Shown: positions 1 to 64,000 of the stretch, one piece after another | How positions within the stretch are numbered: the first letter of the stretch is position 1 | How the letters are laid out: the number at the start of each line of letters is the position of its first letter | From: Metallumcola ferriviriculae | GTDB lineage: Bacteria; Bacillota; JADQBR01 | Direction: 5' to 3' | DNA length: 64,000 nt | Assembly: GCF_035573695.1 (NCBI RefSeq) | Contig: NZ_CP121694.1 | Span: 1,588,501-1,652,500, forward strand | Notes under the pieces: model-generated | What the model saw: only the letters and a program-made list of their open reading frames with translations | What the model was told of the DNA's origin: nothing | Database searches by the model: none | Translations under genes and position numbers: made by a program

Positions 1-27
1 TTTTTTACAGACAAGGGGTGTTTACAG

Positions 28-582
28 TTGAGTATTTGTATAAACTGTATTTGGGAGGAATTCAGTGTACCACTCAAAAGGTTCATTAAGAAACGAGTAG
101 CAAACGACCAAGACGCTGAGGATATTTTCCAAGAGATTTTTATAAAAATCCACAGCAATATTGGAAGCTTGAGGAATGATAATAGAATCCATGCCTGGAT
201 ATATCGAATAGCTCGTAATACTATTACGGATTATTATAGGAATCAGAATAATATTGAAACAACAGAACTCCCCGGAGATATGGAAAGTAGCAAAGAAGAG
301 GAGTTATCTGCAAATCCTGAAATAGCCTCCTGCTTAAAAGTAATGATAGGCAATTTACCTGAGATATATAAACAGGCTGTACTTCTGACGGAATTTCAAA
401 ACATGACACAAAAAGAGTTAAGTGAGGAAATGGGGATTTCCATATCAGGAGCAAAATCAAGGGTTCAGCGTGCAAGAAAAATGTTAAAAGAAATGTTGTT
501 AGACTGCTGTCAGTTGGAAATCGATAGAAGAGGAAATATTATCGCCTATGAGCATAAAAATAGTGAATGCAAATATTGCTGA
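28..582 (+). CDS. sigZ: RNA polymerase sigma factor, SigZ-like (ECF/sigma-70 family)
   Basis: A 184-residue sigma-70 family protein. Region 2 lies at about residues 8-70 (AEDIFQEIFIKI, then AWIYRIARNTITDYYRN) and region 4 at about 105-160 (LTEFQNMTQKELSEEMGIS followed by KSRVQRARKML). The length and motifs fit the SigZ branch of ECF-type sigma factors, which direct RNA polymerase to alternative promoters. The start is TTG, with AAGGGGTG 7-14 bases upstream. The C-terminus ends in CKYC, a possible thiol or metal site (inference). No anti-sigma gene adjoins it downstream. A terminator follows, so it is probably separate from arsM, though its place at the head of an arsenic island suggests a linked stress role. 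Confidence 0.85.
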   Translation: MSICINCIWEEFSVPLKRFIKKRVANDQDAEDIFQEIFIKIHSNIGSLRNDNRIHAWIYRIARNTITDYYRNQNNIETTELPGDMESSKEEELSANPEIASCLKVMIGNLPEIYKQAVLLTEFQNMTQKELSEEMGISISGAKSRVQRARKMLKEMLLDCCQLEIDRRGNIIAYEHKNSECKYC

Positions 583-615
583 AAAAATGGGCGTAAAAGT
601 TGCGTCCTTTTTTCT
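582..615 (+). terminator. Rho-independent terminator after sigZ
   Basis: An A-run and GGGCG pair with GCGTCC and a T-run across a short loop. The GC stem includes one G-T pair and is extended by A-T pairs, ending in six Ts. It starts right at the sigZ stop codon. Confidence 0.75.
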
Positions 616-672
616 TTTCTTACGTCTTAATAGGTGAGAACCTTTGAATAATAGCTGGATGGAGGGTATGGT

Positions 673-1530
673 ATGACAAAAAGTAAAGAAGAGATTAGAG
701 ACTTTATCAGGAAAAACTATGCGGAAGTCGCACAGAAAGGGTCTGAAGGAGGTTGCTGCGCTGGTGGATGTAGTTGTAGCGGTGCTCCGGCAGATATAAG
801 TGAAACATCTATCAAAATCGGTTATGCCGAAGGTGATCTTGCAAATGTGCCGCCTGAAGCCAACATGGGACTTGGCTGCGGGAATCCCATCGCTATAGCC
901 GCATTAAAAGAGGGGGAGGTAGTCCTTGACCTTGGCAGCGGAGGCGGTTTTGATTGCTTCCTTGCCAGAAGGCAGGTGGGGGAAACCGGACATGTGATTG
1001 GGGTTGATATGACACCTGATATGATTAAGCTGGCGAGGAAAAATGCTGAGAGAAGTGGGTATACAAATGTAGAGTTCAGATTGGGCGAGATTGAACATCT
1101 GCCTGTAGCCGATAGTTCAGTGGATATTATTATATCTAATTGTGTAATTAACCTTTCTCTGGATAAGGAACAGGTATTTAAAGAGGCTTTCAGGGTTCTT
1201 AAACCTGGTGGAAGGCTATCAACATCGGATGTTGTTGCAACAATGCAATTACCTCAAAATATTAAACAGGATTTGGCATTAATTGCAAGTTGTATTGGTG
1301 GCGCAGAGTATGTTGAAAATATCAAAGCAATGCTGCAAAAAGCGGGTTTTTGTGATATCCGAATGACCCGAAAAGAAAACAGCGGCGAAATTGTAAAGTC
1401 GTGGGCACCGGATAAGAATATTGAAGATTATGTTGCTTCTTACATAATTGAGGCAACAAAAGAGGTTAGTACGGTAACGAGCGGTGAGCCCTGCTGTAAT
1501 CCGTCTACATTAAAAGGCAGTTGTTGCTAG
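673..1530 (+). CDS. arsM: Arsenite S-adenosylmethionine methyltransferase ArsM
   Basis: A 285-residue class I SAM methyltransferase that methylates As(III) stepwise in the cytoplasm. The N-terminus has a Cys cluster (GGCCAGGCSCSG, residues about 26-37). GLGCGNPIA at about 67-75 and the SAM motif LDLGSGGGFD at about 86-95 follow. SNCVINLS at about 155-162 and ASCIGGAEY at about 204-212 supply the conserved As-binding cysteines, and the C-terminus carries CC pairs. These features match bacterial ArsM of about 260-290 residues. The ATG follows GGAGG by 7 bases. The methylated trivalent products could be exported by the ArsP-like permease at 7758 (inference). Confidence 0.95.
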   Translation: MTKSKEEIRDFIRKNYAEVAQKGSEGGCCAGGCSCSGAPADISETSIKIGYAEGDLANVPPEANMGLGCGNPIAIAALKEGEVVLDLGSGGGFDCFLARRQVGETGHVIGVDMTPDMIKLARKNAERSGYTNVEFRLGEIEHLPVADSSVDIIISNCVINLSLDKEQVFKEAFRVLKPGGRLSTSDVVATMQLPQNIKQDLALIASCIGGAEYVENIKAMLQKAGFCDIRMTRKENSGEIVKSWAPDKNIEDYVASYIIEATKEVSTVTSGEPCCNPSTLKGSCC

Positions 1531-1649
1531 TTGTATTTTAAAACATGCGTTACCCAACCTCAGCCTGCCGGCTTTTGACTTTGCATGTAGACCCCAGAAG
1601 GTAATAATAAGGAGTACAGGCAATTGGTTTAAACTTAATCGCTAAGGCT

Positions 1650-1686
1650 AATCCCTGGTCTAAAAAGACTGGGATTTTTTTTATTT
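1650..1686 (+). terminator. Rho-independent terminator after arsM
   Basis: ATCCC-TG-GTCT pairs with AGAC-T-GGGAT across a short A-rich loop and is followed by a run of Ts. The 235-base gap between arsM and the MFS gene otherwise holds only a possible promoter (TTTTCA at 1699, TATAAT at 1722, 17-bp spacing) next to AT-rich palindromic sequence. Confidence 0.8.
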
Positions 1687-1765
1687 TAACCAGAAGTCTT
1701 TTCAAACTCCTAGCAATGATATATAATTATATTCGAAAATACTTATATAGTTTTGGGGTGAGAAA

Positions 1766-2956
1766 ATGAAAACAAACAAGTTTATCGGCGTTCTAGGACT
1801 TGCCGGCTTTGTAGTTATGGCAGACAACTGGGTAGTTTCACCTATATTACCCGCAATAGCCAATGACCTTGGCTTGGAAATCAGTGAGGCAGGGCTGCTG
1901 ATTACCGCTTATATGATTCCTTTCGGTCTTTTGCAGCTGATTTTTGGACCGCTGGCGGATCGGTACGGTAAGCGGCAGGTAATAACTGCTTCTATGTTGT
2001 TTTTTACTGTGGCCACCGGCTTATGTGCTATTGGGGTTGGCTTAACAGACTTGGCGATTTACCGGGCATTGACCGGTGCTTTTGCTGCCTCGGTAATGCC
2101 GGTTTCTCTAGCGTTAATTGGTGATTTGTTTCCATTGAAGGAACGCCAGAGTGCTATTGGCACTTTTATGGGAATATCCTTTCTAGGACAGGGGTTAAGT
2201 ATGGCCATAGGCGGTACCATTGCGTACTTTTTGAGCTGGCGCGGCGTTTTTGCCGTTTATGCGGTATTGGCTTTGGTGCCATTGGTGTTGCTTCTTACAG
2301 TTGCCAAGGAGATACCTTCTAGAAAGAATAAAGATGCAAAGTTTTTTGCTCCTTATAAGGCATTATTGGGCTCTAAGGGCAGTGCATTTACTTACCTGAC
2401 AGTATTATTGGAAGGGATTTTTATCGTCGGTGGATTTTCTTACTTGGGTGCGTATATAGAAAATGTATACCAGTTTAATTACCTGTTAATCGGTTTCATT
2501 ATGACTGCTTTTGGTATTGCTGCAGTTATCGGCGGGCGAATCAGCGGTAGACTTGCGGCTAAATCCGGGCGTACTGTAGTACTTAGCATGGGACTTGTTT
2601 TTGCAGCCGTAGCCGAGCTAATGGTGTCTTTCCTGGGTACCAACCTTTATCTTTTAATTATCGCTGTAGCTCTGCTCGGGCTGGGCTTTATGCTGGCACA
2701 TTCCTCTCTTTTAACCATAGCGACTGAATTTGCGCAAAAAGCCCGCGGTGCGGCCATGTCTTTAGTAGCTTTCTGCTTCATGGGCGGCGGTGGTATTGGT
2801 ACTGCAATCGGCGGCAGGATAATCGATAGTCTGGACATGACCCGTTTATTCCTAATCTACGGCGCGGGCCTGGTGTTCTTGGTAATTTTAGCAAAGGTGC
2901 TGGTACCTGCGGGCAGGGTTGACAATGAAGCCGCAAAGCCGGCTCATGCAGGCTAA
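1766..2956 (+). CDS. MFS transporter (DHA1-type), arsenic island
   Basis: A 396-residue major facilitator protein with about 12 hydrophobic segments. The loop 2-3 signature GPLADRYGKRQV is at about residues 63-74, and RALTGAFAASVMPVSLALIGDLFP marks helices 4-5. This is a complete drug:H+ antiporter-type exporter. GGGGTGAG lies 6 bases before the ATG. The substrate cannot be read from sequence. Its place between arsM and the thiol-redox cluster makes an arsenical or conjugate plausible (inference). It is followed 17 bases later by the half-size permeases, so it probably heads a unit running through to the small thioredoxin at 7426. Confidence 0.85.
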   Translation: MKTNKFIGVLGLAGFVVMADNWVVSPILPAIANDLGLEISEAGLLITAYMIPFGLLQLIFGPLADRYGKRQVITASMLFFTVATGLCAIGVGLTDLAIYRALTGAFAASVMPVSLALIGDLFPLKERQSAIGTFMGISFLGQGLSMAIGGTIAYFLSWRGVFAVYAVLALVPLVLLLTVAKEIPSRKNKDAKFFAPYKALLGSKGSAFTYLTVLLEGIFIVGGFSYLGAYIENVYQFNYLLIGFIMTAFGIAAVIGGRISGRLAAKSGRTVVLSMGLVFAAVAELMVSFLGTNLYLLIIAVALLGLGFMLAHSSLLTIATEFAQKARGAAMSLVAFCFMGGGGIGTAIGGRIIDSLDMTRLFLIYGAGLVFLVILAKVLVPAGRVDNEAAKPAHAG

Positions 2957-2973
2957 TTATAGGAGCTGATAAA

Positions 2974-3456
2974 ATGTCTTTCACCGGGGTTTTATATATT
3001 GCTTCTGCCTTGGGGTTATTGATATCTTTTCTAAGCAATCGCAGCAAGACCAAGCAGGCAGTAAAAAAAGCGTACAAGGCTTTTAGCAACATATTTGCCG
3101 ACCTTGCAATGGTACTGCTTTTAGTAGGATTAATGATGACTTACATATCGCCGCAAATTATAGGACGGTTTTTGGGAAATGAGTCGGGCGTTTTGGGAGT
3201 AGCAGTTGCAGCAATCATTGGGTCAGTTACTTTAATTCCGGGCTTTGTAGCTTTCCCTCTAGCAGCTTCTCTTTTAAATCAGGGTGCGGGGCTGGTGCCC
3301 ATAGCTGCCTTTGTATCTACCTTGATGATGGTGGGCGTTGTTACTCTGCCGGTGGAAATTAAGTATTTTGGCCGGAAACAGACTTTTCTAAGAAATGGAC
3401 TGAGCTTTATCTATGCTATAGTTGTTGCTCTTTTACTTGGGGTGCTGCTGTCATGA
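2974..3456 (+). CDS. Half-size permease, first subunit (COG0701-like)
   Basis: A 160-residue membrane protein with about four or five hydrophobic segments. It has a basic stretch after the first helix (SNRSKTKQAVKKA, residues about 21-33) and the glycine/proline-rich core IPGFVAFPLAASLL at about 87-100. It resembles one half of the DUF318/COG0701 permease family, whose full-length members such as ArsP run to about 300-400 residues. Its stop codon overlaps the start of the next permease gene by four bases (ATGA), which suggests a translationally coupled heterodimer. The substrate is unknown. An organoarsenical or metal-thiol role is inferred from context. Confidence 0.7.
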   Translation: MSFTGVLYIASALGLLISFLSNRSKTKQAVKKAYKAFSNIFADLAMVLLLVGLMMTYISPQIIGRFLGNESGVLGVAVAAIIGSVTLIPGFVAFPLAASLLNQGAGLVPIAAFVSTLMMVGVVTLPVEIKYFGRKQTFLRNGLSFIYAIVVALLLGVLLS

Positions 3457-3986
3457 AATATCTTAAACAATACAAGTGGGTCATACTAGTTGTCGCTGTG
3501 GATATTATCATTGCCGCTGCTAATCCTGCAAGCGGTGCCCTGGTAGCTGAAAATACCTGGGATAACTTTCGACAGATGCTGGCGGTAATTCCACCCATCT
3601 TTATTCTTCTCGGACTTTTAGATGTGTGGGTGCCCCGGGAGACCATTGTCAAGTTTATGGGCGATAATTCGGGGGTTGTTGGCATATTCTTAAGCATATT
3701 TCTGGGCGCAGCAGCAGCCGGCCCTCTTTACGGGGCATTTCCGGTGGCTGTGATGATGATAAAAAAAGGGGCCAAGTTTTCCAATGTTATTACCTTTTTG
3801 GGTGCATGGTCAACACTAAAAATTCCTATGTTTCTTTTTGAAATGTCTGCCATGGGTCATGCCTTTGCTGTCAGCCGCTGGCTGATAAATATCCCCGGGA
3901 TAATCATTATGGGTTTTCTGGTGGATTGGATTATGAAGCGGGAGGAGAAAGAAACATTGTTTCAAGCGGTACAAAGAAACTTTTAA
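3453..3986 (+). CDS. Half-size permease, second subunit (COG0701-like)
   Basis: A 177-residue membrane protein of the same half-permease type as its upstream partner. It begins at the ATGA overlap at 3453. The core GAAAAGPLYGAFPVAVMMIKKG at about residues 88-109 parallels the IPGFVAFP core of the first subunit. Two half-permeases in tandem imply a pseudo-symmetric two-subunit transporter (inference). The C-terminal tail is basic and cytoplasmic (MKREEKETLF). The thioredoxin gene follows after 26 bases. Confidence 0.7.
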   Translation: MKYLKQYKWVILVVAVDIIIAAANPASGALVAENTWDNFRQMLAVIPPIFILLGLLDVWVPRETIVKFMGDNSGVVGIFLSIFLGAAAAGPLYGAFPVAVMMIKKGAKFSNVITFLGAWSTLKIPMFLFEMSAMGHAFAVSRWLINIPGIIIMGFLVDWIMKREEKETLFQAVQRNF

Positions 3987-4012
3987 ATAGAAATATTTGG
4001 GGGGGATGGGAG

Positions 4013-4450
4013 ATGGCGGTAAACAAAAAGGCATTGATTCCAACGGTGATATTGGGGCTGTTTCTATTGGGGGCGATTGTGAAATTAAACACTATAGAAC
4101 CCGTAGACTTTACACTGGAGGCCTCACCGGTTTACCAGACACTGCAGCAGGCGCAAGCGGAAGGAAAACCGGTATGGCTGCTATTTCATTCAAATACATG
4201 CCAGTCCTGTGTGGAAATGATGGAAATCTACAATCAATTAAAACCGCAGTACGAGGGAAAGGTGGTATTTGTCGACGCACTGGTCAGTGATGCCCGAAAC
4301 AATGAATTGAATAAGACTTATGGAATTCAGTATATACCTACCACGGTGTTAATTGACGGCGGGGGAAAAGAGGTAACGAAAGAGGTCGGAGTAATTACCC
4401 CTGAAAAAATGGCCAGGTTTCTGATAGACATCTACGAGGGGGACATGTAA
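4013..4450 (+). CDS. Membrane-anchored thioredoxin-like protein
   Basis: A 145-residue protein with one N-terminal membrane anchor (residues about 8-25) and a thioredoxin fold on the outer face. The redox motif is CQSC in HSNTCQSCVEMM at about residues 58-69, and the cis-Pro region is YIPTTVLIDG at about 107-116. The ATG at 4013 is chosen because a GGGGGGGATGGGAG purine tract precedes it. The same frame is open further upstream, but that would add a 29-residue non-family stretch overlapping the permease gene. It directly abuts a CcdA-type gene, its likely electron donor, so together they form an extracytoplasmic thiol reductase. Confidence 0.85.
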   Translation: MAVNKKALIPTVILGLFLLGAIVKLNTIEPVDFTLEASPVYQTLQQAQAEGKPVWLLFHSNTCQSCVEMMEIYNQLKPQYEGKVVFVDALVSDARNNELNKTYGIQYIPTTVLIDGGGKEVTKEVGVITPEKMARFLIDIYEGDM

Positions 4451-5140
4451 ATGGAACAGGCCATTTCAGACCTGGCGGCCAGGTATTTAACTGACTACTC
4501 ATTTGTGGCCATCATTATTATCTTTCTTGGCGGGGTAATCACCAGCCTTGGTCCTTGCAATCTTTCCATGATACCGGTACTGATGGCTTATGTCGGCGGT
4601 GACTTTAATTATTCCCGCGCCCGGGGCTTTGCGTTGGCGCTGTTTTTTACCCTGGGTTCGTCCGCCACCTTTGTGGTGCTTGGAGTGACTATTGCCTTAT
4701 TCGGCGGTATTTTCGGCCTGGCCAATTCCATTCTCTACTATATAGTGGCCTTGGTGTGTTTTCTAGTCGGCCTTCATATGATGGGTTATTTACATATCTC
4801 CACAAGCATATTTAATCGTTTTCAGGTACAAAGACCCCAAAAGACCGGCTACCTCAGTTCATTTTTTCTTGGGGCGGTAATGGGACTGGTGGGAAACCAG
4901 TGCGGCACGCCCATATTACTGGTAATACTCACCTTTGTCTTTGCTAAAGGGAAGCTTCTTTATGGTGCCCTGCTGCTCTTTTTCTACGGACTGGGGCGCG
5001 GGGTGCCGGTGGTGTTGGCCGGCACTTTTACCGGGCTGGTAAAGAATTTAGGCAGATTTCAACGCTACCAGGAAATGCTTAATAAGGCTGCAGGGGCTGC
5101 CCTGCTGTTAGTGGGTGTATATTTTTTCTGGCATGCATAG
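4451..5140 (+). CDS. CcdA/DsbD-type transmembrane thiol-disulfide carrier
   Basis: A 229-residue integral membrane protein with about six hydrophobic segments. Conserved cysteines sit in GPCNLSMIP (about residues 33-41) and NQCGTPILL (about 151-159), the two redox-active cysteines of CcdA-type electron carriers. These pass reducing equivalents from cytoplasmic thioredoxin to an exported thioredoxin. The ATG starts at the base after the stop codon of the membrane thioredoxin, so the two are translationally coupled. A role in keeping arsenic-binding thiols or an Fe-S or arsenic reductase reduced is inference. Confidence 0.85.
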   Translation: MEQAISDLAARYLTDYSFVAIIIIFLGGVITSLGPCNLSMIPVLMAYVGGDFNYSRARGFALALFFTLGSSATFVVLGVTIALFGGIFGLANSILYYIVALVCFLVGLHMMGYLHISTSIFNRFQVQRPQKTGYLSSFFLGAVMGLVGNQCGTPILLVILTFVFAKGKLLYGALLLFFYGLGRGVPVVLAGTFTGLVKNLGRFQRYQEMLNKAAGAALLLVGVYFFWHA

Positions 5141-5181
5141 GTAGGGCAGAGAGTATTCATAAATTTACGGAGGGGTTACTC

Positions 5182-6326
5182 GTGATTTACCTTGATAATG
5201 CAGCCACATCCTACCCAAAACCACCGGAAGTAACTGCGGCGGTTACAGAGTTTCTAAAGGAAATTGGTGTCAATGCCGGGCGCGGTGCTTACCGGCAGGC
5301 TCTCAAAGCTGATGAACTGGTCTGGCGTACCAGAATGGATTTGGGAAAGTTGTTTAATATCTCTGATCCGCAAAGAATCATTTTTACTGCTAACGTCACT
5401 GAAGCAATAAACCTGTCTTTGAAAGGCTTGTTAAACAAGGGCGGTCATGTCATTACCAGCAATATGGAGCATAATGCCGTGTGGCGGGTACTAAAAAGGC
5501 TGGAGAAGGAAAACGGTGTGGAAATTAGTGCTGTACCCGTATCCCTAGCCGGGGAAGTTGATTTGAATAACATGGAATCAATGATAAGAAAAGATACCCG
5601 GCGTATTATAATGCTCCATGCTTCCAATGTAACCGGTACGATTTTGCCTATTCGGCAAATTGCTCAGGTAGCACGCAGGCACAGTATCCCGTTATTGATT
5701 GATGCTGCCCAGACTGCCGGGTGTCTGCCCCTTGATGTGAAAGAATTAAATATTGATATGCTGGCATTTACCGGGCATAAAGGGCTGCTGGGACCGATGG
5801 GAACCGGTGGTTTGTACATTAGGGATGGGGTGAAACTGGAAACCTTAAAGGAAGGGGGGACCGGAGGGGATTCTATTATGGAAGAGATGCCCGGCTATCT
5901 GCCTGACAGGTATGAAGCGGGGACTCAAAATATTCCTAGTATGGCGGGCCTGGGCCTGCCGCGAAAGTGCTGCTGCACAAAGGGGTTAAACAAATCCGTA
6001 AACATGAGGAAAAGCTTCTTAAATATGCCTGGCGGGAATTGGCGGCTAAGGATAAGATGTTGCTTTACGGTGCTCATGACCAGCAGTCAGGGGTGCCTGT
6101 AATTTCCTTTAATATAGACGGCCTGCCGGCAGAGGAGGTGGCGTATGCCCTGGACAGTGCCTATGACATCGCAGTGCGTTCCGGCTTACACTGTGCGTCT
6201 CAGGCCCACAGGATTACGGGAACGGAAAAAGTGGGTGCTGTCCGGGTGAGCTTTGGCCATCATACGACTGTTGATGATGTGAGCTGCTTTCTGGAGGCAG
6301 TGGCGGAAATTGTCGCAAGAGTGTAA
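5182..6326 (+). pseudogene. Cysteine desulfurase-like class V aminotransferase, frameshifted
   Basis: The two parts together encode about 380 residues of a PLP-dependent class V aminotransferase of the cysteine desulfurase branch. The start is GTG, with GGAGGGG upstream. The PLP lysine is in FTGHKGLLGPMGTGG, and the catalytic-loop Cys is in RSGLHCASQAHR near the end. Reading frames change near 5955-5962: the first frame runs on as GLPRKCCCTKG, whereas the second gives AAKVLLHKG, the expected family sequence. Adding one G (CTG-CC to CTG-GCC) restores the frame. This is either a sequencing error or a true single-base deletion. It would mobilise sulfur for the adjacent Fe-S proteins. Confidence 0.8.
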
Positions 6327-6342
6327 AACGGGAGTGGTGCGA

Positions 6343-6523
6343 ATGGATAGAAAAAAGAAGTCACTGGTTGTGCTGGATGGGGAACAACTGCTCACCGTGG
6401 AGCGTATTTGCCTTGGACAAAGAGCCCGATGAGGCCTTGACATTTGTACTTAAGATTATTGTGCCGCAGTTAAAAAAGGAAATTCCCTGTTTAGCCGGTC
6501 GGTTAATGAAAGGGGAAAGATGA
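6343..6523 (+). pseudogene. Small conserved-looking protein, frameshifted
   Basis: An ATG at 6343 preceded by GGAGTGG opens a frame that stops at 6432. In the next frame LDKEPDEALTFVLKIIVPQL and a further 16 residues continue without interruption to a TGA at 6521. That stop overlaps the start of the following Fe-S gene (ATGA). Joined, they give a protein of about 59 residues with one base too many, located somewhere near 6395-6425. I do not recognise the family. The sense of the joined sequence and the ATGA coupling suggest a real small gene. Confidence 0.45.
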
Positions 6524-7047
6524 TGTTTTTGGAACGTATCGAAGTGACCTGGATAGGTGACTGTCTGGCTGATGCCAAGAAAATTCGCTTAAAAGCACGA
6601 CTGCCCAGGGATATAAGTGAAGTTTTCCTTTATCTCAATGCCGTACTGGATAACGGCCTGTATAATCATCACGGTCGCACCTTTACTTTTAATAAGGAGT
6701 TCCGGCGAATAAATCTCTATCCGGAAGAATTGACTCTTACCAAAGCTTTAAATACTACTGATGCCTTTCAAGTGCTGGATGAAACAAAAGCTTTAATTAA
6801 TGAAACCTATGAAAACAAAGACCGGATTGCTCCTAACTACAAAAAACGGGTAAAACCCAATGCTCTGCAAATCTATGAACTGCTGCCGAAAACAAACTGC
6901 CGTCAATGTGAGGAACCGACTTGCTTGGCCTTTGCCGCTAAACTGCTACAGGGGCAGCAGAATATTGAAAACTGCGGTCCTTTGAAGGAACCGGCCAATT
7001 CCGGTTTGTGGGAAGCGCTGGAGGAACTTGTTGAAGTGCTTGGGTAA
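6520..7047 (+). CDS. Fe-S-binding protein with C-terminal 4Fe-4S domain
   Basis: A 175-residue protein. The first 110 residues are an unrecognised domain. The C-terminal part, NCRQCEEPTCLAFAAKLLQG and then ENCGPL (about residues 126-160), is the Cx2Cx4Cx(~16)C pattern of the 4Fe-4S domain found in corrinoid and Fe-S proteins and RnfB (the PF04060 type). The ATG overlaps the stop of the preceding small gene, and AAAGGGGAAAG precedes it. It sits between a desulfurase-like gene and a ferredoxin, so it is a likely electron-transfer component of the arsenic-linked redox module (inference). Confidence 0.8.
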   Translation: MMFLERIEVTWIGDCLADAKKIRLKARLPRDISEVFLYLNAVLDNGLYNHHGRTFTFNKEFRRINLYPEELTLTKALNTTDAFQVLDETKALINETYENKDRIAPNYKKRVKPNALQIYELLPKTNCRQCEEPTCLAFAAKLLQGQQNIENCGPLKEPANSGLWEALEELVEVLG

Positions 7048-7099
7048 TGTGGTGAATGTGTAGATAATAACGAGGTACAAAGGGAGAGGGGGTGAAACT

Positions 7100-7339
7100 A
7101 TGTCCGCTACTTGGTTCCCGAAGGTGGGTGAGCAGTGTAATAACTGCATGGTTTGCGTAGAGTTTTGCCCGCACGGGGTGTATGAGAATGGGGAAAATGT
7201 GCCGGTTGTAGTCAACCCTGAGAATTGTGTTCATGGTTGCCGGGGTTGTGAAAGTGAATGTCCTCAAAGAGCCATCAGCTATCAGGGTGACGATGGTTCG
7301 AGCGGGGGCTGCAGCTTCAGCCGCGGCACATGCTGTTAG
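7100..7339 (+). CDS. Small 4Fe-4S ferredoxin-type protein
   Basis: A 79-residue protein with CNNCMVCVEFCPHG at about residues 13-26 and CVHGCRGCESECPQ at about 43-56. This is a two-cluster bacterial ferredoxin pattern with the second motif slightly stretched. A third Cys group, GGCSFSRGTCC, ends the protein and is not part of a standard ferredoxin. It could bind metal or arsenite (inference). GAGAGGGGGTG precedes the ATG. It probably carries electrons for the neighbouring thiol or Fe-S enzymes. Confidence 0.85.
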   Translation: MSATWFPKVGEQCNNCMVCVEFCPHGVYENGENVPVVVNPENCVHGCRGCESECPQRAISYQGDDGSSGGCSFSRGTCC

Positions 7340-7425
7340 CGGAAGGTGCAAGGGACTACTGAAATATTGAGCACAGGACGTTAATCTAAATTTTACACCC
7401 TATCAATTAAAGGAGTGAGTGATTT

Positions 7426-7671
7426 ATGGAAATCAAAGTATTGGGACCAGGGTGTGCAAACTGCAAGAAATTAGAAAGCATGGCTAAAGAGATTGTACAG
7501 GAAATGGCTTTGGATGCTGCGGTGAGTAAAGTTACGGATATTAAAGAAATTGCCAAGGCTGGTGTTCTAATGACTCCGGGACTATTGATTGACGGTGAGG
7601 TTAAAATGTCGGGGAAGGTACCTTCTAAAGCTGAACTGACCCAGATAATAACTTCGGCACTGGACAGCTAA
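7426..7671 (+). CDS. Small thioredoxin-like protein (redox-active disulfide protein 2 type)
   Basis: An 81-residue single-domain thioredoxin fold of the TM0996/MTH895 type. The redox motif is CANC in GPGCANCKKLE (about residues 8-18) and the cis-Pro loop is MTPGLLIDGEV at about 49-59. There is no signal peptide, so it is cytoplasmic. AAAGGAGTGAG precedes the ATG. Members of this family sit next to arsenic and permease genes in many Firmicutes and archaea. It is followed by a strong terminator, which closes the unit starting at the MFS gene. Confidence 0.85.
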   Translation: MEIKVLGPGCANCKKLESMAKEIVQEMALDAAVSKVTDIKEIAKAGVLMTPGLLIDGEVKMSGKVPSKAELTQIITSALDS

Positions 7672-7681
7672 ACCTGCTACT

Positions 7682-7705
7682 GCACCCTGAAAAGGGTGCC
7701 TTTTT
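7682..7705 (+). terminator. Rho-independent terminator
   Basis: GCACCC pairs perfectly with GGGTGC across a 6-base TGAAAA loop and is followed by CTTTTT. Confidence 0.9.
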
Positions 7706-7723
7706 CCCGCAACATTATAAGCA

Positions 7724-7741
7724 GATAAGAATATACTTATC
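7724..7741 (+). promoter_or_regulatory. Inverted repeat, candidate ArsR-family operator
   Basis: GATAAG-AATATA-CTTATC is a perfect 6-bp dyad 17 bases upstream of the ArsP-like permease start. Its size and AT-rich core suit a winged-helix ArsR-type repressor. The sequence differs from the dyad before arsD, so a shared regulator is not certain. Confidence 0.5.
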
Positions 7742-7757
7742 AAAGAGGTGGTTTTTC

Positions 7758-8927
7758 ATGAAAGAATGGCAAAAGTTCTTACTGTATTTAAGCGTATTTT
7801 TAGCCGCTTACCTTGTACCTTTCGGTAATCCCAAAATACAGGCGGCCCTGCTGGAATCCTTTGCCATGCTGGGAGACTACGCTAGGGAGCATGTGCTGTT
7901 CTGCCTTATTCCTGCGTTTTTTATCGCCGGAGCAATCTCCCTTTTTGTTTCTCAGCAGGCGGTGCTCAAGTATTTCGGCAGCCAGGCTAAAAAGTGGGTT
8001 TCTTATTCAGTTGCTTCCGTTTCCGGCACTATCCTGGCTGTCTGTTCCTGTACGGTACTGCCGCTTTTTGCCGGTATCTATATGCGGGGCGCAGGTATAG
8101 GACCAGCCACCGCTTTTTTATATTCCGGTCCGGCCATCAATGTGCTGGCCATAATTCTTACCGGCCGTATTCTAGGATGGCAGCTGGGTTTGGCTCGAGC
8201 TGTTGGGGCTGTGGTTTTTGCCGTAATAATTGGATTAACAATGACAGCTATTTACGGAAAGGAAGACCAGAGCCGGGAGCGGGCAGATTTTACCGCTGCT
8301 ACCAGTGAAGAGGAAAAAAGAAGCGGCTGGCAAAACCTAATGTATTTTGCCAATTTGGTACTAATACTAATTTTTGCTGCCTGGGCCAAACCCCAGTCGC
8401 CGGAGGGATTCTGGTATGCTGTTTATCGGGTGCATTGGCCCGTTACCATAGGTCTACTGTTAATCTTGGGCTATATGCTGTGGCGCTGGTTTGGTAAGGC
8501 AGAAAGGACCGGTTGGGTGATGGAATCCTGGGATTATGCAAAAAAAATACTGCCGCTGCTGTTGGTTGGCGTTTTGGCCGCAGGTTTTTTAATGGGCCGC
8601 CCCGGAACTGAGGCGGGCATTATTCCATCTAATTGGATTTCCACGGCAGTGGGTGGTAACTCCCTGGCGGCCAATTTATTTGCTTCCATTGTGGGCGCAT
8701 TTATGTACTTTGCTACCCTGACTGAAGTGCCGATCCTGCAGGGGCTGCTGGGTGCCGGAATGGGGCAGGGGCCGGCGTTGGCGCTATTGTTGGCCGGACC
8801 TGCTTTAAGCCTTCCAAATATGTTGGTAATTCGCAGTGTGCTGGGGACTAAAAAGACATTAACATATATCGCACTGGTGGTAATTATGGCATCGGTATCG
8901 GGAATGATATTTGGGAGCATTGTTTAA
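7758..8927 (+). CDS. Permease of the COG0701/ArsP type (probable organoarsenical or arsenite exporter)
   Basis: A 389-residue polytopic membrane protein with about ten hydrophobic segments. The family hallmark SGTILAVCSCTVLPLFAGIYMRGAG lies at about residues 90-114. The CSC motif there is the thiol site thought to contact trivalent arsenicals in ArsP-like permeases. SGPAINVLAI follows at about 126-135, and the second half repeats the pattern with ATLTEVPILQGLLGAGMG. AGAGGTGG precedes the ATG. The gene has its own operator-like dyad upstream and a terminator before it, so it is separately transcribed. Co-occurrence with arsM suggests MAs(III) export (inference). Confidence 0.8.
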   Translation: MKEWQKFLLYLSVFLAAYLVPFGNPKIQAALLESFAMLGDYAREHVLFCLIPAFFIAGAISLFVSQQAVLKYFGSQAKKWVSYSVASVSGTILAVCSCTVLPLFAGIYMRGAGIGPATAFLYSGPAINVLAIILTGRILGWQLGLARAVGAVVFAVIIGLTMTAIYGKEDQSRERADFTAATSEEEKRSGWQNLMYFANLVLILIFAAWAKPQSPEGFWYAVYRVHWPVTIGLLLILGYMLWRWFGKAERTGWVMESWDYAKKILPLLLVGVLAAGFLMGRPGTEAGIIPSNWISTAVGGNSLAANLFASIVGAFMYFATLTEVPILQGLLGAGMGQGPALALLLAGPALSLPNMLVIRSVLGTKKTLTYIALVVIMASVSGMIFGSIV

Positions 8928-8980
8928 GGAATAAAGGTAATTCAATCACAGCTCAAATGACAATTGTTTAATAAAAATGA

Positions 8981-9009
8981 TTGACTGGGGAAGCCGATCG
9001 TAATATAAT
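8981..9009 (+). promoter_or_regulatory. Sigma-A promoter of the arsDA operon
   Basis: TTGACT at 8981-8986 and TATAAT at 9004-9009 are separated by exactly 17 bp. Transcription would start near 9016. Confidence 0.85.
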
Positions 9010-9021
9010 ACAATTAAATTA

Positions 9022-9037
9022 GCATATACTAATATGC
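9022..9037 (+). promoter_or_regulatory. Operator dyad downstream of the arsDA promoter
   Basis: GCATAT-ACTA-ATATGC is a perfect 6-bp inverted repeat starting about 6 bases after the predicted transcription start. A bound repressor (ArsR at 12393, or ArsD itself) would block transcription there. Confidence 0.7.
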
Positions 9038-9052
9038 AGTGGAGGGATGGTT

Positions 9053-9346
9053 GTGAAAAGCATTACATTATATGAGCCTGCCATGTGCTGCAGCACCGGT
9101 GTTTGTGGGCCCAGTCCGGACCAGGAATTGGTGAGAATGGCCGGCGACTTGAAAAAGTTAGCTGACCAGGGGGTAAAGGTGTACCGCTACAATCTTTCCC
9201 AGAGTCCAGAGGTTTTTGCCATCGACAAAACGGTAAAGACATTACTTAAGGAGCAAGGACAGAAAGTACTTCCCATTATCGTAGTGGATGGTGAGGTAAA
9301 ACTCACCGGCAGGTATCCCACAAAAGATGAACTGCGCAACTGGTAG
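9053..9346 (+). CDS. arsD: Arsenite metallochaperone ArsD
   Basis: A 97-residue ArsD. It binds As(III) and passes it to the ArsA ATPase. The N-terminal MCCSTGVCGPSPD (about residues 10-22) contains the three essential cysteines of the family (CC...C). The C-terminal vicinal Cys pairs of longer ArsDs are absent, which is common. The GTG at 9053 is chosen because GGAGGG ends 6 bases before it. An ATG two codons earlier directly abuts that Shine-Dalgarno sequence. The stop codon is part of the TAGGAGG site of arsA. Confidence 0.95.
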   Translation: MKSITLYEPAMCCSTGVCGPSPDQELVRMAGDLKKLADQGVKVYRYNLSQSPEVFAIDKTVKTLLKEQGQKVLPIIVVDGEVKLTGRYPTKDELRNW

Positions 9347-9360
9347 GAGGTCGTAATTAA

Positions 9361-11154
9361 TTGATTGAACCGTTAGCATTGACGCCATATTTATTTTTTA
9401 CAGGAAAAGGGGGCGTGGGTAAAACGTCTATTGCCTGCGCCACCGCAATCAGTGCAGCCAAGAACGGGAAAAAAGTTCTACTGGTCAGCACCGACCCTGC
9501 ATCCAATTTGGACGATGTCTTGGAAATGAAGGTATCTCAGCACCCCGCCCAGACGGCGGTTGCGGGATTATGGGCATTGAACCTTGATCCGGAGGAAGCC
9601 GCCAGAGACTACCGGGAGAGTGTCGTGGAGCCGTATCGCGGGGTTCTGCCTGATGAGGCCATTATTTCTATGGAAGAACAGCTTTCGGGAGCCTGCACTG
9701 TGGAAATAGCTGCTTTCAATATGTTCTGCCGGCTGCTTGACCAAGCAGATTATCGGGAGCACTATGACCATATTGTCTTTGATACGGCACCAACAGGCCA
9801 TACATTAAGGCTGTTGTCTTTACCCAAGGCGTGGACCGGTTTTCTCGGTCAAAACCAGCACGGTACCTCCTGTATTGGGCCCCTTGCCGGTCTCGAAGAG
9901 CAGAGGCAGCAGTATGAGCATGCAGTGGCGGCCATTACGGATGGCGACGCTACTATGCTTTTTCTTGTGGCTAGACCGGAAGAGTCATCTCTGGCCGAAG
10001 CTTATCGGGCCAGCGATGAATTGAAGGAACTGGGCCTTGAGTGCCAGCGGCTGATTATAAATGGGGTGTTTACCGGTGGGGAAAGCGATGATGCGGGAGC
10101 AAGCTTGAAACAGCGGCAAGCCCAGGCGTTGGAAAATATGCCGCAAGCTTTAAAAAGCGTACCGCTTCGCATTGTCCCCTTACTCCCGGTGGCACCGGTG
10201 GGTCTAGAGGGATTACGGCTTTTAGCAGATCAGCTGGCCTACGGTTCCGACTTAATATCTGCCTTGATGGAAAAAGCTGCATCCCAGGGGCAGGGACACC
10301 GGAATGCCCCCGCACTAAAAGATATTCTTACCGGCCTCAAGCCTGTAGTATCCGACTTGAGAAAAAGGGAAAATGGCATTGTCTTGGCAATGGGTAAAGG
10401 CGGTGTAGGCAAGACTACTGTTGCTGCGGCAACTGCGTTGGCTTTGTTTAACCAGGGACATACGGTGCATCTTTCCACCACAGACCCGGCTGCACACTTG
10501 GAAATGGCCCTTTCCGGAGCCGAAACGGCAGGAGAGGGGAGATTGACCGTCAGCAGGATAGACCCTGAATTGGAATTGAAGGCTTACCGGCAGGAAGTGA
10601 TGGACACCGTCGGTGCCGGCATGGATGAAGATGAGCGGCAACTGCTGGCTGAGGATTTAGCCTCGCCGTGTACTGAAGAAATTGCCATTTTTCGTGCCTT
10701 TGCCCGAGTTGTTGATAAGGTAGAGGAAGGTTTTGTGGTGCTGGATACGGCACCCACAGGACACACTTTGCTGTTGCTGGATAATACCCAGTCATACCAT
10801 CGGGAAGTGGAACGCAGTACCGGCGAGGTACCAAAGGAAGTGCGGCAGCTGCTGCCGCGATTGCGTGACCCGGAATTAACCCATGTATTGGTTGTCACTC
10901 TGGCCCAAGCTACTCCGGTACTGGAGGCATCACGCCTGCAGGACGACCTGCGCCGGGCGGGTATTGAGCCTGCCTGGTGGGTAATAAACCAGACATGGAC
11001 CGGAGTGCCCACAGAGGACCCGATATTAAAAAGTTTGGCCCGGGCGGAAATTGTCTGGCTGGCAGAAGTAACGGAGAACCTGGCTGAAAAAGTTACGCGT
11101 ATTCCATGGCAGGTGAAGGAACCAAAGGGCTTGGATTTGATGCAGCTGCTTTGA
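9361..11154 (+). CDS. arsA: Arsenite-stimulated ATPase ArsA, two-domain
   Basis: A 597-residue pseudo-dimeric ATPase. Walker A motifs GKGGVGKTS (about residues 15-23) and GKGGVGKTT (about 344-352) open the two halves. Each half also has the DTAPTGHTL signature. Arsenic-site cysteines appear in LSGACTVEIAAF and in SPCTEEIAIF. The start is TTG, with AGGAGG 10 bases upstream. ArsA normally energises ArsB or Acr3. Here the only classical arsenite carrier is Acr3 at 12836, so an ArsA-Acr3 pairing with ArsD delivery is likely (inference). Confidence 0.95.
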   Translation: MIEPLALTPYLFFTGKGGVGKTSIACATAISAAKNGKKVLLVSTDPASNLDDVLEMKVSQHPAQTAVAGLWALNLDPEEAARDYRESVVEPYRGVLPDEAIISMEEQLSGACTVEIAAFNMFCRLLDQADYREHYDHIVFDTAPTGHTLRLLSLPKAWTGFLGQNQHGTSCIGPLAGLEEQRQQYEHAVAAITDGDATMLFLVARPEESSLAEAYRASDELKELGLECQRLIINGVFTGGESDDAGASLKQRQAQALENMPQALKSVPLRIVPLLPVAPVGLEGLRLLADQLAYGSDLISALMEKAASQGQGHRNAPALKDILTGLKPVVSDLRKRENGIVLAMGKGGVGKTTVAAATALALFNQGHTVHLSTTDPAAHLEMALSGAETAGEGRLTVSRIDPELELKAYRQEVMDTVGAGMDEDERQLLAEDLASPCTEEIAIFRAFARVVDKVEEGFVVLDTAPTGHTLLLLDNTQSYHREVERSTGEVPKEVRQLLPRLRDPELTHVLVVTLAQATPVLEASRLQDDLRRAGIEPAWWVINQTWTGVPTEDPILKSLARAEIVWLAEVTENLAEKVTRIPWQVKEPKGLDLMQLL

Positions 11155-11200
11155 TTACTGCAACGTTATAATCATGGCCTGGAACTAAGGGGGGATAATT

Positions 11201-12355
11201 ATGTCTTTAAGAGAGGCAGAGAACGTAATATCTGCAACTGATTTAGTTGAAAAATTAAAACGTGATAGCTTTGACGCCGGAAATCTAATTATAGCCAATG
11301 GCGATGATCTGAAAATTATTCCCCTTAGGCCTAATGCTAAAAAGTTGTATTTGGAAGTTACCACCGGCTGTAATTTTAACTGTACCACCTGCATCCGCCA
11401 CTCCTGGCTGGATGGAACCGGGCAGATGGAGTGGGCGACTTTTAATAACTTAGTGGAACAACTGGATGATTTCAAGCAGCTTGAGACTGTGCATTTCGGT
11501 GGTTTCGGGGAACCGCTCAGTCATCCGCGGGCATTGGATATGCTGGAGACCCTTGCCAAAAAGAAGCTTAATTTAGAAATGATTACTAACGGTTCATTAC
11601 TTTCTGAAGATATCATCAGGCGCCTGCTGGCTTTGGGTATGGAAAAAATCTACGTGTCATTGGATGGACCGGACGACCAAGAATATAATCAAATTCGAGA
11701 AGGCGCAGACTTTAAACAGGTATATAGTAATCTTAAACTGTTGAAGCAGATAAAAGCGGAGCGAGGTTTGGATAAACCTGTTTTGAATATCGAGTTTGTA
11801 GCCATGAAGTCCAACTACCGGCGGCTGCCCGACCTGGTGCGGCTGCTGCCGGATATCGGGGCAGAGGAACTGCTGGTAACTAATGTCCTGCCCTATCATG
11901 AGTCAATGGCGGATGAGATCTTATATGATAGAGAAGAATCGGAGTTATTCGATCTTCACCAAATATGGGCCATGATGAGGGCGAGAATTCCGCAAATGAA
12001 ACTGCGTACGGAAAGACGTTGTAAATTTGTTGAAGATAAAGCGATGGTGGTTAACTGGCAGGGCAAGGTGAACCCCTGCTATGCCATGATGCACACCTAT
12101 GATTGCTATATATACGGCAGGAAGAAGACCTTTTACCAGCATTCTTTCGGCAATATTAATACAGATCGGCTAAAAAATATTTGGACTGACCCGGATTATG
12201 CTTACTTCCGGCAGCAGGTAAAAGAATTCAGGTTTCCATCCTGCACGGACTGTTCTGCGGCAGGTTGCAGCCCCGATAACCATACCGACTGCTGGGGAAA
12301 CAGTCTATCCTGTTCCGACTGCTTGTGGAGCCGTGGGTTGATTGTATGTCCGTGA
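11201..12355 (+). CDS. Radical SAM/SPASM protein, tungsten-cofactor maturase-like
   Basis: A 384-residue radical SAM enzyme. The cluster motif is CNFNCTTC (C57, C61, C64) and GGFGEPLSHP follows at about 96-105. The C-terminus is very Cys-rich: C348, C351, C356, C364, C371, C374 and C383. This pattern suits a SPASM-like domain with auxiliary Fe-S clusters. The end (CWGN, CxxCLWSxG, CP) recalls radical SAM proteins linked to tungsten aldehyde oxidoreductases, but no such oxidoreductase gene is present. GGGGGG precedes the ATG by 6 bases. Between arsA and arsR its target is unknown. A modified arsenical or a peptide substrate is possible. It does not look like ArsS. Confidence 0.75.
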   Translation: MSLREAENVISATDLVEKLKRDSFDAGNLIIANGDDLKIIPLRPNAKKLYLEVTTGCNFNCTTCIRHSWLDGTGQMEWATFNNLVEQLDDFKQLETVHFGGFGEPLSHPRALDMLETLAKKKLNLEMITNGSLLSEDIIRRLLALGMEKIYVSLDGPDDQEYNQIREGADFKQVYSNLKLLKQIKAERGLDKPVLNIEFVAMKSNYRRLPDLVRLLPDIGAEELLVTNVLPYHESMADEILYDREESELFDLHQIWAMMRARIPQMKLRTERRCKFVEDKAMVVNWQGKVNPCYAMMHTYDCYIYGRKKTFYQHSFGNINTDRLKNIWTDPDYAYFRQQVKEFRFPSCTDCSAAGCSPDNHTDCWGNSLSCSDCLWSRGLIVCP

Positions 12356-12392
12356 TACTATACTTTTGCCAAAAGAAAGGAGGCGTCTTATT

Positions 12393-12794
12393 TTGAAACA
12401 GCTGGAGCGGGTGTTTAAAGCATTGGGGCAGTCTACGCGGTTAAAAATAATTTTTCTGCTCAACGAACAGGAGTTATGTGTTTGCGAGCTGGAACACATT
12501 CTTGGATTAAGTCAGTCCGCCGTTTCTCAGCATATGCGCATCTTAAAAGGGGCAGACCTTGTTAATGAGGAAAGAAAGGGCCAGTGGATTTTCTATTCGC
12601 TTAACAAGGCAGCTCTGAGCAGCGAACTGTTAGGTTGTGTCAATATCCTGGAGAATGGTTTAAAAGCGGAAGGTAAGATGCTGCGAGAGGTGGAAAGTTT
12701 ACAACGACTTCGAGAGCAACCTATAGTTGAGTGCCGCGTTACCCCTGAAGCTGTTAAAGCCGCTGGTGGGGAGGACAATAAGGGATGCAGTTGA
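12393..12794 (+). CDS. arsR: ArsR-family arsenic-responsive repressor
   Basis: A 133-residue winged-helix repressor. The As(III) site ELCVCEL (about residues 28-34) lies at the start of the DNA-binding region, followed by the recognition helix SQSAVSQHMRILKGADLV. The TTG at 12393 is chosen because AAAGGAGG ends 9 bases before it. An in-frame ATG at 12342 would overlap the radical SAM gene and has no ribosome site. It probably controls the dyads at 7724 and 9022 and releases DNA on binding arsenite. The C-terminal tail (about 90-133) is longer than usual and carries two more cysteines. Confidence 0.93.
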   Translation: MKQLERVFKALGQSTRLKIIFLLNEQELCVCELEHILGLSQSAVSQHMRILKGADLVNEERKGQWIFYSLNKAALSSELLGCVNILENGLKAEGKMLREVESLQRLREQPIVECRVTPEAVKAAGGEDNKGCS

Positions 12795-12835
12795 CTTTTC
12801 CCTAATAATTTTCTTAAGATTGAGGAGGTATTCAA

Positions 12836-13894
12836 ATGTCCGAGGGAGCAACTAAAAAACTTTCTTTATTAGATAGATTTTTAACTGTTTGGATATTCTT
12901 AGCCATGGCTTTAGGGATTGGCATAGGCTATGTATTTCCCGGGATAGCGGACCTGTTAGACCGGATGTCCATTGGCACCACTTCCATACCGATAGCCGTT
13001 GGCTTGATAGTAATGATGTACCCGCCTCTGGCCAAGGTTAAGTATAAGGAATTGCCGAGGGTTTTTAAGGATACCAAGGTATTGGGGCTGTCTCTGGTGC
13101 AAAACTGGGTAATTGGTCCGGTATTGATGTTTGTCCTGGCAATCATATTTTTACACAATTATCCCGAGTATATGATCGGTTTGATACTAATCGGTCTTGC
13201 CCGCTGCATTGCCATGGTGATTGTCTGGAATACTCTTGCCGATGGAGACAATGAGTATGCCGCAGCATTAGTGGCTTTTAATTCAATATTTCAGGTGTTG
13301 TTTTATTCCGTATATGCCTATATCTTCATAACTTTGCTGCCGGATATTTTGGGGCTTCAGGGAATGGAAGTGGATATTACCATTGGTGAAGTGGCAAAAA
13401 GTGTTGCCATCTACCTGGGCATTCCTTTTGCTACCGGATTTCTTACCAGGGCTACTTTAGCCCCCGCCAAAGGTGAAGAATGGTATGAAAAAGTATTTGT
13501 TCCAAAGATCAGTCCGCTGGCGTTGATTGCCCTTCTTTTTACCATTGTTATCATGTTTTCTTTAAAGGGTAGTATTATCGTGCAGCTGCCCATGGACGTG
13601 GTGCGCATTGCCATACCGCTGATTATTTACTTCCTGGTGATGTTTTTGGTTTCCTTCTTCATCAGCCAGCGTATGGGTGTTAACTATCCTCGAACCACCA
13701 GTCTTGCTTTTACAGCAGCCAGCAATAACTTTGAACTGGCCATCGCCGTAGCAGTAGCGGTATTTGGTATTAATTCCGGCCAGGCTTTTGCCGCTGTGGT
13801 GGGCCCGTTGATTGAAGTGCCCATAATGATCGGACTGGTAAACGTAGCACTGGGTTTCCGAAAGAAATATTTTTCCCGCTCCGCCCAAGGATAA
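12836..13894 (+). CDS. acr3: Arsenite efflux transporter Acr3
   Basis: A 352-residue carrier with ten hydrophobic segments that exports As(III) across the cytoplasmic membrane. The conserved helix-4 Cys motif is [13 protein letters not shown] (about residues 118-130). [25 protein letters not shown] near 283-307 is the second signature, with the conserved Glu. GAGGAGGT precedes the ATG. It follows arsR directly, the usual arsR-acr3 order. Confidence 0.95.
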
Positions 13895-13939
13895 TTGCGT
13901 CCAGGACAACATGACGTAACAAATTTGCGAGGTGACATA

Positions 13940-14659
13940 ATGAAACTGGCAGTATTTGCCGATGTTCACAGCAACATTAAGGCGTTAAAAACTGTTTTGA
14001 AAGATATTAAAGGGCAGGATGTTGAACGTATTTTCTGTGCCGGGGATTTGGTGGGCTATGCGCCTTTCCCTAATGAAGTAATAGATTTAATTAGGAAGGA
14101 AAAAATCCTTACAGTGATGGGTAATTATGATGACGGTGTGGGTAATATGCGTATCATCTGTGGCTGTGACTATAAGGATGAATATGCCCAACGTTTAGGC
14201 GAGCAGTCCATTGCCTGGACGAAAGAGGAGACCACCAGGGAAAATAAAGAGTTTTTAAGAAATCTCCCCGAAAAGATTAGATTTAACACGGAAAACTACA
14301 GGGGACTAATCGTGCACGGCAGTCCTCGCAGGTTAAATGAATATCTGTATGAGGACCTTGAAGAGGATTATTTTCTAGAGATACTGGATGAATTTGAGGC
14401 AGATATTTTAGTTTGCGGTCACACCCATAAGCCGTACTTTACGGTGCTTGCCGGAAACAAATTTGTTATCAATGTAGGCAGTGTGGGGAAACCTAAGCAC
14501 GGCAATCCCAATGCAGTATATGCCCTTATTGAGGTTGGTAGCTCCGTGGCAGTGCAGTTTAAGGAAGTGCCTTATGATTATGAAGCTGTTGCCCGGGCTA
14601 TTGAAGTCACTTCCCTTCCCGATGAGTTTGCCGACCTTGTTAGGAAAGGAACCGGATAA
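13940..14659 (+). CDS. Calcineurin-like metallophosphoesterase (YfcE/MJ0936 type)
   Basis: A 239-residue protein with all five metallophosphoesterase motifs: DVHSN (about residues 8-12), GDLVGYAP, GNYDD, HGSPR and GHTHKP, which bind two metal ions. It would hydrolyse a phosphomono- or diester. The ATG at 13940 follows GAGGTGA by 4-5 bases. Upstream in-frame codons overlap no ribosome site. It sits 45 bases after acr3 and may be part of the same transcript. A role in arsenate ester clearance is speculation. Confidence 0.85.
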   Translation: MKLAVFADVHSNIKALKTVLKDIKGQDVERIFCAGDLVGYAPFPNEVIDLIRKEKILTVMGNYDDGVGNMRIICGCDYKDEYAQRLGEQSIAWTKEETTRENKEFLRNLPEKIRFNTENYRGLIVHGSPRRLNEYLYEDLEEDYFLEILDEFEADILVCGHTHKPYFTVLAGNKFVINVGSVGKPKHGNPNAVYALIEVGSSVAVQFKEVPYDYEAVARAIEVTSLPDEFADLVRKGTG

Positions 14660-14685
14660 AATCAGGTAAAAAAAGGGGGGAGTCT

Positions 14686-14910
14686 ATGAGTAAGTGCAGC
14701 GAGTGCGGCCTGCTAGAGGACAAAGGGGATGCTGGGTATAAATGTTTTAAATATGGAAAGGAAATAAAGCAAGCGGATACCTTTCTGAGTACAGACTGCC
14801 TCTATTTCATCCAGCCTCAATATGAGGAAGGGGTGCCAATTCCCAAACAACAGCTGCTGCTGATAAAAGAGGCGGATCTGAAACGTAAAAAATTGCAAGG
14901 ACCGGTTTAG
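14686..14910 (+). CDS. Small Cys-rich protein, zinc-ribbon-like
   Basis: A 74-residue protein of unknown function. CSEC at residues 4-7, a Cys in YKCFKYGKE and another in STDCLYF could form a four-Cys metal site. The C-terminus is basic and charged. AAAAGGGGGG precedes the ATG. The stop codon is followed at once by the octamer TAGATCTA, which also marks a rearrangement junction at 16030. The 152 bases up to the next gene show nothing clear. Confidence 0.55.
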   Translation: MSKCSECGLLEDKGDAGYKCFKYGKEIKQADTFLSTDCLYFIQPQYEEGVPIPKQQLLLIKEADLKRKKLQGPV

Positions 14911-15062
14911 TAGATCTAAGAATTGAATAAAAACTATCGATACCTGGGGTTATCCTCTTGAAAGGGGTGGCCCTATATTCATTATTCCCAAAATTTCTCT
15001 TAAGTGTAATTGAATTTGGCAGATGCTTAAAGGGTGTTCTTTATTTAGTCGTAACAATTAGT

Positions 15063-15391
15063 TCACCCCCTAGGGTAATACATAATCACCAGCACCCCAA
15101 TCAGAGCAATTAGTCCCCCGATAAGGTCATACTTGTCTGGAATAATATTGTCAACCTTCCAACCCCATAGAATGGAAAGCGCTATAAAAATACCGCCATA
15201 AGCTGCGTAAACACGCCCAAAATTGGCTGGTTGTAATGTAGGGATAATACCATACAACGCCAGAATAACTGCACCGAACAGTCCAAACCAAATAACTTTA
15301 CCTTCCCTCAGCCAAAGCCATACCAGATACCCCCGCCAATTTCAAATAATCCAGCCAAAACAAAGTAAAATAATGATTTTGCGAGTTCCAT
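15063..15391 (-). pseudogene. YnfA-family small membrane protein, frameshifted
   Basis: Joined, the two parts encode a 109-residue four-helix YnfA-family (UPF0060) protein. The start is [21 protein letters not shown] and the end covers [17 protein letters not shown] and [14 protein letters not shown]. The frame breaks at the run of five Cs at 15330-15334 (five Gs in the coding strand). A sixth G gives the family sequence [13 protein letters not shown]. The start codon at 15391 has GGAGGGTG upstream. YnfA proteins are small SMR-like membrane proteins, sometimes linked to metal or toxic-ion resistance. Confidence 0.8.
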
Positions 15392-15410
15392 ATAACACCC
15401 TCCAGTAATT

Positions 15411-15429
15411 TTATCAGTTTTTGTGATAA
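15411..15429 (-). promoter_or_regulatory. Dyad upstream of ynfA-like gene
   Basis: TTATCA-GTTTTTG-TGATAA is a perfect 6-bp inverted repeat 20 bases upstream of the minus-strand start. It is a possible operator. Its TTATC half-site resembles the dyad at 7724. Confidence 0.35.
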
Positions 15430-15528
15430 CTTGAGACTGGACAACTAGAGATAGATTAACTTTCCCAAATTCCTTACCGTTTAACCGATCCATCCTTGAG
15501 CGAAAAGATTAACATTTAATTATGCTGT

Positions 15529-16026
15529 TTATGAGCTGATGCACCGCTGCTTAGTTGATTCCATTCTAAATGCAGCCACGGCACCAAGCAGCGGCAGCAG
15601 CATAATTACAAACAATATTTCCCTATACCCTCCAAAGAAGGTATCGTATGCAACAGCGAAGGGTAGCGGACCCATTGCAGAACTGATTACTGTTATCATC
15701 ATAGCGATTCCCCTGATGCTTCCCAAGTGCTGCCTGCCGAAATAATTAGGCCAAATGATATTGAGTGTAATTTTCTCAAAACCACCGGCTATTCCCCAAG
15801 TGACTCCGAAAAGCACGGCCGTTGTTAAGGAGTAGGTATTTAACAGGGTAAAAATAGCAGCTATTTCCAGCAAGAACGTATAGATCAATACCTTTTTCAC
15901 TTGAAAGCGTTCTACCAAAAAACCTGCCAGAAAAGAAACCGGGAAACCGACCAGTGCCATTAGACTCAATACAAAGGCTGTTGTTAGGGGGGTTATCCCG
16001 TTTTCACCCATGATAGAAACAGGCAT
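15529..16026 (-). pseudogene. MFS transporter, C-terminal half only
   Basis: About 165 residues that match the last six helices of an MFS carrier, including SLMALVGFPVSFLAGFLVERFQVKKVL, a loop 8-9 signature. A complete transporter would have about 230 further N-terminal residues. These are absent: upstream on the minus strand the frame meets a stop within about 14 codons. The break coincides with the TAGATCTA octamer at 16030-16037, beyond which the opposite strand encodes an interrupted HelD gene. This is a remnant, unlikely to work. Confidence 0.75.
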
Positions 16027-16088
16027 TTGTAGATCTAGACTTCCTGGACAGCAGCCAAAGCTATATTACCATACTGGTAAATGCAAAA

Positions 16089-18272
16089 TTGCTGGATGTC
16101 AGCAAGGAAAACCTGAGTAAAGTGATTCATGCTAAAGACAAGCCCTATTTCAGCAGGATTGACTTCCAAGAAACAGGCAGCAATGAGAGTAAAAAATACT
16201 ATATTGGTAAGCTATCCCTGCTTAAGGAAAACAATGAACCGCTAATCATCGATTGGCGGGCGCCCATCGCTAGCACTTACTACGATGGGAGACTGGGTGA
16301 GGTTTCTTACCAAACGGATACGGGAACAGTTAGCGGTGAGCTGTCCCTCAAAAGACAGTTTACAATCGAGGAAGGTAAACTGCTGGATTTCTTTGATGTG
16401 GACATCACCACCAATGATGAGTTCCTGCAGTCCCACCTGGGTGCTCATGCAGATAATCGTTTGAAAGACATCGTATCGACCATTCAAGCGGAACAGAACA
16501 AAATTATTCGGGCGGACCTGGAGCAGCCATTGATCGTCCAGGGTGCTGCCGGCAGTGGTAAAACCACCATTGCCTTACACAGAATTGCCTACCTGATTTA
16601 TACCTATGAAGAAAATTTCGTACCGGAAAATTTTATGATAATTGCACCCAACAGTCTGTTTTTAAACTATATCTCCGGCGTACTGCCGGAACTGGGCGTA
16701 GAACGAGTGCAGCAGACCACCTTTACTAAATTCTGCCGCCGGCTGCTGGGTGAAAAATATAAGCTTTTGTCCCCTGAAGAAAAGCTGGGTTTTTTGCTGA
16801 AGACAGATGCCGACGAGGCGGAGCGGGTTCAGGTCAAACGGCTTTCCAAATTTAAGGGTTCCATGCAGTTTAAGGTAGTGATTGATAAGTATTTAAATAA
16901 GATTGAGAAGGATATGCTGCCTAATACGGACTTTCTCTTGGAAGAATATTTAATAGTGTCCCGGGAGGAAGTAAAACGCCTTTTCTTGGTGGAAAACGGC
17001 CACCTTCCCTTACACAGGCGGCTGGACCAGCTGAAGCAGAACTTATCAGTAAAGTTAAAAAACCGAAAAGAAGAATTGCATGATCAGCTACACAACGAAT
17101 ATCAGCCCAGGATTAATGCCATTCGCAAAAGGATGGCCGAAGTTAAAGAAGAATTTGAGGAACAGTCTGAACTAATGGCCGAAGAACAATCTGAGGAACA
17201 GTCTGAAGAGGGCGAAAGGGTTCTATCAGAACAACTGGAGAAACTGCGCCTGCAGCTTGTTGCGTTGATGGATGAACGCGATGGAAAACTTGCAAGTATA
17301 GATAAAACGGCAAAAACGGTCGTGCGCAAGTACCTGGCCCGGTTTGAAAAAAAGGATGCCCTGCATTATTACAAGCAGCTCTTGACCAAAAAAGAATTAT
17401 TACTAAGCCTGGCCGGCGATTACCTCTCAGAGGACCACATCCATTACATTCTTGACACGGCTAAAGGCACAGCAAAAAAGAGTACCTTTGAGATTGAAGA
17501 CCTGCCGGCCCTGCTTTACCTGAAAGCCCGGGTGGAAGGATTCGCAGAGGAGCTGACCATAAATAATGTGGTAATAGACGAGGCGCAGGACTTCAGTATT
17601 TTTCAGTTCTTTGTCCTGCGGTACATTTTGAGTACTACCAACTTTACTATTTTGGGAGACCTGTCTCAGGGCATCTACTCATATAGAGGCGTAGACGATT
17701 GGCAGGAAGTGCAGGATCAGGTATTTCCCGACGGTTGTTCCTATTTGATGCTGCGCCAGAGCTATCGTACAACTATTGAAATTATGAATTTAGCTAATAG
17801 AGTGATTGAAGCCGGAACTCAAGGCAGGGCCGTGTTGGCTGAACCGGTAGTACGCCATGGCCAAAAGCCTACAATACAGCGCTATGATGCTGAAGATGAC
17901 TTAGTAAATGAGCTGGCTGTCAAAATCACGGAGTTAAAAAGGGAAAACTACAGTTCCATTGCGCTGATTGTCAAAACGATGGATGAGTGTGAAAGAATTA
18001 AAAATTTATTGACTGAGCAAGGCTTTGACAATATCACCCTGCTGACAGGGGATGACGAATCCTATGCAGGAGGACTGGTGCTGGTTCCAGCTTATTTGGC
18101 CAAAGGGCTGGAGTTTGATGCGGTGGTGGTAGCAGCCTTAAATGAACGGTTTGAGAATAATGACTTCAATGCCAAGCTTTTATATGTCGCCATGACCCGA
18201 GCCATGCACAGGTTAGACGTGTATTATCTGGCAGGAACCATGCCTTTACTAGAAGAGAGCGGTGTTATATAA
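16089..18272 (+). CDS. HelD/UvrD-like superfamily 1 ATPase, 5'-truncated
   Basis: A 727-residue HelD-type protein. Such proteins release RNA polymerase from DNA. It shows Walker A GAAGSGKTT (about residues 152-160), DEAQDFS, GDLSQGIYSYRG, LRQSYRTT and the C-terminal VAMTRAMHRL motif. A central acidic coiled coil (EEQSEEQSEEGE) lies near 370. Family sequence (FLDSSQSYI and on) continues in frame upstream to about 16032, but no ATG or ribosome site exists there. The N-terminal coiled coil of about 80-100 residues that enters the polymerase secondary channel is missing. TTG at 16089 is a nominal start. Probably a damaged gene. Confidence 0.75.
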   Translation: MLDVSKENLSKVIHAKDKPYFSRIDFQETGSNESKKYYIGKLSLLKENNEPLIIDWRAPIASTYYDGRLGEVSYQTDTGTVSGELSLKRQFTIEEGKLLDFFDVDITTNDEFLQSHLGAHADNRLKDIVSTIQAEQNKIIRADLEQPLIVQGAAGSGKTTIALHRIAYLIYTYEENFVPENFMIIAPNSLFLNYISGVLPELGVERVQQTTFTKFCRRLLGEKYKLLSPEEKLGFLLKTDADEAERVQVKRLSKFKGSMQFKVVIDKYLNKIEKDMLPNTDFLLEEYLIVSREEVKRLFLVENGHLPLHRRLDQLKQNLSVKLKNRKEELHDQLHNEYQPRINAIRKRMAEVKEEFEEQSELMAEEQSEEQSEEGERVLSEQLEKLRLQLVALMDERDGKLASIDKTAKTVVRKYLARFEKKDALHYYKQLLTKKELLLSLAGDYLSEDHIHYILDTAKGTAKKSTFEIEDLPALLYLKARVEGFAEELTINNVVIDEAQDFSIFQFFVLRYILSTTNFTILGDLSQGIYSYRGVDDWQEVQDQVFPDGCSYLMLRQSYRTTIEIMNLANRVIEAGTQGRAVLAEPVVRHGQKPTIQRYDAEDDLVNELAVKITELKRENYSSIALIVKTMDECERIKNLLTEQGFDNITLLTGDDESYAGGLVLVPAYLAKGLEFDAVVVAALNERFENNDFNAKLLYVAMTRAMHRLDVYYLAGTMPLLEESGVI

Positions 18273-18273
18273 A

Positions 18274-18885
18274 TTGCTAGAACTGACAGGAGAGCGGGTA
18301 ATACCCAAGTTGATGAAACCAACCAACGGCATGCTGTTGAAGCACATTGCCCGCTATTATTTCGCTATTCCTTATGCCCGGGGCAGGGTGCTGGACATTG
18401 CCTGCGGCGCCGGTTACGGCAGCCAGATGATAGCCAAAGCCTGCAAAAAGGAAGTGAGCCATGTAGTAGGGGTAGATATAGATGAAGATACGATCCAGTA
18501 TGCTAAAAAGACTTACAATCACCCGCGCATCACCTTTAAAACAGGTGACGCCATTGACCCGCACTTGCCGCAAAAACTTGGCCGGTTTGATACCATTTTT
18601 AGCTTTGAGACCATTGAACATTTGACCGATGATGCGCAGTTTTTGAATAACATATTTGATATGCTTTCTCCCGGCGGCATATTGGTGCTGTCTACCCCCT
18701 TTGGCCGAGGGCGGGGAAAGGAATGTGCAGAACCGTTTCATGTACACCAGTACACTGTAAAGGAATTTGAAGGGCTTTTTACCGCTTACAAGACGGTAGA
18801 TATTTATTACCAGCGAGGGGTTACCTTCGAACCGCCCCGCAAGGGAATAAAATATCCGCTGGGAGTAGCGGTTTGCACTAAGTAG
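18274..18885 (+). CDS. SAM-dependent class I methyltransferase
   Basis: A protein of about 203 residues with the SAM-binding motif VLDIACGAGYGS (about residues 36-47), the acidic strand end GVDIDED, and FETIEHL followed by LSPGGILVLSTPF. It begins with the family-typical LELTGERVIP. TTG at 18274, one base after the HelD stop, is chosen. A GTG at 18262 is the alternative. This SAM-MTase group often modifies small molecules or sugars. The substrate is unknown. It may be cotranscribed with the HelD-like gene. Confidence 0.75.
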   Translation: MLELTGERVIPKLMKPTNGMLLKHIARYYFAIPYARGRVLDIACGAGYGSQMIAKACKKEVSHVVGVDIDEDTIQYAKKTYNHPRITFKTGDAIDPHLPQKLGRFDTIFSFETIEHLTDDAQFLNNIFDMLSPGGILVLSTPFGRGRGKECAEPFHVHQYTVKEFEGLFTAYKTVDIYYQRGVTFEPPRKGIKYPLGVAVCTK

Positions 18886-18959
18886 GATCATTACACTTTG
18901 TTAGCAGGTGACGCATGATTCCTAGCGAGAAATTTTTGGAAAAAAGAGGGGGCACTGCC

Positions 18960-19819
18960 TTGAATAATAAAGCATCAGCTACCAAACAGTACTCCACTGA
19001 AAACACTATCTGGAGCAGAACCTTTATTTTAATACTGGGTATTGCTCTGCTGGGTATGATGGGCGGGTCATTGCTGGGGCCGGTGCTGCCTGCCTTGGTT
19101 AGTCCATTTGGAATCATTGATGAACAGGTGGGAATGGTACTCGCTGTCTACACTGCTTCTACGGCTCTTTCAATGTCTTTTGTTGGTCCGTTAATAGACA
19201 AGTTGGGCCGCAAACAGGTGGTTCCGCCTTAATAATAAACGGCCTGGCAGGGTCGCTAGGGGGATTTGCACCAAACTTTACCGTAATGTTGATCCTCAGG
19301 GCAATTCAGGGTGTGGGGATTGCCGGGTTGCTGCCGGTAGCAATGACCTTAATCGGTGATTTTTTCAAAGGGGCACAGAAGGTCAAGGCTATGGGATATA
19401 TGAGCAGCACAATGGCCCTCGGTGCAGTAGTTGCCCCCATGATAGGCGGGGGTCTTGCCATGCTGAGCTGGCGTTTTTCCTTTTTATTCTATGCTGTAAG
19501 CATTCCGCTGGCAGTATCGATTGCTTTGGCTTCCTTCCAGTGAGACCAACAAGGATGTGGTTTGAGTTTGTTTTTCTTTGGAGCCGGCCTGGGGTTGATC
19601 ATGCCATTAATCAACACCATGGGTACAGATGCTGTACACCGTGAATATATCGGTGCCGCCACTTCTCTGTATAACTCCTTTACTTTTGTGGGCCAGTCCT
19701 CATCACCGCTGCTGCTGGGTTTGGTATTCAAATGGTTCGGGTTAGGTGCCGCTTTTTGGACAGCAGGGACAGCTGCGCTGCTGGGTGCGGCAGGTATAAT
19801 GGTTTTTAAAAAGAGGTAA
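18960..19819 (+). pseudogene. MFS transporter, frameshifted and internally deleted
   Basis: Three fragments of one MFS carrier. Fragment one (TTG at 18960 after AGAGGGGG) ends at LGRKQVVPP at 19232, where the loop 2-3 signature should continue. Adding one T at GTGGTT near 19219 restores VVSALIINGLAGSLGG. Fragment two (to about 19543) covers helices 3-6. Fragment three (from about 19562) covers the last three helices. Roughly 100 residues of helices 7-9 are missing at the GTGGTT-TGAG join near 19560. The internal deletion makes it a real pseudogene rather than only a sequencing error. Confidence 0.8.
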
Positions 19820-19865
19820 GGTATCTGGTATTGCAGTCGACGGGTTAAGAGAATAGACCTAATGA

Positions 19866-20108
19866 ACCCTTGTAGATAATTATGGCAATCAGTATGCGAG
19901 GGACAATTTTGTGGCTGACGACGGAACAGATTTTAGCTACGAACTAACTAATGGCACATCATTTGTAACTCTAACAAATGGCGCAACCAGCGCTTACTTA
20001 GAAATAGCAGATCCGTCACATGCGGCTGCTGCGGGTATTTATACCTTGACCATAACACGGAATAGTGACGGAGTTAAATGGACCAAAGACATAACTGTCA
20101 CTGACTAA
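19866..20108 (+). pseudogene. Fragment of an Ig-like/surface protein domain
   Basis: An open frame of about 80 residues from 19866 to the stop at 20106-20108, with no convincing start or ribosome site. It contains NYGNQYARDNF, FSYELTNGTSFVTLTNG and GIYTLTITRNSDG, a beta-strand-rich, Ser/Thr/Asn-rich pattern like bacterial Ig-like or adhesion domains. It appears to be a leftover piece of a larger secreted protein. A GTG at 19911 could start a shorter peptide, but nothing supports translation. Confidence 0.4.
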
Positions 20109-20150
20109 TTTTTAGCCAAAGAAGACCAACGGATTTTACGATTTGTTTAG

Positions 20151-20179
20151 TTGACAGCTTTTTTTAAAAAAGTTATAAT
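20151..20179 (+). promoter_or_regulatory. Consensus sigma-A promoter of the amtB leader
   Basis: TTGACA at 20151-20156, a 17-bp spacer, then TATAAT at 20174-20179. Both hexamers are perfect. Transcription would start near 20186, about 345 bases before amtB. Such a strong promoter implies that control acts later, in the leader RNA. Confidence 0.9.
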
Positions 20180-20196
20180 TGTAATTAACAAAATAC

Positions 20197-20281
20197 ATTC
20201 GGGCAAGGTTGTCCGAATAAATGTATGGGCAAAGACGTCCTTGTAAAGTGCGTGGCACTTAACGAGGGCGTATTTTATTTT
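20197..20281 (+). promoter_or_regulatory. ANTAR-type tandem hairpins plus terminator (module 1)
   Basis: Hairpin P1 (20197-20218) has an 8-bp stem closing the hexaloop AAGGTT. Hairpin P2 (20227-20240) has a 4-bp stem closing AAAGAC. Both loops have A at position 1 and G at position 4, the known ANTAR-protein recognition pattern. The 3' arm of P2 overlaps the 5' arm (20235-20244) of a terminator whose 10-bp stem pairs with 20262-20271. That terminator has an inner AAGTGC/GCACTT hairpin and ends in TATTTTATTTT. P2 and the terminator cannot form together, which is the classic antitermination layout. Confidence 0.8.
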
Positions 20282-20399
20282 GGTCCAATTAAGGAGAATG
20301 TTCGGAAGGTCACCAAAGAACATGTATTTTAAAAGGGAGGTAGTTTATAAAGGCGAACAGATTTGTTACAAATGGTTAAGGTAATAATCTAAAACTGTG

Positions 20400-20475
20400 A
20401 GGTACAACGGTGTACTTTGTGATTATAAGAGGGCGACGGTGCTTTTCCTTTACTGGATTGAGTGCTGTTTTTTTT
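20400..20475 (+). promoter_or_regulatory. Second ANTAR-like tandem hairpins plus weak terminator (module 2)
   Basis: Hairpin P1 (20400-20417) has stem AGGTAC/GTACTT and hexaloop AACGGT (A1, G4). Hairpin P2 (20429-20446) has a G-T-rich stem and loop GACGGT, so G4 is kept but position 1 is G. A stem CGGTGCTT (20437-20444) with GAGTGCTG (20460-20467), containing several wobbles and followed by eight Ts, overlaps the 3' side of P2. The geometry copies module 1, but pairing is weaker. Confidence 0.55.
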
Positions 20476-20530
20476 GTAGTTAAAGAGAGTATAGATAAAC
20501 AAAAATAGTTTTTAAGGAGAAGGATTTCTT

Positions 20531-21853
20531 ATGTTAAAAATAGATACTGGTGATACTGCGTGGCTGCTTGTGTCAACAGCGTTTGTTTTCTTAATGATCA
20601 TGCCGGGCCTGGCGCTGTTTTATGGAGGTTTAGTACGTAAGAAAAATGTATTAAGTACAATTATGTATAGCTTTGCAGCCCTGATACTTATTTCTGTGGA
20701 GTGGGTTCTTGTAGGCTATTCCCTTTCCTTTGGTCCTGATAAATTTGGTCTTATCGGTGACCTGTCCTGGATTGGCTTAAGTGGTATAGGGGGGAGTCCA
20801 AATCCCGATTATGCTGCAACTATCCCCGCTTTAGTATTCGTGGCATTTCAAATGATGTTTGCAATTATTACACCTGCAATTATTTCTGGCTCTATTGCCG
20901 AAAGGATGCGTTTTAATGCATTTGCCTTGTTTATTTTATTTTGGGCAGTGGTTGCTTACAATCCAGTTGCTCATTGGGTATGGGGTGTGGGCGGCTGGAT
21001 AAGAGAACTTGGCGCTCTTGATTTTGCCGGTGGTACTGTTGTTCATATTTTGTCCGGTGTTTCCGCTTTGGTTGCTGCTTTAGTTCTTGGTAAAAGAAAA
21101 AGGGTAGGTAAAGAGCAGTTTGTCCCGCACAATATACCTATGGTAGTGATAGGTACAGGACTTTTATGGTTTGGATGGTTTGGCTTTAATGCCGGAAGTG
21201 CTCTTTCCGCAAATGGTTTGGCGGCATATGCTTTTATCAATACCAATACCGCAGCAGCTGCGGGCGCATTGGCATGGCTACTTGTTGAATGGAGTCATTA
21301 CGGCAAACCTACAAGTGTGGGGGCAGCCAGCGGCGCTGTTGCAGGCTTGGTTGCCATAACTCCTGCGGCGGGTTTTGTCACGCCGCTGGCATCCATTATA
21401 ATTGGCTTGATTGGTGGAGCTCTCTGCTATAATTCTGTCGCATTATTGAAGGCTAAACTAGGCTACGATGATGCCCTTGACGCATTTGGTATCCACGGTA
21501 TCGGGGGAACCTGGGGCGCGGTTGCCACCGGATTGTTTGCAACTACGACAATTAACGAAGCAGGTGCAAACGGTCTGTTTTATGGTGACGGATCTTTATT
21601 GACTAAGCAGTTGATAGCGGTAGCCGCAACCTATGCTATGGCCGCCGTATCAACCTTTCTTATATTAAAATTGGTATCGCTTATTGTTCCACTTAGAGCT
21701 AGTCAGGAAGAAGAAGAGGCCGGGCTGGATCAGTCATTGCACGGCGAAGAAGGCTACAGGGACTATTCTTTGGGGGTAACAGATCCCTCCTATTCCAGCA
21801 AATATAATCAGCTAAAAGTACCAGAGCAAGAAGGTTATTCTAGCACATCTTAA
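20531..21853 (+). CDS. amtB: Ammonium transporter AmtB
   Basis: A 440-residue ammonium channel with eleven hydrophobic segments. It has MPGLALFYGGLVRKKN at about residues 24-39, AGGTVVHILSGVSALVAAL with the first pore His, and DAFGIHGIGGTWGAVATGLF with the second pore His. The hydrophilic C-terminal tail of about 55 residues (EEEEAGLDQSLHGEEGYRDYS) is the part that contacts GlnK. AAGGAGAAGG precedes the ATG. It sits behind the strong promoter and the two-module leader, and a P-II gene follows, so expression is nitrogen-controlled. Confidence 0.95.
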   Translation: MLKIDTGDTAWLLVSTAFVFLMIMPGLALFYGGLVRKKNVLSTIMYSFAALILISVEWVLVGYSLSFGPDKFGLIGDLSWIGLSGIGGSPNPDYAATIPALVFVAFQMMFAIITPAIISGSIAERMRFNAFALFILFWAVVAYNPVAHWVWGVGGWIRELGALDFAGGTVVHILSGVSALVAALVLGKRKRVGKEQFVPHNIPMVVIGTGLLWFGWFGFNAGSALSANGLAAYAFINTNTAAAAGALAWLLVEWSHYGKPTSVGAASGAVAGLVAITPAAGFVTPLASIIIGLIGGALCYNSVALLKAKLGYDDALDAFGIHGIGGTWGAVATGLFATTTINEAGANGLFYGDGSLLTKQLIAVAATYAMAAVSTFLILKLVSLIVPLRASQEEEEAGLDQSLHGEEGYRDYSLGVTDPSYSSKYNQLKVPEQEGYSSTS

Positions 21854-21967
21854 TTGGCTCCATCCCCAATGGTAACCACCGCGGGAGGGCTTGCAGTACA
21901 GACACCTAGTGGTATAATTATGGTAATAGTAGCAGGATGCTTTCAAAACTCATGAATGGAAACATAG

Positions 21968-22336
<369 letters not shown>

Positions 22337-22343
22337 AATATAC

Positions 22344-22383
22344 AAGAGGTGTAATGTGCTTAATCCCATTACACCTCTTTCTT
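22344..22383 (+). terminator. Rho-independent terminator of amtB-glnK
   Basis: GAGGTGTAATG pairs perfectly with CATTACACCTC over a 10-base loop, followed by TTTCTTC. Confidence 0.9.
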
Positions 22384-22546
22384 CAATCTTTTGATAGATA
22401 GCTGAATCTGAGTAATGTGGGCCGAATGAAAAATTTGATTCCACGGAAGAACTTGTTTCCTATCAAAAAAAAATATCCTATGGGAAAGAGGAATTTTATC
22501 AAAGAGTGAGAATAGTACAAAATAACTAATAATTTAATATTGTTGC

Positions 22547-22714
22547 TAACAGGTGTCAAAGAGACTTAAAAGGGAAGTCCGTACCTTATTTAAAGGGAAC
22601 GGCACGGTCCCCGCCACTGTAAATGGGTAGCCTACTGCAAATGCCACTGGACTTTGTATAGTCCGGGAAGGCGCAGTGTGGCTTTGATCCATAGTCAGGA
22701 GACCTGCCTGTTAC
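22547..22714 (+). ncRNA. Cobalamin riboswitch
   Basis: The leader contains the B12-box elements in order: AACAGGTGTC, TTAAAAGGGAA, the conserved core ACGGTCCCCGCCACTGTAA, ATGCCACTGG, CCGGGAAGGCGCAGTG, and the closing AGTCAGGAGACCTGCCTGTT. These are hallmarks of the AdoCbl aptamer. Binding of adenosylcobalamin would favour the terminator at 22765 and switch off the whole cbi/cob operon. Confidence 0.97.
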
Positions 22715-22764
22715 AAACGTATCGTAATCCTACGGGTGATAGGGATGGCTATGTATTTTTGCCT

Positions 22765-22798
22765 AAAACCCCTTGGCTTGCTGCAAGGGGTTTTCCTT
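22765..22798 (+). terminator. Riboswitch-controlled terminator
   Basis: AAAACCCCTTG pairs perfectly with CAAGGGGTTTT over an 8-base loop, then TTCCTTATT. It lies between the cobalamin aptamer and cbiM and is the probable expression platform. Confidence 0.85.
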
Positions 22799-22831
22799 AT
22801 TATTCAATTACTTTGAAAGGAGGACACTAAT

Positions 22832-23518
22832 ATGCATTTGCCGGAGATGTCGCTGCCAGTTCAATGGGCTGCCGGTTGGTTTGGCTTGTCTTTACCGGCG
22901 GTTTTGGTAGGGATGAAGCGACTGAAAAAAAGAGCAAAGGAGGATAAATTGGTTAAACCTTTAGTGGGTTTAATGGCAGCAACCGTATTTATAATATCTC
23001 TTTTTCCCATTCCACTGCCTTATGGAACCAGCTCTCATGCTATCGGGACGCCTTTGGCTGCCATTATTGTAGGACCATGGATGGCAACATTATTAAGCGT
23101 TATTGCTCTTTTTCTGCAAGCGGTTTTCTTTGCCCATGGTGGGTTGACCACTCTTGGCGCTAATGTCTTTTCTATGGGTATAGTCGGTTCCTTTGTATCA
23201 TATGGTTTGTTTAAATCATTACGAAAAATGCAACTGCCCCTAGTATTGGCAGTAGGAATTTCGGCGTTTGTTGGAGATTTGGCAGTATATTTGGTAACAT
23301 CTTTGCAATTGGCTTTGGCATTACACGATACAAAACCTCTTTGGGATGTTTGGGTGAAGTTTTTATTAATCTTTATGCCCACCCAATTACCACTGGCTCT
23401 GGTGGAAGGCATCTTTACCGGTGGAGTATTTGGTTATTTAAAACAAATCAGGCCGGATATACTGTTAAGAATTGGTTTGAATTTCAAACAAGCGGGTGAT
23501 GGTAATGAGACCCTATAA
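22832..23518 (+). CDS. cbiM: Cobalt ECF transporter membrane component CbiM
   Basis: A 228-residue membrane protein that starts MHLPE. The N-terminal Met-His that ligates Co(II) in CbiM is kept. HAIGTPLAAIIVGPWMATLL and FFAHGGLTTLGANVFSMGIVG (about residues 69-117) are the family signatures, with further metal-site histidines. It takes up cobalt as the substrate-binding component with CbiN, CbiQ and CbiO encoded next. AAAGGAGGAC precedes the ATG. First gene after the riboswitch. Confidence 0.95.
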   Translation: MHLPEMSLPVQWAAGWFGLSLPAVLVGMKRLKKRAKEDKLVKPLVGLMAATVFIISLFPIPLPYGTSSHAIGTPLAAIIVGPWMATLLSVIALFLQAVFFAHGGLTTLGANVFSMGIVGSFVSYGLFKSLRKMQLPLVLAVGISAFVGDLAVYLVTSLQLALALHDTKPLWDVWVKFLLIFMPTQLPLALVEGIFTGGVFGYLKQIRPDILLRIGLNFKQAGDGNETL

Positions 23519-23774
23519 GTATTTAGTGCTATGGCTGTCGCTGCTGTTTTCCGTATTTCTTATTGCTGCTTTGATAATAGCGCCAAGGGGCAGCAGTGGT
23601 ACCGATGATATGGCTGCAAATTTCGCTGTCCAGTTAGGTGCATCGGCAGGGAAGCCCATTCTGGCAATCGGTGGTGCAGGTGAACTTTTTATTTTTACTT
23701 TTGGCGGGTTTGTTTCTGGTTTCCTGATCTATCACTACTGGCATAAGGCGTTTGGTAGGAGGGAGCAGGATTGA
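23505..23774 (+). CDS. cbiN: Cobalt transport protein CbiN
   Basis: An 89-residue protein with two membrane segments, about residues 8-27 and 58-77. The segment between them (SSGTDDMAANFAVQLGASA) lies outside, as in CbiN. It helps load cobalt into CbiM. The ATG at 23505 after GGTGATGG is preferred. GTG at 23496 and ATG at 23499 are in frame. Overlaps cbiM by 14 bases and cbiQ by four. Confidence 0.85.
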   Translation: MRPYKYLVLWLSLLFSVFLIAALIIAPRGSSGTDDMAANFAVQLGASAGKPILAIGGAGELFIFTFGGFVSGFLIYHYWHKAFGRREQD

Positions 23775-24475
23775 AACATAAGCTCTATTTTAATGATACC
23801 TGGGCATATCGGGATTCCGTGGTTCGTTATGTTGACCCGCGAATCAAATTAGTAACGGCTACGGCTGGGATATTATTTTTGTTTGGCGCAGGCATTTACG
23901 GCTCTCTGGCCATATTAACTACGGTATTTGCAGGGGTAATACTTCTTGGGTATCCAATACGTTTTTTTATGGCCCGGCTAGGTTTACCTTTGGTGATTGC
24001 TATTTTCTTTATGTTGACTAAAGCGATAATGGTGGGCCAAACTCCCTTGGTTAGTTGGTCTTTAGGTGGCATCAAAGCTTCTATTTTTATAGAAGGTGTG
24101 CATGAGGGATTAGTATTGGCCCTTCGCATTATTTCAGGGGTTTCGCTGATCACAATTTTCAGTATTGTCACATCAATGGCCGAATTTATTTCCGCTGCCA
24201 GCTGGTTTCATGTACCGGCAGTACTGCTGGAAACACTGGTTTTATGTTATCGTTACATATTTATTCTCTTACTGGAGGCGGCACGTCTACATAATGCTCA
24301 GCAGTTACGTCTGGGTCATGATACCTGGAGGCATTCTTTTGTTAACACTATAAAGCTGGGGGCATTGGTGCTGGTTAGAGCATTGGATAAAGCGGAAATT
24401 TCTGCCCAAGCTATGCAGTTAAGGGGTTATGAGGATAGTTTTCCCCTGGATACTTTTGAAAGGAGACGGAAATGA
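23771..24475 (+). CDS. cbiQ: Cobalt ECF transporter transmembrane protein CbiQ
   Basis: A 234-residue coupling protein. DPRIKLVTATAGILFLFG at about residues 23-40 and the late cytoplasmic motif RALDKAEISAQAMQLRGY (about 202-219), with the Ala-Arg-Gly pattern that contacts the ATPase, identify it. The start is TTG at 23771, overlapping the stop of cbiN, with AGGAGGGAGCAGG upstream. Confidence 0.93.
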   Translation: MKHKLYFNDTWAYRDSVVRYVDPRIKLVTATAGILFLFGAGIYGSLAILTTVFAGVILLGYPIRFFMARLGLPLVIAIFFMLTKAIMVGQTPLVSWSLGGIKASIFIEGVHEGLVLALRIISGVSLITIFSIVTSMAEFISAASWFHVPAVLLETLVLCYRYIFILLLEAARLHNAQQLRLGHDTWRHSFVNTIKLGALVLVRALDKAEISAQAMQLRGYEDSFPLDTFERRRK

Positions 24476-24476
24476 T

Positions 24477-26420
24477 TTGGCGCTAATAGATATTAATAAA
24501 CTTTCCTATAAATATGCCGGCAGCATCAGCGCATTGGAATCAGTAAATCTAACTGTATGGCCGGGTGAATTTTTAGCGGTACTTGGCCGTAACGGGTCAG
24601 GTAAAACCACCCTTTTTAAGCTGCTTACAGGGATTTTAGATATTCAAGAAGGGGAAATAAAAATGGGCGATACGCCGTTGGATGATATATCAAAGCGGGA
24701 ATTGCACAGGCGCATCGGTTTTGTTTTCCAAGACCCCAATGATCAGTTACTGGCTCCCACCGTGGCCCAGGACGTAGCTTTTGGTCCGGCAAATATGGGT
24801 TTGCCTAAGGATGAAATTTTTCGTCGGGTACAGCAAAGCCTGGCGGTGGTTGGGCTGGAAGGTTTTGAACATCGCCCCATTCATATGCTGAGCTTCGGCC
24901 AAAAGAAAAGAGTGGCAGTGGCTGGGGTGTTGGCTATGGAGCCGGAAATACTTATTTTGGATGAGCCCACAGCAGGGCTGGACCCGGTTGCTGTCAGCGA
25001 TCTGATGAAATTAGTGCTTCGTCTTAACCAGGAACGAGGTTTGACGGTTATTTTCTCAACCCACGATGTGGAACTGGTGCCGGTATATGCTCATCGAGTA
25101 CTTATTCTGGAGCGAGGCACTATGGTATTGGAGGGCAATCCCGAGACAGTTTTTAATAACAGAGAGGCGTTACGGCAGGCAGGGTTGAGGCTGCCGCGAA
25201 TTGGCCATCTGTTTGAGGTAATAGAAAAACATCATGGTTGGCGTTTTCACGATGATATCCCTCTTACTATCGGGCAAGCCTGGCGTACCCTGCTTTATAC
25301 AGGAACCAAGCCTCAAAAGCGCCGCTGGCGTAAAGGTTATACTACCGGTTCCTGTGCCGCCGCTGCGGCCAAAGGGGCGACTGCGCTGCTTCTAACCAAA
25401 GAAAATTTAGATAAAATTTCTATTTATACTCCTTCAGGTGTAATGCTAAACCTGGGTGTTCACGACTGCATTGTTGGTAACCATACCGCCAGTTGCAGCG
25501 TGATCAAAGATGCGGGCGATGACCCGGATATCACTGACGGTATTAAGGTTTTTGCCCAGGCAAGTTTGGCCGAGGCCCCCGGGATAACCATTACTACCGG
25601 GGAAGGGGTAGGTACAGTGACGAAACCCGGATTGGCAGTGGCTGTGGGGGAACCTGCCATAAACCCGGTGCCTCGCCGGATGATTGAAGAGGCTGTACGG
25701 TCAGTAATAACCGCTGATCAAGGTATAAACATAAAAGTCTGGGTGCCGGGAGGCGAACAGGTTGCTGCGAGAACTCTTAACCCCCAATTGGGCATCAAGG
25801 GCGGAATTTCCCTTCTGGGAACTACCGGAATTGTTGAGCCCATGTCTGAGGAAGCCTTTAAAAACTCACTGGTACCGCAAATTAAGGTGGCCTTAGCCCA
25901 AGGGGAGGATACTATAGTACTTACTCCGGGCCGAATAGGACAAAAGCACGCCCATGCATTGGGTATCCCTGAGCAGGCCGTGGTTCAAATGAGTAATTTT
26001 GTCGGGTATATGCTGGACCAAAGTGTGGTTTCGGGGGTTAGAAGAATAGTATTGTGCGGACATTTAGGGAAATTGGCAAAGGTGGCCGCAGGGATTTTCC
26101 ATACCCACAGTAAAATGGCAGATGCCAGATTAGAGGCGATAATTGTTGAGGCGGCTCTATCAGGGGTGCGGCAGGAGGTTCTGGAGACTTTAGCCCAATG
26201 CGTTACCGCTGAGGCGGCTATTCCTGTATTAAAGGAGCATGATTTAGCCCCTGTTCTTTATAAGCTAGCGGGCAGGATATCTGCCAGGGCGCAGCAAAGA
26301 ATTCACGGGAAGTTGGAAGTTGGAAGCATACTGCTTTCATTAAAAGGTGAAGTAGTGGGTTTTGATGCCAACGCGTTGGCCATAGGGAGGAGTAAACAAT
26401 GGTATTCCCAATTACCGTAG
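24477..26420 (+). CDS. cbiOD: Fused CbiO ATPase and CbiD C1-methyltransferase
   Basis: A 647-residue protein made of two normally separate proteins. Residues 1-275 are CbiO, with Walker A GRNGSGKTT at 37-45, Q-loop FQDPNDQL, signature LSFGQKKR, Walker B ILILDEPTAGLDP and the switch His in FSTHD. A basic linker of about 10-15 residues (GTKPQKRRWRKG) joins it to CbiD from about 284. CbiD begins YTTGSCAAAAAKGA and has LTPGRIGQKHA and NFVGYMLDQ in its second half. CbiD methylates C1 of cobalt-precorrin-5B. TTG at 24477 after AAGGAGA is chosen. No stop or frame change lies between the halves. Confidence 0.9.
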   Translation: MALIDINKLSYKYAGSISALESVNLTVWPGEFLAVLGRNGSGKTTLFKLLTGILDIQEGEIKMGDTPLDDISKRELHRRIGFVFQDPNDQLLAPTVAQDVAFGPANMGLPKDEIFRRVQQSLAVVGLEGFEHRPIHMLSFGQKKRVAVAGVLAMEPEILILDEPTAGLDPVAVSDLMKLVLRLNQERGLTVIFSTHDVELVPVYAHRVLILERGTMVLEGNPETVFNNREALRQAGLRLPRIGHLFEVIEKHHGWRFHDDIPLTIGQAWRTLLYTGTKPQKRRWRKGYTTGSCAAAAAKGATALLLTKENLDKISIYTPSGVMLNLGVHDCIVGNHTASCSVIKDAGDDPDITDGIKVFAQASLAEAPGITITTGEGVGTVTKPGLAVAVGEPAINPVPRRMIEEAVRSVITADQGINIKVWVPGGEQVAARTLNPQLGIKGGISLLGTTGIVEPMSEEAFKNSLVPQIKVALAQGEDTIVLTPGRIGQKHAHALGIPEQAVVQMSNFVGYMLDQSVVSGVRRIVLCGHLGKLAKVAAGIFHTHSKMADARLEAIIVEAALSGVRQEVLETLAQCVTAEAAIPVLKEHDLAPVLYKLAGRISARAQQRIHGKLEVGSILLSLKGEVVGFDANALAIGRSKQWYSQLP

Positions 26421-27019
26421 TGGGCATCGGGCCGGGACATAAAGACTACCTGCTTCCGGCCGCGGTTAAAGCGGTGCAACGATCAGATTATCTTATGGGG
26501 GGGCCAAGGGCCCTGGCGCTGTTTTCCCACTTAAAGAAACCTCAGCATGTGATTGACGGAGACCTTCAGGGAACCATCAATAAACTAAAAGGGCTGAGAG
26601 AGGATTATAAAGTAGCAGTTTTAGTGAGCGGTGATCCTGGTTTTTACAGTATGCTGAACTATGTAAAGCGCCATTTTACAGAAGAAGAGATTAAGGTAAT
26701 ACCGGGAGTAAGTTCCATGCAGCTGGCTTTTGCCAGGATAGGCCGTACCTGGCAGGATGCGGTGTTCTATAGTGTTCATGGGCGCCCGTTAACAGGGCTG
26801 GCGGAAATTATCAGGCCAGACCGGGTGGTGGCCGTACTAACGGATAAGCATCATAACCCCGGGGTCATTGCTCGTTTTCTTCAAGGGAAAGTGCCGGGTG
26901 ATCCTCTAGTATATGTATGCGACAATTTATGCACGGAAATGGAAAGCATTAGTATCAATTATCTTTCTCAGGTAGAAACGGAGGCAACAAATAGCGTGAT
27001 GGTGATTTGTTATGAATGA
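26399..27019 (+). CDS. cbiE: Cobalt-precorrin-7 (C5)-methyltransferase CbiE
   Basis: A 206-residue tetrapyrrole methylase. The N-terminal VVGIGPGHKDYLLPAA (about residues 7-22) is the SAM-site loop, and VSGDPGFYSML and VIPGVSSMQLAFARIG are the other family motifs. It methylates C5 and works with CbiT. The ATG follows GGGAGGAG. It overlaps cbiD by 22 bases and cbiT by 8. Confidence 0.93.
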   Translation: MVFPITVVGIGPGHKDYLLPAAVKAVQRSDYLMGGPRALALFSHLKKPQHVIDGDLQGTINKLKGLREDYKVAVLVSGDPGFYSMLNYVKRHFTEEEIKVIPGVSSMQLAFARIGRTWQDAVFYSVHGRPLTGLAEIIRPDRVVAVLTDKHHNPGVIARFLQGKVPGDPLVYVCDNLCTEMESISINYLSQVETEATNSVMVICYE

Positions 27020-27599
27020 AAAAAAAGCGGTACCCGGGATTCCTGACCATGAGTTTATGCGCGGTGAAGTGCCGATGACTAAAGAAGAAATTCGTGTAAT
27101 ATCCCTGGCTAAGCTGGCACTGGAACGTCATCATGTTCTTTATGATATCGGGGCGGGTACCGGGTCTGTCACTGTTGAAGCTGCTCTCCTTATGCCGGAG
27201 GGTAAAGTGTTTGCCATAGAAGAAAAAGAATCTGCGGGGGAACTCATTCAGCGAAACGCAGCGCAATACTCCTTGGAAAACGTCCAGTTGGTGCCGGGAA
27301 AGGCACCGGGCTGTCTTGAAGGATTACCTGCCCCCGATCGGGTTTTTATCGGCGGCAGCGGCGGTCAGTTGCAAACTATCATCGAAACTCTTGCAGAACT
27401 TCTGCCGGAAGGAGGCCGCATTGTGATCAATGCGGTTACGCTGGAAACCACGTATCAGGCTGTTAATCTCATGGAGATGAACGGCTTCACAGTTGATGCA
27501 GTCAGCCTATCTTTAAGCAAAATGAAAAAAGCCGGGAAGGTACATATGTGGCAGGCACTAAATCCGGTTACTATTGCTTGGGGTGTGAAAGGGGGTTAG
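27012..27599 (+). CDS. cbiT: Cobalt-precorrin-6B (C15)-methyltransferase, decarboxylating, CbiT
   Basis: A 195-residue class I methyltransferase that methylates C15 and decarboxylates the C12 side chain. It has GIPDHEFMRGEVPMTKEEIR at about residues 10-29 (typical CbiT N-terminus), the SAM motif YDIGAGTGSVTVEAA and later DRVFIGGSGG. It starts inside the 3' end of cbiE, so the CbiE and CbiT activities, fused as CobL in aerobic organisms, are separate but coupled here. Confidence 0.93.
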   Translation: MNEKKAVPGIPDHEFMRGEVPMTKEEIRVISLAKLALERHHVLYDIGAGTGSVTVEAALLMPEGKVFAIEEKESAGELIQRNAAQYSLENVQLVPGKAPGCLEGLPAPDRVFIGGSGGQLQTIIETLAELLPEGGRIVINAVTLETTYQAVNLMEMNGFTVDAVSLSLSKMKKAGKVHMWQALNPVTIAWGVKGG

Positions 27600-27602
27600 A
27601 GC

Positions 27603-28319
27603 TTGAACAAATTATACGCGATTGGCGTGGGTCCCGGTGACCCGGAACTATTAACTTTAAAGGCCCACCGGATATTACAGGAGGTGGCCGCCATATTTGT
27701 TCCTAAAGCTAAGGAAAAGGAAGAAAGTGTGGCACTGGACATTACACGACGATACATACCTGATGGAATACCGGTCGAATTTCTCTATATGCCCATGATC
27801 AGCTGTCGCATTAAGCTGAACGATTATTGGGAAAAAGCCGCGGAAAATGTTCTCAAGCGGCTAATGGACGGCGATGTGGCCTTTTTAACTCTGGGTGACT
27901 CACTTACTTACAGTACGGCTTCATATTTGCTGGAAGCGATCCAGCGTATGCAACCGCAAATTAAAGTAGAATTTGTACCCGGGATTACTTCTTTTGCAGC
28001 TTGTGCAGCTAGGGCGGGGTTGCCGTTGGTAGAAGGTGATGAAACATTGGTAATTGTACCATCGGTGGGCGCTGAGGTTTATTTGAAAGATATGCTAAGC
28101 AAACATGAAAATTGTGTTCTGATGAAAGTATCCCGCTCTTTTGATACCATCGTCAAGGTTCTAGATGAACTTAATCTTAAAGAACAGACATTGTTCATCA
28201 GCCGCTGCGGCACGGAAAAAGAGCTGATTACCAATGATATTGATAGGCTGCGGGGGCAACAAATAGACTATTTGTCTCTGATGATTGTCAAGGCTGGGAA
28301 AAAAGGGGGATTGTCATGA
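27603..28319 (+). CDS. cbiL: Cobalt-precorrin-2 C20-methyltransferase CbiL
   Basis: A 238-residue tetrapyrrole methylase. It has GVGPGDPELLTLKAHRIL at about residues 8-25, LGDSLTYSTASYLLEAI at about 98-114 and VPGITSFAACAARAG. The CbiL/CobI N-terminal lengthening (YIPDGIPVEFLYMPMI) is present. It adds the C20 methyl group early in the pathway. The start is TTG at 27603, with AAAGGGGG upstream. Overlaps cbiF by four bases. Confidence 0.93.
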   Translation: MNKLYAIGVGPGDPELLTLKAHRILQEVAAIFVPKAKEKEESVALDITRRYIPDGIPVEFLYMPMISCRIKLNDYWEKAAENVLKRLMDGDVAFLTLGDSLTYSTASYLLEAIQRMQPQIKVEFVPGITSFAACAARAGLPLVEGDETLVIVPSVGAEVYLKDMLSKHENCVLMKVSRSFDTIVKVLDELNLKEQTLFISRCGTEKELITNDIDRLRGQQIDYLSLMIVKAGKKGGLS

Positions 28320-29083
28320 AAGTAATTTTTATCGGTGCCGGACCCGGAGACCCCGATTTGATTACAGTTAAGGGTGCCAAAGCATTAAATGAGGCGGACG
28401 TTATTATTTATGCTGGCTCATTGGTGAATAAGGAAGTATTAGCTCATGGTAGAAAGGATGCGGAAGTTTACGACAGTGCGGGTATGACTTTGGAAGAAGT
28501 ATTGGCAGTGATGAAAAAGGCCGTAAGCCTAGGGAGAACTGTAGCCCGAGTACATACCGGTGACCCGTGCCTATATGGTGCCATACAAGAACAGATGGAT
28601 GCGCTGGCACAAGAGGGCATAGCTTTCGATATTATTCCCGGGGTTAGCTCGTTTCTGGCAGCGGCTGCAAGCATTAAGCGAGAATATACCTTGCCTGATA
28701 TCAGTCAAACGGTAATTCTTACTCGCTTAGAGGGCAGAACGCCCGTTCCGGAGCAGGAAAACCTCGCCGGATTGGCCAAGCACGGAGCCACCATGTGCTT
28801 GTTTCTGTCGGTACAGATGATTGATAAAGTAGTAGCGGAACTGCGGCAGGGATATCCTGAGCAGACGCCGGTGGCAGTGGTTCAGAAAGCTTCCTGGCCG
28901 GAAGAAAAGATAGTTCACGGTACTTTGTCAAACATTGCAGAAAAAGTAAAAGCAGCAGCTATCAGCCGCACTGCATTAATTTTGGTAGGGGACTTTCTGG
29001 GTAACGATTATCAGCGCTCGTTACTTTACCACCCCGAGTTCAGCCATGGCTATCGTGAAGCTAAGCAGGATGAAAGCAAATGA
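28316..29083 (+). CDS. cbiF: Cobalt-precorrin-4 (C11)-methyltransferase CbiF
   Basis: A 255-residue tetrapyrrole methylase with GAGPGDPDLITVKGAKAL (about residues 7-24), VARVHTGDPCLYGAIQEQM and IPGVSSFLAAAASI. The DPCLYGAI motif is specific for CbiF/CobM. It methylates C11. Start ATG overlaps the cbiL stop (ATGA), and its stop overlaps cbiG the same way. Confidence 0.95.
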   Translation: MKVIFIGAGPGDPDLITVKGAKALNEADVIIYAGSLVNKEVLAHGRKDAEVYDSAGMTLEEVLAVMKKAVSLGRTVARVHTGDPCLYGAIQEQMDALAQEGIAFDIIPGVSSFLAAAASIKREYTLPDISQTVILTRLEGRTPVPEQENLAGLAKHGATMCLFLSVQMIDKVVAELRQGYPEQTPVAVVQKASWPEEKIVHGTLSNIAEKVKAAAISRTALILVGDFLGNDYQRSLLYHPEFSHGYREAKQDESK

Positions 29084-30132
29084 AAATTGCAGTAGTAGCC
29101 CTTACTCGAGGTGGCTGTACCCTTGCAGGTAAAATTGCCGAAGTAAAGGACTGTGATGTTTTCGTATTAAACAAACGACAAGATAATAGTTCCCTGCATC
29201 CTGAATATAGGACCTTTGCTTCCTTAAAAGATTTGTTTCCCGAAATCCTCTCTCAATACCGAGCAGTGGTGCTGATTATGGCCTTAGGCATTGTGATTCG
29301 TACCATTGGTCCATATTTACAGGGGAAAGATCAAGATCCTGCAATACTGGTAATGGATGAAGCAGGCAGATTTGTTGTCAGTGCTCTTTCCGGTCATCTT
29401 GGGGGCGCTAATCAGCTAGCCAGTCAGTTGGCAGAAAAGATTGGGGCGGAGCCAGTCATCACTACTTCCACCGATGTTCAGGGCATAGTGGCGATAGACG
29501 AATTAGCGCGGCAGCTGGGCTGGAAAGTAGAGCCTATGGAAAGGTTAACGGAAGTTAATGCGGCTCTGGCTAACGGCAGTAGTGTTAGTTTGGTAACTGA
29601 TTGCGATTATCTTGAGGGCAAAACCTTGGGCGGTTACCCGGTGTCTAAAGCCAAAACACGTTTGGAATTGGAAAACAGCATAAAGGTGTTGGTTACCAAT
29701 AAAACAGGCCATCAGTTAAAGAAACCTTTTCTTCACCTTAGGCCGCCAAACCTTTACCTGGGTATAGGGTGTAGGAAGGGGATCCACTACCAGAAAATAG
29801 AAGGGGCTGTCCTTGAAACGTTAGAAAAAAATAGGTTAAGTATCAGCTCAATCAAACAGGTAGGTACCTGCACGGTGAAAAAGGAAGAAGCGGCGCTGCA
29901 GTATTTAGCCCGGCGTTTAGAAGTACCGATTAAATATTTTACCCCTAAAGAATTGGGGGAAACAATAGACCAATTCTCCCTAACGCGATCTCGGGCGGTA
30001 AAGGAAAGAATAGGAGTTGAAGGAGTATGCGAACCGGCAGCAATGCGGGAAGCACCAACACCCATACTGGTAGTAGCAAAGACGGTTTTTCCAGGCATAA
30101 CAGTGGCAGTGGCAGCGGCCACATCTATATAG
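29080..30132 (+). CDS. cbiG: Cobalt-precorrin-5A hydrolase CbiG
   Basis: A 350-residue CbiG, which opens the C20 lactone and releases acetaldehyde during ring contraction. It has ALGIVIRTIGPYLQGKDQDPAI near residues 68-89, SALSGHLGGANQLA near 101-114 (the CbiG N-terminal domain motif) and GIGCRKGIHYQKIE near 228-241 (C-terminal domain). Its last 106 bases also encode the start of cbiH in another frame. Confidence 0.93.
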   Translation: MKIAVVALTRGGCTLAGKIAEVKDCDVFVLNKRQDNSSLHPEYRTFASLKDLFPEILSQYRAVVLIMALGIVIRTIGPYLQGKDQDPAILVMDEAGRFVVSALSGHLGGANQLASQLAEKIGAEPVITTSTDVQGIVAIDELARQLGWKVEPMERLTEVNAALANGSSVSLVTDCDYLEGKTLGGYPVSKAKTRLELENSIKVLVTNKTGHQLKKPFLHLRPPNLYLGIGCRKGIHYQKIEGAVLETLEKNRLSISSIKQVGTCTVKKEEAALQYLARRLEVPIKYFTPKELGETIDQFSLTRSRAVKERIGVEGVCEPAAMREAPTPILVVAKTVFPGITVAVAAATSI

Positions 30133-30848
30133 TGGGGATAGGCCCGGGGAAAAAGGAATTTATATCGGACAGGGCCAGACAGTGCATCACCACCAGCCAG
30201 GTGGTGGTAGGGTACAAAGCCTATATTGACTTAATCACTGACTTAACTGCCGATGACCAGCGTGTTATCTCATCCGGCATGACCCGCGAAGTGGAGCGCT
30301 GTCAACAAGTGATAAATCTTGCTGCCGCAGGTAAGACAGTGTCCTTGGTAAGCAGCGGAGACCCCGGAATATACGGCATGGCGGGAATCCTTTATCAGAT
30401 GCTGGATAAAGCAGATGCGGATATAGGGGTAGAGGTTGTACCGGGGATTACCGCAGCCAATGCGGCGGCAGCTTCTTTAGGCGCCCCGCTAATGCATGAT
30501 TTTGCTTGCATCAGCCTCAGTGATTTATTAACGCCTTGGTCCACGATTATAAAACGAGTAGAAATGGCTGCTCGCGGAGATTTTGTCATTGCTCTTTATA
30601 ATCCTAAGAGTAAAAAACGGGTTAAGCAGATTGAGGAAGTGCGTCAGCTGTTATTAACCGTCGTTTCCCCGGATACTCCTGTTGGCATCGTGCGCAATGC
30701 CAAGCGTGAAGGGGAAGAGGTGACATTATCTAATCTAAAGGAATTTACTCATCATGAGATAGATATGTTCACCACAGTGATTATCGGTAATAGTCAAACT
30801 TACGTTGCCGGTAAGCAAATGATAACACCTAGGGGGTACAGGGTGTGA
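30027..30848 (+). CDS. cbiH: Cobalt-precorrin-3B C17-methyltransferase CbiH, with overprinted N-terminus
   Basis: A 273-residue tetrapyrrole methylase that methylates C17 and contracts the ring. Core motifs are IYIVGIGPGKKEF (residues about 33-45), SSGDPGIYGMAGIL and VPGITAANAAAASLG. The core normally begins at the first residue or two of the protein. Here the only ATG in frame is 30027, preceded by AGGAG 11 bases upstream, so a 31-residue extension rich in Ser, Gly, Asn and Thr (SNAGSTNTHTGSS) precedes it. That stretch lies entirely inside cbiG. No alternative ATG exists near the core. GTG at 30132 would cut the first strand. Confidence 0.9.
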   Translation: MRTGSNAGSTNTHTGSSKDGFSRHNSGSGSGHIYIVGIGPGKKEFISDRARQCITTSQVVVGYKAYIDLITDLTADDQRVISSGMTREVERCQQVINLAAAGKTVSLVSSGDPGIYGMAGILYQMLDKADADIGVEVVPGITAANAAAASLGAPLMHDFACISLSDLLTPWSTIIKRVEMAARGDFVIALYNPKSKKRVKQIEEVRQLLLTVVSPDTPVGIVRNAKREGEEVTLSNLKEFTHHEIDMFTTVIIGNSQTYVAGKQMITPRGYRV

Positions 30849-31609
30849 TTCTAGTCATTGGGGGCACTGCTGATAGCCGGCAACTAGCGGCTTATTTATC
30901 AGGCATGGGTGCTAAAGTAACGTTATCTGTGGCCACGCCCCTGGGTGCCAGGGTTTTTCAAGAAAAAACGGCAATTGAGCTGGTGCAGCAAATCTTTACC
31001 GAAGAAACTCTGCCGCGCTTTATCTCTGAAAAAAATATTACTGCCGTGGTGGACGCCAGTCATCCTTTTGCTATACAGGTATCTCAATTGGCTCAGCGGG
31101 TATGCGGCGACCTAGGACTGCCATATCTGCGTTTTGAAAGACCGGAGCTGGGTTTCCCCGAACACCCGCTGTTATTACCGGTAGACAATTGGCAGCAGGC
31201 GGCAGCAACAGCCCGCCAACAGGCCGGGACGGTATTTCTGGCTGTGGGCGTTAAACCGCTGCCAATACTTCATGAAGCAGGTTTAATGAATAGGAAGCCG
31301 GTGGTGGCCCGGGTGCTGCCGGAAGAAAACAGTATTGCTTTGTGCAAGCAATATGACATCGCGGAAATTGTGGCTTTACGGGGAGTAGCTGCGAAAGAGC
31401 TAAACTGTGCTCTTTTCCGGCAGTATGATATTGGGGTAGTTATTACCAAAGACAGCGGCAGTACCGGAGGAACACCGGTTAAAGTGGAGGCGGCATTATC
31501 TATGAGCTTGCCCATAGTGGTTGTGCGCAGGCCTCGAGTGGATTATATCCGCAAAGTTACCTCGCACCAGGGGGTTAGTAAATTTTTAAAGGGGAGGGGA
31601 TTATTATGA
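30845..31609 (+). CDS. cbiJ: Cobalt-precorrin-6A reductase CbiJ
   Basis: A 254-residue reductase that uses a nicotinamide cofactor to reduce the macrocycle. It has VIGGTADSRQLAAYL at about residues 4-18, VDASHPFAIQVSQLA near 75-89, and the C-terminal TKDSGSTGGTPVKVEAALSMSLPIVVVRRP, all family hallmarks. The start is GTG, overlapping cbiH by four bases. Confidence 0.93.
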   Translation: MILVIGGTADSRQLAAYLSGMGAKVTLSVATPLGARVFQEKTAIELVQQIFTEETLPRFISEKNITAVVDASHPFAIQVSQLAQRVCGDLGLPYLRFERPELGFPEHPLLLPVDNWQQAAATARQQAGTVFLAVGVKPLPILHEAGLMNRKPVVARVLPEENSIALCKQYDIAEIVALRGVAAKELNCALFRQYDIGVVITKDSGSTGGTPVKVEAALSMSLPIVVVRRPRVDYIRKVTSHQGVSKFLKGRGLL

Positions 31610-31965
31610 AAGCGGTAATAGTGTTAGGTCATGGCAGCAGAGCGGCAGAAGCTAATGATTCGTTATATGAAATTGTGAAAATGTTAAAGGAAAGAGCTGA
31701 TTTTTCAGTACTTGAGCCGGCATTCATGGGCCATTGTCAGCCAGATTTGGAGACATCCGTTAAAAAATTAGTGGAAGCAGGGGTAAAGCAAATCGTGGTG
31801 ATGCCATTTTTCCTTTACAACGGCATTCACGTACAGGAAGATATCCCGGGGGATATCAGCAGCCTTCAGGAAAAGTATGCTGTGGAAATACGTTTCGCCA
31901 AAAATTTGGGTCCTGATCCGAGGATCGTGGATATAGTGTTAGATCGGATTCAGGAGGTAGGCTAA
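31606..31965 (+). CDS. cbiX: Sirohydrochlorin cobaltochelatase, short form CbiX
   Basis: A 119-residue single-domain chelatase (the CbiX-S type), half the size of long CbiX. The metal site His is in LGHGSRAAEAND (about residues 7-18), and MPFFLYNGIHVQEDIPGDI near 69-87 supplies the second His. It inserts cobalt into sirohydrochlorin and defines this as the cobalt-early pathway. Start overlaps the cbiJ stop (ATGA). Confidence 0.93.
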   Translation: MKAVIVLGHGSRAAEANDSLYEIVKMLKERADFSVLEPAFMGHCQPDLETSVKKLVEAGVKQIVVMPFFLYNGIHVQEDIPGDISSLQEKYAVEIRFAKNLGPDPRIVDIVLDRIQEVG

Positions 31966-32588
31966 TGGATTATGTGAAACATCCTCAGGCAATTCAGTCC
32001 GAAAGCCTGGACTTTGTCGGGCAGTATACTAGCGCTTTAGGTTTAGGTCCCGTTGAAGATCAGATTTACCGGCGCATCATTCACACCACCGGTGACCCGG
32101 CCATTGTGCCTCTCATTGCCCATCACCCGCAGTTTGTTACTGCGGTGTATCAGGTACTTACAAAGAAAAACTTCACGATTTATACAGATGTCAATATGAT
32201 TAGAACTGGTATCAGTGAACATACAGTTGTTTCTCTAGGCGGGCAGGTAGTTTGCCGTATTGGTGACGCTGCGGTAGCAGCGGCAGCCAGTGAGGCCGGT
32301 GAAACTCGAGCAATGACTGCTGCCCGGATGTCCCAAAATCTTATCAAGGATAACCTGGTGGTTGTGGGAAATGCCCCAACAGCTTTATTTACCATTTTGG
32401 AAATGGCTGCCGAAGGTTGGGCTCCTGCGGCAATCGTCGGCACCCCGGTGGGTTTTGTCGGTGCCAAAGAATCCAAAGAATTATTGGAGCAGGCTGACAT
32501 CCCTTATCTTACTATCCGTGGTACCAGAGGCGGCAGTACCATTGCTGCCGCCGTGGTTAATGCCTTACTCTACAGTTTGAAAGATTAG
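31965..32588 (+). CDS. cbiC: Cobalt-precorrin-8 methylmutase CbiC
   Basis: A 207-residue methylmutase that moves a methyl from C11 to C12 to form cobyrinate. It has RRIIHTTGDPAI near residues 36-47 with the catalytic His, DVNMIRTGIS, and VVGNAPTALFTILE and GTPVGFVGAKESK near 125-175. The ATG overlaps the cbiX stop codon by one base (TAATG), with AGGAGGT upstream. Confidence 0.95.
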   Translation: MDYVKHPQAIQSESLDFVGQYTSALGLGPVEDQIYRRIIHTTGDPAIVPLIAHHPQFVTAVYQVLTKKNFTIYTDVNMIRTGISEHTVVSLGGQVVCRIGDAAVAAAASEAGETRAMTAARMSQNLIKDNLVVVGNAPTALFTILEMAAEGWAPAAIVGTPVGFVGAKESKELLEQADIPYLTIRGTRGGSTIAAAVVNALLYSLKD

Positions 32589-32598
32589 GAGGGACTTC

Positions 32599-33144
32599 AT
32601 GGCGGACCATATTTTCATAACCGGGGGGTCCCGCAGTGGCAAAAGCACCATTGGCGAAACCCTTGCTCAACAGTACGCAGGAAATAGGGTGGCCTATGTG
32701 GCCACCGCCGAAACGCTGGATGGGGAGATGCAGGAGCGCATAGATATCCATCGCCGGCGGCGGCCGAAAGAATGGGATACACATGAGGAACCTCTTGATA
32801 TAGCTTCATTATTGGTTAGCTTGGATAAACGTTATCCGGTAATACTGGTGGACTGCATCACTATGTGGGTATCGAATTTAATGTTTCATGGCAAAGACGT
32901 AATGGCTCAGGTTGCTGCCCTGCAACAGGCTTTAAGTGCCATGGATAGTAGGGTAATCATGGTTTCGGGAGAGGTTGGTTGGGGTTTGATAGGCGACAAT
33001 GCTCTTTCCAGACAATTTGCAGATCACCTGGGCAGCATCAATCAGGCTTTGGCCGGCAGTGCTGCCGACGTTTATTTGGCAGTTTCCGGGCTGCCGGTAG
33101 TGTTGAAAAGAGGAGGGGAAGTGCTGGCATGGCCAAGAAAATAA
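32599..33144 (+). CDS. cobU: Adenosylcobinamide kinase / guanylyltransferase CobU
   Basis: A 181-residue bifunctional enzyme. P-loop GGSRSGKST at residues 9-17, VAYVATAETLDGEMQERIDIHRRRRP with the guanylylated His, DCITMWVSNL, and VSGEVGWGLIGDNALSRQFAD identify it. It phosphorylates adenosylcobinamide and then forms the GDP derivative used by CobS. TAGGAGGG precedes the ATG. Overlaps cbiP by 16 bases. Confidence 0.95.
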   Translation: MADHIFITGGSRSGKSTIGETLAQQYAGNRVAYVATAETLDGEMQERIDIHRRRRPKEWDTHEEPLDIASLLVSLDKRYPVILVDCITMWVSNLMFHGKDVMAQVAALQQALSAMDSRVIMVSGEVGWGLIGDNALSRQFADHLGSINQALAGSAADVYLAVSGLPVVLKRGGEVLAWPRK

Positions 33145-34655
33145 TGCTTCAGGGGACATCTTCAAATGTTGGCAAAAGCGTATTGGCCGCAGCTCTGTGC
33201 CGAATCTTTGCCCAGGACGGCTATGGTGTGGTTCCCTTTAAAGCGCAGAATATGGCTCTTAATTCCTATGTTACTCAGGACGGGGGAGAAATGGGCAGGG
33301 CCCAAGTGGTGCAGGCGGAGGCAGCGGGCATTGACCCGGATATACGAATGAACCCAATCCTATTAAAACCTACCGGCGATGCCAAATCCCAGGTCGTTTT
33401 GTTGGGTAAGCCGATACGCAACATGAGCGCACAGGAATATCACTTGGATTTTAACACTACCGCCTTGGGGGTAATTCAGGAATGCCTGGATTATATTGAT
33501 GGCTTCCAAGTGGCGGTTATTGAGGGTGCCGGCAGTCCTGCCGAGGTGAACTTAAAGGCACGGGATATTGTGAACATGAGAGTGGCGAAAATGTCCGGAG
33601 CACCTGTTTTATTGGTTGCCGATATTGACCGGGGAGGGGCTTTGGCTTCAGTAGTTGGCACTCTCGAACTGCTGGATGAAGATGAACGTGACTTGGTAAA
33701 AGGAATAATTATAAATAAGTTCCGCGGTGACATTAAGCTGCTGCAGCCTGCTTTGGATTTCCTTGAAGCCAAGACCGGAAAGCCGATACTAGGTGTAGTC
33801 CCTTACTTTACTGGCTTTAAAATTCCGGAGGAAGACTCTGTAGTACTGGAACAGGGAGGCGGCACCGACACCGAGGACGTTGAGAAAGTCAATGTAAAGG
33901 TGATTCATTTACCCCGCATCTCTAACTTTACTGACATTGACAGCTTGGAGGCCGAACCGGATGTAAGTTTAACTTTTGTCCAAGAACCGGGGCAGCTGAA
34001 AGGTGCTGATTTAATCATTATCCCCGGTAGTAAAAATACCATTGAAGACGCCCTTTATTTGGAAAAATCGGGCTTGGCTGAAAAAATAAGGCGTATGGCA
34101 GCAGAGGGTTGTCTCGTGATCGGTATTTGCGGCGGTTTTCAAATATTAGGTCGTGAGTTGCGGGATCCGCAGGGCACCGAAGCGTCAGTTCACTTTACCA
34201 AGGGGCTGGGCCTGTTGGATTTGGTTACCATCTTTGAACCGCAGAAGGTTACTAATCAAGCCCGGGCGCGCTGCTTGGGCAAGGGTTTTCTTTTTGAGCC
34301 GTTTTGCGGAAAAGAATTTTTCGGGTATGAAATCCATATGGGAAGAACTGTGCTGGGACCGGAAACAGATGCGGCGTTTGTGATTACTCAGCGGTCAGGG
34401 CAGAAGACTAAGGAAGTTGACGGTGCGGTGAACAAGTCGGGCAAAGTATTTGGCACCTACTTACACGGGCTGTTTGATAACGATGAATGGCGAATGTTTT
34501 TACTGAATACACTCCGTGCGGGAAAGGGGCTTGAACATTTAGGCCCGGGTAATACTAGCACTTTTGCTAAACGCCAGCAGGATTATGATAAGCTGGCACA
34601 GGTTGTACGGGGCAGCCTGGATATGGATTTACTAAAGGGTATTATGGGATTTTAA
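33129..34655 (+). CDS. cbiP: Adenosylcobyric acid synthase CbiP/CobQ
   Basis: A 508-residue glutamine-dependent amidase that amidates four side chains. N-terminal synthetase P-loop MLQGTSSNVGKS (residues 6-17), KAQNMALNSYVTQDGGEMGRAQ, and the class I glutaminase Cys in VIGICGGFQILG near 330-341, with the His in TYLHGLFD near 450. ATG at 33129 with GAGGAGGGGAAG upstream is chosen. Earlier in-frame codons lie in cobU. Confidence 0.95.
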   Translation: MAKKIMLQGTSSNVGKSVLAAALCRIFAQDGYGVVPFKAQNMALNSYVTQDGGEMGRAQVVQAEAAGIDPDIRMNPILLKPTGDAKSQVVLLGKPIRNMSAQEYHLDFNTTALGVIQECLDYIDGFQVAVIEGAGSPAEVNLKARDIVNMRVAKMSGAPVLLVADIDRGGALASVVGTLELLDEDERDLVKGIIINKFRGDIKLLQPALDFLEAKTGKPILGVVPYFTGFKIPEEDSVVLEQGGGTDTEDVEKVNVKVIHLPRISNFTDIDSLEAEPDVSLTFVQEPGQLKGADLIIIPGSKNTIEDALYLEKSGLAEKIRRMAAEGCLVIGICGGFQILGRELRDPQGTEASVHFTKGLGLLDLVTIFEPQKVTNQARARCLGKGFLFEPFCGKEFFGYEIHMGRTVLGPETDAAFVITQRSGQKTKEVDGAVNKSGKVFGTYLHGLFDNDEWRMFLLNTLRAGKGLEHLGPGNTSTFAKRQQDYDKLAQVVRGSLDMDLLKGIMGF

Positions 34656-34666
34656 GAAGGTGTGGT

Positions 34667-35626
34667 ATGGAAGCGGTTATTTTTATAGGTGCGTACTTAT
34701 TGGATTTAGCAATCGGTGACCCCAGAACTTTACCGCATCCTGTGGTAATAATGGGAGCAGTAATAACTCGGGGGGAAAGGCTGCTGAGAAGGGTTTCTCC
34801 GACCGCTGCGGCTGAGAGGCTGGCAGGTGCGGTATTGACCGTTTCGTTGGTGACAGGAGTTTTCCTTACCGCTTGGCTGGGCTTTAAGGCTTTATATCAG
34901 CTTAATTTTTGGCTGGGTGCGGCAGCTAATCTGTGGTTTCTTTCTACAACTATTGCCATCAAAGGATTGGCTGATGCAGCCCTCACGGTCTACCGTTATT
35001 TACTCAAAGGCGATTTAGTTGAAGCCCGGCGGGCAGTGGGAATGGTAGTGGGTCGAGACACGCAGCAGTTAACTGCTGCCGAAGTTTCTCGGGCTGCAGT
35101 GGAAACCGTGGCAGAGAATTTGGTGGATGGTGTTGTGGCACCGCTCTTTTATGGGGCCATTGGCGGTACACCTCTGGCGCTGGCGTATAAGGCAGTAAAC
35201 ACCTTGGACTCTATGATCGGCTACAAGAATGAAAAGCACCTGCACTTCGGACGCTGGGCGGCCAAATTAGACGATGCGGTAAATTACATTCCGGCCCGGA
35301 TCACGGCGTGTTTATTGCTTGCCGGTATTTTTATGAGCAACAGGGATACCCGTTCGGCTTTTCGCATTATGAAACGGGACTCCAGCAAACATCCGAGTCC
35401 TAATGGCGGTATACCCGAGTCTTTAGTCGCGGGCGCGTTGGGTATACAACTAGGGGGCAAAAATTATTACTTCGGGCAGGCAAACTTTCGCGCGACCATG
35501 GGAGACAGAACTAGGGAGATAACACCTGACGACATTCGAGTTACCGTTAGGTTGGTGCGGCTTGCTTCCGCAGTTTTTGTTGGGTTAGCAGTTATTGTAA
35601 TTATAATGGTAGGGGTGATTGGATGA
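34667..35626 (+). CDS. cbiB: Adenosylcobinamide-phosphate synthase CbiB
   Basis: A 319-residue membrane protein with five hydrophobic segments. It has LLDLAIGDPRTLPHPVVIMGAVI at about residues 11-33, VGRDTQQL, ETVAENLVDGVVAPLFYGAIGG and KRDSSKHPSPNGGIPES. It joins aminopropanol phosphate (made by CobD) to cobyric acid. GAAGGTG precedes the ATG. Overlaps cbiA by four bases. Confidence 0.95.
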   Translation: MEAVIFIGAYLLDLAIGDPRTLPHPVVIMGAVITRGERLLRRVSPTAAAERLAGAVLTVSLVTGVFLTAWLGFKALYQLNFWLGAAANLWFLSTTIAIKGLADAALTVYRYLLKGDLVEARRAVGMVVGRDTQQLTAAEVSRAAVETVAENLVDGVVAPLFYGAIGGTPLALAYKAVNTLDSMIGYKNEKHLHFGRWAAKLDDAVNYIPARITACLLLAGIFMSNRDTRSAFRIMKRDSSKHPSPNGGIPESLVAGALGIQLGGKNYYFGQANFRATMGDRTREITPDDIRVTVRLVRLASAVFVGLAVIVIIMVGVIG

Positions 35627-37002
35627 ACATGCCCAGAGTGGTAATCGGCGGTACTCATAGCGGAGTGGGTAAAACTACCCTGGCTACAGGGATTATGGCC
35701 GCATTGAAAAATCAGGGGTTAAGGGTCCAGGGATTTAAAGTGGGGCCGGACTATATTGACCCCGGATACCATCGGCTGGCCACAGGTACCATGTCTCGCA
35801 ACTTGGACTGTTGGATGCTTGGGGAAGACAGGTTACTCCAATCTTTTACAGGGGCGGCTGAGTCAGCTGATATCAGTGTTGTGGAAGGTGTAATGGGGCT
35901 TTTCGACGGTGCCCGGGAAGACGGGGCGGGATCTACTGCCCATGTGGCCCGTTTGCTGCAGGCGCCGGTTATTTTGGTGGTGGACGTAAAATCTATGGGG
36001 CAAAGTGCCGCAGCAGTGGTTTATGGTTATCAGCATCTTTGGCCGGACCTGAATATTAAAGGAGTAATCATTAATAAAGTAGCTTCTGAAAAACATTATG
36101 CCATGGTTAGAGAGTCCATTGAGAAAAAATGTAATATTCCGGTGATAGGTGCTGTCTATCGTGATGCGGCACTTGCCACCCCCGAACGCCATCTGGGTTT
36201 GCTGCCCGTGGCTGAGCATGATGAAGTAGACGAAAAGATAAGCAGGCTGGGGGAGAATATAGCAGCTGCCGTAGATTTGGCTGAACTAATTACTATTGCC
36301 CGGTCCGCACCGTCTTTAACCTCACCTTATCGCCAAAAAATCTTAAATAACTTTGAGGTCAGCTTGGCTGTGGCCCGGGATGAGGCGTTTAACTTCTACT
36401 ATCAAGATGGTTTAGACTTGTTAACGGCGATGGGTGCGAAGCTAAAATTTTTTAGCCCTGTGAGGGATAAGGCAATCCCTGAGAATGTAGACGGCATCAT
36501 TATCGGCGGTGGGTTCCCCGAGACCCACTTAGATGAGTTGGCAAGGAATCGGCAAATGCTGGAATCACTAAACGCTGCACATCACCTTGGTATGCCTATC
36601 TATGCCGAATGCGGCGGTTTGATGTTTCTTACAGAGCGGGTAAAGGACCATGATGGGAGGATTTATGAACTGGCCGGTTTGGTTCCAGGCACCTGTGTCA
36701 TGGGAAAACGACTGGTTGGTATGGGATATATCAAGGCCCAGGCCCTAACGGACAATATCTTATGTCTTAAGGGACAAGAACTGCAGGGGCATGAATTTCA
36801 TTACTCCGAGTATCACGGTTCATTACATAAGCCGGCTTTTGCTTTTTCCGGAGGTCGGGGAGCGAACGGTAGGTTTGACGGCTTCACCCACAATAATCTA
36901 CTGGCTTCATATCTGCATCTGAATTTTTTGGGTGTACCTGATGCAGCACGCAGTTTTTTGACAGCTTGCCAACAGTTTGGGAGGCGAGAGGGGAATGGCT
37001 AG
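35623..37002 (+). CDS. cbiA: Cobyrinate a,c-diamide synthase CbiA
   Basis: A 459-residue glutamine-dependent enzyme that amidates the a and c side chains of cobyrinate. N-terminal GGTHSGVGKTTLATGIM at residues 8-24, KVGPDYIDPGYH and EGVMGLFDGA, then the glutaminase Cys in YAECGGLMFLT near 325-335 and the C-terminal His in SYLHLNFLG. Overlaps cbiB and cobO. Confidence 0.95.
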   Translation: MNMPRVVIGGTHSGVGKTTLATGIMAALKNQGLRVQGFKVGPDYIDPGYHRLATGTMSRNLDCWMLGEDRLLQSFTGAAESADISVVEGVMGLFDGAREDGAGSTAHVARLLQAPVILVVDVKSMGQSAAAVVYGYQHLWPDLNIKGVIINKVASEKHYAMVRESIEKKCNIPVIGAVYRDAALATPERHLGLLPVAEHDEVDEKISRLGENIAAAVDLAELITIARSAPSLTSPYRQKILNNFEVSLAVARDEAFNFYYQDGLDLLTAMGAKLKFFSPVRDKAIPENVDGIIIGGGFPETHLDELARNRQMLESLNAAHHLGMPIYAECGGLMFLTERVKDHDGRIYELAGLVPGTCVMGKRLVGMGYIKAQALTDNILCLKGQELQGHEFHYSEYHGSLHKPAFAFSGGRGANGRFDGFTHNNLLASYLHLNFLGVPDAARSFLTACQQFGRREGNG

Positions 37003-37570
37003 TTACGGGTTGATACATGTATATTTTGGTGACGGCAAGGGGAAGACTACAGCGGTTTTGGGTCTAATTCTGCGAGCATTGGGCAGGGGCGCTGACGTAG
37101 CATTAATCCAGTTTATGAAAGGAAGCACATATTCCGGTGAAATTTATTCCCTGTCTCGTTTTTCCAGCCAATTGCAGCATTTTAAGTTTGGTTGGACTTG
37201 CCCCCGCAGTGCCATGATAAAATCCGGGGAAGCAAAGTGTCAAAAATGCGGTCAGTGTTTTCAGGAGAACCGCGACCCCCGGTACGGTTTCGCTAAAGCC
37301 GCTTTGCGTAAGGCCGGGGAATTAATGGCAGCAGGCACGTGTCAGGTTATGGTACTGGACGAGGTAGGTAATGCACTGCGCCGCGGATTGATATCGGAAG
37401 CCGAATTTCTTGATTTTCTCAATAGTCGGGACGGTAACACAGAGTTAATATTGACCGGCCGTACCATGCCGAAAAAGGTATTGGAGCAAGCTCATTACGT
37501 TACCAAGGTAGCAGCTGTGAAACATCCTTTCAAAGACGGGGTAGACAGCCGCAGGGGAATTGAATATTAG
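36995..37570 (+). CDS. cobO: Cob(I)yrinic acid a,c-diamide adenosyltransferase CobO, with extra Cys cluster
   Basis: A 191-residue CobO/BtuR-type adenosyltransferase that adds the upper adenosyl ligand. P-loop YFGDGKGKTTAVLG at about residues 9-22, VALIQFMKG and VLDEVGNALRRGLI are standard. Between about 61 and 85 there is an insert with Cys residues in WTCPRSAMIKSGEAKCQKCG and a further QC, a Cx13-Cx2-Cx2-C arrangement that could bind zinc or an Fe-S cluster. ATG at 36995 after GAGAGGGG is chosen. It overlaps cbiA by 8 bases. Confidence 0.9.
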   Translation: MASYGLIHVYFGDGKGKTTAVLGLILRALGRGADVALIQFMKGSTYSGEIYSLSRFSSQLQHFKFGWTCPRSAMIKSGEAKCQKCGQCFQENRDPRYGFAKAALRKAGELMAAGTCQVMVLDEVGNALRRGLISEAEFLDFLNSRDGNTELILTGRTMPKKVLEQAHYVTKVAAVKHPFKDGVDSRRGIEY

Positions 37571-37582
37571 GAGGTAGTAACT

Positions 37583-38638
37583 ATGAGTAAATTGGAAAGA
37601 ACAATTCAGGCCATAGAACCATTAAATGAGGTAGCAATGCATGAGGCACAACAACGATTGGATAACCTTACCAAACCACCGGGTAGTCTGGGGGTATTAG
37701 AAGATGTGGTCAAAAAAATAGCGGGTATTATCGGAAAAGCTGCTCTGCCCCAAAGCATGGAAAAGGTAATTATCCTTATGGCCGGTGACCATGGTGTGGT
37801 TGCCGAAGGAGTCAGTGCATTTCCTCAAGAGGTCACTCCTCAGATGATACTTAACTTTGCTAACGGCGGTGCAGCTATCAATGTTTTAGCAAAGCATGCA
37901 GGAGCTAGATTATATATGGTGGATGTGGGGGTGGCAGTGGACCTGCCTGACCTGCCGGGATTGGATAAGCGAAAGATAGCCTATGGCACGAAAAATATGG
38001 CCCAGGGGCCTGCCATGACCATGGAAGAAGCCATTGCAGCACTGGAAGTGGGCATCGATGTAGTCAACGCCCTAATTGATAAGGGAGCGTCTTTTGTGGC
38101 TATGGGCGAAATGGGTATCGGCAACACCACGCCCAGTGCTGCGTTGCTTTCAGTTCTGGAGGGATTGCCGATAGAAGAAGCAGTGGGTCGCGGCACCGGC
38201 GTAAACGATGAAGGGCTCCGCAGGAAAATTACGGCTATAAATAAGGCACTGGATGTAAACCGGCCTAATTCCGAGCAGCCCTTGGATGCTCTGGTAAAAG
38301 TGGGCGGACTAGAGATCGCAGGATTAGCCGGTGTGGTATTGGGGGCGGCTGCAAGGAGAGTGCCGGTAATGGTTGACGGCTTTATTTCCGGAGCTGCAGC
38401 TTTGGTGGCAGTAAAGATGGCGCCTCTGGCAAAACATTACCTCATTGGCTCCCATCTTTCAGTAGAACCGGGCCATCGCAAAATGCTGGATGCCATGGAG
38501 CTAAAGCCTACTTTAATGATGGATATGCGCTTGGGTGAGGGAACCGGTGCAGCACTGGGTATGTTGATGGTGGATGCAGCTGTCAAGATTTTGAACGAAA
38601 TGGCCACATTCGATGATGCCGGTGTTTCCAGGGAGTAG
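37583..38638 (+). CDS. cobT: Nicotinate-nucleotide:dimethylbenzimidazole phosphoribosyltransferase CobT
   Basis: A 351-residue enzyme that activates the lower ligand base as alpha-ribazole phosphate. It has LTKPPGSLGVLED near residues 29-41, AGDHGVVAEGVSAFPQEVTPQM, GEMGIGNTTPSAAL, and the catalytic Glu in MRLGEGTGAALGM near 314-326. AGGAGG precedes the ATG. No bzaA-F or bluB gene is in the window, so the base may be scavenged or made elsewhere. Confidence 0.96.
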   Translation: MSKLERTIQAIEPLNEVAMHEAQQRLDNLTKPPGSLGVLEDVVKKIAGIIGKAALPQSMEKVIILMAGDHGVVAEGVSAFPQEVTPQMILNFANGGAAINVLAKHAGARLYMVDVGVAVDLPDLPGLDKRKIAYGTKNMAQGPAMTMEEAIAALEVGIDVVNALIDKGASFVAMGEMGIGNTTPSAALLSVLEGLPIEEAVGRGTGVNDEGLRRKITAINKALDVNRPNSEQPLDALVKVGGLEIAGLAGVVLGAAARRVPVMVDGFISGAAALVAVKMAPLAKHYLIGSHLSVEPGHRKMLDAMELKPTLMMDMRLGEGTGAALGMLMVDAAVKILNEMATFDDAGVSRE

Positions 38639-38641
38639 TAT

Positions 38642-39394
38642 ATGTCTATGTTAAAGAGATTTGTTTGCGCGTTACAATTCCTTACCAGATTACCGGTGGG
38701 GTTCAAGCCCAACATCACCCAAAACGATTTTGCACGCAGCATGGCCTTTTTTCCGGTAGTGGGAGTAATAGTTGGCTGTTGCCTATGGCTTTCTTATTGG
38801 TTACTGGGAGATATGCTGATCCCGGAAGTAATCGCGGCGATTATTCTTATGGTCGGGATTGCTATCACCGGAGCATTACATTTAGACGGATTTATGGATA
38901 CCATGGACGGTCTGTTCTGCGGTCGTACCCGCGAAAGGCGCTTGGAAATTCTACGGGACAGCAGGGTAGGCGCTCATAGTGTAGTGTCCGTGGTGATGCT
39001 TACTCTGCTAAAATGGGCTTTGTTGTTGCAGCTATTCCAAGATGGTGCAATGATATTGCCGGCTTTGTTGCTCATGCCTGTCTACGGGCGCTTAAATATG
39101 GTGTTGGCCACATTCTTCTTTCCTTATGTCAGGGAGGAAGGTCTGGGAAAAGCCTTTTCACAATCCCTGCGAAGGGTGGATATTAGTTTTGCAATACTTT
39201 TTACCGCCGCTTTTACCGGTGCACTATTATCATGGGTGGGCCTGGCTGTAGGGGTTGTGGTTATTGGCACTGCCATGTTGTCTGCGGCGGCAATAACTAG
39301 GTTGTTGGGCGGGTTGACCGGGGACGTGTACGGATGGATTAACGAAATTTCCGAAGTGGTTTGGCTCTTTTTATTGCTGCTGATGCTTAGCTGA
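38642..39394 (+). CDS. cobS: Adenosylcobinamide-GDP ribazoletransferase CobS
   Basis: A 250-residue membrane enzyme with six hydrophobic segments that joins alpha-ribazole to adenosylcobinamide-GDP. It has FLTRLPVGF near residues 13-21, AFFPVVGVIVG, and the metal-binding HLDGFMDTMDGLFCGRTRERRLEILRDSRVGAH near 80-112. Follows cobT after three bases. Confidence 0.95.
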   Translation: MSMLKRFVCALQFLTRLPVGFKPNITQNDFARSMAFFPVVGVIVGCCLWLSYWLLGDMLIPEVIAAIILMVGIAITGALHLDGFMDTMDGLFCGRTRERRLEILRDSRVGAHSVVSVVMLTLLKWALLLQLFQDGAMILPALLLMPVYGRLNMVLATFFFPYVREEGLGKAFSQSLRRVDISFAILFTAAFTGALLSWVGLAVGVVVIGTAMLSAAAITRLLGGLTGDVYGWINEISEVVWLFLLLLMLS

Positions 39395-39416
39395 GCTATT
39401 TTAAGGAGTGACTGTT

Positions 39417-40598
39417 ATGACGGGCAACGTATTGAGAAAACATGGGGGAAATATAAGAGCAGTGGTATCAAGATACGGTGCCAGGGAGTACTTGGATTTC
39501 AGTGCTAACATTAACCCTTTGGGTTTGGTTTCGGGAGTAGCGAAGGCTTTGCGGAAGGGACTGGATGAAATAGTACATTACCCCGAACCGGAAGACGATG
39601 CTTTATCCCACGCAATATCAAAATTTTTAGGGGTCAGACAACAAATGGTAATGTGCGGCAACGGGGCCTCCGAATTAATATATTTAGTGGCCAGACTGAA
39701 ACAAGTCAAGAGAGCAGTTATCCCTCAACCCACTTTCAGTGAATATCAGCTGGCAGCGGAAGCAGCCCAAGTACCTATCGTTTTACCAAATTTAGCTGCC
39801 GCTCAGGGTTTTCAATTTACCATGCAGCTCCTAAAAGAAAAGTTGACAGCGGGAGATATGCTTTTTCTCTGTAATCCCAATAATCCCGTGGGCAATGTCA
39901 TTCCTCTTCGGGAAATGATAAACGTTATTGAATTTTGTGAGGCCCATGGGGTCACGGTGGTGGTGGATGAGTCCTTTAGGGACTTCGTTAGCAATATGCC
40001 CTCGGTTATACCCTATGCAGCTCAGTATAAGTGTCTGGTGGTCATTTACTCCATGACAAAATTCTTTGCATTACCGGGCCTGAGATTGGGATGTGCAGTG
40101 GCAGACCCCCAGATAATGGATGAAATAAAAGAGTTACGTGACCCTTGGAGTGTAAATGTGCTGGCTCAGATTGCCGGGAAACAAGCGCTGCAAGAAAAGA
40201 ACTATATTATCCGCTCAAAGAAGTTGGTGGAGACGGAAAAGGAATACCTTTTCGGCGGCCTGAAAGAGGTTCCCGGCCTTCAACCATACTATCCTGCTGC
40301 CAATTACATTTTCGTGGATGTCAGCGGCACGGGGCTGGCCTCCACAGCACTGCGAAAATTATTGATTAATGAGGGAATCGTGATTAGGGACTGTAGCACA
40401 TATCCTACGTTAAATACAGGTTATATAAGAGTGGCAGTCAGGTTGAGGGAAGAGAACCATACCTTGCTGTGCGCATTAAATAAAGTGCTAAGGGACCCCG
40501 CCAAAGTTCAGCTGCCCGAAGGAGATATACAGCGGTCAAACGCAGAGCATAAAAATAGTTGGCAAAGTCGTAACGAAATAGGGGCGGATAAGGGATAA
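39417..40598 (+). CDS. cobD: Threonine-phosphate decarboxylase CobD
   Basis: A 393-residue class I PLP aminotransferase fold that makes aminopropanol O-2-phosphate for CbiB. It has DFSANINPLGL near residues 24-34, CNPNNPVGNVIP, VVVDESFRDFV, and the PLP lysine in VIYSMTKFFALPGLRLG near 205-221. ATG at 39417 after AAGGAG is chosen over GTG at 39408. A C-terminal tail of about 30 residues is longer than usual and carries no motif. Confidence 0.93.
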   Translation: MTGNVLRKHGGNIRAVVSRYGAREYLDFSANINPLGLVSGVAKALRKGLDEIVHYPEPEDDALSHAISKFLGVRQQMVMCGNGASELIYLVARLKQVKRAVIPQPTFSEYQLAAEAAQVPIVLPNLAAAQGFQFTMQLLKEKLTAGDMLFLCNPNNPVGNVIPLREMINVIEFCEAHGVTVVVDESFRDFVSNMPSVIPYAAQYKCLVVIYSMTKFFALPGLRLGCAVADPQIMDEIKELRDPWSVNVLAQIAGKQALQEKNYIIRSKKLVETEKEYLFGGLKEVPGLQPYYPAANYIFVDVSGTGLASTALRKLLINEGIVIRDCSTYPTLNTGYIRVAVRLREENHTLLCALNKVLRDPAKVQLPEGDIQRSNAEHKNSWQSRNEIGADKG

Positions 40599-40599
40599 C

Positions 40600-41247
40600 A
40601 TGGATAAAACATTTCCGATACAACTTATCTTAAAAAATAAAAATTGTCTAGTTATAGGTGGGGGTCAGGTGGCGGCACGTAAGATAAAGGCCTTGTTGAG
40701 GTGTGGCGCATTAATTCAGGTGGTTAGTCCCAGCGCGGTTAAGTACATTAATGATATGGCCGCCGAAGGGCGTTTGCGGTGGATACCCAGGAAATATAAA
40801 CCTAATGACCTGGAGGGAATAACCCTGGTTTTTTGTACTACAGATTACAAAAAACTTAACAGCACGGTTGCTAACGAATGTATGAAGCTAGGCATTTGGG
40901 TTAATGTCGCCGACAGTGCTAAAGAATCAACTTTCTTTATGCCGGCCATGATGTATCAAGGGGATTTAACCATAACGGTATCTACTAACGGTGCCAGCCC
41001 CGGATATGCGGCAAAGCTTCGTAAACAGTTTGAAGACGAATTTGGCCCTGAATATAAAGAGTACTTGTTGCTAATGAGAAGGTTAAGGAAACGAATAATC
41101 GCTGAGATGCCTGACCAGGAGCGACGACGTGCTGTCTTTGCCGCTTTAGTAGAGTCTGACCTACCGGAGCTGATTAAAAACGGAGAAGCTAACAAAATTG
41201 AAGAACGAATTAAGGAATGTATCTCTACCCGTAAGTTTGACCATTAG
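40600..41247 (+). CDS. Precorrin-2 dehydrogenase / sirohydrochlorin ferrochelatase domain (CysG N-terminal type)
   Basis: A 215-residue protein matching Met8 and the N-terminal half of CysG. The NAD site VIGGGQVAARKIKALL lies at about residues 18-33. VFCTTDYKKLN, VNVADSAKESTFFMPAMM and ISTNGASPGYAAKLRKQFE are family motifs. It oxidises precorrin-2 to sirohydrochlorin, the substrate of CbiX. It begins one base after the cobD stop. It is separated from cobA, the preceding step, by a MITE-like element. Confidence 0.9.
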   Translation: MDKTFPIQLILKNKNCLVIGGGQVAARKIKALLRCGALIQVVSPSAVKYINDMAAEGRLRWIPRKYKPNDLEGITLVFCTTDYKKLNSTVANECMKLGIWVNVADSAKESTFFMPAMMYQGDLTITVSTNGASPGYAAKLRKQFEDEFGPEYKEYLLLMRRLRKRIIAEMPDQERRRAVFAALVESDLPELIKNGEANKIEERIKECISTRKFDH

Positions 41248-41270
41248 TTAGTCTGGGTTACTTAAGAGGA

Positions 41271-41469
41271 TGTTCAAAAAATCCATCGCAGGTGAGCGGC
41301 GAATTTCTACGTTGCTCAGTATTTGAGACTGCTCACGTACGCCACCAGTACGCTCCGCGTCTCTTAAAGAAGACTTGCCAGCTTTGCTGGCTTAGTCGCG
41401 TTAATGCCCTTGGGTGAAATACTTCGCGCCTTGAACTTCTTGCTCCTGCTACGATGGCCTTTTTGAACA
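41271..41469. mobile_element. MITE-like element with 18-bp terminal inverted repeats
   Basis: TGTTCAAAAAATCCATCG at 41271-41288 is the near-perfect complement of CGATGGCCTTTTTGAACA at 41452-41469, with two mismatches. The roughly 160 bases between hold no open frame but several dyads, such as GCCAGC-TTT-GCTGGC at 41377-41391 and GTGAGC...GCTCAC. The size and structure fit a non-autonomous element. It lies between the precorrin-2 dehydrogenase and cobA. Confidence 0.7.
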
Positions 41470-41541
41470 CGTACTTTAAGGATTGAAAAAGTGGACTTAA
41501 AGTTTAAAATCAAGAATTTATCAGGAAGTGGAGGAAAGGTA

Positions 41542-42285
41542 ATGGGGGGAAAAGTTTATTTAGTAGGAGCTGGGCCGGGTGACCCCGACCTTATTACAAT
41601 TAAGGGACAACGTTGTATAAAGGAAGCAGACGTACTTATTTATGACCGGTTAGTAGCGCCTGAGCTGCTAAACTATGCTCGGCCAGAATGCAAAATGATT
41701 TATGCAGGCAAATCTCCGGAAAAACATGTTATGAATCAAATTGAGATAAACGGCCAGTTATTGTCTTATGCACGTCAAGGGCTGGTAGTAACAAGATTAA
41801 AAGGAGGAGACCCATTTGTGTTTGGGAGGGGAGGCGAAGAGGCTCTTGCCTTGGCTGAAAAAGGGATACCATTTGAGGTGGTTCCAGGGGTAACAGCCGC
41901 CGTTGCTGTTCCGGCTTATGCGGGGATACCTCTTACCCACCGTACCATTAATTCATCTGTCGCCATTGTTACGGGCAACGAGGACCCCCAAAAAGAAAAG
42001 TCAGGGATACCATGGGCTCAATTGGCGGGCATGGAAACTCTTGTAATAATGATGGGTCTTAAGAACTTGGAAAGGATTTCTTTACACTTGATCAATGAAG
42101 GTAAGGATCCTATCACACCTGTAGCGGTAATCCAATGGGGTACTACTTCAAAACAACGAACAATAGTTGGTACATTGGGCAGCATCGCCAATGATGTTCG
42201 GAGAGTGGGAATAACTCATCCTGCAGTAGTAGTGATTGGTGACACTGTAAAGCTAAGGGATCAGTTGCAGTGGGTTGAAGAATAG
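41542..42285 (+). CDS. cobA: Uroporphyrinogen-III C-methyltransferase CobA
   Basis: A 247-residue SUMT without a fused HemD domain. VYLVGAGPGDPDLITIKG (about residues 5-22), RLKGGDPFVFGRGGEEALAL (about 88-107) and VPGVTAAVAVPAYAGIPLTHR are hallmarks. It converts uroporphyrinogen III to precorrin-2, the entry to B12 and siroheme. ATG at 41542 after GGAGGAAAGG is chosen. A GTG 17 codons upstream has no ribosome site. No hemA, hemB, hemC or hemD follows. Confidence 0.95.
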   Translation: MGGKVYLVGAGPGDPDLITIKGQRCIKEADVLIYDRLVAPELLNYARPECKMIYAGKSPEKHVMNQIEINGQLLSYARQGLVVTRLKGGDPFVFGRGGEEALALAEKGIPFEVVPGVTAAVAVPAYAGIPLTHRTINSSVAIVTGNEDPQKEKSGIPWAQLAGMETLVIMMGLKNLERISLHLINEGKDPITPVAVIQWGTTSKQRTIVGTLGSIANDVRRVGITHPAVVVIGDTVKLRDQLQWVEE

Positions 42286-42500
42286 CTGTTATTAGCTAGT
42301 AGCGACGGCACAATCTAATATGCCAAAAAGACAGTGCGTAAATTTGTTTCACTTCTTTATCAAACCCAGTGAATGTACCCCCAGCAGCTGGTGTTTAGGT
42401 ATACAAATATACATCTTTTTTCATAAAGATTGCATTTGAGGAACTTAACCTTATCAATAACTTCGTAAAGTATGGGAAACTAAGGGATGGGTTCTAAAAT

Positions 42501-42682
42501 ATTTTATTACAGTGACATAATTAGACTTGGAACGCCATAAAAGGTAACTCAGTCAGCCCCAGTCATTTGATTGGGGCTTATATAATGTGGTCAATAGAAA
42601 AAAACACAGTGGGAATAAAAAGGAAAAAAGAGGAATTATCTTGCAATATGTTGAAGGATTTTCTAGAAGTATTTTGTTTAGA
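42501..42682. repeat. Dispersed repeat copy 1
   Basis: Contains ATTTTATTACAGTGACATAA, a terminator-like hairpin AGCCCCAGTC-ATTT-GATTGGGGCT (42556-42579), then AGGAAAAAAGAGGAATTAT and TTGAAGGATTTTCTAGAAGT. The same three blocks in the same order recur at 44871 and 48451. The rest of the 42286-42800 gap has no gene. It also holds a short GTATA/TATAC dyad followed by Ts near 42399-42421, a weak terminator candidate for the B12 operon. Confidence 0.75.
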
Positions 42683-42804
42683 ACATACCAAGTCTTAGAG
42701 AACGTTAAGCTGCGCATTATCCATAATATGCCTATATGAATTGCCCAAATTAAGAGCATGAGAATGAAAAGCATGAATTGTTCATGTAATTTGCCCCTCT
42801 GTTC

Positions 42805-42833
42805 TTGACAAAAACCTTGGAGGGGAGTATTAT
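42805..42833 (+). promoter_or_regulatory. Promoter of the marR-type gene
   Basis: TTGACA at 42805-42810 and TATTAT at 42828-42833 with 17-bp spacing. Start of transcription near 42840. Confidence 0.8.
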
Positions 42834-42845
42834 TATTTTAAACAT

Positions 42846-42864
42846 TATTTCGAGAAACGAAATA
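42846..42864 (+). promoter_or_regulatory. MarR-type operator
   Basis: TATTTCG-AGAAA-CGAAATA is a perfect 7-bp dyad just after the predicted start of transcription and before the marR ribosome site, as expected for autorepression. A partial half-site (ATATTTCG) and a TATTA-AG-TAATA dyad recur at 43401-43420 before the ATPase gene. Confidence 0.75.
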
Positions 42865-42880
42865 TTTGGAGGGGGAAGAA

Positions 42881-43366
42881 ATGACTGGTTTAGAGGATCT
42901 ACTGAATTTGTTTATTGAAAATGCTAAAAAGCTCTTTTTCCCTGAAGAATGGGTTAAGCTGGACTTAAACTTCTCTAAGTCGGAGATTTTTACCATGCTG
43001 CTTTTGGACAAAAGAGAGGAAATTACTATGACAGAGCTTGTTAGTAATATTAATTCTCCCATGAGTACGGCTACGGGGCTAATTGATAGGCTTGTAAAGA
43101 AAGGCTATGTCCAGAGGGATAGGAGTGAAACGGACAGACGCTTAGTGGTCCTGACGTTGACAGAAGAAGGTTCGCAGTTGATTAAAAGACTGAAGGAAAT
43201 GATATCTGAGTATATTAACATGATAGTTGACGACTTGACCGAGGAAGAAGTTCAGTTTTTAACACGAATCATTCTAAAGATAATGCAAAACTTGCAGACT
43301 ACGTTGGACAATACGAAGACTAAGGTCCAAGCTGAGGAAGATATCAAGAATATTGACATCGAATAA
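42881..43366 (+). CDS. MarR-family transcriptional regulator
   Basis: A 161-residue winged-helix protein. The recognition helix and wing are SPMSTATGLIDRLVKKGYVQRDRSETDRRLVVLTLTEEG (about residues 61-99), the standard MarR pattern including the D-R-R wing. ATG at 42881 follows GGAGGGGGAAG by 3 bases. It sits behind a promoter overlapped by a dyad and likely controls itself and the ATPase downstream. Ligand unknown. Confidence 0.9.
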   Translation: MTGLEDLLNLFIENAKKLFFPEEWVKLDLNFSKSEIFTMLLLDKREEITMTELVSNINSPMSTATGLIDRLVKKGYVQRDRSETDRRLVVLTLTEEGSQLIKRLKEMISEYINMIVDDLTEEEVQFLTRIILKIMQNLQTTLDNTKTKVQAEEDIKNIDIE

Positions 43367-43369
43367 ACT

Positions 43370-43392
43370 GCCCATGTTAGATGGGCTTTTTA
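43370..43392 (+). terminator. Rho-independent terminator after marR
   Basis: GCCCAT-GTTAG-ATGGGC followed by TTTTTAT. A perfect 6-bp stem that separates marR from the ATPase gene. Confidence 0.75.
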
Positions 43393-43459
43393 TGAACCAT
43401 ATATTTCGTATTAAGTAATATTCGTCTAAGGAATTAAATGTTAAAAAGGGGGCTAAATT

Positions 43460-44635
43460 ATGAGAATCATACTGTATACCGGTAAGGGCGGGGTTGGCAA
43501 AACCAGTATCGCTGCCGCGACTGCGGTAGAAAGTGCGGAGCAGGGACTAAAAACACTGGTGGTTAGTACCGATCCTGCTCATAGCCTTGGGGATTCATTT
43601 GACATGAAACTTTCACATGAGCCGCTGGAAATAAAAGAAAATCTTTGGGCTCAGGAAATAGATTCAATTCATGAAGTTGAAGAAGGTTGGGGGAAGGTCC
43701 AGAAGTATTTAACGGAGCTTTTGACGGCAAAGGCTGTAAAGGATATCACAACCCAGGAATTGACCGTGTTTCCGGGTATGGAAGATTTGTTAAGTCTGTT
43801 GAGGATACTTAAATACTATAAGGAAGGCAGGTTTGACGTTATTATTATTGATTGTGCGCCAACTGGCGAAACACTTGCCCTGTTGAGTTTTCCGGAAATG
43901 CTACGGTGGTGGATGGAAAAGTTGTTTCCAATGAAGAAAAAAGCCATTAAAGTTGTCGGGCCGGTTGCCGAATCTATTATGAAAATTCCGATGCCGTCAG
44001 GTCAAGTTCTCGATGAAATTGATAATATGTATTATCAGTTGGATGAAATGAAACAAATATTCTGCGACAGGGATACTACAAGTGTCAGGATTGTGGTGAA
44101 TCCGGAAAAGATGGTTATCAAGGAAGCCCAACGAAGCTTTACTTATCTGAACATTTACGATTTTAACGTAGATGCAGTGGTAGTTAATCGGGTAATACCG
44201 GATAATGTAACGGATGATTATTTTCAGGTGTGGAAGGATATCCAAAAGAAATACAAGGAAGATATTATTGACAGCTTTAGTCCCATACCTATCTATCGTG
44301 CACCGCTCTTTGAAACTGAGGTTGTTGGGTTAGATATGCTTGCTAGGATGGCTAAGGAGGTTTTTGGTAAAGAAAATCCTGTGGAAATTAAATACAATGG
44401 TAGGGCACAGAAAGTGTATAAAGATGGAGAGGATTATATTATGGCTATAGAGCTACCGTTCATGGATAAACAGGATCTATCTCTGAACCAAAAAGGTGAT
44501 CAGCTTATTATCAAGGCAGGAAAAATCAAAAGGAATATTACATTACCGAGGACTCTTTTGAACTATTCGGTTACAAGAGCCAAATTCGAGGAGGAAGTAC
44601 TTAAAATATGGTTTGGGAGTGACCAAGATGAATGA
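43460..44635 (+). CDS. ArsA/Get3-family ATPase with C-terminal HSP20-like domain
   Basis: A 391-residue single-domain deviant-Walker ATPase. It has YTGKGGVGKTSIAAATA at about residues 6-22, VVSTDPAHSLGDSF (switch I), IIDCAPTGETLALLSFPEML and VVNPEKMVIKEAQR. The last 80 residues (about 310-391) form a beta-rich alpha-crystallin-like domain, as in ArsA_HSP20 proteins. The arsenic-site cysteines of true ArsA are missing. It is therefore more like Get3, perhaps handling membrane proteins or a metal cargo (inference). AAAAGGGGG precedes the ATG. Overlaps the next small gene by 8 bases. Confidence 0.85.
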   Translation: MRIILYTGKGGVGKTSIAAATAVESAEQGLKTLVVSTDPAHSLGDSFDMKLSHEPLEIKENLWAQEIDSIHEVEEGWGKVQKYLTELLTAKAVKDITTQELTVFPGMEDLLSLLRILKYYKEGRFDVIIIDCAPTGETLALLSFPEMLRWWMEKLFPMKKKAIKVVGPVAESIMKIPMPSGQVLDEIDNMYYQLDEMKQIFCDRDTTSVRIVVNPEKMVIKEAQRSFTYLNIYDFNVDAVVVNRVIPDNVTDDYFQVWKDIQKKYKEDIIDSFSPIPIYRAPLFETEVVGLDMLARMAKEVFGKENPVEIKYNGRAQKVYKDGEDYIMAIELPFMDKQDLSLNQKGDQLIIKAGKIKRNITLPRTLLNYSVTRAKFEEEVLKIWFGSDQDE

Positions 44636-44834
44636 AACTTTGATAAAAGAACTAATCAAGTACAAGCTAGGTGCTGCAGAAACAATAGTGGACCATTTGC
44701 CCAAAACATTATCTGCCGGCTTAAAGGAACTGGGCCAGATAGTTTTTGAAGGTATCAATGAACGTTATTCAGATAATACAGATAAATTCTCAAGGAAGCC
44801 AGCGGATAAACTTAACAGCGTCCCGATAGAGTAG
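44628..44834 (+). CDS. Small protein coupled to the Get3-like ATPase
   Basis: A 68-residue charged protein, MNETLIKELIKYKLGAAETI at its start and no membrane segment or Cys. ATG at 44628 lies inside the end of the ATPase gene with GGGAGTGACC upstream, so it is translationally coupled. It is predicted mostly helical. I do not recognise the family. Coupling suggests a partner or adaptor of the ATPase. Confidence 0.6.
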   Translation: MNETLIKELIKYKLGAAETIVDHLPKTLSAGLKELGQIVFEGINERYSDNTDKFSRKPADKLNSVPIE

Positions 44835-44870
44835 AGCAATAGAAGGGCAGAGGGACAGTACAAAGATTGT

Positions 44871-45020
44871 AGTGACGTAACTAAAAAGGAACACCAGTCA
44901 GCTCCAATCACTTGATTGGGGCTTTGAAAATGCAATTAGGCAATTATATTAGCAGTAAAAGGAAAAAAGAGGAATTATATTGCAATGTGTTGAAGCGTTT
45001 TCTAGAAGATTGTGTCTAGC
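44871..45020. repeat. Dispersed repeat copy 2
   Basis: Shares with copies 1 and 3 the order AGTGACGTAA, CCAGTCAGCTCCAATCACTT with the GATTGGGGCT hairpin arm, AGGAAAAAAGAGGAATTATA, and TTGAAGCGTTTTCTAGAAG. The 430-base gap 44835-45264 holds this copy, an inverted-repeat element and the damaged start of the next gene. Confidence 0.7.
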
Positions 45021-45022
45021 AA

Positions 45023-45126
45023 ATTATCCGAAGTTAGGCGTAAAAAAACTCAAACCCAATTTTTTAAGTTTGAGTAATTATATGAGAGTTCTTTGCGGAT
45101 TTATTACTTACCTAACTTTGGATAAT
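45023..45126. repeat. Short inverted-repeat element (MITE-like)
   Basis: ATTATCCGAAGTTAGG at 45023-45038 and CCTAACTTTGGATAAT at 45111-45126 are 16-bp terminal inverted repeats with one mismatch. An inner dyad ACTCAAAC/GTTTGAGT lies at 45049-45074. No coding content. The total of 104 bp fits a tiny non-autonomous element or a long hairpin. Confidence 0.6.
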
Positions 45127-46099
45127 TACATAGTACGAAACCGCTGTTATAAGTAGCCTCTCGCTATGGGGATTGAATATTTTATCTCCTGTCTTTTTTT
45201 ATGACTTAAACATCATCTTGACATACCGAAATATGATTTAAAATATGAGTGGATACCACCATCTTTGAGATTTGATATTTTCAAGGCATTAATAGAAGGA
45301 TGCGAAAGTAGTGTACAAGAGTATTGTTTATATAGAGATGGAGCCGTCAGTATAAATAAACCAACGGTGCGATTGTATTCCGTAGAAGACATAGAAGAAC
45401 GTTATAACCCGGACTTATTCATTCAGATGCTAATAGATTTAGATTGGCACGAAATGTTATCAATTATAGAATTTTACTTAGATGTTGGACCTATTGATGC
45501 TGACGAAGTTAATCAATTATTTGAATATCATAAGGTTGCATATAGAATTGAGTCAGGCTACTTGGGATCAAAAGATCAAGTAGTTGTTTATTATTCAGAG
45601 CTAATTGATGATAATAATCAAGTTCTTGATATTGACATACCTTACAAAGCTGTAAAAGAATCAATAGAAGCTGCTCGAAACTATCTTACTAATCCACAAA
45701 ATATTGATATTGCAAATTCCATTAAGTCTTCGGTTAACGCTGTAGAAGGGTATCTTAAAGGATATTTTTCTGATAAAGGGAAAAAGCTCGGTACACTTGG
45801 TGATTGTATTAAAGAATTAAAGAACGATAATTCTTATCCAACAAACATAATTAGTTGTCTTAAGCAGTTATACATTTATAGGAATCAGACTGATGACCTT
45901 CTCCCGCTAAAATAGACACCGAAAATGGCGGATATTCTCCCGTTCACAGAGTTTTTGGCCGCCCTTGACATGGAGCCTCTGGGCCTATGTTTCTGAGAGG
46001 ACGGAGGCAGGCCAATAATGCTGCCCTCTTGCCGGAGAGGCTAACACAGGCCCTTCTCCATGTAAAGGGCTGCGCAAGCGTCCAAAAACATGCTCAGGA

Positions 46100-46927
46100 T
46101 TACGCGGCAGTTTGTGAAAACAACTGCTCATATTCAACTGGTGACATATACCCAAGGGCGGAATGTAGCCGGCTACGGTTGTAAAAAACTTCGATGTATT
46201 CAAATATTGCTTGGCGAGCTTCAGCCCTTGTTCTGAAGCGGATGCCATAGATTAATTCCTGTTTGAGTGTACCAAAGAATGATTCCATGCATGCATTATC
46301 ATAGCAGTTACCCTTACGGCTCATGCTAGGTACCATATGATAATCTTTAAGGGCTTGTTGGTATTCGTAACTGGCATACTGACTACCCCTGTCTGAATGA
46401 TGGATTAACCCTGCTTGAGGGCGATATCGACGATGTGCTTGTCTTAGCGCACCCAGTACTAGCTTTCGAGTCATAGTCTTATCCATAGCCCAACCAACAA
46501 TCTTACGGTTAAACAGGTCTTGTATGGTTGCAAGATAAAGCCATCCTTCGTTTGTAGGGATATAGGTAATATCAGCAACCCAGACGTTGTTCGGCCTATC
46601 CACATTGAAGTCTTGGTTGAGTAAGTTTCCGGCAACAGGATAATTGTGTTTGGAATTAGTCGTAGCCTTGAATCTCCTTTTGGTTTTAGCGACAATTCCA
46701 TTTTCCCGCATGAGGCGGGCAACACGCTTTGGGCTACATCTAACGCCCTGTTTTTGAAGTACCCTGGTTATCCTGGGGCTGCCGTAAGTACCTCGAGAGT
46801 CTTTGTGTATTTCACGGATCTTTTTTAGCAAATATTTATCCCGACGTTTTCGGTCACTTTCTGGTCGTTTGAGCCAAGCATAATAACCGCTTCTAGAAAC
46901 CTCTAGTACTCGGCACATCTTCTGCAC
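46100..46927 (-). CDS. IS3-family transposase OrfB (DDE integrase core)
   Basis: A 275-residue rve-type integrase. HTH_21 region [20 protein letters not shown] near residues 30-49, catalytic Asp in [10 protein letters not shown] near 114-123, Asp in [11 protein letters not shown] near 175-185, and Glu in [13 protein letters not shown] near 213-225. The DDE triad is intact and there is no frame break, so the element may still be mobile. Confidence 0.93.
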
Positions 46928-46965
46928 CCGAAACTTGAAGCGGTGCTGATAAATGAACTCATATA

Positions 46966-47250
46966 TTATTTCTGGCGCTTTGCGAAGATGGCCGTGGCCT
47001 TTTTTAGAATAGCGTTTTCCTCTTGCAGATCATCGATTATTTTCTTTAGACGTTTGATTTCTTCGTCTTCTGTCCTTTGGTTGCCGCTGCCAGGGAAAGC
47101 GTCGCCTTTGTGCTCTTTGTACTGGCGTATCCACTTATAGAGGGTATTTTCATGAATACCCAGTTCTTGAGCTACTTTCCTTACTGGACGATCCAAATCC
47201 AGAACCAGCTTCACGGCTTCTTCTTTAAAGTTTTTGTCATATTGATTCAT
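46966..47250 (-). CDS. IS3-family transposase OrfA
   Basis: A 94-residue helix-turn-helix and leucine-zipper protein: [20 protein letters not shown], then [20 protein letters not shown], then a coiled coil [23 protein letters not shown] at 47250 after GGAGG on the minus strand. Near its end the slippery heptamer A-AAA-AAG (plus strand 46999-47005) would allow a -1 shift into orfB to give the full OrfAB transposase. The frame relation of the two genes agrees with -1. Confidence 0.9.
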
Positions 47251-47616
47251 GACGGATACCTCCAATGGCTTTATTATACCAGCCATTTGCTGTGTCCATC
47301 AAAGTGGGTTAGGGTTACTGAGAATGTTGGACATGGGGATCCAGATTATGGGGAAATGGATAAGGAAGATGCCTTACTTTGTAATGAAATGGCAATTTCC
47401 TTCATTAATTACTTCTACCGGAAGACTATAACCTAAATCCGTGATAACATTTTGAGATACAAGATGAGAGGAATATTACCGTTATAAAACTTAGATGAGT
47501 GATTAAAGAGAGGTCTTCCCAGTATCTTTATACCAAAATAATAAAATATTGTCGAGCCTAATTACCCATAATGATTTTTTGGCTGTAGGGGTTAGACTTA
47601 ACGGGGATGGAATATA

Positions 47617-48141
47617 ATGAAAAATATCAGTACAATTAAGAGTAAAGTTATACTATCAGATAAAAAGATCCATAACTATACACACAGGTATTTGTTGGAA
47701 AGAGTTTGGAAAAAGGAAAGTCCTAAAGCAACTATTATAATGTTAAACCCAAGTTATGCTGACGAATTAAAGTGGGATTATTCTTCGATGAGAGTAATGA
47801 ACTTTTTGATTGATCAAGGATATGGTGGTGTAAGTATAGTAAATCTTTTTTCTTGTATTGAAACAAACAGCAAAAATTTACCTCCATATAACATTAGGTA
47901 TAATGCTGATACTGATAAGTATATTGCAGAAGCTGTGGCACGGAATAAGGATATAATAATAGCTTGGGGTACAAACAAAAACAGAAAGAGACGAATTCAA
48001 TCGCTCAAGACCATTCTACAAAACCAAACGGAAGAGAAAAGAATATTTAGGCTAATGGATAGTGATGGTAAAATACACCATGTAAGTATTTTAAAAAAGG
48101 ATATTTATTTAAAACTATTGGAAAGCTTTAATGATATTTAA
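47617..48141 (+). CDS. DUF1643-family protein
   Basis: A 174-residue protein with the DUF1643 hallmarks IIMLNPSYADELKWDYSSMRV near residues 41-61, IVNLFSCIETNSKNLP and IIIAWGTNK near 107-115. Function is unknown. DUF1643 proteins are often found in phage, plasmid and island DNA. Low GC content and the neighbouring IS support an acquired segment. The gap 47437-47616 shows nothing clear. Confidence 0.75.
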   Translation: MKNISTIKSKVILSDKKIHNYTHRYLLERVWKKESPKATIIMLNPSYADELKWDYSSMRVMNFLIDQGYGGVSIVNLFSCIETNSKNLPPYNIRYNADTDKYIAEAVARNKDIIIAWGTNKNRKRRIQSLKTILQNQTEEKRIFRLMDSDGKIHHVSILKKDIYLKLLESFNDI

Positions 48142-48401
48142 GATTTCATCAGGGCTAATAACTTACTATCACAGCGGTATTTTAAATTACCTGTTGAAAC
48201 TTTGGTTTAAAGTAGGTGTTGAATTAGAATCGTAACTTACGAGGTTTCAGACCCTATCAGGTGCAGCTTTGATAATGCGATATTTGTAAGGAAGGAAGAG
48301 TAAAATGAACTTTCAGTTATCCAAAGCACCGAAACTTTAAAGAACTTCTGCGAAGGCTAAAACACGAAATTTTTGCAGCTGTAGACTATCTAAAATATGA
48401 G

Positions 48402-48440
48402 AAGAAGCTCCGGCCAAGCCAATCTAGCCGGGGCTTCTTT
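48402..48440 (+). terminator. Strong hairpin terminator
   Basis: AAGAAGCTCCGGC pairs with GCCGGGGCTTCTT over a 12-base loop, with one wobble, and ends in TTT. It works on either strand. The 48142-48733 gap holds this hairpin, repeat copy 3, and just upstream a stretch (48336-48400) open in one frame that may be a gene remnant. Confidence 0.7.
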
Positions 48441-48450
48441 AGGTTACAGT

Positions 48451-48622
48451 ATTTTATTACAGTGACAAAACGAAAAGTGCTGTTATCAGCCTCAATCATT
48501 TGATGATTGGGGCTTTTAATGCTGTCAGAAACAATTATACAATAGTAGTAAGAAGAGGAAAAAAGAGGGATTATATCATAACATGTTGAAGGACTTTTTA
48601 GAAGTATTTTGTTTATAACAAG
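48451..48622. repeat. Dispersed repeat copy 3
   Basis: ATTTTATTACAGTGACAAAA, the hairpin arm TGATTGGGGCTTTT, GAGGAAAAAAGAGGGATTAT, then TTGAAGGACTTTTTAGAAGT and ATTTTGTTTATAAC match copies 1 and 2 block for block. The start block is the same as in copy 1. Confidence 0.75.
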
Positions 48623-48733
48623 GGAAGAAACCAACTGCGTGTAAGGCTAATAATGTTGAAGTTTTATAACAGGTCTTGTTATAGCAATAATGGGTATTGT
48701 GTTGGATGCAAAATAGAAACAGGAGGGTTTAAT

Positions 48734-49657
48734 ATGGTTTATCACTACACATCGCCTGATGGCTTATATGCGATACTGAAGTGTAATTCCTTAAGATTTA
48801 CAGACTGCCAATATATGAATGATAGATCCGAATTTATTTATATTAAAGATACTTTTTTAAAGGGGCTCAAAGAATGTGAAGGAAAATTAAAATACAAGCA
48901 TTATGATAAGCTTATAGAGTTGGCATTTTCCAATAAATACGGCGAAAAAGATTTTAATTATATACCTCCAAGCAAAGATAGCCCAAAAGGGAAATTCATT
49001 ACAAGCGATAAGCGTCATTATATTTTTTGCACATCAACTGCAGATGATAGTTTAGGGATGTGGAATTACTATGTAAAAGGCGAGAATTATCAGGGATATA
49101 ACATTGGACTTGATACAGATTTACTGATCGCGGAAGCTGGTAAAAAAAGCCATGGAAGTTTTTGTTACGATTTGGCACATAATAATGTAATCTACGATGC
49201 AGAAAAACAAGTTTTATTACTTATAATGCTTTTGCATAATATCGATAAAGATATTTTTGATTATGCCAGTGAATATGGCGAAGAAGAATTATATAAATAC
49301 TTAGAGGATTCGACGGCATATTCAATATTTTCTTGCAGATTAAGTTTTAGCTTTTATCGGTTACTATTTAAACATCCTGCCTTTGTAGATGAAAGGGAAT
49401 ATCGCTTTATCTTAAGCATATCTGATAACCAAATCAAAGAGAATTCATCAATATTTAAAAAAGATTATTTTGTTCGTAATGGTGTCATTACACCATGTTG
49501 CAAACTAACTTTCGACAAAGAAAGCATAAAAAACATTACTGTTTCTCCTACTATGGAGTTTCAATTGGTAAAATATTCAACTCAGATTTTTCTTGAAGAA
49601 AACGGATATGTACATAACATAGATATAAAGCAGTCCGGAATACCAATTCGATATTAA
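48734..49657 (+). CDS. DUF2971-family protein
   Basis: A 307-residue protein that begins MVYHYTSPDGLYAILKCNSL and continues RFTDCQYMNDRSEF, the DUF2971 signature. SFYRLLFKHPAFVDEREYRF near residues 215-234 is the second hallmark. Function unproven. Such genes are common in defence and mobile islands. ATG at 48734 after AGGAGGG is chosen. 27 more codons are open upstream without a ribosome site. Confidence 0.8.
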   Translation: MVYHYTSPDGLYAILKCNSLRFTDCQYMNDRSEFIYIKDTFLKGLKECEGKLKYKHYDKLIELAFSNKYGEKDFNYIPPSKDSPKGKFITSDKRHYIFCTSTADDSLGMWNYYVKGENYQGYNIGLDTDLLIAEAGKKSHGSFCYDLAHNNVIYDAEKQVLLLIMLLHNIDKDIFDYASEYGEEELYKYLEDSTAYSIFSCRLSFSFYRLLFKHPAFVDEREYRFILSISDNQIKENSSIFKKDYFVRNGVITPCCKLTFDKESIKNITVSPTMEFQLVKYSTQIFLEENGYVHNIDIKQSGIPIRY

Positions 49658-49679
49658 GGTGGAAAGGGGGTATTACATA

Positions 49680-49748
49680 TGGAGAATGCGAATGTTAAAA
49701 CGAGATGTTCATTATGTTTACAACTGATTAATCCTGTCGCGTTGTGAA
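49680..49748 (+). CDS. Tiny peptide with CxxC (22 residues)
   Basis: ATG at 49680 after AAAGGGGG opens 22 codons containing RCSLC. It may be a truncated zinc-ribbon start or chance. It lies 22 bases after the DUF2971 gene. Confidence 0.2.
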
Positions 49749-49784
49749 CTGCACATTATCCATACACCATAATTCTCCGGGGAA

Positions 49785-50552
49785 TTAATTAAACATCATG
49801 GCAAGTGGATTAGAATTTACTGCAGATTGCAATTGCTGCTCATCAATATGAGTATATATCTCTGTTGTAGCAACACTTTCATGACCTAGAATTTGCTGCA
49901 ATGAGCGTAGGTCTACTCTACCATATTTATACATAAGAGTTGCAGCTGTGTGCCGAAGCTTATGAGTTGATATGGAGTGCGGGTCAAGTCCGGCAGCAGT
50001 AACATATTTCTTTACAATATTTTGTACTGCTCTCGTAGTAATGCGATTGTTATTTCTGGATATAAACAGAGCTGGGGTCTCAGTATTAAGAGTTTGTCTT
50101 ATCTGAAGCCATGAATTAAGTGATTTCTTAGTGGCGGGAGTTAGAAAAATTTTTCGTTCTTTATTGCCTTTACCAACAACAGTTAAAACCTCACCACTAA
50201 CTTGGCCAATGTTTAAACTGGTCAGTTCGGAAAGCCGTAGTGCACAGTTGAGAAAGATGGTAAGGATGCAATGATCTCTTGGGGAACCTTTGCTTTCAAT
50301 GAGAAGGCGGACAGATTCTTCTAAATTTAAGTATTTAGGAATACGCTTTGGTAATTTGGGAGTTTCTAACTCTTCAGCTATATTGTTATCAATAAGATGA
50401 GCCTTGGTTTTGAGATACTTCCAAAACTGTCTTATTGAAACTATTTTTCTTGCTCTGGTACCGTGTGAAGAATTAAGTTCAATTTGGCAATGTGAGATAA
50501 AGTTATACATATCATTTAACTCTATGGATTTAATGAAGTCTAATCCTATCAT
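49785..50552 (-). CDS. Tyrosine recombinase/integrase, XerC/D-like
   Basis: A 255-residue site-specific recombinase. Catalytic residues can be seen in CALRLSEL (Arg 106), GKGNKER (Lys), HKLRHTAATLMYK (His 197, Arg 200), LGHESVATT (His 224) and IYTHID (Tyr 233). The N-terminal core-binding domain is about 30 residues shorter than usual. The frame meets a stop just upstream of the ATG. It is divergent from the nuclease-helicase pair and could have brought in the island, or serve a resident role. No att sites were found by eye. Confidence 0.9.
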   Translation of the reverse strand: MIGLDFIKSIELNDMYNFISHCQIELNSSHGTRARKIVSIRQFWKYLKTKAHLIDNNIAEELETPKLPKRIPKYLNLEESVRLLIESKGSPRDHCILTIFLNCALRLSELTSLNIGQVSGEVLTVVGKGNKERKIFLTPATKKSLNSWLQIRQTLNTETPALFISRNNNRITTRAVQNIVKKYVTAAGLDPHSISTHKLRHTAATLMYKYGRVDLRSLQQILGHESVATTEIYTHIDEQQLQSAVNSNPLAMMFN

Positions 50553-50651
50553 GGAGAAGTCCTTATTAGTTTATGTTTAAAGTGGATTGCCTTAAGGCTT
50601 CTTACCATTAAGCTTGCAAATGAACAGATTGATAGCAAAGGAGGACAGATT

Positions 50652-52217
50652 ATGCCATCAATCATTACGAAGATAAAACTGATTAATTATAAAAGATTTA
50701 GGGACTATACAATTGAACCAAACGGGCAAATTAATATTCTGGTTGGTGATAACGAGGTTGGTAAAAGCACTGTCCTCGAAGCAATTGATATTGTCGCAAG
50801 CGGTAATGTTCGAAGAGTTGAAGCAATAGGTATCGATAAGTTTCTAAATATCGATGCCGTACAGCAGTTTAACACTGGAGAACGTAATTTTGAACATTTA
50901 CCTAAACTTGCCGTGGAACTTTACCTTAATGGAAGTTTCGACCATACGATGAACGGTAAAAACAATTCGGATGGTATTACTTGTGACGGTATAAGGCTAG
51001 TATGTGAGCCAAACTACGATTTTTTGTCTGAAATCACTGAATCATTACAGGCTCGGGCAGATTATTTTCCGTATGATTATTATTCGATTCGTTTTTCGAC
51101 CTTCGCAGATGAAGGATATACCGGTTATAAGAAAAAAATAAGGAACATTCTTATAAACAGCACCAATATGAGTTCGGAGTTTGCAATTAATGATTTCATC
51201 AAGCGTATGTACAACCAATACACCGAGGATGACATAAAAGAGCGTGCTGTGCATAAAAGCAAATATAGACAGTTAAGGAGCGGCTTTTGTGCAGCTAGTT
51301 TATGCGCCCTAAATGAGCGTATACCAGCTGAAAAGAACTACACATTTGGATTGAGAACAGGGGCGTCATTGAGTCTTGAAAACGATTTAATGATTTATGA
51401 AGATGAAATCGGAATTGACAGTAAAGGAACGGGTAATCAAGTATTCATTAAAACTGATTTTGCCTTGGAACGTTCCGGCTCCAATGTGGATGTAATACTG
51501 ATTGAAGAACCAGAAAACCACCTAAGTCATGTTAATTTGCGTAAGCTTATCCAGCGTGTTTCGGAAACTCAGCATGGTCAATTGTTTATTACTACGCATA
51601 ATAGCCTGATTAGTACCCGTTTAGAGTTGCAAAATCTTCTTATTATGCACGAGGAAGCAGAAGATAAGCCTACATCTCTGAGTGGTTTGAAGGCTGAAAC
51701 TGCTAAATACTTTATGAAAGCTCCGGTCGCGAACGTTATTGAATTTGCTCTTTCCCAGAGAGTAATCCTTGTTGAAGGCCCCTCTGAATACATGCTATTT
51801 GAGAGGTTCTACGAAAATATAATTGGCCACAAACCGGAAAGCGACAATGTACACATTATGGATGTGCGTGGATTGAGCTTCAAACGGTATCTCGAAATTG
51901 CTCAGCTGCTCAGCAGTAAAGTAGTAGTTGTTACCGATAATGACCACAATACGCAAAAGAACTGCATAGAGAAATACTTGGATTTTGCTACCGATGCAAA
52001 TATCAAAATATGCTATGAAAACAATGAAATGATGAGCACTTTTGAAAAAGTTTTATATAGCGTTAATCAAACTCTGTGCAATCGGCTATTCGGTGAAAAC
52101 GCAATTGACTATATGCTTGGAAACAAAACTGAAGCTGCATATACGCTGCTAAGCCAACATGAGACCATTGCCGTTCCGGACTACATTCGAGGAGCGATAG
52201 AATGGATAAACGAGTAA
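50652..52217 (+). CDS. OLD-family endonuclease (GajA-like): ABC ATPase plus TOPRIM
   Basis: A 521-residue protein. Walker A GDNEVGKST is at residues 32-40 of an N-terminal SMC/RecF-like ATPase: the family start TKIKLINYKRFRDY is present, and ILIEEPENHLSH near 280-291 gives Walker B. The C-terminal TOPRIM domain has VILVEGPSEYML near 373-384 and VVVTDNDHNTQKN near 425-437. This is the layout of GajA of the Gabija anti-phage system, which nicks DNA when nucleotides are depleted. AAAGGAGG precedes the ATG. It overlaps the helicase gene by 16 bases. Confidence 0.85.
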   Translation: MPSIITKIKLINYKRFRDYTIEPNGQINILVGDNEVGKSTVLEAIDIVASGNVRRVEAIGIDKFLNIDAVQQFNTGERNFEHLPKLAVELYLNGSFDHTMNGKNNSDGITCDGIRLVCEPNYDFLSEITESLQARADYFPYDYYSIRFSTFADEGYTGYKKKIRNILINSTNMSSEFAINDFIKRMYNQYTEDDIKERAVHKSKYRQLRSGFCAASLCALNERIPAEKNYTFGLRTGASLSLENDLMIYEDEIGIDSKGTGNQVFIKTDFALERSGSNVDVILIEEPENHLSHVNLRKLIQRVSETQHGQLFITTHNSLISTRLELQNLLIMHEEAEDKPTSLSGLKAETAKYFMKAPVANVIEFALSQRVILVEGPSEYMLFERFYENIIGHKPESDNVHIMDVRGLSFKRYLEIAQLLSSKVVVVTDNDHNTQKNCIEKYLDFATDANIKICYENNEMMSTFEKVLYSVNQTLCNRLFGENAIDYMLGNKTEAAYTLLSQHETIAVPDYIRGAIEWINE

Positions 52218-53215
52218 TCTTTGCCGCAGCTGGTTCGGGAAAAACAACCTATATTGTAAATGGCTTGTCAGACCAAAGAAGGTCTCTCATCGTTACTTAC
52301 ACAAAAGGCAATTACGCGAACATGCTAAAAAAAATCTGTGTGAAGTTTGATGGAAAGTGGCCAGAAAATATTACTTTGATGACCTATTTCTCTTTTCTAT
52401 ATGGTTTCTGTTATAGGCCATTTTTGTCAGACAAGGTAAAAGCGAAGGGCCTTTTATACGAGGCTAACCCTAACAGGTATGCCAAACAAGATCAACCCCA
52501 ATACTATTTAAGCAAAGGCAGATATTTATACAGTAATCGCTTGTCTTTATTGTTGGAAAAAGCCCAAATTTTAGATGATATCAAAGCGCGCATTAAGACA
52601 TATTTTGATGAATTTATCATTGACGAGGTTCAGGATATCTCAGGTCGAGACTTTTCGTTTTTAGAGCAGCTCATGACCACAGACGTAGACATGCTATTTG
52701 TGGGCGATTTCTATCAGCATACATTTGATACCAGTAGGGATGGTAACGTTAACAAATCACTTTATGACGACAAGGCGGCATATGAAGCACATTTTGCTAG
52801 TAAAGGTTGTTCTATCGACAACACAACTCTTAAGAATAGTTGGCGTTGTAGCAAAAACGTATGTGCTTATATCCGTAGTAATATTGGTATCGATATATAC
52901 TCAAATCGTCCTGACACGGACAATACCTCTATTGAATTCGTATCTGACGTTGATTTAATTGGAAGAATATTCAACGATAATCAAATAATTAAGCTGCACT
53001 ATCAAAATGGTTCTAAAGCAGGTATTAGTCATAAGAACTGGGGTGAAACGAAGGGCGAAGATCATTATCAAGATGTATGCGTGTTGCTTAACAAAACTAC
53101 TGCGAGTAAGCGTAAGTCTGATAAATTATCTGAACTTCCCCCGTCAACCAAAAACAAACTGTATGTTGCCATTACACGAGCCAGAAGCAATGTATACCTT
53201 ATTGATGAGTCATAA
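52202..53215 (+). CDS. UvrD/PcrA-like helicase (GajB-like), compact
   Basis: A 337-residue superfamily 1 ATPase. It has Walker A FAAAGSGKTTYIV (residues about 6-18), FIIDEVQDISGRD, LFVGDFYQHTFDTS, LKNSWRCSKNVCAYI, KGEDHYQDVCVL and the C-terminal YVAITRARSNVYLID. Known GajB proteins are near 490 residues, so insert domains are shortened here. Overlap with the OLD nuclease gene marks them as one functional pair, as in Gabija. Confidence 0.85.
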   Translation: MDKRVIFAAAGSGKTTYIVNGLSDQRRSLIVTYTKGNYANMLKKICVKFDGKWPENITLMTYFSFLYGFCYRPFLSDKVKAKGLLYEANPNRYAKQDQPQYYLSKGRYLYSNRLSLLLEKAQILDDIKARIKTYFDEFIIDEVQDISGRDFSFLEQLMTTDVDMLFVGDFYQHTFDTSRDGNVNKSLYDDKAAYEAHFASKGCSIDNTTLKNSWRCSKNVCAYIRSNIGIDIYSNRPDTDNTSIEFVSDVDLIGRIFNDNQIIKLHYQNGSKAGISHKNWGETKGEDHYQDVCVLLNKTTASKRKSDKLSELPPSTKNKLYVAITRARSNVYLIDES

Positions 53216-53406
53216 ATTTTGCTACGGAAAACCTGATTTTGCATTCATATAAACTTCCCGTTATGTTTAATAGAAAAAATACCTATGTAGATAAGTTCGT
53301 TTTTCAATTATCAGGAAGTTAGACAAAGACCTTTGCACACTAACGAACGAATTTGAATGATAGACTAAAAATCAATAAATGACGAGAATGAAATGGAGGA
53401 AGAGTA

Positions 53407-54465
53407 ATGGCTCTTATTGATACATACCGAAACAATATGCAACGCAAACGTCAAGAGATAGTTTCCTTACGTGAAAAAATGGCTAAAGAAAGTGAAAAAA
53501 AGACTGGTATTAATACTAAAATTCTGTCTGCAAAATCCGCTATTAGCCGAACAAAATCCGAGTTAACAATCAAGTCAAAACTTAACGAAATAAGTAGACT
53601 GGAAAAATCCTTGTCGGATATTGATAAGGCAATTGCTAATCTGGAAAAGAAAATTGCATCAAAAGAAAAAGAGTACAACACTGAGGCAAAGAAGCATAAA
53701 GCCGAGGAGGAAAAGCAGCGCAAAAAGCAGGAGCAGGAAGACAAGCAGCGCCAGAAGGTAAGTGAGCGTACTTTCCAGAAAATTAATCAAGCAATCGCTG
53801 CGCAGCAGAGACAGCAGTCTGATATGCAAAATGATATAGAACGGCTCAAAGCTGTTCCCGAAAAAATTACCGTGTTGTTCTTTGCCACCAACCCAACAAA
53901 TACTAGCAAACTGCGTTTGGATGAAGAATCTCGAACGATACAGGAAATGATTCGCAAATCTGAGCACAGAGATTCTATCTTTTTTGAAAGCAGATGGGCT
54001 GTTCGGCCGCTGGATATTCTTCAAGCTATCAACGAGGTAAACCCTGATGTAGTCCATTTTAGCGGTCATGGGGCGTCTCATGGCGACCTTGTTTTGGAAA
54101 ACACGGACGGTACAGCTAAATTTGTAACTAAAGAAGCCATCACACAAACAATTATGTCATCATCAGATAAAATTCACCTTATTTTCTTTAATGCTTGCTT
54201 TTCCTATGAACAGGCCCAATCTGTTATAAATTATGTGGATGCGGCTATTGGTATGACAACATCTGTAGGAGATGCAGCTGCTTGTGCTTTTGCGGCACAA
54301 TTCTATTCATCCCTTGGCTTTGGCTTTTCGGTCCAAAAAGCATTTGAACAGGCTAAAGGCGTTATGATGCTTGAAGATCCAGATGAATGTAATACCCCTG
54401 AACTTTATGTAAAAGATGGTGTTGATGTCGATACACTTTTTATTGTAAAACCCGTCGAAAACTAA
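53407..54465 (+). CDS. Coiled-coil CHAT-domain (caspase-like) protease
   Basis: A 352-residue protein. Residues 1-150 form a long charged coiled coil (repeated Lys/Glu/Gln runs such as AEEEKQRKKQEQEDKQRQK). Residues 152-350 are a CHAT peptidase: ITVLFFATNP opens the fold, His 221 is in VHFSGHGASHG, and Cys 264 is in IFFNACFSYEQ, the His-Cys dyad. AAQFYSSLGFGFSVQKAF is a family motif. CHAT proteases act as effectors in several bacterial defence systems. GGAGG precedes the ATG. It lies 191 bases after the helicase gene on the same strand. Confidence 0.85.
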   Translation: MALIDTYRNNMQRKRQEIVSLREKMAKESEKKTGINTKILSAKSAISRTKSELTIKSKLNEISRLEKSLSDIDKAIANLEKKIASKEKEYNTEAKKHKAEEEKQRKKQEQEDKQRQKVSERTFQKINQAIAAQQRQQSDMQNDIERLKAVPEKITVLFFATNPTNTSKLRLDEESRTIQEMIRKSEHRDSIFFESRWAVRPLDILQAINEVNPDVVHFSGHGASHGDLVLENTDGTAKFVTKEAITQTIMSSSDKIHLIFFNACFSYEQAQSVINYVDAAIGMTTSVGDAAACAFAAQFYSSLGFGFSVQKAFEQAKGVMMLEDPDECNTPELYVKDGVDVDTLFIVKPVEN

Positions 54466-54680
54466 CGAGTGTAAAGAATGGAAAACTAATAATCGGCATT
54501 TCATGTAACTGAATGTTTTAGCAATAATGCGCAATCCTTTAAATGATAGGTTAGCTCCATGATAAGAAGATGAGAGTATACATATCAACAACGCAAACTA
54601 CAAAATAACCACGTGAAGAAAGCTAAACATGGAAACTTAATCTGACTAAATTTGAAATAAAAAAAGAGGATGTTAAATGT

Positions 54681-56003
54681 ATGAATGGTCCTTATAAAGA
54701 ATTAACTTTATCAGTATTTGAAAAACTGATTTCTGATACAGACTCATCTATTTTATGCGGAAATGGGTTTAGTATCAATTTCGACAATAGGCTTTCGATG
54801 AATAATCTTGGGAAAAGCCTATATCGTGCTCATTGCACTTGGAAAGCACATTCTAACTATAAAATTATTAGCAATGCTGCTTTTAAAGATGGATTGAAAA
54901 CAAATTATAATGGCGCAAAAAAAATAATTAATAGGATAAAGAGTGAGGAAGATTTAGAAAGCTTTTTCAAATATGCAATTACACTTGCATGTCAAATTGT
55001 TGATGATGGCAATGTAGTAAAATGGCTTAATGACAATGGGTTCAACTCCAACTTAGTTTTTGGGGTTAGTCAAATTGATATTTTAAAAGAAATAATATCG
55101 CAATCAAAAACCAAAAGTGTTTTATGCGTAAATTATGAGTATTGGAGCTTGGTTGTTTATTTTGTTTTGGCTCTCTCCAATGCTCCCGATGATGTTTACA
55201 CCTTGGATAAAACAAATTTTTTTGTTGAGGCAGTATTGACTGGCCGTCAATATAGTTCTACTAAACAACAATCAAATTTAAGCGGAGCATCAATGATTAG
55301 CGAAACCGTTATAAATGGTGTAACTATCTACTTACGTTTCCTGTTTGCAATAAATATTTTGATTGATGGTAGTGGTGTAAATATAACTGGATTTTCAAAT
55401 TGGGGCAGACTGAATATTACAAAAATAAATGAACTGTTTTCCAAATTTGATCACTTGCTAACAACAAACTACGATCTGTTGATAGAAAATATTACTAACA
55501 GAACAGTTAGACATTTGCATGGAGAATATAGCAAAAATGAAAATGTAGTGTTTTATCAATCGATGTCCGTACTGCTTGGTATGAATAAATTTGATTTATC
55601 TACAATAATTTTAGGAGATTATTTTGGTGGAAAAACCTTTTTTATAACTACAGCTCAAGGCTGTGCAGGCAAGTTCCCCAATTCTTCTGTTCAATTTTAC
55701 TCCAAAATACTTGAAGATATTATTAGAAAACAAAAACCAAAAACCATTGTGCTTTTTGGCTTATGTGCCGATAATGATTATCACATCATTAGAGATTTGC
55801 AAGTTTACATGGGATTAGAAAAAACACAAAATGCTGAAATTGTATTTTGCTACTACGATGAATACGCTAAAAACGGATTTTTAGATGTATACGAAAAATG
55901 TATTACTTATTCAAGTGAGTTAAGTGATTTTGTGCGAAACAACATTAAATTATCATTGATAGACTCAAAAGAAAGACTTGGTAAATATTTTATTAGTCGT
56001 TAA
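54681..56003 (+). CDS. SIR2-like domain protein (probable NADase-type)
   Basis: A 440-residue protein with SIR2-type landmarks. ILCGNGFSINFD at about residues 24-35 resembles the first NAD loop. LLTTNYDLLIEN is at 259-270. VRHLHGEYS at 276-284 holds the possible catalytic His. TIVLFGLCADNDYHI at 355-369 resembles the last nucleotide-binding loop. These match SIR2-like/DUF4917-type proteins found in defence islands. Residues 90-220 are an unrecognised helical insert. AAAAAGAGGA precedes the ATG. AT-rich and on the same strand as the CHAT gene, 215 bases away. Confidence 0.7.
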   Translation: MNGPYKELTLSVFEKLISDTDSSILCGNGFSINFDNRLSMNNLGKSLYRAHCTWKAHSNYKIISNAAFKDGLKTNYNGAKKIINRIKSEEDLESFFKYAITLACQIVDDGNVVKWLNDNGFNSNLVFGVSQIDILKEIISQSKTKSVLCVNYEYWSLVVYFVLALSNAPDDVYTLDKTNFFVEAVLTGRQYSSTKQQSNLSGASMISETVINGVTIYLRFLFAINILIDGSGVNITGFSNWGRLNITKINELFSKFDHLLTTNYDLLIENITNRTVRHLHGEYSKNENVVFYQSMSVLLGMNKFDLSTIILGDYFGGKTFFITTAQGCAGKFPNSSVQFYSKILEDIIRKQKPKTIVLFGLCADNDYHIIRDLQVYMGLEKTQNAEIVFCYYDEYAKNGFLDVYEKCITYSSELSDFVRNNIKLSLIDSKERLGKYFISR

Positions 56004-56320
56004 GGTGTAAGATGTGAAAAGGGTGCCAAAAAAACAATACACTCCAGAAGAACCATTTGATGAAAATTAGTGATTGCTGTTATTTCCCATTATGTTTAAA
56101 ATATTCCAGATCAGTATGTGTCAAACTGCTCATTAGGCTAATAATGCGCAACTGAAAAGCAAAGCTCTATCGACATATGTTTCTTTTATAGCCAATTGCG
56201 AAATTCAAAATTTAAAGTAAGCAGTATAAGAAAATTTAATGATGACTTTTCATTTGATGTAATAAAATCTGCCACTCTGCTTATAAAAGTAAAGTAAAAT
56301 GGGTCCGTCGTATAACAGCC

Positions 56321-56344
56321 GTTCCCCGGCTTTATCCGGGGAAC
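56321..56344. repeat. Perfect GC-rich dyad
   Basis: GTTCCCCGG-CTTTAT-CCGGGGAAC, a 9-bp perfect inverted repeat in AT-rich surroundings with no T-run on either side. Role unknown. It lies 27 bases past the minus-strand terminator at 56370. The rest of the 56004-56475 gap shows no supported gene. Confidence 0.6.
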
Positions 56345-56369
56345 TGTTCGACAAAATTTATAGTTAAAT

Positions 56370-56411
56370 ATAAAAAGCGCAATAGCCACGATTAATGTGG
56401 TTATTGCGCTG
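56370..56411 (-). terminator. Rho-independent terminator of the minus-strand membrane-protein genes
   Basis: On the minus strand AGCGCAATA-A-CCAC pairs with GTGG-C-TATTGCGCT over a 7-base loop and is followed by TTTTTA. A 14-bp stem with one wobble. Confidence 0.9.
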
Positions 56412-56475
56412 ATAATTACTTTAAGCACACATACCCTTTAATTTAAATGGAGCTGCTTAGCGATACGTATTTATT

Positions 56476-56934
56476 TTAGCCTAAAACTTTTCTTTTATCT
56501 AAATAGTTTAGGACAGACGCTAAAACTAATCCGTAGACAGTACTAGAAATGAAATGAGCTAATGAAGTATGAAAATCATGGTTTGTTAGGGTTGGTAATC
56601 TTAATGCAATTGATGTGGCATACAAGCCAAACCACATCAATATACCGAATATCCACCCTTTAAGCAAATAGTTTCCACTTGTAAGTTTTAACAGCATGTA
56701 AGAAAATAAAATCCCAGCAAAACCTGAAAAAAATATTTGGCCCAATTGCGCAAAAACAACTTCATAATTTGTAATGGGTAAATGCCCGTAGATGGCAATT
56801 GATGCCCAATCTAATAATCGTTCATTATAAAACCCTAAACTGTACCCTATCCAATCTATAATATTCATAGCTATTCCAGCTATAATTCCGCCAATAAATC
56901 CCGAGGCTATTCTATCTTCCAATTGTTTAAACAT
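56476..56934 (-). CDS. Four-helix membrane protein, paralogue A
   Basis: A 152-residue protein with four predicted membrane helices (GFIGGIIAGIAMNIIDWIGY at about 12-31, then QIFFSGFAGILFSYMLL, KGWIFGILMWFGLYATSIA, SSTVYGLVLASVLNYL). It resembles its neighbour at 56998 in size and in the GxxxG-rich first helix. The family is not recognised. Similar small membrane proteins accompany ferritin-like genes in clostridia (from memory, weak). GGAAAGG precedes the ATG on the minus strand. Confidence 0.6.
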   Translation of the reverse strand: MFKQLEDRIASGFIGGIIAGIAMNIIDWIGYSLGFYNERLLDWASIAIYGHLPITNYEVVFAQLGQIFFSGFAGILFSYMLLKLTSGNYLLKGWIFGILMWFGLYATSIALRLPTLTNHDFHTSLAHFISSTVYGLVLASVLNYLDKRKVLG

Positions 56935-56997
56935 CCTTTCCAGGTTAATTTACTTTGAATAGTATCCCATGGTTTCCTTGGGCGCGGTCAATAATTT

Positions 56998-57456
56998 TTA
57001 TCGTGTTTCCATTATTTTGTCTATAATTTGATAGGTGTAACCTGCGGCTATACCCCATATGCCTGCTACAATAAAAGCTTGGAGGACCATAGAAACGGGC
57101 AATATCTTAAAAAGTCTTGGTTCTATTACGGCCGGAAGTACCTTACTATGCACTATCCATAAGACAATCCCAAAGCCGGTACTTTTCAGTAAAATATAAT
57201 CACTTCCCGTCCAGCGTATTAACAAAGATAAGACATTTCCCATAAATGTACCTGAAATAGTCACTGCCAATAGACCTAACAAAAGAGGTAGTGTTGTTAT
57301 TGGTGTCCCTGGGGGTGTTATTAATACTGCCCCATAATGCACTACTGTAGAAGGGGAAATTCCCATTGTGTAAAGAACCCAACTGATTAAGATATAAGGT
57401 ATTGTTGCAACAAATCCAATTATGGTACCTCTTAGTAAAGTATCTATCAAGACCAT
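56998..57456 (-). CDS. Four-helix membrane protein, paralogue B
   Basis: A 152-residue protein with four predicted membrane helices, starting LLRGTIIGFVATIPYILISW and ending VAGIWGIAAGYTYQIIDK. The architecture is parallel to paralogue A: hydrophobic segments in the same positions and a similar loop before helix 3 (GSDYILLKSTGFGIVLW versus GNYLLKGWIFGILMW). This suggests tandem duplication. ATG at 57456 after AAAGGTG. The GTG one codon earlier is an alternative. 63 bases separate the two. Confidence 0.6.
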   Translation of the reverse strand: MVLIDTLLRGTIIGFVATIPYILISWVLYTMGISPSTVVHYGAVLITPPGTPITTLPLLLGLLAVTISGTFMGNVLSLLIRWTGSDYILLKSTGFGIVLWIVHSKVLPAVIEPRLFKILPVSMVLQAFIVAGIWGIAAGYTYQIIDKIMETR

Positions 57457-57552
57457 CACCTTTTTTTATATGTACCATTTATCTTTCTTTATGTAACCGG
57501 CTGAATGAACTCTAGGGACCCCATTTAAGCCGAAAGATTATGTAGTCTCTTA

Positions 57553-58002
57553 TTAAGTAGATTTAACTAACGTGGTAGCCTGTTTCTGGTTGTCTTTAAA
57601 CCATAGCAAATGAAATTCTTCATCTATCATGTTATGCCACAACCCTTTTTGCAAATCAGGTCTATCTGCAGTCTCGAGAATTAATGCTCTATACATTTCA
57701 ATTGCTTTATTCTCCACTGCTGCACCCAGCTTATAGCGATTTTTTGCGGAGGTAATATCCGCCGCTTCTCCAAGAAACATCCCTACCAAAGAGGTAACTC
57801 CCCCTGGTATAGAAGGTATCTTCTGTTGGTGCTCCATCAAGAGTTGCTCATAGAAGGTTACATGTCTTCGCTCCGATTGTATCATTCGTTCATATACAGC
57901 CCGGAGATACTCATCTTGTAGTGAACCCAATTGAGATTGATACATTTTTAACTGTAGTAGTTCAAGTAGATAGAACTCCTTTAACCTCAGAATGAGCTCC
58001 AT
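57553..58002 (-). CDS. Ferritin-like di-iron protein
   Basis: A 149-residue helical protein with metal ligands in the ferritin-like pattern: Glu in LKEFYLLELLQLKMYQ, SERRHVTFYEQLL (ExxH), ENKAIEMYRAL, and DEEFHLLWFKD (ExxH). This is a four-helix bundle di-iron site as in rubrerythrin or COQ7-like proteins. No rubredoxin domain. It starts at 58002 after a GAGGGGTAATT sequence on the minus strand. Role in oxidative or metal stress is inference. Confidence 0.7.
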   Translation of the reverse strand: MELILRLKEFYLLELLQLKMYQSQLGSLQDEYLRAVYERMIQSERRHVTFYEQLLMEHQQKIPSIPGGVTSLVGMFLGEAADITSAKNRYKLGAAVENKAIEMYRALILETADRPDLQKGLWHNMIDEEFHLLWFKDNQKQATTLVKST

Positions 58003-58403
58003 GTAATTACCCCTCTTTCTTTTAAGTAACTTTCAGTCTTTTTTTAGCAATGCGAAACTGTATTTGATCGTAAGCTGGTTAACATATCGATAAGATTGCC
58101 ATTTTAACTATTCAATATGGACATTGTTTTCAAGAAGATGCCTGATTATTTTTTACAAAGGCAGAAGAATTATGTGCGGCATTCTCAAGTGTCCACATGA
58201 AAAAACCAAAAGGCCTCATAGGTGTTCAAACATTTATGACCTCAAATTTTAATATGAATTTGTAAAATAGCTGCAATTAGGGAGAGGAGAGGAGGAATAA
58301 TAGTTCTAGATAGCTAACTAAATAAGGACAATGCTGAATTATATTGTTTGTTAAATCGTAGAATAGATGGTAACATAATTAAAACGGCTAACTGGAGGGT
58401 ACA

Positions 58404-58772
58404 ATGATAGAGCGGTATCAAAAGGTTTTTAAAGCGTTGGGGGAAACGACCAGGCTCAAAATTCTCAAGTTGTTATCCGTAGAATCTTTCTGCGTTTGCG
58501 AACTGGCGGCTGCCTTGGATATGCTGCAGCCGAGGATATCGCAGCATCTCAAGATATTAAAAGAAGCAGGACTGGTGAGTGAAAGAAAGGATGCTTACTG
58601 GACTTACTATTCCGTGGAAAAGGAACTTATTAATGAAGTCTTTCAGGAATTCGGTACATTTCTGGATAACCCATTGATTGAAACTCCCGGTTTTCAGCCG
58701 GTTGCGGAACGGATTGCTACTTTAGAGGATAATGAGGAAGTGAAAAAAAGTAAATCGAGACTCAAGCGCTAA
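58404..58772 (+). CDS. ArsR-family metal-responsive repressor (second copy)
   Basis: A 122-residue winged-helix repressor. The metal-thiol site SFCVCELAAALD at about residues 28-39 is the As(III)-type CVC motif, then QPRISQHLKILKEAGLVSERKD is the recognition helix and wing. It is not next to a transporter gene. It may act on distant targets such as the dyads in the arsenic island. GGAGGG precedes the ATG. The upstream gap 58003-58403 shows no gene and no clear promoter. Confidence 0.9.
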   Translation: MIERYQKVFKALGETTRLKILKLLSVESFCVCELAAALDMLQPRISQHLKILKEAGLVSERKDAYWTYYSVEKELINEVFQEFGTFLDNPLIETPGFQPVAERIATLEDNEEVKKSKSRLKR

Positions 58773-58774
58773 AC

Positions 58775-58811
58775 GAAAATCCCTGGTCTTATGCGGCTGG
58801 GGATTTTTTTG
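58775..58811 (+). terminator. Rho-independent terminator after arsR2
   Basis: AAAATCCC pairs with GGGATTTTTT over a 16-base loop and the Ts continue. A modest stem. Confidence 0.6.
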
Positions 58812-58928
58812 TGCCTAGGAGTTAATGGGACCTTTATCCCATTTTTTTCATTATGGCAGGAAATAGGGGTTATTGTGGCAAATTATGCTAAATAGTTGTC
58901 GTATTTTCTTCTTTTAGGCGGTGAACAG

Positions 58929-59921
58929 ATGTCTGGCAGTAAAAAAAGTTGGCAAAAGTTTTTATCGGGCCACTATACGCTTATGCTGATTCCGCATTCT
59001 CAGGAATCAGCCTATAATATCAGAGTACCCGCCTTGATGATTGTAATTGGCTTAGTAATCTTATTTATTGTTGGTGGGTACGGTTATTATTTCGTATCGG
59101 ATTACCGGGCTATGAAAATCGAACATATTGAGCTGCAAACGCTGCGACTGGCAAATGAAAAGCAGCAGCGCCAACTCCAGGGGCTTAAGGTTCAAACAGC
59201 TAAGCTAAAAGAGAAACTGCCGCAGTTAAATTTGCTGCAGCAGAATGTCCTTAAAATTATTGACCGGGCAGAACGGGAAAAAAGAGGGGATATATTAAGT
59301 CGTTCCAGCAGGCGTATTTCTAGAAATGATGTCACTTCGCGTGGTAAACAGCCTGAAGATAATGTAGGTGAATTTGCAGTATCCCAATGGTTATCAGCGG
59401 CAGAGACTTGGAGTCAACAATACTACGACCTACAAAATAATCTCCAAAGCTTGTCCACTGAATTCGATAATGCTGCTACCCGCTTATCGGACCAAAAGCC
59501 TCAGTTAGTTGAAGCAATTGACTTTTTAAAAGCTGTACCAAGCGGGTGGCCGGTCGAAGGGAGAATAACCTCCCCCTATGGAAACCGGCGTTCTCCTTAT
59601 TCCAGCCGAAGAGAATTTCACAGTGGACTGGATATAGCGGTTCCCTATGGTACTATGGTAAAGGCCACTGCGTCCGGTGTAGTTGAGTTTGCGGGATATC
59701 AGCGAGTACTGGGGAGAATGGTTAAGGTTAAAAGTCAGTATGGTTTCACCACTGTTTATGGCCACAATTCAAAATTACTTGTTAAGCAAGGTGATGTTAT
59801 CAGCCAGGGAGATTCAATTGCTAAAGTGGGAAGTACCGGACGGTCTACCGGGCCGCATGTCCACTATGAAGTTTTTGTCAATGGCAGCAGGGTGGACCCC
59901 ACGGATTATTTAGGAGAGTGA
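58929..59921 (+). CDS. Membrane-anchored M23-family peptidase
   Basis: A 330-residue protein with one membrane helix (about residues 36-56), a coiled coil (about 70-115) and a C-terminal LytM/M23 zinc peptidase. The zinc site is in FHSGLDIAVPYGTMV (His, Asp) and GPHVHYEVFVNG (HxH). It would cleave peptidoglycan cross-links outside the membrane. ATG at 58929 after GGCGGTGA is chosen. It is followed 28 bases on by a bactofilin gene, a known M23-bactofilin pair in cell shape control. Confidence 0.9.
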   Translation: MSGSKKSWQKFLSGHYTLMLIPHSQESAYNIRVPALMIVIGLVILFIVGGYGYYFVSDYRAMKIEHIELQTLRLANEKQQRQLQGLKVQTAKLKEKLPQLNLLQQNVLKIIDRAEREKRGDILSRSSRRISRNDVTSRGKQPEDNVGEFAVSQWLSAAETWSQQYYDLQNNLQSLSTEFDNAATRLSDQKPQLVEAIDFLKAVPSGWPVEGRITSPYGNRRSPYSSRREFHSGLDIAVPYGTMVKATASGVVEFAGYQRVLGRMVKVKSQYGFTTVYGHNSKLLVKQGDVISQGDSIAKVGSTGRSTGPHVHYEVFVNGSRVDPTDYLGE

Positions 59922-59949
59922 TAATACCTTTATAGAGGGAGGAAAGCTT

Positions 59950-60351
59950 ATGTTAGGAAAGAAAAAAAAGAAAATAAAACAGGCGAAACTGGACACCATT
60001 ATTGGAAAAGGCACCTGTTGTCAGGGGAAAGTTGCTGTGGAAGGAACTTTGCGTGTAGATGGTAAAGTCGAAGGTGAGGTCATGGTGGAAGGTTCATTGG
60101 TGGTTGGAAAGACCGGTTTTGTAGAGGGTGCAATAAGTGGTAACAACGCTATTATCGCTGGAGAAGTTAAGGGAAATATACAGATGAAAGAGAAACTAGA
60201 ATTACATGAAACCGCAAAAGTTTACGGGGATGTCATGGTCGGTAGCTTTATTATCTACGAAGGTGCAGAATTTAAAGGGCAAAGCCAAATGGTTGAAGAT
60301 AATACGGTGGACTTTAAGCCACAAAACGTTGAAGATGTGAAAGTTGGCTAA
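59950..60351 (+). CDS. Bactofilin
   Basis: A 133-residue bactofilin (DUF583): DTIIGKGTCCQGKVAVEGTL and VDGKVEGEVMVEGSLVVGK repeat the right-handed beta-helix pattern through about residue 112, with short disordered ends. Bactofilins polymerise into cytoskeletal filaments without nucleotides. The lysine-rich N-terminus could bind the membrane. GAGGGAGGAAAG precedes the ATG. Coupled to the M23 peptidase upstream. Confidence 0.9.
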   Translation: MLGKKKKKIKQAKLDTIIGKGTCCQGKVAVEGTLRVDGKVEGEVMVEGSLVVGKTGFVEGAISGNNAIIAGEVKGNIQMKEKLELHETAKVYGDVMVGSFIIYEGAEFKGQSQMVEDNTVDFKPQNVEDVKVG

Positions 60352-60459
60352 AGTTTTAGTTTTCGTGCGCTTTTAATAATTTCAAATCAAAGGTTGCATA
60401 CTACTAACAATGTATTATATTGGGTTAATTTTAATCACAATACGGTTAGGAGCGGCCTT

Positions 60460-60978
60460 ATGAAAATAATGAAATTCTCTGAACGCATTGGTTATATAGG
60501 AAAAGGCTCTAGGGAGAAACAGGAAATGATTTCCTTAGGGGAGGCGTATTCCCTTTGGACAACCCTCGAGATGAGGTATGATGCTTTAATCACCTCAAAA
60601 ACCCTTTTTGAATTAGCGAAAGATGAAGATCTTAAGAAGATTATAAAGGATGGTATCAAAGTACTTTCCTCACAAAAAGAAACATTAGAGAAATTAATGA
60701 GAGAATTTCGTATCCCAATGCCCAGCAAGCCACCTGAGGAAGCCAATATTGTAATTGATATAAACACGGTAACCGATAAATACATATATAGGGAAATTTA
60801 TAATGGTATGGCCAATTTCATGTTTAAGCATGTTTCTAATTATCAGAGGGCAAACGGGTCTTATTTGAGAGAAGATTTTCGGAGATTCTTGATACAGGAA
60901 ATGGACCTGTATGATAGTTTTTTTGAATATGGAAAGTTAAAGGCATATTTACACGAGGAGCCAACATTTAGAACATAA
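60460..60978 (+). CDS. DUF3231-family protein
   Basis: A 172-residue helical protein. SLGEAYSLWTTLEMRYDALI near residues 26-45 and PEEANIVIDINTVTDKYIYREIYNGM near 87-112 match DUF3231, a ferritin-like family typical of spore-forming Firmicutes. ATG at 60460 after AGGAG at 60448-60452 is chosen. The frame is open upstream without a ribosome site. Confidence 0.75.
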   Translation: MKIMKFSERIGYIGKGSREKQEMISLGEAYSLWTTLEMRYDALITSKTLFELAKDEDLKKIIKDGIKVLSSQKETLEKLMREFRIPMPSKPPEEANIVIDINTVTDKYIYREIYNGMANFMFKHVSNYQRANGSYLREDFRRFLIQEMDLYDSFFEYGKLKAYLHEEPTFRT

Positions 60979-61140
60979 TAAAGGTAGAATGGAATGTAAT
61001 TTAAACTTCTACACTGGGCAGCATTTTTACCAATTGCCGGACGTCAAGTACTTTAAAAGGAAATTATTAAAACCATATATAACGACTTGTCACCATTGTC
61101 TTGATATTGAATACCTTATAAATAAAGGAGGTATTCATAA

Positions 61141-61719
61141 ATGAGACATGAAGTGAACTTTCTGTTGCTGCCCGAGGGGCAGACAGGTGTGGCCACTGAT
61201 CCAACTGGGAAATTCGCCACAAAATATAGTGTTGACCCGGTTGCACTGTTTAGTGATGCATTTGGCTTTGCCCAGTTGAGTAAGAATGACCCGTTATCTT
61301 TGGAAGTGATTATGATAGCACCGAAACCAGACATGATAGGTTTTAGCGGTTGGAAGTACGAGGGGTGGCTAGTGGACCAACCACCTGAAGGAAAGTATTC
61401 ATCCGCAACCAGTGTTCATCCGGAATTTGGGGGGATTGCTCACCCAACCTTAGACAGTTCGGAATATCCTATTACTACGGGGCTTCTAAGGGATACAGGA
61501 TTAACCTTGCCAAATGGTTTGGGTGTTTTTGTAAACGTTTTTAACCTTGACCAGTCGGCATGGCCTTATGATGTGGTAGTTATAACCTTTGAGCCGCCGG
61601 AAACTGGAACCGGTGACATGAACTACGACCCAAGACCCGATCCGGTGAGACCAATAACCGGAGCAATTCCTGGCAGAATAGCAAAACCCGCTTCACCACC
61701 CTGGCCAATGAAAAAATAA
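61141..61719 (+). CDS. Hypothetical protein
   Basis: A 192-residue soluble protein, not recognised. It begins RHEVNFLLLPEGQTGVATDP and ends with a Pro-rich tail (DPRPDPVRPITGAIPG). No signal peptide, Cys or membrane segment. AAAGGAGGT precedes the ATG and a terminator follows, so it is a clean monocistronic gene. Confidence 0.65.
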   Translation: MRHEVNFLLLPEGQTGVATDPTGKFATKYSVDPVALFSDAFGFAQLSKNDPLSLEVIMIAPKPDMIGFSGWKYEGWLVDQPPEGKYSSATSVHPEFGGIAHPTLDSSEYPITTGLLRDTGLTLPNGLGVFVNVFNLDQSAWPYDVVVITFEPPETGTGDMNYDPRPDPVRPITGAIPGRIAKPASPPWPMKK

Positions 61720-61735
61720 GTTCCAAACTCTTAAG

Positions 61736-61767
61736 TCCTGTAAGGTTACTTGCAGGAGTATTTTTTT
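61736..61767 (+). terminator. Rho-independent terminator
   Basis: TCCTGTAAG pairs with CTTGCAGGA over a 4-base loop, followed by GTATTTTTTT. Confidence 0.85.
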
Positions 61768-61794
61768 AACCCAGGTAGAAATGATACAAATAGT

Positions 61795-62517
61795 TTATTT
61801 CTTTTTATTGGGCCGAACCTTGTCCCAGCCTTTGTCGCCCCTAACTACTTCTTCAGGGGCACTCTCGTCATCTAATCCGTAAACGTCCTCATAGATTACC
61901 CCGTCTGCGCCTCTAAAGTAGGGAATCCCTTCAACCGGCTCTACCTGCCCAATGTTTTCGTTTTCGTCAGCGCCGCCATAATAAGCACCGGCCCGGGCAC
62001 GTTCTGCGTGCTCAGTATACTGCATGGCGTCCTGCCAGGTGTCTTCGCCGTCATATTCGATTTGGTCCGCGTCGCCCAGTACGTCGCCGGGTTCGCCGCC
62101 GTATGGCATGGAAATTACCTTTTCCTCGACCGGGCGCACATCGGGGTTACCATGCCCCTCGGAATCCCGTCTACATTCAATACAAAGGTCAGTTTCTGGC
62201 TCTACATCCAGACGTTCTTTAGCAATTGGTTGATGACATTTAGCACAGTTACCGTAGGTACCTTCATCAATGTTTTTCAACGCGTTGTCAATTTTGGAAA
62301 GCCAAATACGGGATGTTTCCCTTAGGGCAAAATCTTTGCTTCTTTCAAAAGTTTCCGTCCCACTATCAGCAGGGTGGTTGTCATATGAAGAGAGTTCACT
62401 GGTGGAATCCTTGAAAGAATTAGATAATCCGCCTTCGTTGATATTGCGTATTTCTTGTTTGGCCTGCTTTTTGGCAGCTAACAGCTTCTTTCTGTAATGG
62501 TCTAGATTTTCAAGCAT
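61795..62517 (-). CDS. yteA: YteA-family sporulation protein, TraR/DksA-type zinc finger
   Basis: A 240-residue protein. N-terminal coiled-coil region (LDHYRKKLLAAKKQAKQEIR), then DNHPADSGTETFERSKDFAL near residues 46-65, then the zinc finger YGNCAKCHQPI and DLCIECRRD near 110-140. The acidic C-terminal part EDTWQDAMQYTEHAE and IPYFRGADGVIYEDVYG is specific to the YteA sporulation family. It starts at 62517 with GGGAGG upstream on the minus strand. It indicates a spore-former. Confidence 0.85.
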   Translation of the reverse strand: MLENLDHYRKKLLAAKKQAKQEIRNINEGGLSNSFKDSTSELSSYDNHPADSGTETFERSKDFALRETSRIWLSKIDNALKNIDEGTYGNCAKCHQPIAKERLDVEPETDLCIECRRDSEGHGNPDVRPVEEKVISMPYGGEPGDVLGDADQIEYDGEDTWQDAMQYTEHAERARAGAYYGGADENENIGQVEPVEGIPYFRGADGVIYEDVYGLDDESAPEEVVRGDKGWDKVRPNKKK

Positions 62518-62761
62518 ATTTTTTCCTCCCTTAAGTTACAAACCATTTTCTATTATGTTTCCTCAAATTAAGAAGAGGTACGCTGGGAAATATATCCACT
62601 TTTAACGGCATTTATAGCTTAATCCCTATCGGTATATTTTTTTATTGTCCTTTTTATGGTCAAGTAAAAAATATGAGTCATAACAGAGGAAAAACTTGCT
62701 TAGAAATTATGGCAGCGGATTAAAGCATAAGTTAATAAGGCATGGAAACAAACTATAAGTA

Positions 62762-62789
62762 TTGACAAAAACTACTTGGTTATTGTAAT
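62762..62789 (+). promoter_or_regulatory. Promoter of the P-type ATPase gene
   Basis: TTGACA at 62762-62767 and TGTAAT at 62784-62789 with 16-bp spacing. Confidence 0.7.
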
Positions 62790-62794
62790 GTTTT

Positions 62795-62820
62795 ATATGA
62801 ACAACTATTCAAATATTCAA
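62795..62820 (+). promoter_or_regulatory. SmtB/CadC-type operator
   Basis: TGAACAACTATTCA (62798-62811) followed by AATATTCAA resembles operators of the ArsR/SmtB/CadC repressors (TGAA...TTCA with a 12-2-12-like layout). It lies just after the predicted -10 box. The repressor gene is not in the window unless it is the ArsR at 58404. Confidence 0.55.
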
Positions 62821-62840
62821 GGTATTGGAGCGTGACATCT

Positions 62841-64000
62841 ATGTCAGAGACAAAAGCATTACAGAGTAGTTTGGTTAAATATACTTTGGCGGGTTTGGAC
62901 TGTGCCAGCTGTGCACAAAAAATAGAGGATTCGCTGCGAAATAAGGGGATGAAAGATGCTGCAGTTAACTTTGCTGCAGGCACTATATTACTTGATCCCA
63001 AGAAGTTAAATGAAGCTCAAAATATAATAGATGGTATTGAACCCGGTGTGATATTGACAGAAGATGGAGCTAATCAAGATACTGCAGGTAAAGACGAAAG
63101 CATTAAGAAGCCAGTGCTTATTATGGCTATTTCTTTATTTCTGTTAACTGTGGGCTTGATATTTAATGAACGTCTTTACAATACGCCATATCACGTTGGG
63201 GAATACATTGTCTTACTTAGCGCATATTTTTTAGTAGGTTGGAATGTGGTATCTACAGCAGTTCGAAACGTTTTTAGGGGCAACCTCTTTGACGAAAATT
63301 TCCTGATGACTGTTGCCACGGTGGGCGCAATCGCCATTCACCAATTGCCTGAAGCAGTTGGGGTAATGCTGTTTTACTACGTGGGGGAATTCTTTCAGGA
63401 TGTTGCTGTTAATCGATCCAGACGTTCAATAAAAGCATTGATGGACATTCGGCCTGAATATGCTAACCTTAAAACAAATGGTGACCTGGAAAAGGTATCA
63501 CCGGATACAGTTAATGTTGGCGATATTATTGTCATTAAACCCGGCGAGAAAGTACCATTAGATGGTACGGTGGAAGAGGGAACATCATTTCTTGACACTT
63601 CTGCATTAACCGGTGAGTCAGTACCCCGAAAAGCTGAATTGGGAGAAGGGGTTTTGGCTGGGATGATAAACACCGGTAGTTTATTGACCGTTAGGGTTAC
63701 TAAGGTTTTTGAAGATTCTTCCGTTGCGAAAATTTTGGATCTGATGGAAAATGCCGGTAGTAGAAAAGCACCCACAGAAAAATTTATCACTAAGTTTTCT
63801 CAATATTATACACCCGTTGTGGTTTTTGGTGCCTTAGCGTTGGCAGTTATTCCACCATTAGTGATAACTGGAGCAACTTTTTCGGAATGGTTGTATAGAG
63901 CATTGATTCTCCTGGTAATTTCCTGCCCTTGTGCACTAGTAGTGTCCATCCCATTAGGATACTTTGGCGGTATTGGCGGCTCTTCTAAGAAAGGCATATT
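62841..64000 (+). CDS. Heavy-metal (Zn/Cd/Pb-type) P-type ATPase, partial, runs off the window end
   Basis: The first about 386 residues of a P1B-type ATPase that exports soft metals. One N-terminal HMA domain with the GLDCASCAQKIE motif (about residues 18-29), then membrane segments, the actuator-domain motif DTSALTGESVPRKAE, and the membrane metal site ISCPCALVVSIPLGYFGG near 360-378. The CPC motif and the single HMA domain fit the ZntA/CadA group. The phosphorylation domain lies beyond the window. ATG at 62841 has GGAG 11 bases upstream and an SmtB-type operator. Confidence 0.93.
   Translation, partial: MSETKALQSSLVKYTLAGLDCASCAQKIEDSLRNKGMKDAAVNFAAGTILLDPKKLNEAQNIIDGIEPGVILTEDGANQDTAGKDESIKKPVLIMAISLFLLTVGLIFNERLYNTPYHVGEYIVLLSAYFLVGWNVVSTAVRNVFRGNLFDENFLMTVATVGAIAIHQLPEAVGVMLFYYVGEFFQDVAVNRSRRSIKALMDIRPEYANLKTNGDLEKVSPDTVNVGDIIVIKPGEKVPLDGTVEEGTSFLDTSALTGESVPRKAELGEGVLAGMINTGSLLTVRVTKVFEDSSVAKILDLMENAGSRKAPTEKFITKFSQYYTPVVVFGALALAVIPPLVITGATFSEWLYRALILLVISCPCALVVSIPLGYFGGIGGSSKKGI

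Follow-up and report, generated by a model that had tools for sequence, protein, structure and literature searches.

The window analysed here, a 64-kb stretch of the Metallumcola ferriviriculae genome, contains on the plus strand the ammonium transporter gene amtB (20531-21853; PF00909, E 2.9e-133), with a gene for a glnK-type P-II protein located 3' of it (21998-22336; PF00543, E 2.4e-30). The amtB leader is preceded by a SigA/sigma-70-type promoter, TTGACA-17-TATAAT (20151-20179, plus strand), which matches the consensus at 12 of 12 positions, as claimed in an initial sequence-only reading of this DNA. Upstream of the promoter, an MFS-type transporter appears to be split into three plus-strand frames (18915-19232, 19286-19543 and 19562-19819), apparently a broken gene or the result of sequence errors. 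On the other side of the locus, a cobalamin riboswitch (RF00174, 106.5 bits; 22534-22725, plus strand) is followed, from position 22832 onward, by genes that resemble a cluster for cobalt transport and cobalamin synthesis; a 663-aa frame in this region (24429-26420, plus strand) looks, as judged from its sequence only, like a fusion of a CbiO-type ABC ATPase with a CbiD-type protein.

The amtB leader contains two complete ANTAR-type modules, both on the plus strand, which confirms the initial observation. Module 1 (approximately 20197-20281) starts with the P1 hairpin ATTCGGGC(AAGGTT)GTCCGAAT, with an 8-bp stem (20197-20218), followed by the P2 hairpin GGGC(AAAGAC)GTCC, with the 4-bp stem GGGC/GTCC (20227-20240). 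Both hexaloops, previously noted in the sequence, were recovered by the hairpin scan and by folding, and both carry A at position 1 and G at position 4 (A1/G4). The intrinsic terminator of this module (20235-20281), delineated by MFE folding and forced-fold comparison, consists of a stem at 20235-20271 and the tail ATTTTATTTT, and re-uses the 3' strand of P2. The linker between P1 and P2 is 8 nt long in module 1 and, depending on which of two stem definitions is applied, 7-8 nt long in module 2; this length suits ANTAR targets, among which the eut genes of Enterococcus faecalis span 5-12 nt.

The spacer between the modules (20282-20396, plus strand), read from the sequence, holds a doubtful reading frame of 28 codons (20297-20383), with a badly spaced AAGGAG only 1 base from the ATG; no counterpart of this frame was seen in the leaders of relatives. 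Module 2 (approximately 20397-20475) begins 201 nt from the start of module 1, in line with the reported recurrence about 200 bases on, and comprises the P1 hairpin GTGAGGTAC(AACGGT)GTACTTTGT, with a 9-bp stem (20397-20420), the P2 hairpin GAGGGC(GACGGT)GCTTTT, with a 6-bp stem (20429-20446), and an intrinsic terminator (20435-20475) with a stem at 20435-20469 and eight T at 20468-20475, which re-uses the loop and the 3' strand of P2. The A1/G4 pattern holds for both loops of module 1 and for P1 of module 2, but not for P2 of module 2, the hexaloop of which is G1/G4; in both modules, the loops are closed by C-G pairs. Module 2 is weaker than module 1 but clear: its covariance model match (20400-20445) scores 33.2 bits, compared to 40.4 bits for module 1 (20199-20241), and the stem of its terminator is rich in G-U pairs, so that its earlier description as the weaker of the two is borne out.

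Free folding picks the terminator in both modules. Forcing P1 and P2 to form costs approximately 8 kcal/mol in module 1 (-28.1 vs -35.8) and approximately 11 kcal/mol in module 2 (-11.0 vs -22.3), which fits a mechanism in which the binding of a protein offsets the cost of the antiterminator. Given these costs and the overlap of the two structures, P2 and the terminator are mutually exclusive in both modules, as had been proposed for the first. Such arrangements rarely arise by chance: a scan for dual hairpins with a terminator yielded 1 match when the whole window was shuffled 20 times and both strands were searched, and among 5000 dinucleotide shuffles of the 345-base leader, 1 contained a single module and none contained two.

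A covariance model trained on other genomes only, with no sequence of this genome (R2), was run over the whole 3.72-Mb genome. Module 1 ranked first (E 4.8e-7), the glnA leader second (5.4e-6) and module 2 third (3.5e-4), which answers the proposal that the leader be checked with such models. A second model that includes rows from this genome (R1) adds the leader of amtB2, in the second amtB-glnK operon (L003, approximately 14660-14785, minus strand). This leader is also doubled, with the second, weaker module located about 70 nt downstream of the first and provided with its own terminator. Further downstream, an inverted repeat with imperfect pairing and the hexaloop AGTGGT, but lacking a T run, may be the vestige of a third module.

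Elements of this type were found at E <=0.05 in at least 84 of 399 genomes sampled from the phylum; the count is a minimum, given the small number of candidates scored in each genome. They precede glnA, gltB and other GOGAT genes, amtB, asnB and ANTAR genes, and nearly all of those collected are followed by a terminator overlapping P2. Among the 107 distinct elements, G4 is present in 105 P1 loops and in all 107 P2 loops, and A1 in 93 and 94, respectively; the loop is closed by a C-G pair in 104 (P1) and 101 (P2) elements, and the P1-P2 linker, by a fixed-stem measure, is mostly 3-11 nt long. The G1 of the module 2 P2 loop is a natural variant by this standard because G1 also occurs in 13 of the 107 P2 loops and 14 of the 107 P1 loops. 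Close orthologs of this very leader were not found, and covariation was assessed across the element family. In the 17 seed modules, 95.7% of the paired cells are standard pairs, and two-sided changes occur in 9 of the 11 pairs, amounting to 47 such cells compared to 15.5 in shuffles, a family-level signal that is inflated to some extent because the seeds were partly chosen for their stems. Compensatory changes, the absence of which had been named as an argument against the ANTAR interpretation, are thus far more frequent than in the shuffles. Given that Rfam release 15 reported nothing relevant at the modules, whether searched at gathering or at permissive thresholds, the approximately 100 elements collected would be useful as support for an Rfam family.

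The elements co-occur with ANTAR proteins. An ANTAR domain scoring over the cut-off was detected in 29 of 32 element-bearing genomes of the phylum vs 9 of 21 element-free ones (Fisher p 3e-4), and in the three element-bearing genomes without such a domain, the elements are marginal (E 0.02-0.04). Across the phylum, the element is also often present in the leaders of ANTAR genes (16 such leaders), which suggests widespread autoregulation. In the present genome, P2-like elements with a terminator but without a clear P1 were observed before the gene for ANTAR1 (a hexaloop hairpin at L003 10017-10049, minus strand) and between the gene for ANTAR2 and a glutamate synthase-like gene (L004, approximately 9172-9235, plus strand); these are possible instances of autoregulation or reduced modules.

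In filtered genome searches, which score only a small number of candidates in each genome, the present genome appeared to be the only one with serial pairs, an impression that was overturned by unfiltered covariance-model searches of the flanks of each element. In the unfiltered searches, two or more matches were obtained in 9 of 16 amtB leaders vs 5 of 100 other leaders (Fisher p 2e-6, a value that ignores relatedness); one of the latter five actually lies upstream of the second amtB of genome G004, which changes the counts to 10 of 17 vs 4 of 99. Two full dual-hairpin modules in series, that is, with P1, P2 and terminator in both modules by our judgement of the sequences, are present in 7 of the 17 amtB leaders and in none of the 99 others. 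The seven full pairs, which represent five families, precede amtB1 and amtB2 of the present genome, two genes in G004, and one each in G209, G059 and G033; an eighth, weaker serial pair precedes amtB in G013, and two weak pairs in L024 were left out of the full count. Single-module amtB leaders exist as well, for example, in G001, G048, G208 and G037. The AmtB proteins encoded behind doubled leaders form two subfamilies that are about 37% identical, so the doubling spans more than one amtB lineage and is a recurrent design of this switch at amtB.

In several other leaders, a full module is accompanied by a P2 hairpin that has its own terminator but no P1, and these were left out of the full-module count. 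They were observed before gltB (L172 2251-2355, minus strand; L176 6331-6427, plus strand), glnA (L213 506-589 and L215 589-674, both plus strand) and amtB (L205 547-642, plus strand). Because EutV binds single hexaloops (PMC8934654), the P1-less partners may be single-hairpin attenuators.

Taken together, these observations make it very probable that the amtB-glnK leader comprises two ANTAR-responsive transcription attenuators in series. After initiation at the consensus promoter, RNA polymerase would stop by default at terminator 1, and polymerases leaking past it would be stopped at terminator 2. Under the inducing condition, presumably nitrogen limitation, an active response-regulator/ANTAR protein would bind the hexaloops of each module and keep P2 as a hairpin, so that the terminators would be blocked and amtB-glnK transcribed. 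In the model developed for EutV, as presented in PMC3369931 and PMC8934654, an activated ANTAR dimer likewise contacts the hexaloops, stabilizes P2 and prevents formation of the terminator. Full expression would need both modules bound; with two sites to be passed by every transcript, the basal read-through is predicted to equal the two leaks multiplied, and the response to be steeper than with one site. Graded or AND-type control, as suggested in the sequence-only reading, is plausible: one protein serving both modules would produce a tight, steeper gate, whereas two proteins, each serving one module, would produce an AND gate.

The absence of an ANTAR protein would have counted against this model; the genome encodes two (PF03861, 82.7 and 79.1 bits), both with a receiver and an ANTAR domain (Pfam; E 1e-22 and 3e-22). 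The ANTAR1 gene immediately precedes glnA and the GOGAT genes and is near the second amtB-glnK pair, and the ANTAR2 gene is upstream of an FMN-type glutamate synthase-like gene; no sensor kinase adjoins either gene in the stretches that were read. The closest solved relatives of ANTAR1 are Rv1626 (1s8n) and EutV (6wsh). In the alignment, the Asp and Lys residues are kept in the receiver of ANTAR1 but the acidic pair and the conserved Thr are missing, whereas the receiver of ANTAR2 has kept Thr, Asp, Lys and one acidic residue. The inputs of the two proteins therefore probably differ, if these residues play their usual roles in receiver domains. At the RNA-contact positions of EutV (PMC8934654), both proteins keep Arg142, Lys143, Lys149, Glu160 and Met172, and they differ at contacts 164, 168, 173 and 175 (Tyr, Arg, Asn and Cys in ANTAR1; Phe, Gln, Gln and Arg in ANTAR2). 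Most of these differences are kept in another genus, with the exception of ANTAR2 of G001, which has Arg at position 168.

These differences in contacts and in likely inputs are compatible with an AND gate, in which each module would be read by a different ANTAR protein and amtB would open only when both signals are present, as is the finding that all six doubled genomes in which ANTAR genes were counted (the present one, G004, G013, G033, G059 and G209) have at least two. Nevertheless, we consider such a gate unlikely. Contacts 173 and 175 touch the RNA backbone and so do not predict loop preference, and G001 has two ANTAR proteins yet a single-module amtB leader. Moreover, the first and second modules show no consistent sequence difference across the seven doubled leaders; a candidate class difference, with loops ending in GAC or GGT, held in three leaders and failed in others. 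This lack of a consistent difference favors a gate operated by a single protein. It is equally doubtful that paralogous regulators, one with a near-canonical and the other with a degenerate receiver, form an RNA-level AND gate that has arisen repeatedly before amtB.

Somewhat less likely still is that module 1 alone works, module 2 being either a degenerated copy or simply a leaky terminator. The lower score of module 2, the G1 of its P2 loop and its G-U-rich terminator would fit such decay, but the independent model places it third genome-wide, it retains both C-G closing pairs, both G4 and the eight T, G1 occurs in approximately 12% of the family loops, and amtB leaders of other families also have second modules. 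That the hairpins arose by chance or belong to another attenuator (PyrR, T-box or riboswitch) is hardly credible, given the shuffle controls, the independent covariance model, the nitrogen genes downstream of the elements phylum-wide and the ANTAR proteins present, even though Rfam gives no ANTAR family match: the best weak match, the PyrR-binding RNA (RF00515; E 4.4), spans module 1 only and, at 18.4 bits, is under the gathering threshold of 54.

Two ANTAR-responsive attenuators in series would thus control amtB-glnK, and the doubled arrangement apparently makes the control of ammonium uptake leak-proof or steeper. In this lineage, ammonium uptake would share its RNA-level antitermination with glnA and the GOGAT genes, and the recurrence of the doubling at amtB provides a natural setting in which to ask why the gene for a transporter should require tighter or steeper control than those for the assimilation enzymes.

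Among the known systems, the eut leaders of E. faecalis, with EutV/EutW, have the same module anatomy and the same inferred mechanism. The eut modules precede separate genes of the locus and respond to ethanolamine via a sensor kinase, unlike the present case, where the regulators have no adjacent kinase. The Klebsiella nasF leader with NasR and the Pseudomonas amiE leader with AmiR share the dual-hairpin antiterminator and the nitrogen theme, but are single modules with other input domains. Tandem riboswitches and tandem T-boxes also place two attenuators in series and yield a steeper or combined response; they differ in relying on a ligand-binding RNA rather than on an RNA-binding protein. 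Also close are the ANTAR targets of Firmicutes nitrogen genes, published in 2012 and including elements before ammonium transporters (Ramesh et al. 2012, PMC3369931). As described in that paper, these have dual A1/G4 hexaloop hairpins, a P2 that overlaps an intrinsic terminator, nitrogen-metabolism genes downstream and an ANTAR protein in the genome; in Desulfotomaculum acetoxidans, at least 13 elements are distributed over six transcription units, which implies several elements per unit. No description of serial modules in one leader was found in the searchable texts, including the main text of this paper. The present system differs from those described there in having two complete modules in one leader before one gene, an arrangement concentrated at amtB. 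Thus, the element and its mechanism are already known, and, as far as these texts extend, the recurrent serial doubling at amtB looks new.

Follow-up and report, generated by a model that had tools for sequence, protein, structure and literature searches.

The segment between about 45.2 and 56.0 kb of the window, the 64,000-nt stretch of DNA analysed here (positions 1588501–1652500 of a genome made of a single 3.72-Mb contig), is very probably a defence island in which three independent units of anti-phage type, a Gabija pair, a CHAT protease gene and a gene for a SIR2-like protein, lie in a row. The N-terminal coiled-coil hairpin of the CHAT protein is homologous to the N-terminal part of TIR proteins (PDC-S66) and of PtuA ATPases of Septu-like type, to a degree that coiled-coil bias does not explain, and behaves like an exchangeable front end joined to differing effectors. 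A tentative reading, to which we give somewhat less than even weight, is that this hairpin would be an undescribed portable immunity module, carried by a CHAT protease, a TIR protein or a Septu ATPase or standing alone, whose task would be to detect infection, perhaps through restriction-modification (R-M) complexes, and to switch on the attached effector. The four-gene system put forward in the first-pass annotation was a false lead, and its removal leaves a testable replacement, one coil common to three effector types. What is new is the sharing of this coil with TIR, PtuA and solo proteins, a modest finding in which PDC-S66 takes its place within a wider coil family, and the Gabija pair itself is of a known kind.

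Organization of the island

The coordinates and strands of the five genes first described, from the recombinase to the SIR2-like gene, agreed with the ORF list, as did the gaps of 191 and 215 nt in the four-gene row (Table 1). These genes form only part of the island, whose left portion holds an AbiJ-like candidate (45265), an IS3 element and genes for DUF1643 and DUF2971 proteins recognized by Pfam and PADLOC, the DUF2971 gene being, by its similarities, a probable further member. The GC content was 33–37% over 48–56 kb, whereas much of the cobalamin-type region on its left had 45–50%. The description as a defence-like cluster of at least two units was thus borne out, and comparison with relatives raised the number to three unrelated units. 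The genes are co-directional and local co-transcription is possible; sigma-70 promoter and terminator scans gave predictions no richer than in shuffled sequence and did not separate transcription units.

Table 1. Features of the defence island (window coordinates)
Feature	Coordinates	Strand	Basis
AbiJ_NTD4-like defence candidate	45265..45915	+	PADLOC PDC-S32 2.1e-19; Pfam AbiJ_NTD4 below cut-off
IS3-type insertion sequence, transposase in two frames, inside the island	46100..47286	-	Pfam rve, HTH_21; ORFs
DUF2971 protein	48653..49657	+	Pfam 1.4e-7; weak PADLOC PDC-S31/AbiGi similarity, PDC-S31 1.5e-5
Tyrosine recombinase, XerC-like	49785..50552	-	Pfam Phage_integrase 1.4e-35; catalytic domain present
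gajA, compact Gabija: ATPase (Walker A 32-40) and OLD TOPRIM (E375, D429, D431)	50652..52217	+	PADLOC PDLC00102 2.7e-112; Pfam OLD-like_TOPRIM 7.7e-18
gajB, compact UvrD-type helicase	52202..53215	+	PADLOC PDLC00148 9.4e-47
Coiled-coil hairpin module of the CHAT protein, residues 1-148	53407..53850	+	PADLOC PDC-S66 over residues 4-141, E 3.5e-17; AlphaFold2
CHAT (caspase-like) protease domain, H221/C264	53851..54465	+	Pfam CHAT 2.7e-9; Foldseek 8tl0 9.2e-15
Divergent SIR2-like protein, lone accessory gene family	54681..56003	+	Motifs in six family members; PADLOC PDC-S21 weak in all six

The divergently transcribed gene first described as a tyrosine recombinase keeps its catalytic domain, but the start of its N-terminal domain is missing. 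The protein matched the XerC model from position 42 and the XerA model from position 36, model positions 1 to about 40 being absent, which leaves the core-binding domain incomplete. Extension of the open frame gained 6 residues only, and the frames of most other tyrosine recombinases in this genome span 322–382 aa. The gene is probably an N-terminally truncated remnant, and since part of this domain is lacking, an active integrase role for the cluster is unlikely. Candidate att repeats at 42710 and 49749 were dropped, as 16-mers of this kind are expected by chance in 17 kb. A viral contig (L108, 6376-7287) carries a tyrosine recombinase 39% identical to that of the window, just upstream of a relative of the SIR2-like gene.

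Two repeats were also observed. A leader-like repeat of about 130–150 nt, composed of a terminator-like hairpin and an AT-rich stretch, occurs at 42539-42685, 44884-45024 and 48490-48640, preceding a MarR gene and the genes for the AbiJ-like and DUF2971 proteins, with two further copies elsewhere in the genome and no Rfam match; indeed, Rfam gave no match anywhere in 41.2–58.4 kb. A short repeat at 56187-56240, just right of the SIR2-like gene, has 17 other genome copies at about 84–86% identity.

The CHAT protease and its coiled-coil hairpin

The description of the third gene as a coiled-coil CHAT protease with an intact His-Cys dyad was confirmed by Pfam, by the alignment, in which H221 and C264 were invariant in all 33 CHAT sequences, and by the predicted structure. 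The AlphaFold2 model built from this alignment (mean pLDDT 88.8) placed an alpha/beta domain after the N-terminal coil, and Foldseek returned the activated SAVED-CHAT structure 8tl0 as its best PDB match, followed by caspases, so that a caspase-like fold and the His-Cys dyad were found together. Four other loci (L081, L097, L103 and L014) hold disrupted copies, with the coil and the CHAT part in separate frames, which suggests repeated loss.

In the model, the coil consists of helices 3-48 and 52-148, and its best-conserved stretch was the hairpin turn at residues 49-62 (T-K-S-x-S-T-I-x-S-K-x-x-E-I), which has no heptad pattern. All 33 CHAT sequences matched the PADLOC model PDC-S66, the match in the window protein lying across the coil. 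A TIR domain is found at the C-terminus of the full-length PDC-S66 members L134 and L165, and also of L164 and L166. A profile made from CHAT coils only also matched, in register at the N-terminus, the PtuA-type ATPase of L093 and its counterpart in L096. In L093 the coil-PtuA gene is followed by a PtuB-type HNH gene, and a coil-CHAT gene lies close by in both loci. It was also observed that the Septu-like PtuAB genes of L093 (4775-8936) and L096 adjoin a gene for a 164-aa uncharacterised protein and the coil-CHAT gene.

Because coiled coils yield false matches, these scores were compared with those of 300 heptad-block shuffles per sequence and of reversed sequences. The CHAT-coil profile scored 45–103 bits against coil-TIR proteins and 48–55 bits against coil-PtuA proteins, while the null maxima for both were 10–39 bits for the shuffles and at most 3 bits for the reversed sequences. 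Solo coils of about 100 residues (L177-L203), encoded by lone chromosomal genes without an effector and present in most of the 34 genomes that gave a hit, out of 201 from one family, scored 27–33 bits against shuffle maxima of 11–22, and this link is weaker than that to coil-TIR and coil-PtuA. No paper on a coil common to CHAT, TIR and PtuA proteins was found in a literature search of mostly non-subscription journals.

Neighbours of CHAT genes and possible mode of action

No constant partner of CHAT was found across the listed loci. The 122 immediate neighbours annotated by PADLOC and Pfam included reverse transcriptases (DRT), type I and IIG R-M genes, Cas1 and BrxL. In E. coli PS10-3, record NZ_CP096837.1, the CHAT gene adjoins a dGTPase-family gene and Avs3. 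Tyrosine recombinase trios lie beside five CHAT loci. Judged by gene neighbourhood, this pattern is the one shown by a solitary defence gene within islands.

R-M genes recur in these neighbourhoods: the order hsdS-CHAT-hsdR is found in L067, L071 and L085, other hsd genes lie near CHAT in L049, L054, L063 and L105, and coil-TIR genes have hsdS as a neighbour in L174 and L175 and a mod-type methylase gene in L134, so that the nesting occurs with either CHAT or TIR. Such arrangements would suit a coil that guards R-M complexes and detects their inactivation rather than acting as a general sensor; yet most CHAT loci, including that of the window, have no adjoining R-M genes, and this narrower role is considered unlikely.

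The broader reading, a coil that responds to an infection signal, is favoured mainly because CHAT, TIR and ATPase interchange behind one coil. The coil is likely to act by sensing or by oligomerisation that would activate the attached effector; since elsewhere TIR or a PtuA ATPase follows this coil, the coil would probably be the switch and the effector the interchangeable part. In the window, the CHAT protein would most likely work alone, the hairpin holding it inactive or assembling it until a signal of infection releases it, after which the His-Cys protease would cleave a cell protein and growth would stop. We infer the anti-phage activity, the signal and the cleavage of a host protein by CHAT. 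If the coil is the sensor, effector swaps behind it would directly reveal what it detects.

The SIR2-like protein

The last gene of the row had been called SIR2-like, and this name holds by motif: a motif set was conserved in the six members of its family, but no curated family was reached at threshold. The curated SIR2 profile left the window protein below threshold, with a Pfam SIR2_2 E-value of 0.1 (13.1 bits versus a cut-off of 24.5), and the best SIR2_2 E-value among the six members was 0.0056. The aligned family comprises the window protein and five others from one Priestia plasmid, three viral contigs and one phage scaffold, which share 29–32% identity with it. Common to all six are GNG.SINFD, NYD, H.HG, GDY and G....ND.H, present in the window protein as GNGFS at residue 27, TNYD (N263, D265), HLHG (H278, H280) and FG..NDxH. 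N263, the predicted NAD-site Asn, D265 and H280, the predicted catalytic His, were invariant in all six. The residue named earlier as His279 is a Leu, the conserved histidines H278 and H280 lying one position off. The structure predicted for this protein was a poor model (pLDDT 47.7). Scanning of the genome contigs with this protein alone gave no relative. By analogy with SIR2-type NADases, it may act by NAD depletion.

The occurrence of SIR2 relatives in phage and plasmid contigs, and of CHAT on plasmids, would also accord with both genes being carried by phages or plasmids for some other purpose, such as superinfection exclusion or addiction. The many defence families among the CHAT neighbours and the presence of effector domains typical of abortive infection speak against it, and a cargo role is regarded as improbable.

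Independence of the three units

The first-pass annotation had recognized the Gabija layout, an OLD nuclease gene overlapping a UvrD helicase gene, and this was upheld by the PADLOC matches of GajA and GajB, by the 16-nt overlap and by the motifs, those of gajB being recognisable as Walker A, DEVQD, GDFYQ, WR and AITRA. The proteins are compact (521 and 337 aa), and the same layout with the same overlap is found on a Klebsiella plasmid and in a same-phylum genome (L171). On sequence grounds, gajAB is a real and ordinary Gabija system of compact subtype.

Association of these genes was assessed at 88 or more CHAT loci, at least 80 of them from a scan in which each species was represented by one genome and 8 from plasmids and sampled genomes. 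Within flanks reaching at most 8 kb to either side, and on many contigs short enough for a distant pairing to escape, a tblastn search with every protein of the window placed Gabija near CHAT in 1 of the 88 listed loci (L093, Pseudomonas, on the other strand and about 6 kb off) and a SIR2 relative beside CHAT in none, with profile searches agreeing. The nine viral CHAT loci had neither. Conversely, the five SIR2 relatives (L009, L107-L109, L119) had no adjoining CHAT or Gabija gene, the four Gabija relatives of the same or nearby subtypes (L120, L171-L173) had no adjoining CHAT or SIR2 gene, and viral contigs scanned with GajA gave no match. Among 399 same-phylum genomes, the CHAT family was present in 3 (the window's included), window-type GajA in 4 and a full-length SIR2 relative in the window's genome only, which was also the sole genome with more than one of these families. 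In plasmid records, GajA had 2,325 matches, 1,273 of them in Klebsiella, and CHAT had 68, with Klebsiella outside the ten leading genera, the tenth of which had 2. The four-gene set therefore shows no conserved co-occurrence, the very outcome that the first-pass annotation had named as refuting it.

Two ways of linking the genes to each other had also been proposed. A two-gene abortive system, in which the CHAT protease activates the SIR2 protein or both act in sequence, would draw on their adjacency on one strand, 215 nt apart, and on the protease-activated effectors known in type III CRISPR, but the pair was never found together outside the window among the listed loci, the SIR2 relatives stand alone, and the GC contents of the two genes differ (39.8% for CHAT and 30.7% for SIR2); absent co-occurrence largely refutes this reading, which seems very improbable. 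Equally hard to credit is that both genes, which follow gajB immediately and share its strand, are arms added to the Gabija lineage of the window, when the four Gabija relatives lack them downstream, Gabija stands by CHAT at a single listed locus and GajA plasmids abound where CHAT does not.

Comparison with known systems

Gabija is established to cut phage DNA upon a drop in nucleotide levels, and by analogy the window pair would presumably do so when these levels are low. The pair resembles known Gabija in its ATPase-TOPRIM nuclease gene overlapping a UvrD-type helicase gene and in matching the PADLOC models over their full length; it differs in its compactness, and in sequence the solved GajA structures align with residues 275-437 only.

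The full-length PDC-S21 member L167 corresponds to Pfam DUF4917, and the SIR2-like protein shares with DUF4917/PDC-S21 and with SIR2-type NADases the motif order GNG.S, TNYD, HG and FG...D.H. It differs in that its PDC-S21 match covers only 46 N-terminal residues (10-55), SIR2_2 stays below cut-off, and hhalign of its family against L167 aligned 23 columns with a probability of 4.7.

The nearest solved CHAT domain, both in sequence (E 9.7e-28) and in fold, is that of the type III CRISPR SAVED-CHAT (8tl0), but the window protein carries a coil hairpin instead of a SAVED domain: the PADLOC SAVED_CHAT model aligned over 339-452 of 498 only, and no type III CRISPR genes were found beside CHAT in the window. 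As for TPR-CHAT (Craspase), Pfam and PADLOC found no TPR match and no type III-E effector neighbour among the scanned genes. Borvo is a single-gene system. Its likeness to the window protein, in a comparison confined to that domain, is the CHAT domain present in both (PMC10952713); no Borvo-named model appeared among the PADLOC matches up to E = 1, and a literature search on Borvo returned nothing relevant.

Some PtuA-type proteins of Septu-like loci (L093, L096) have the same N-terminal coil as the window CHAT protein, Septu differing in combining an ATPase with an HNH nuclease rather than a protease. PDC-S66, a PADLOC uncharacterised defence candidate, is likewise homologous in its N-terminal coil, with a C-terminal TIR domain where the window protein has CHAT.
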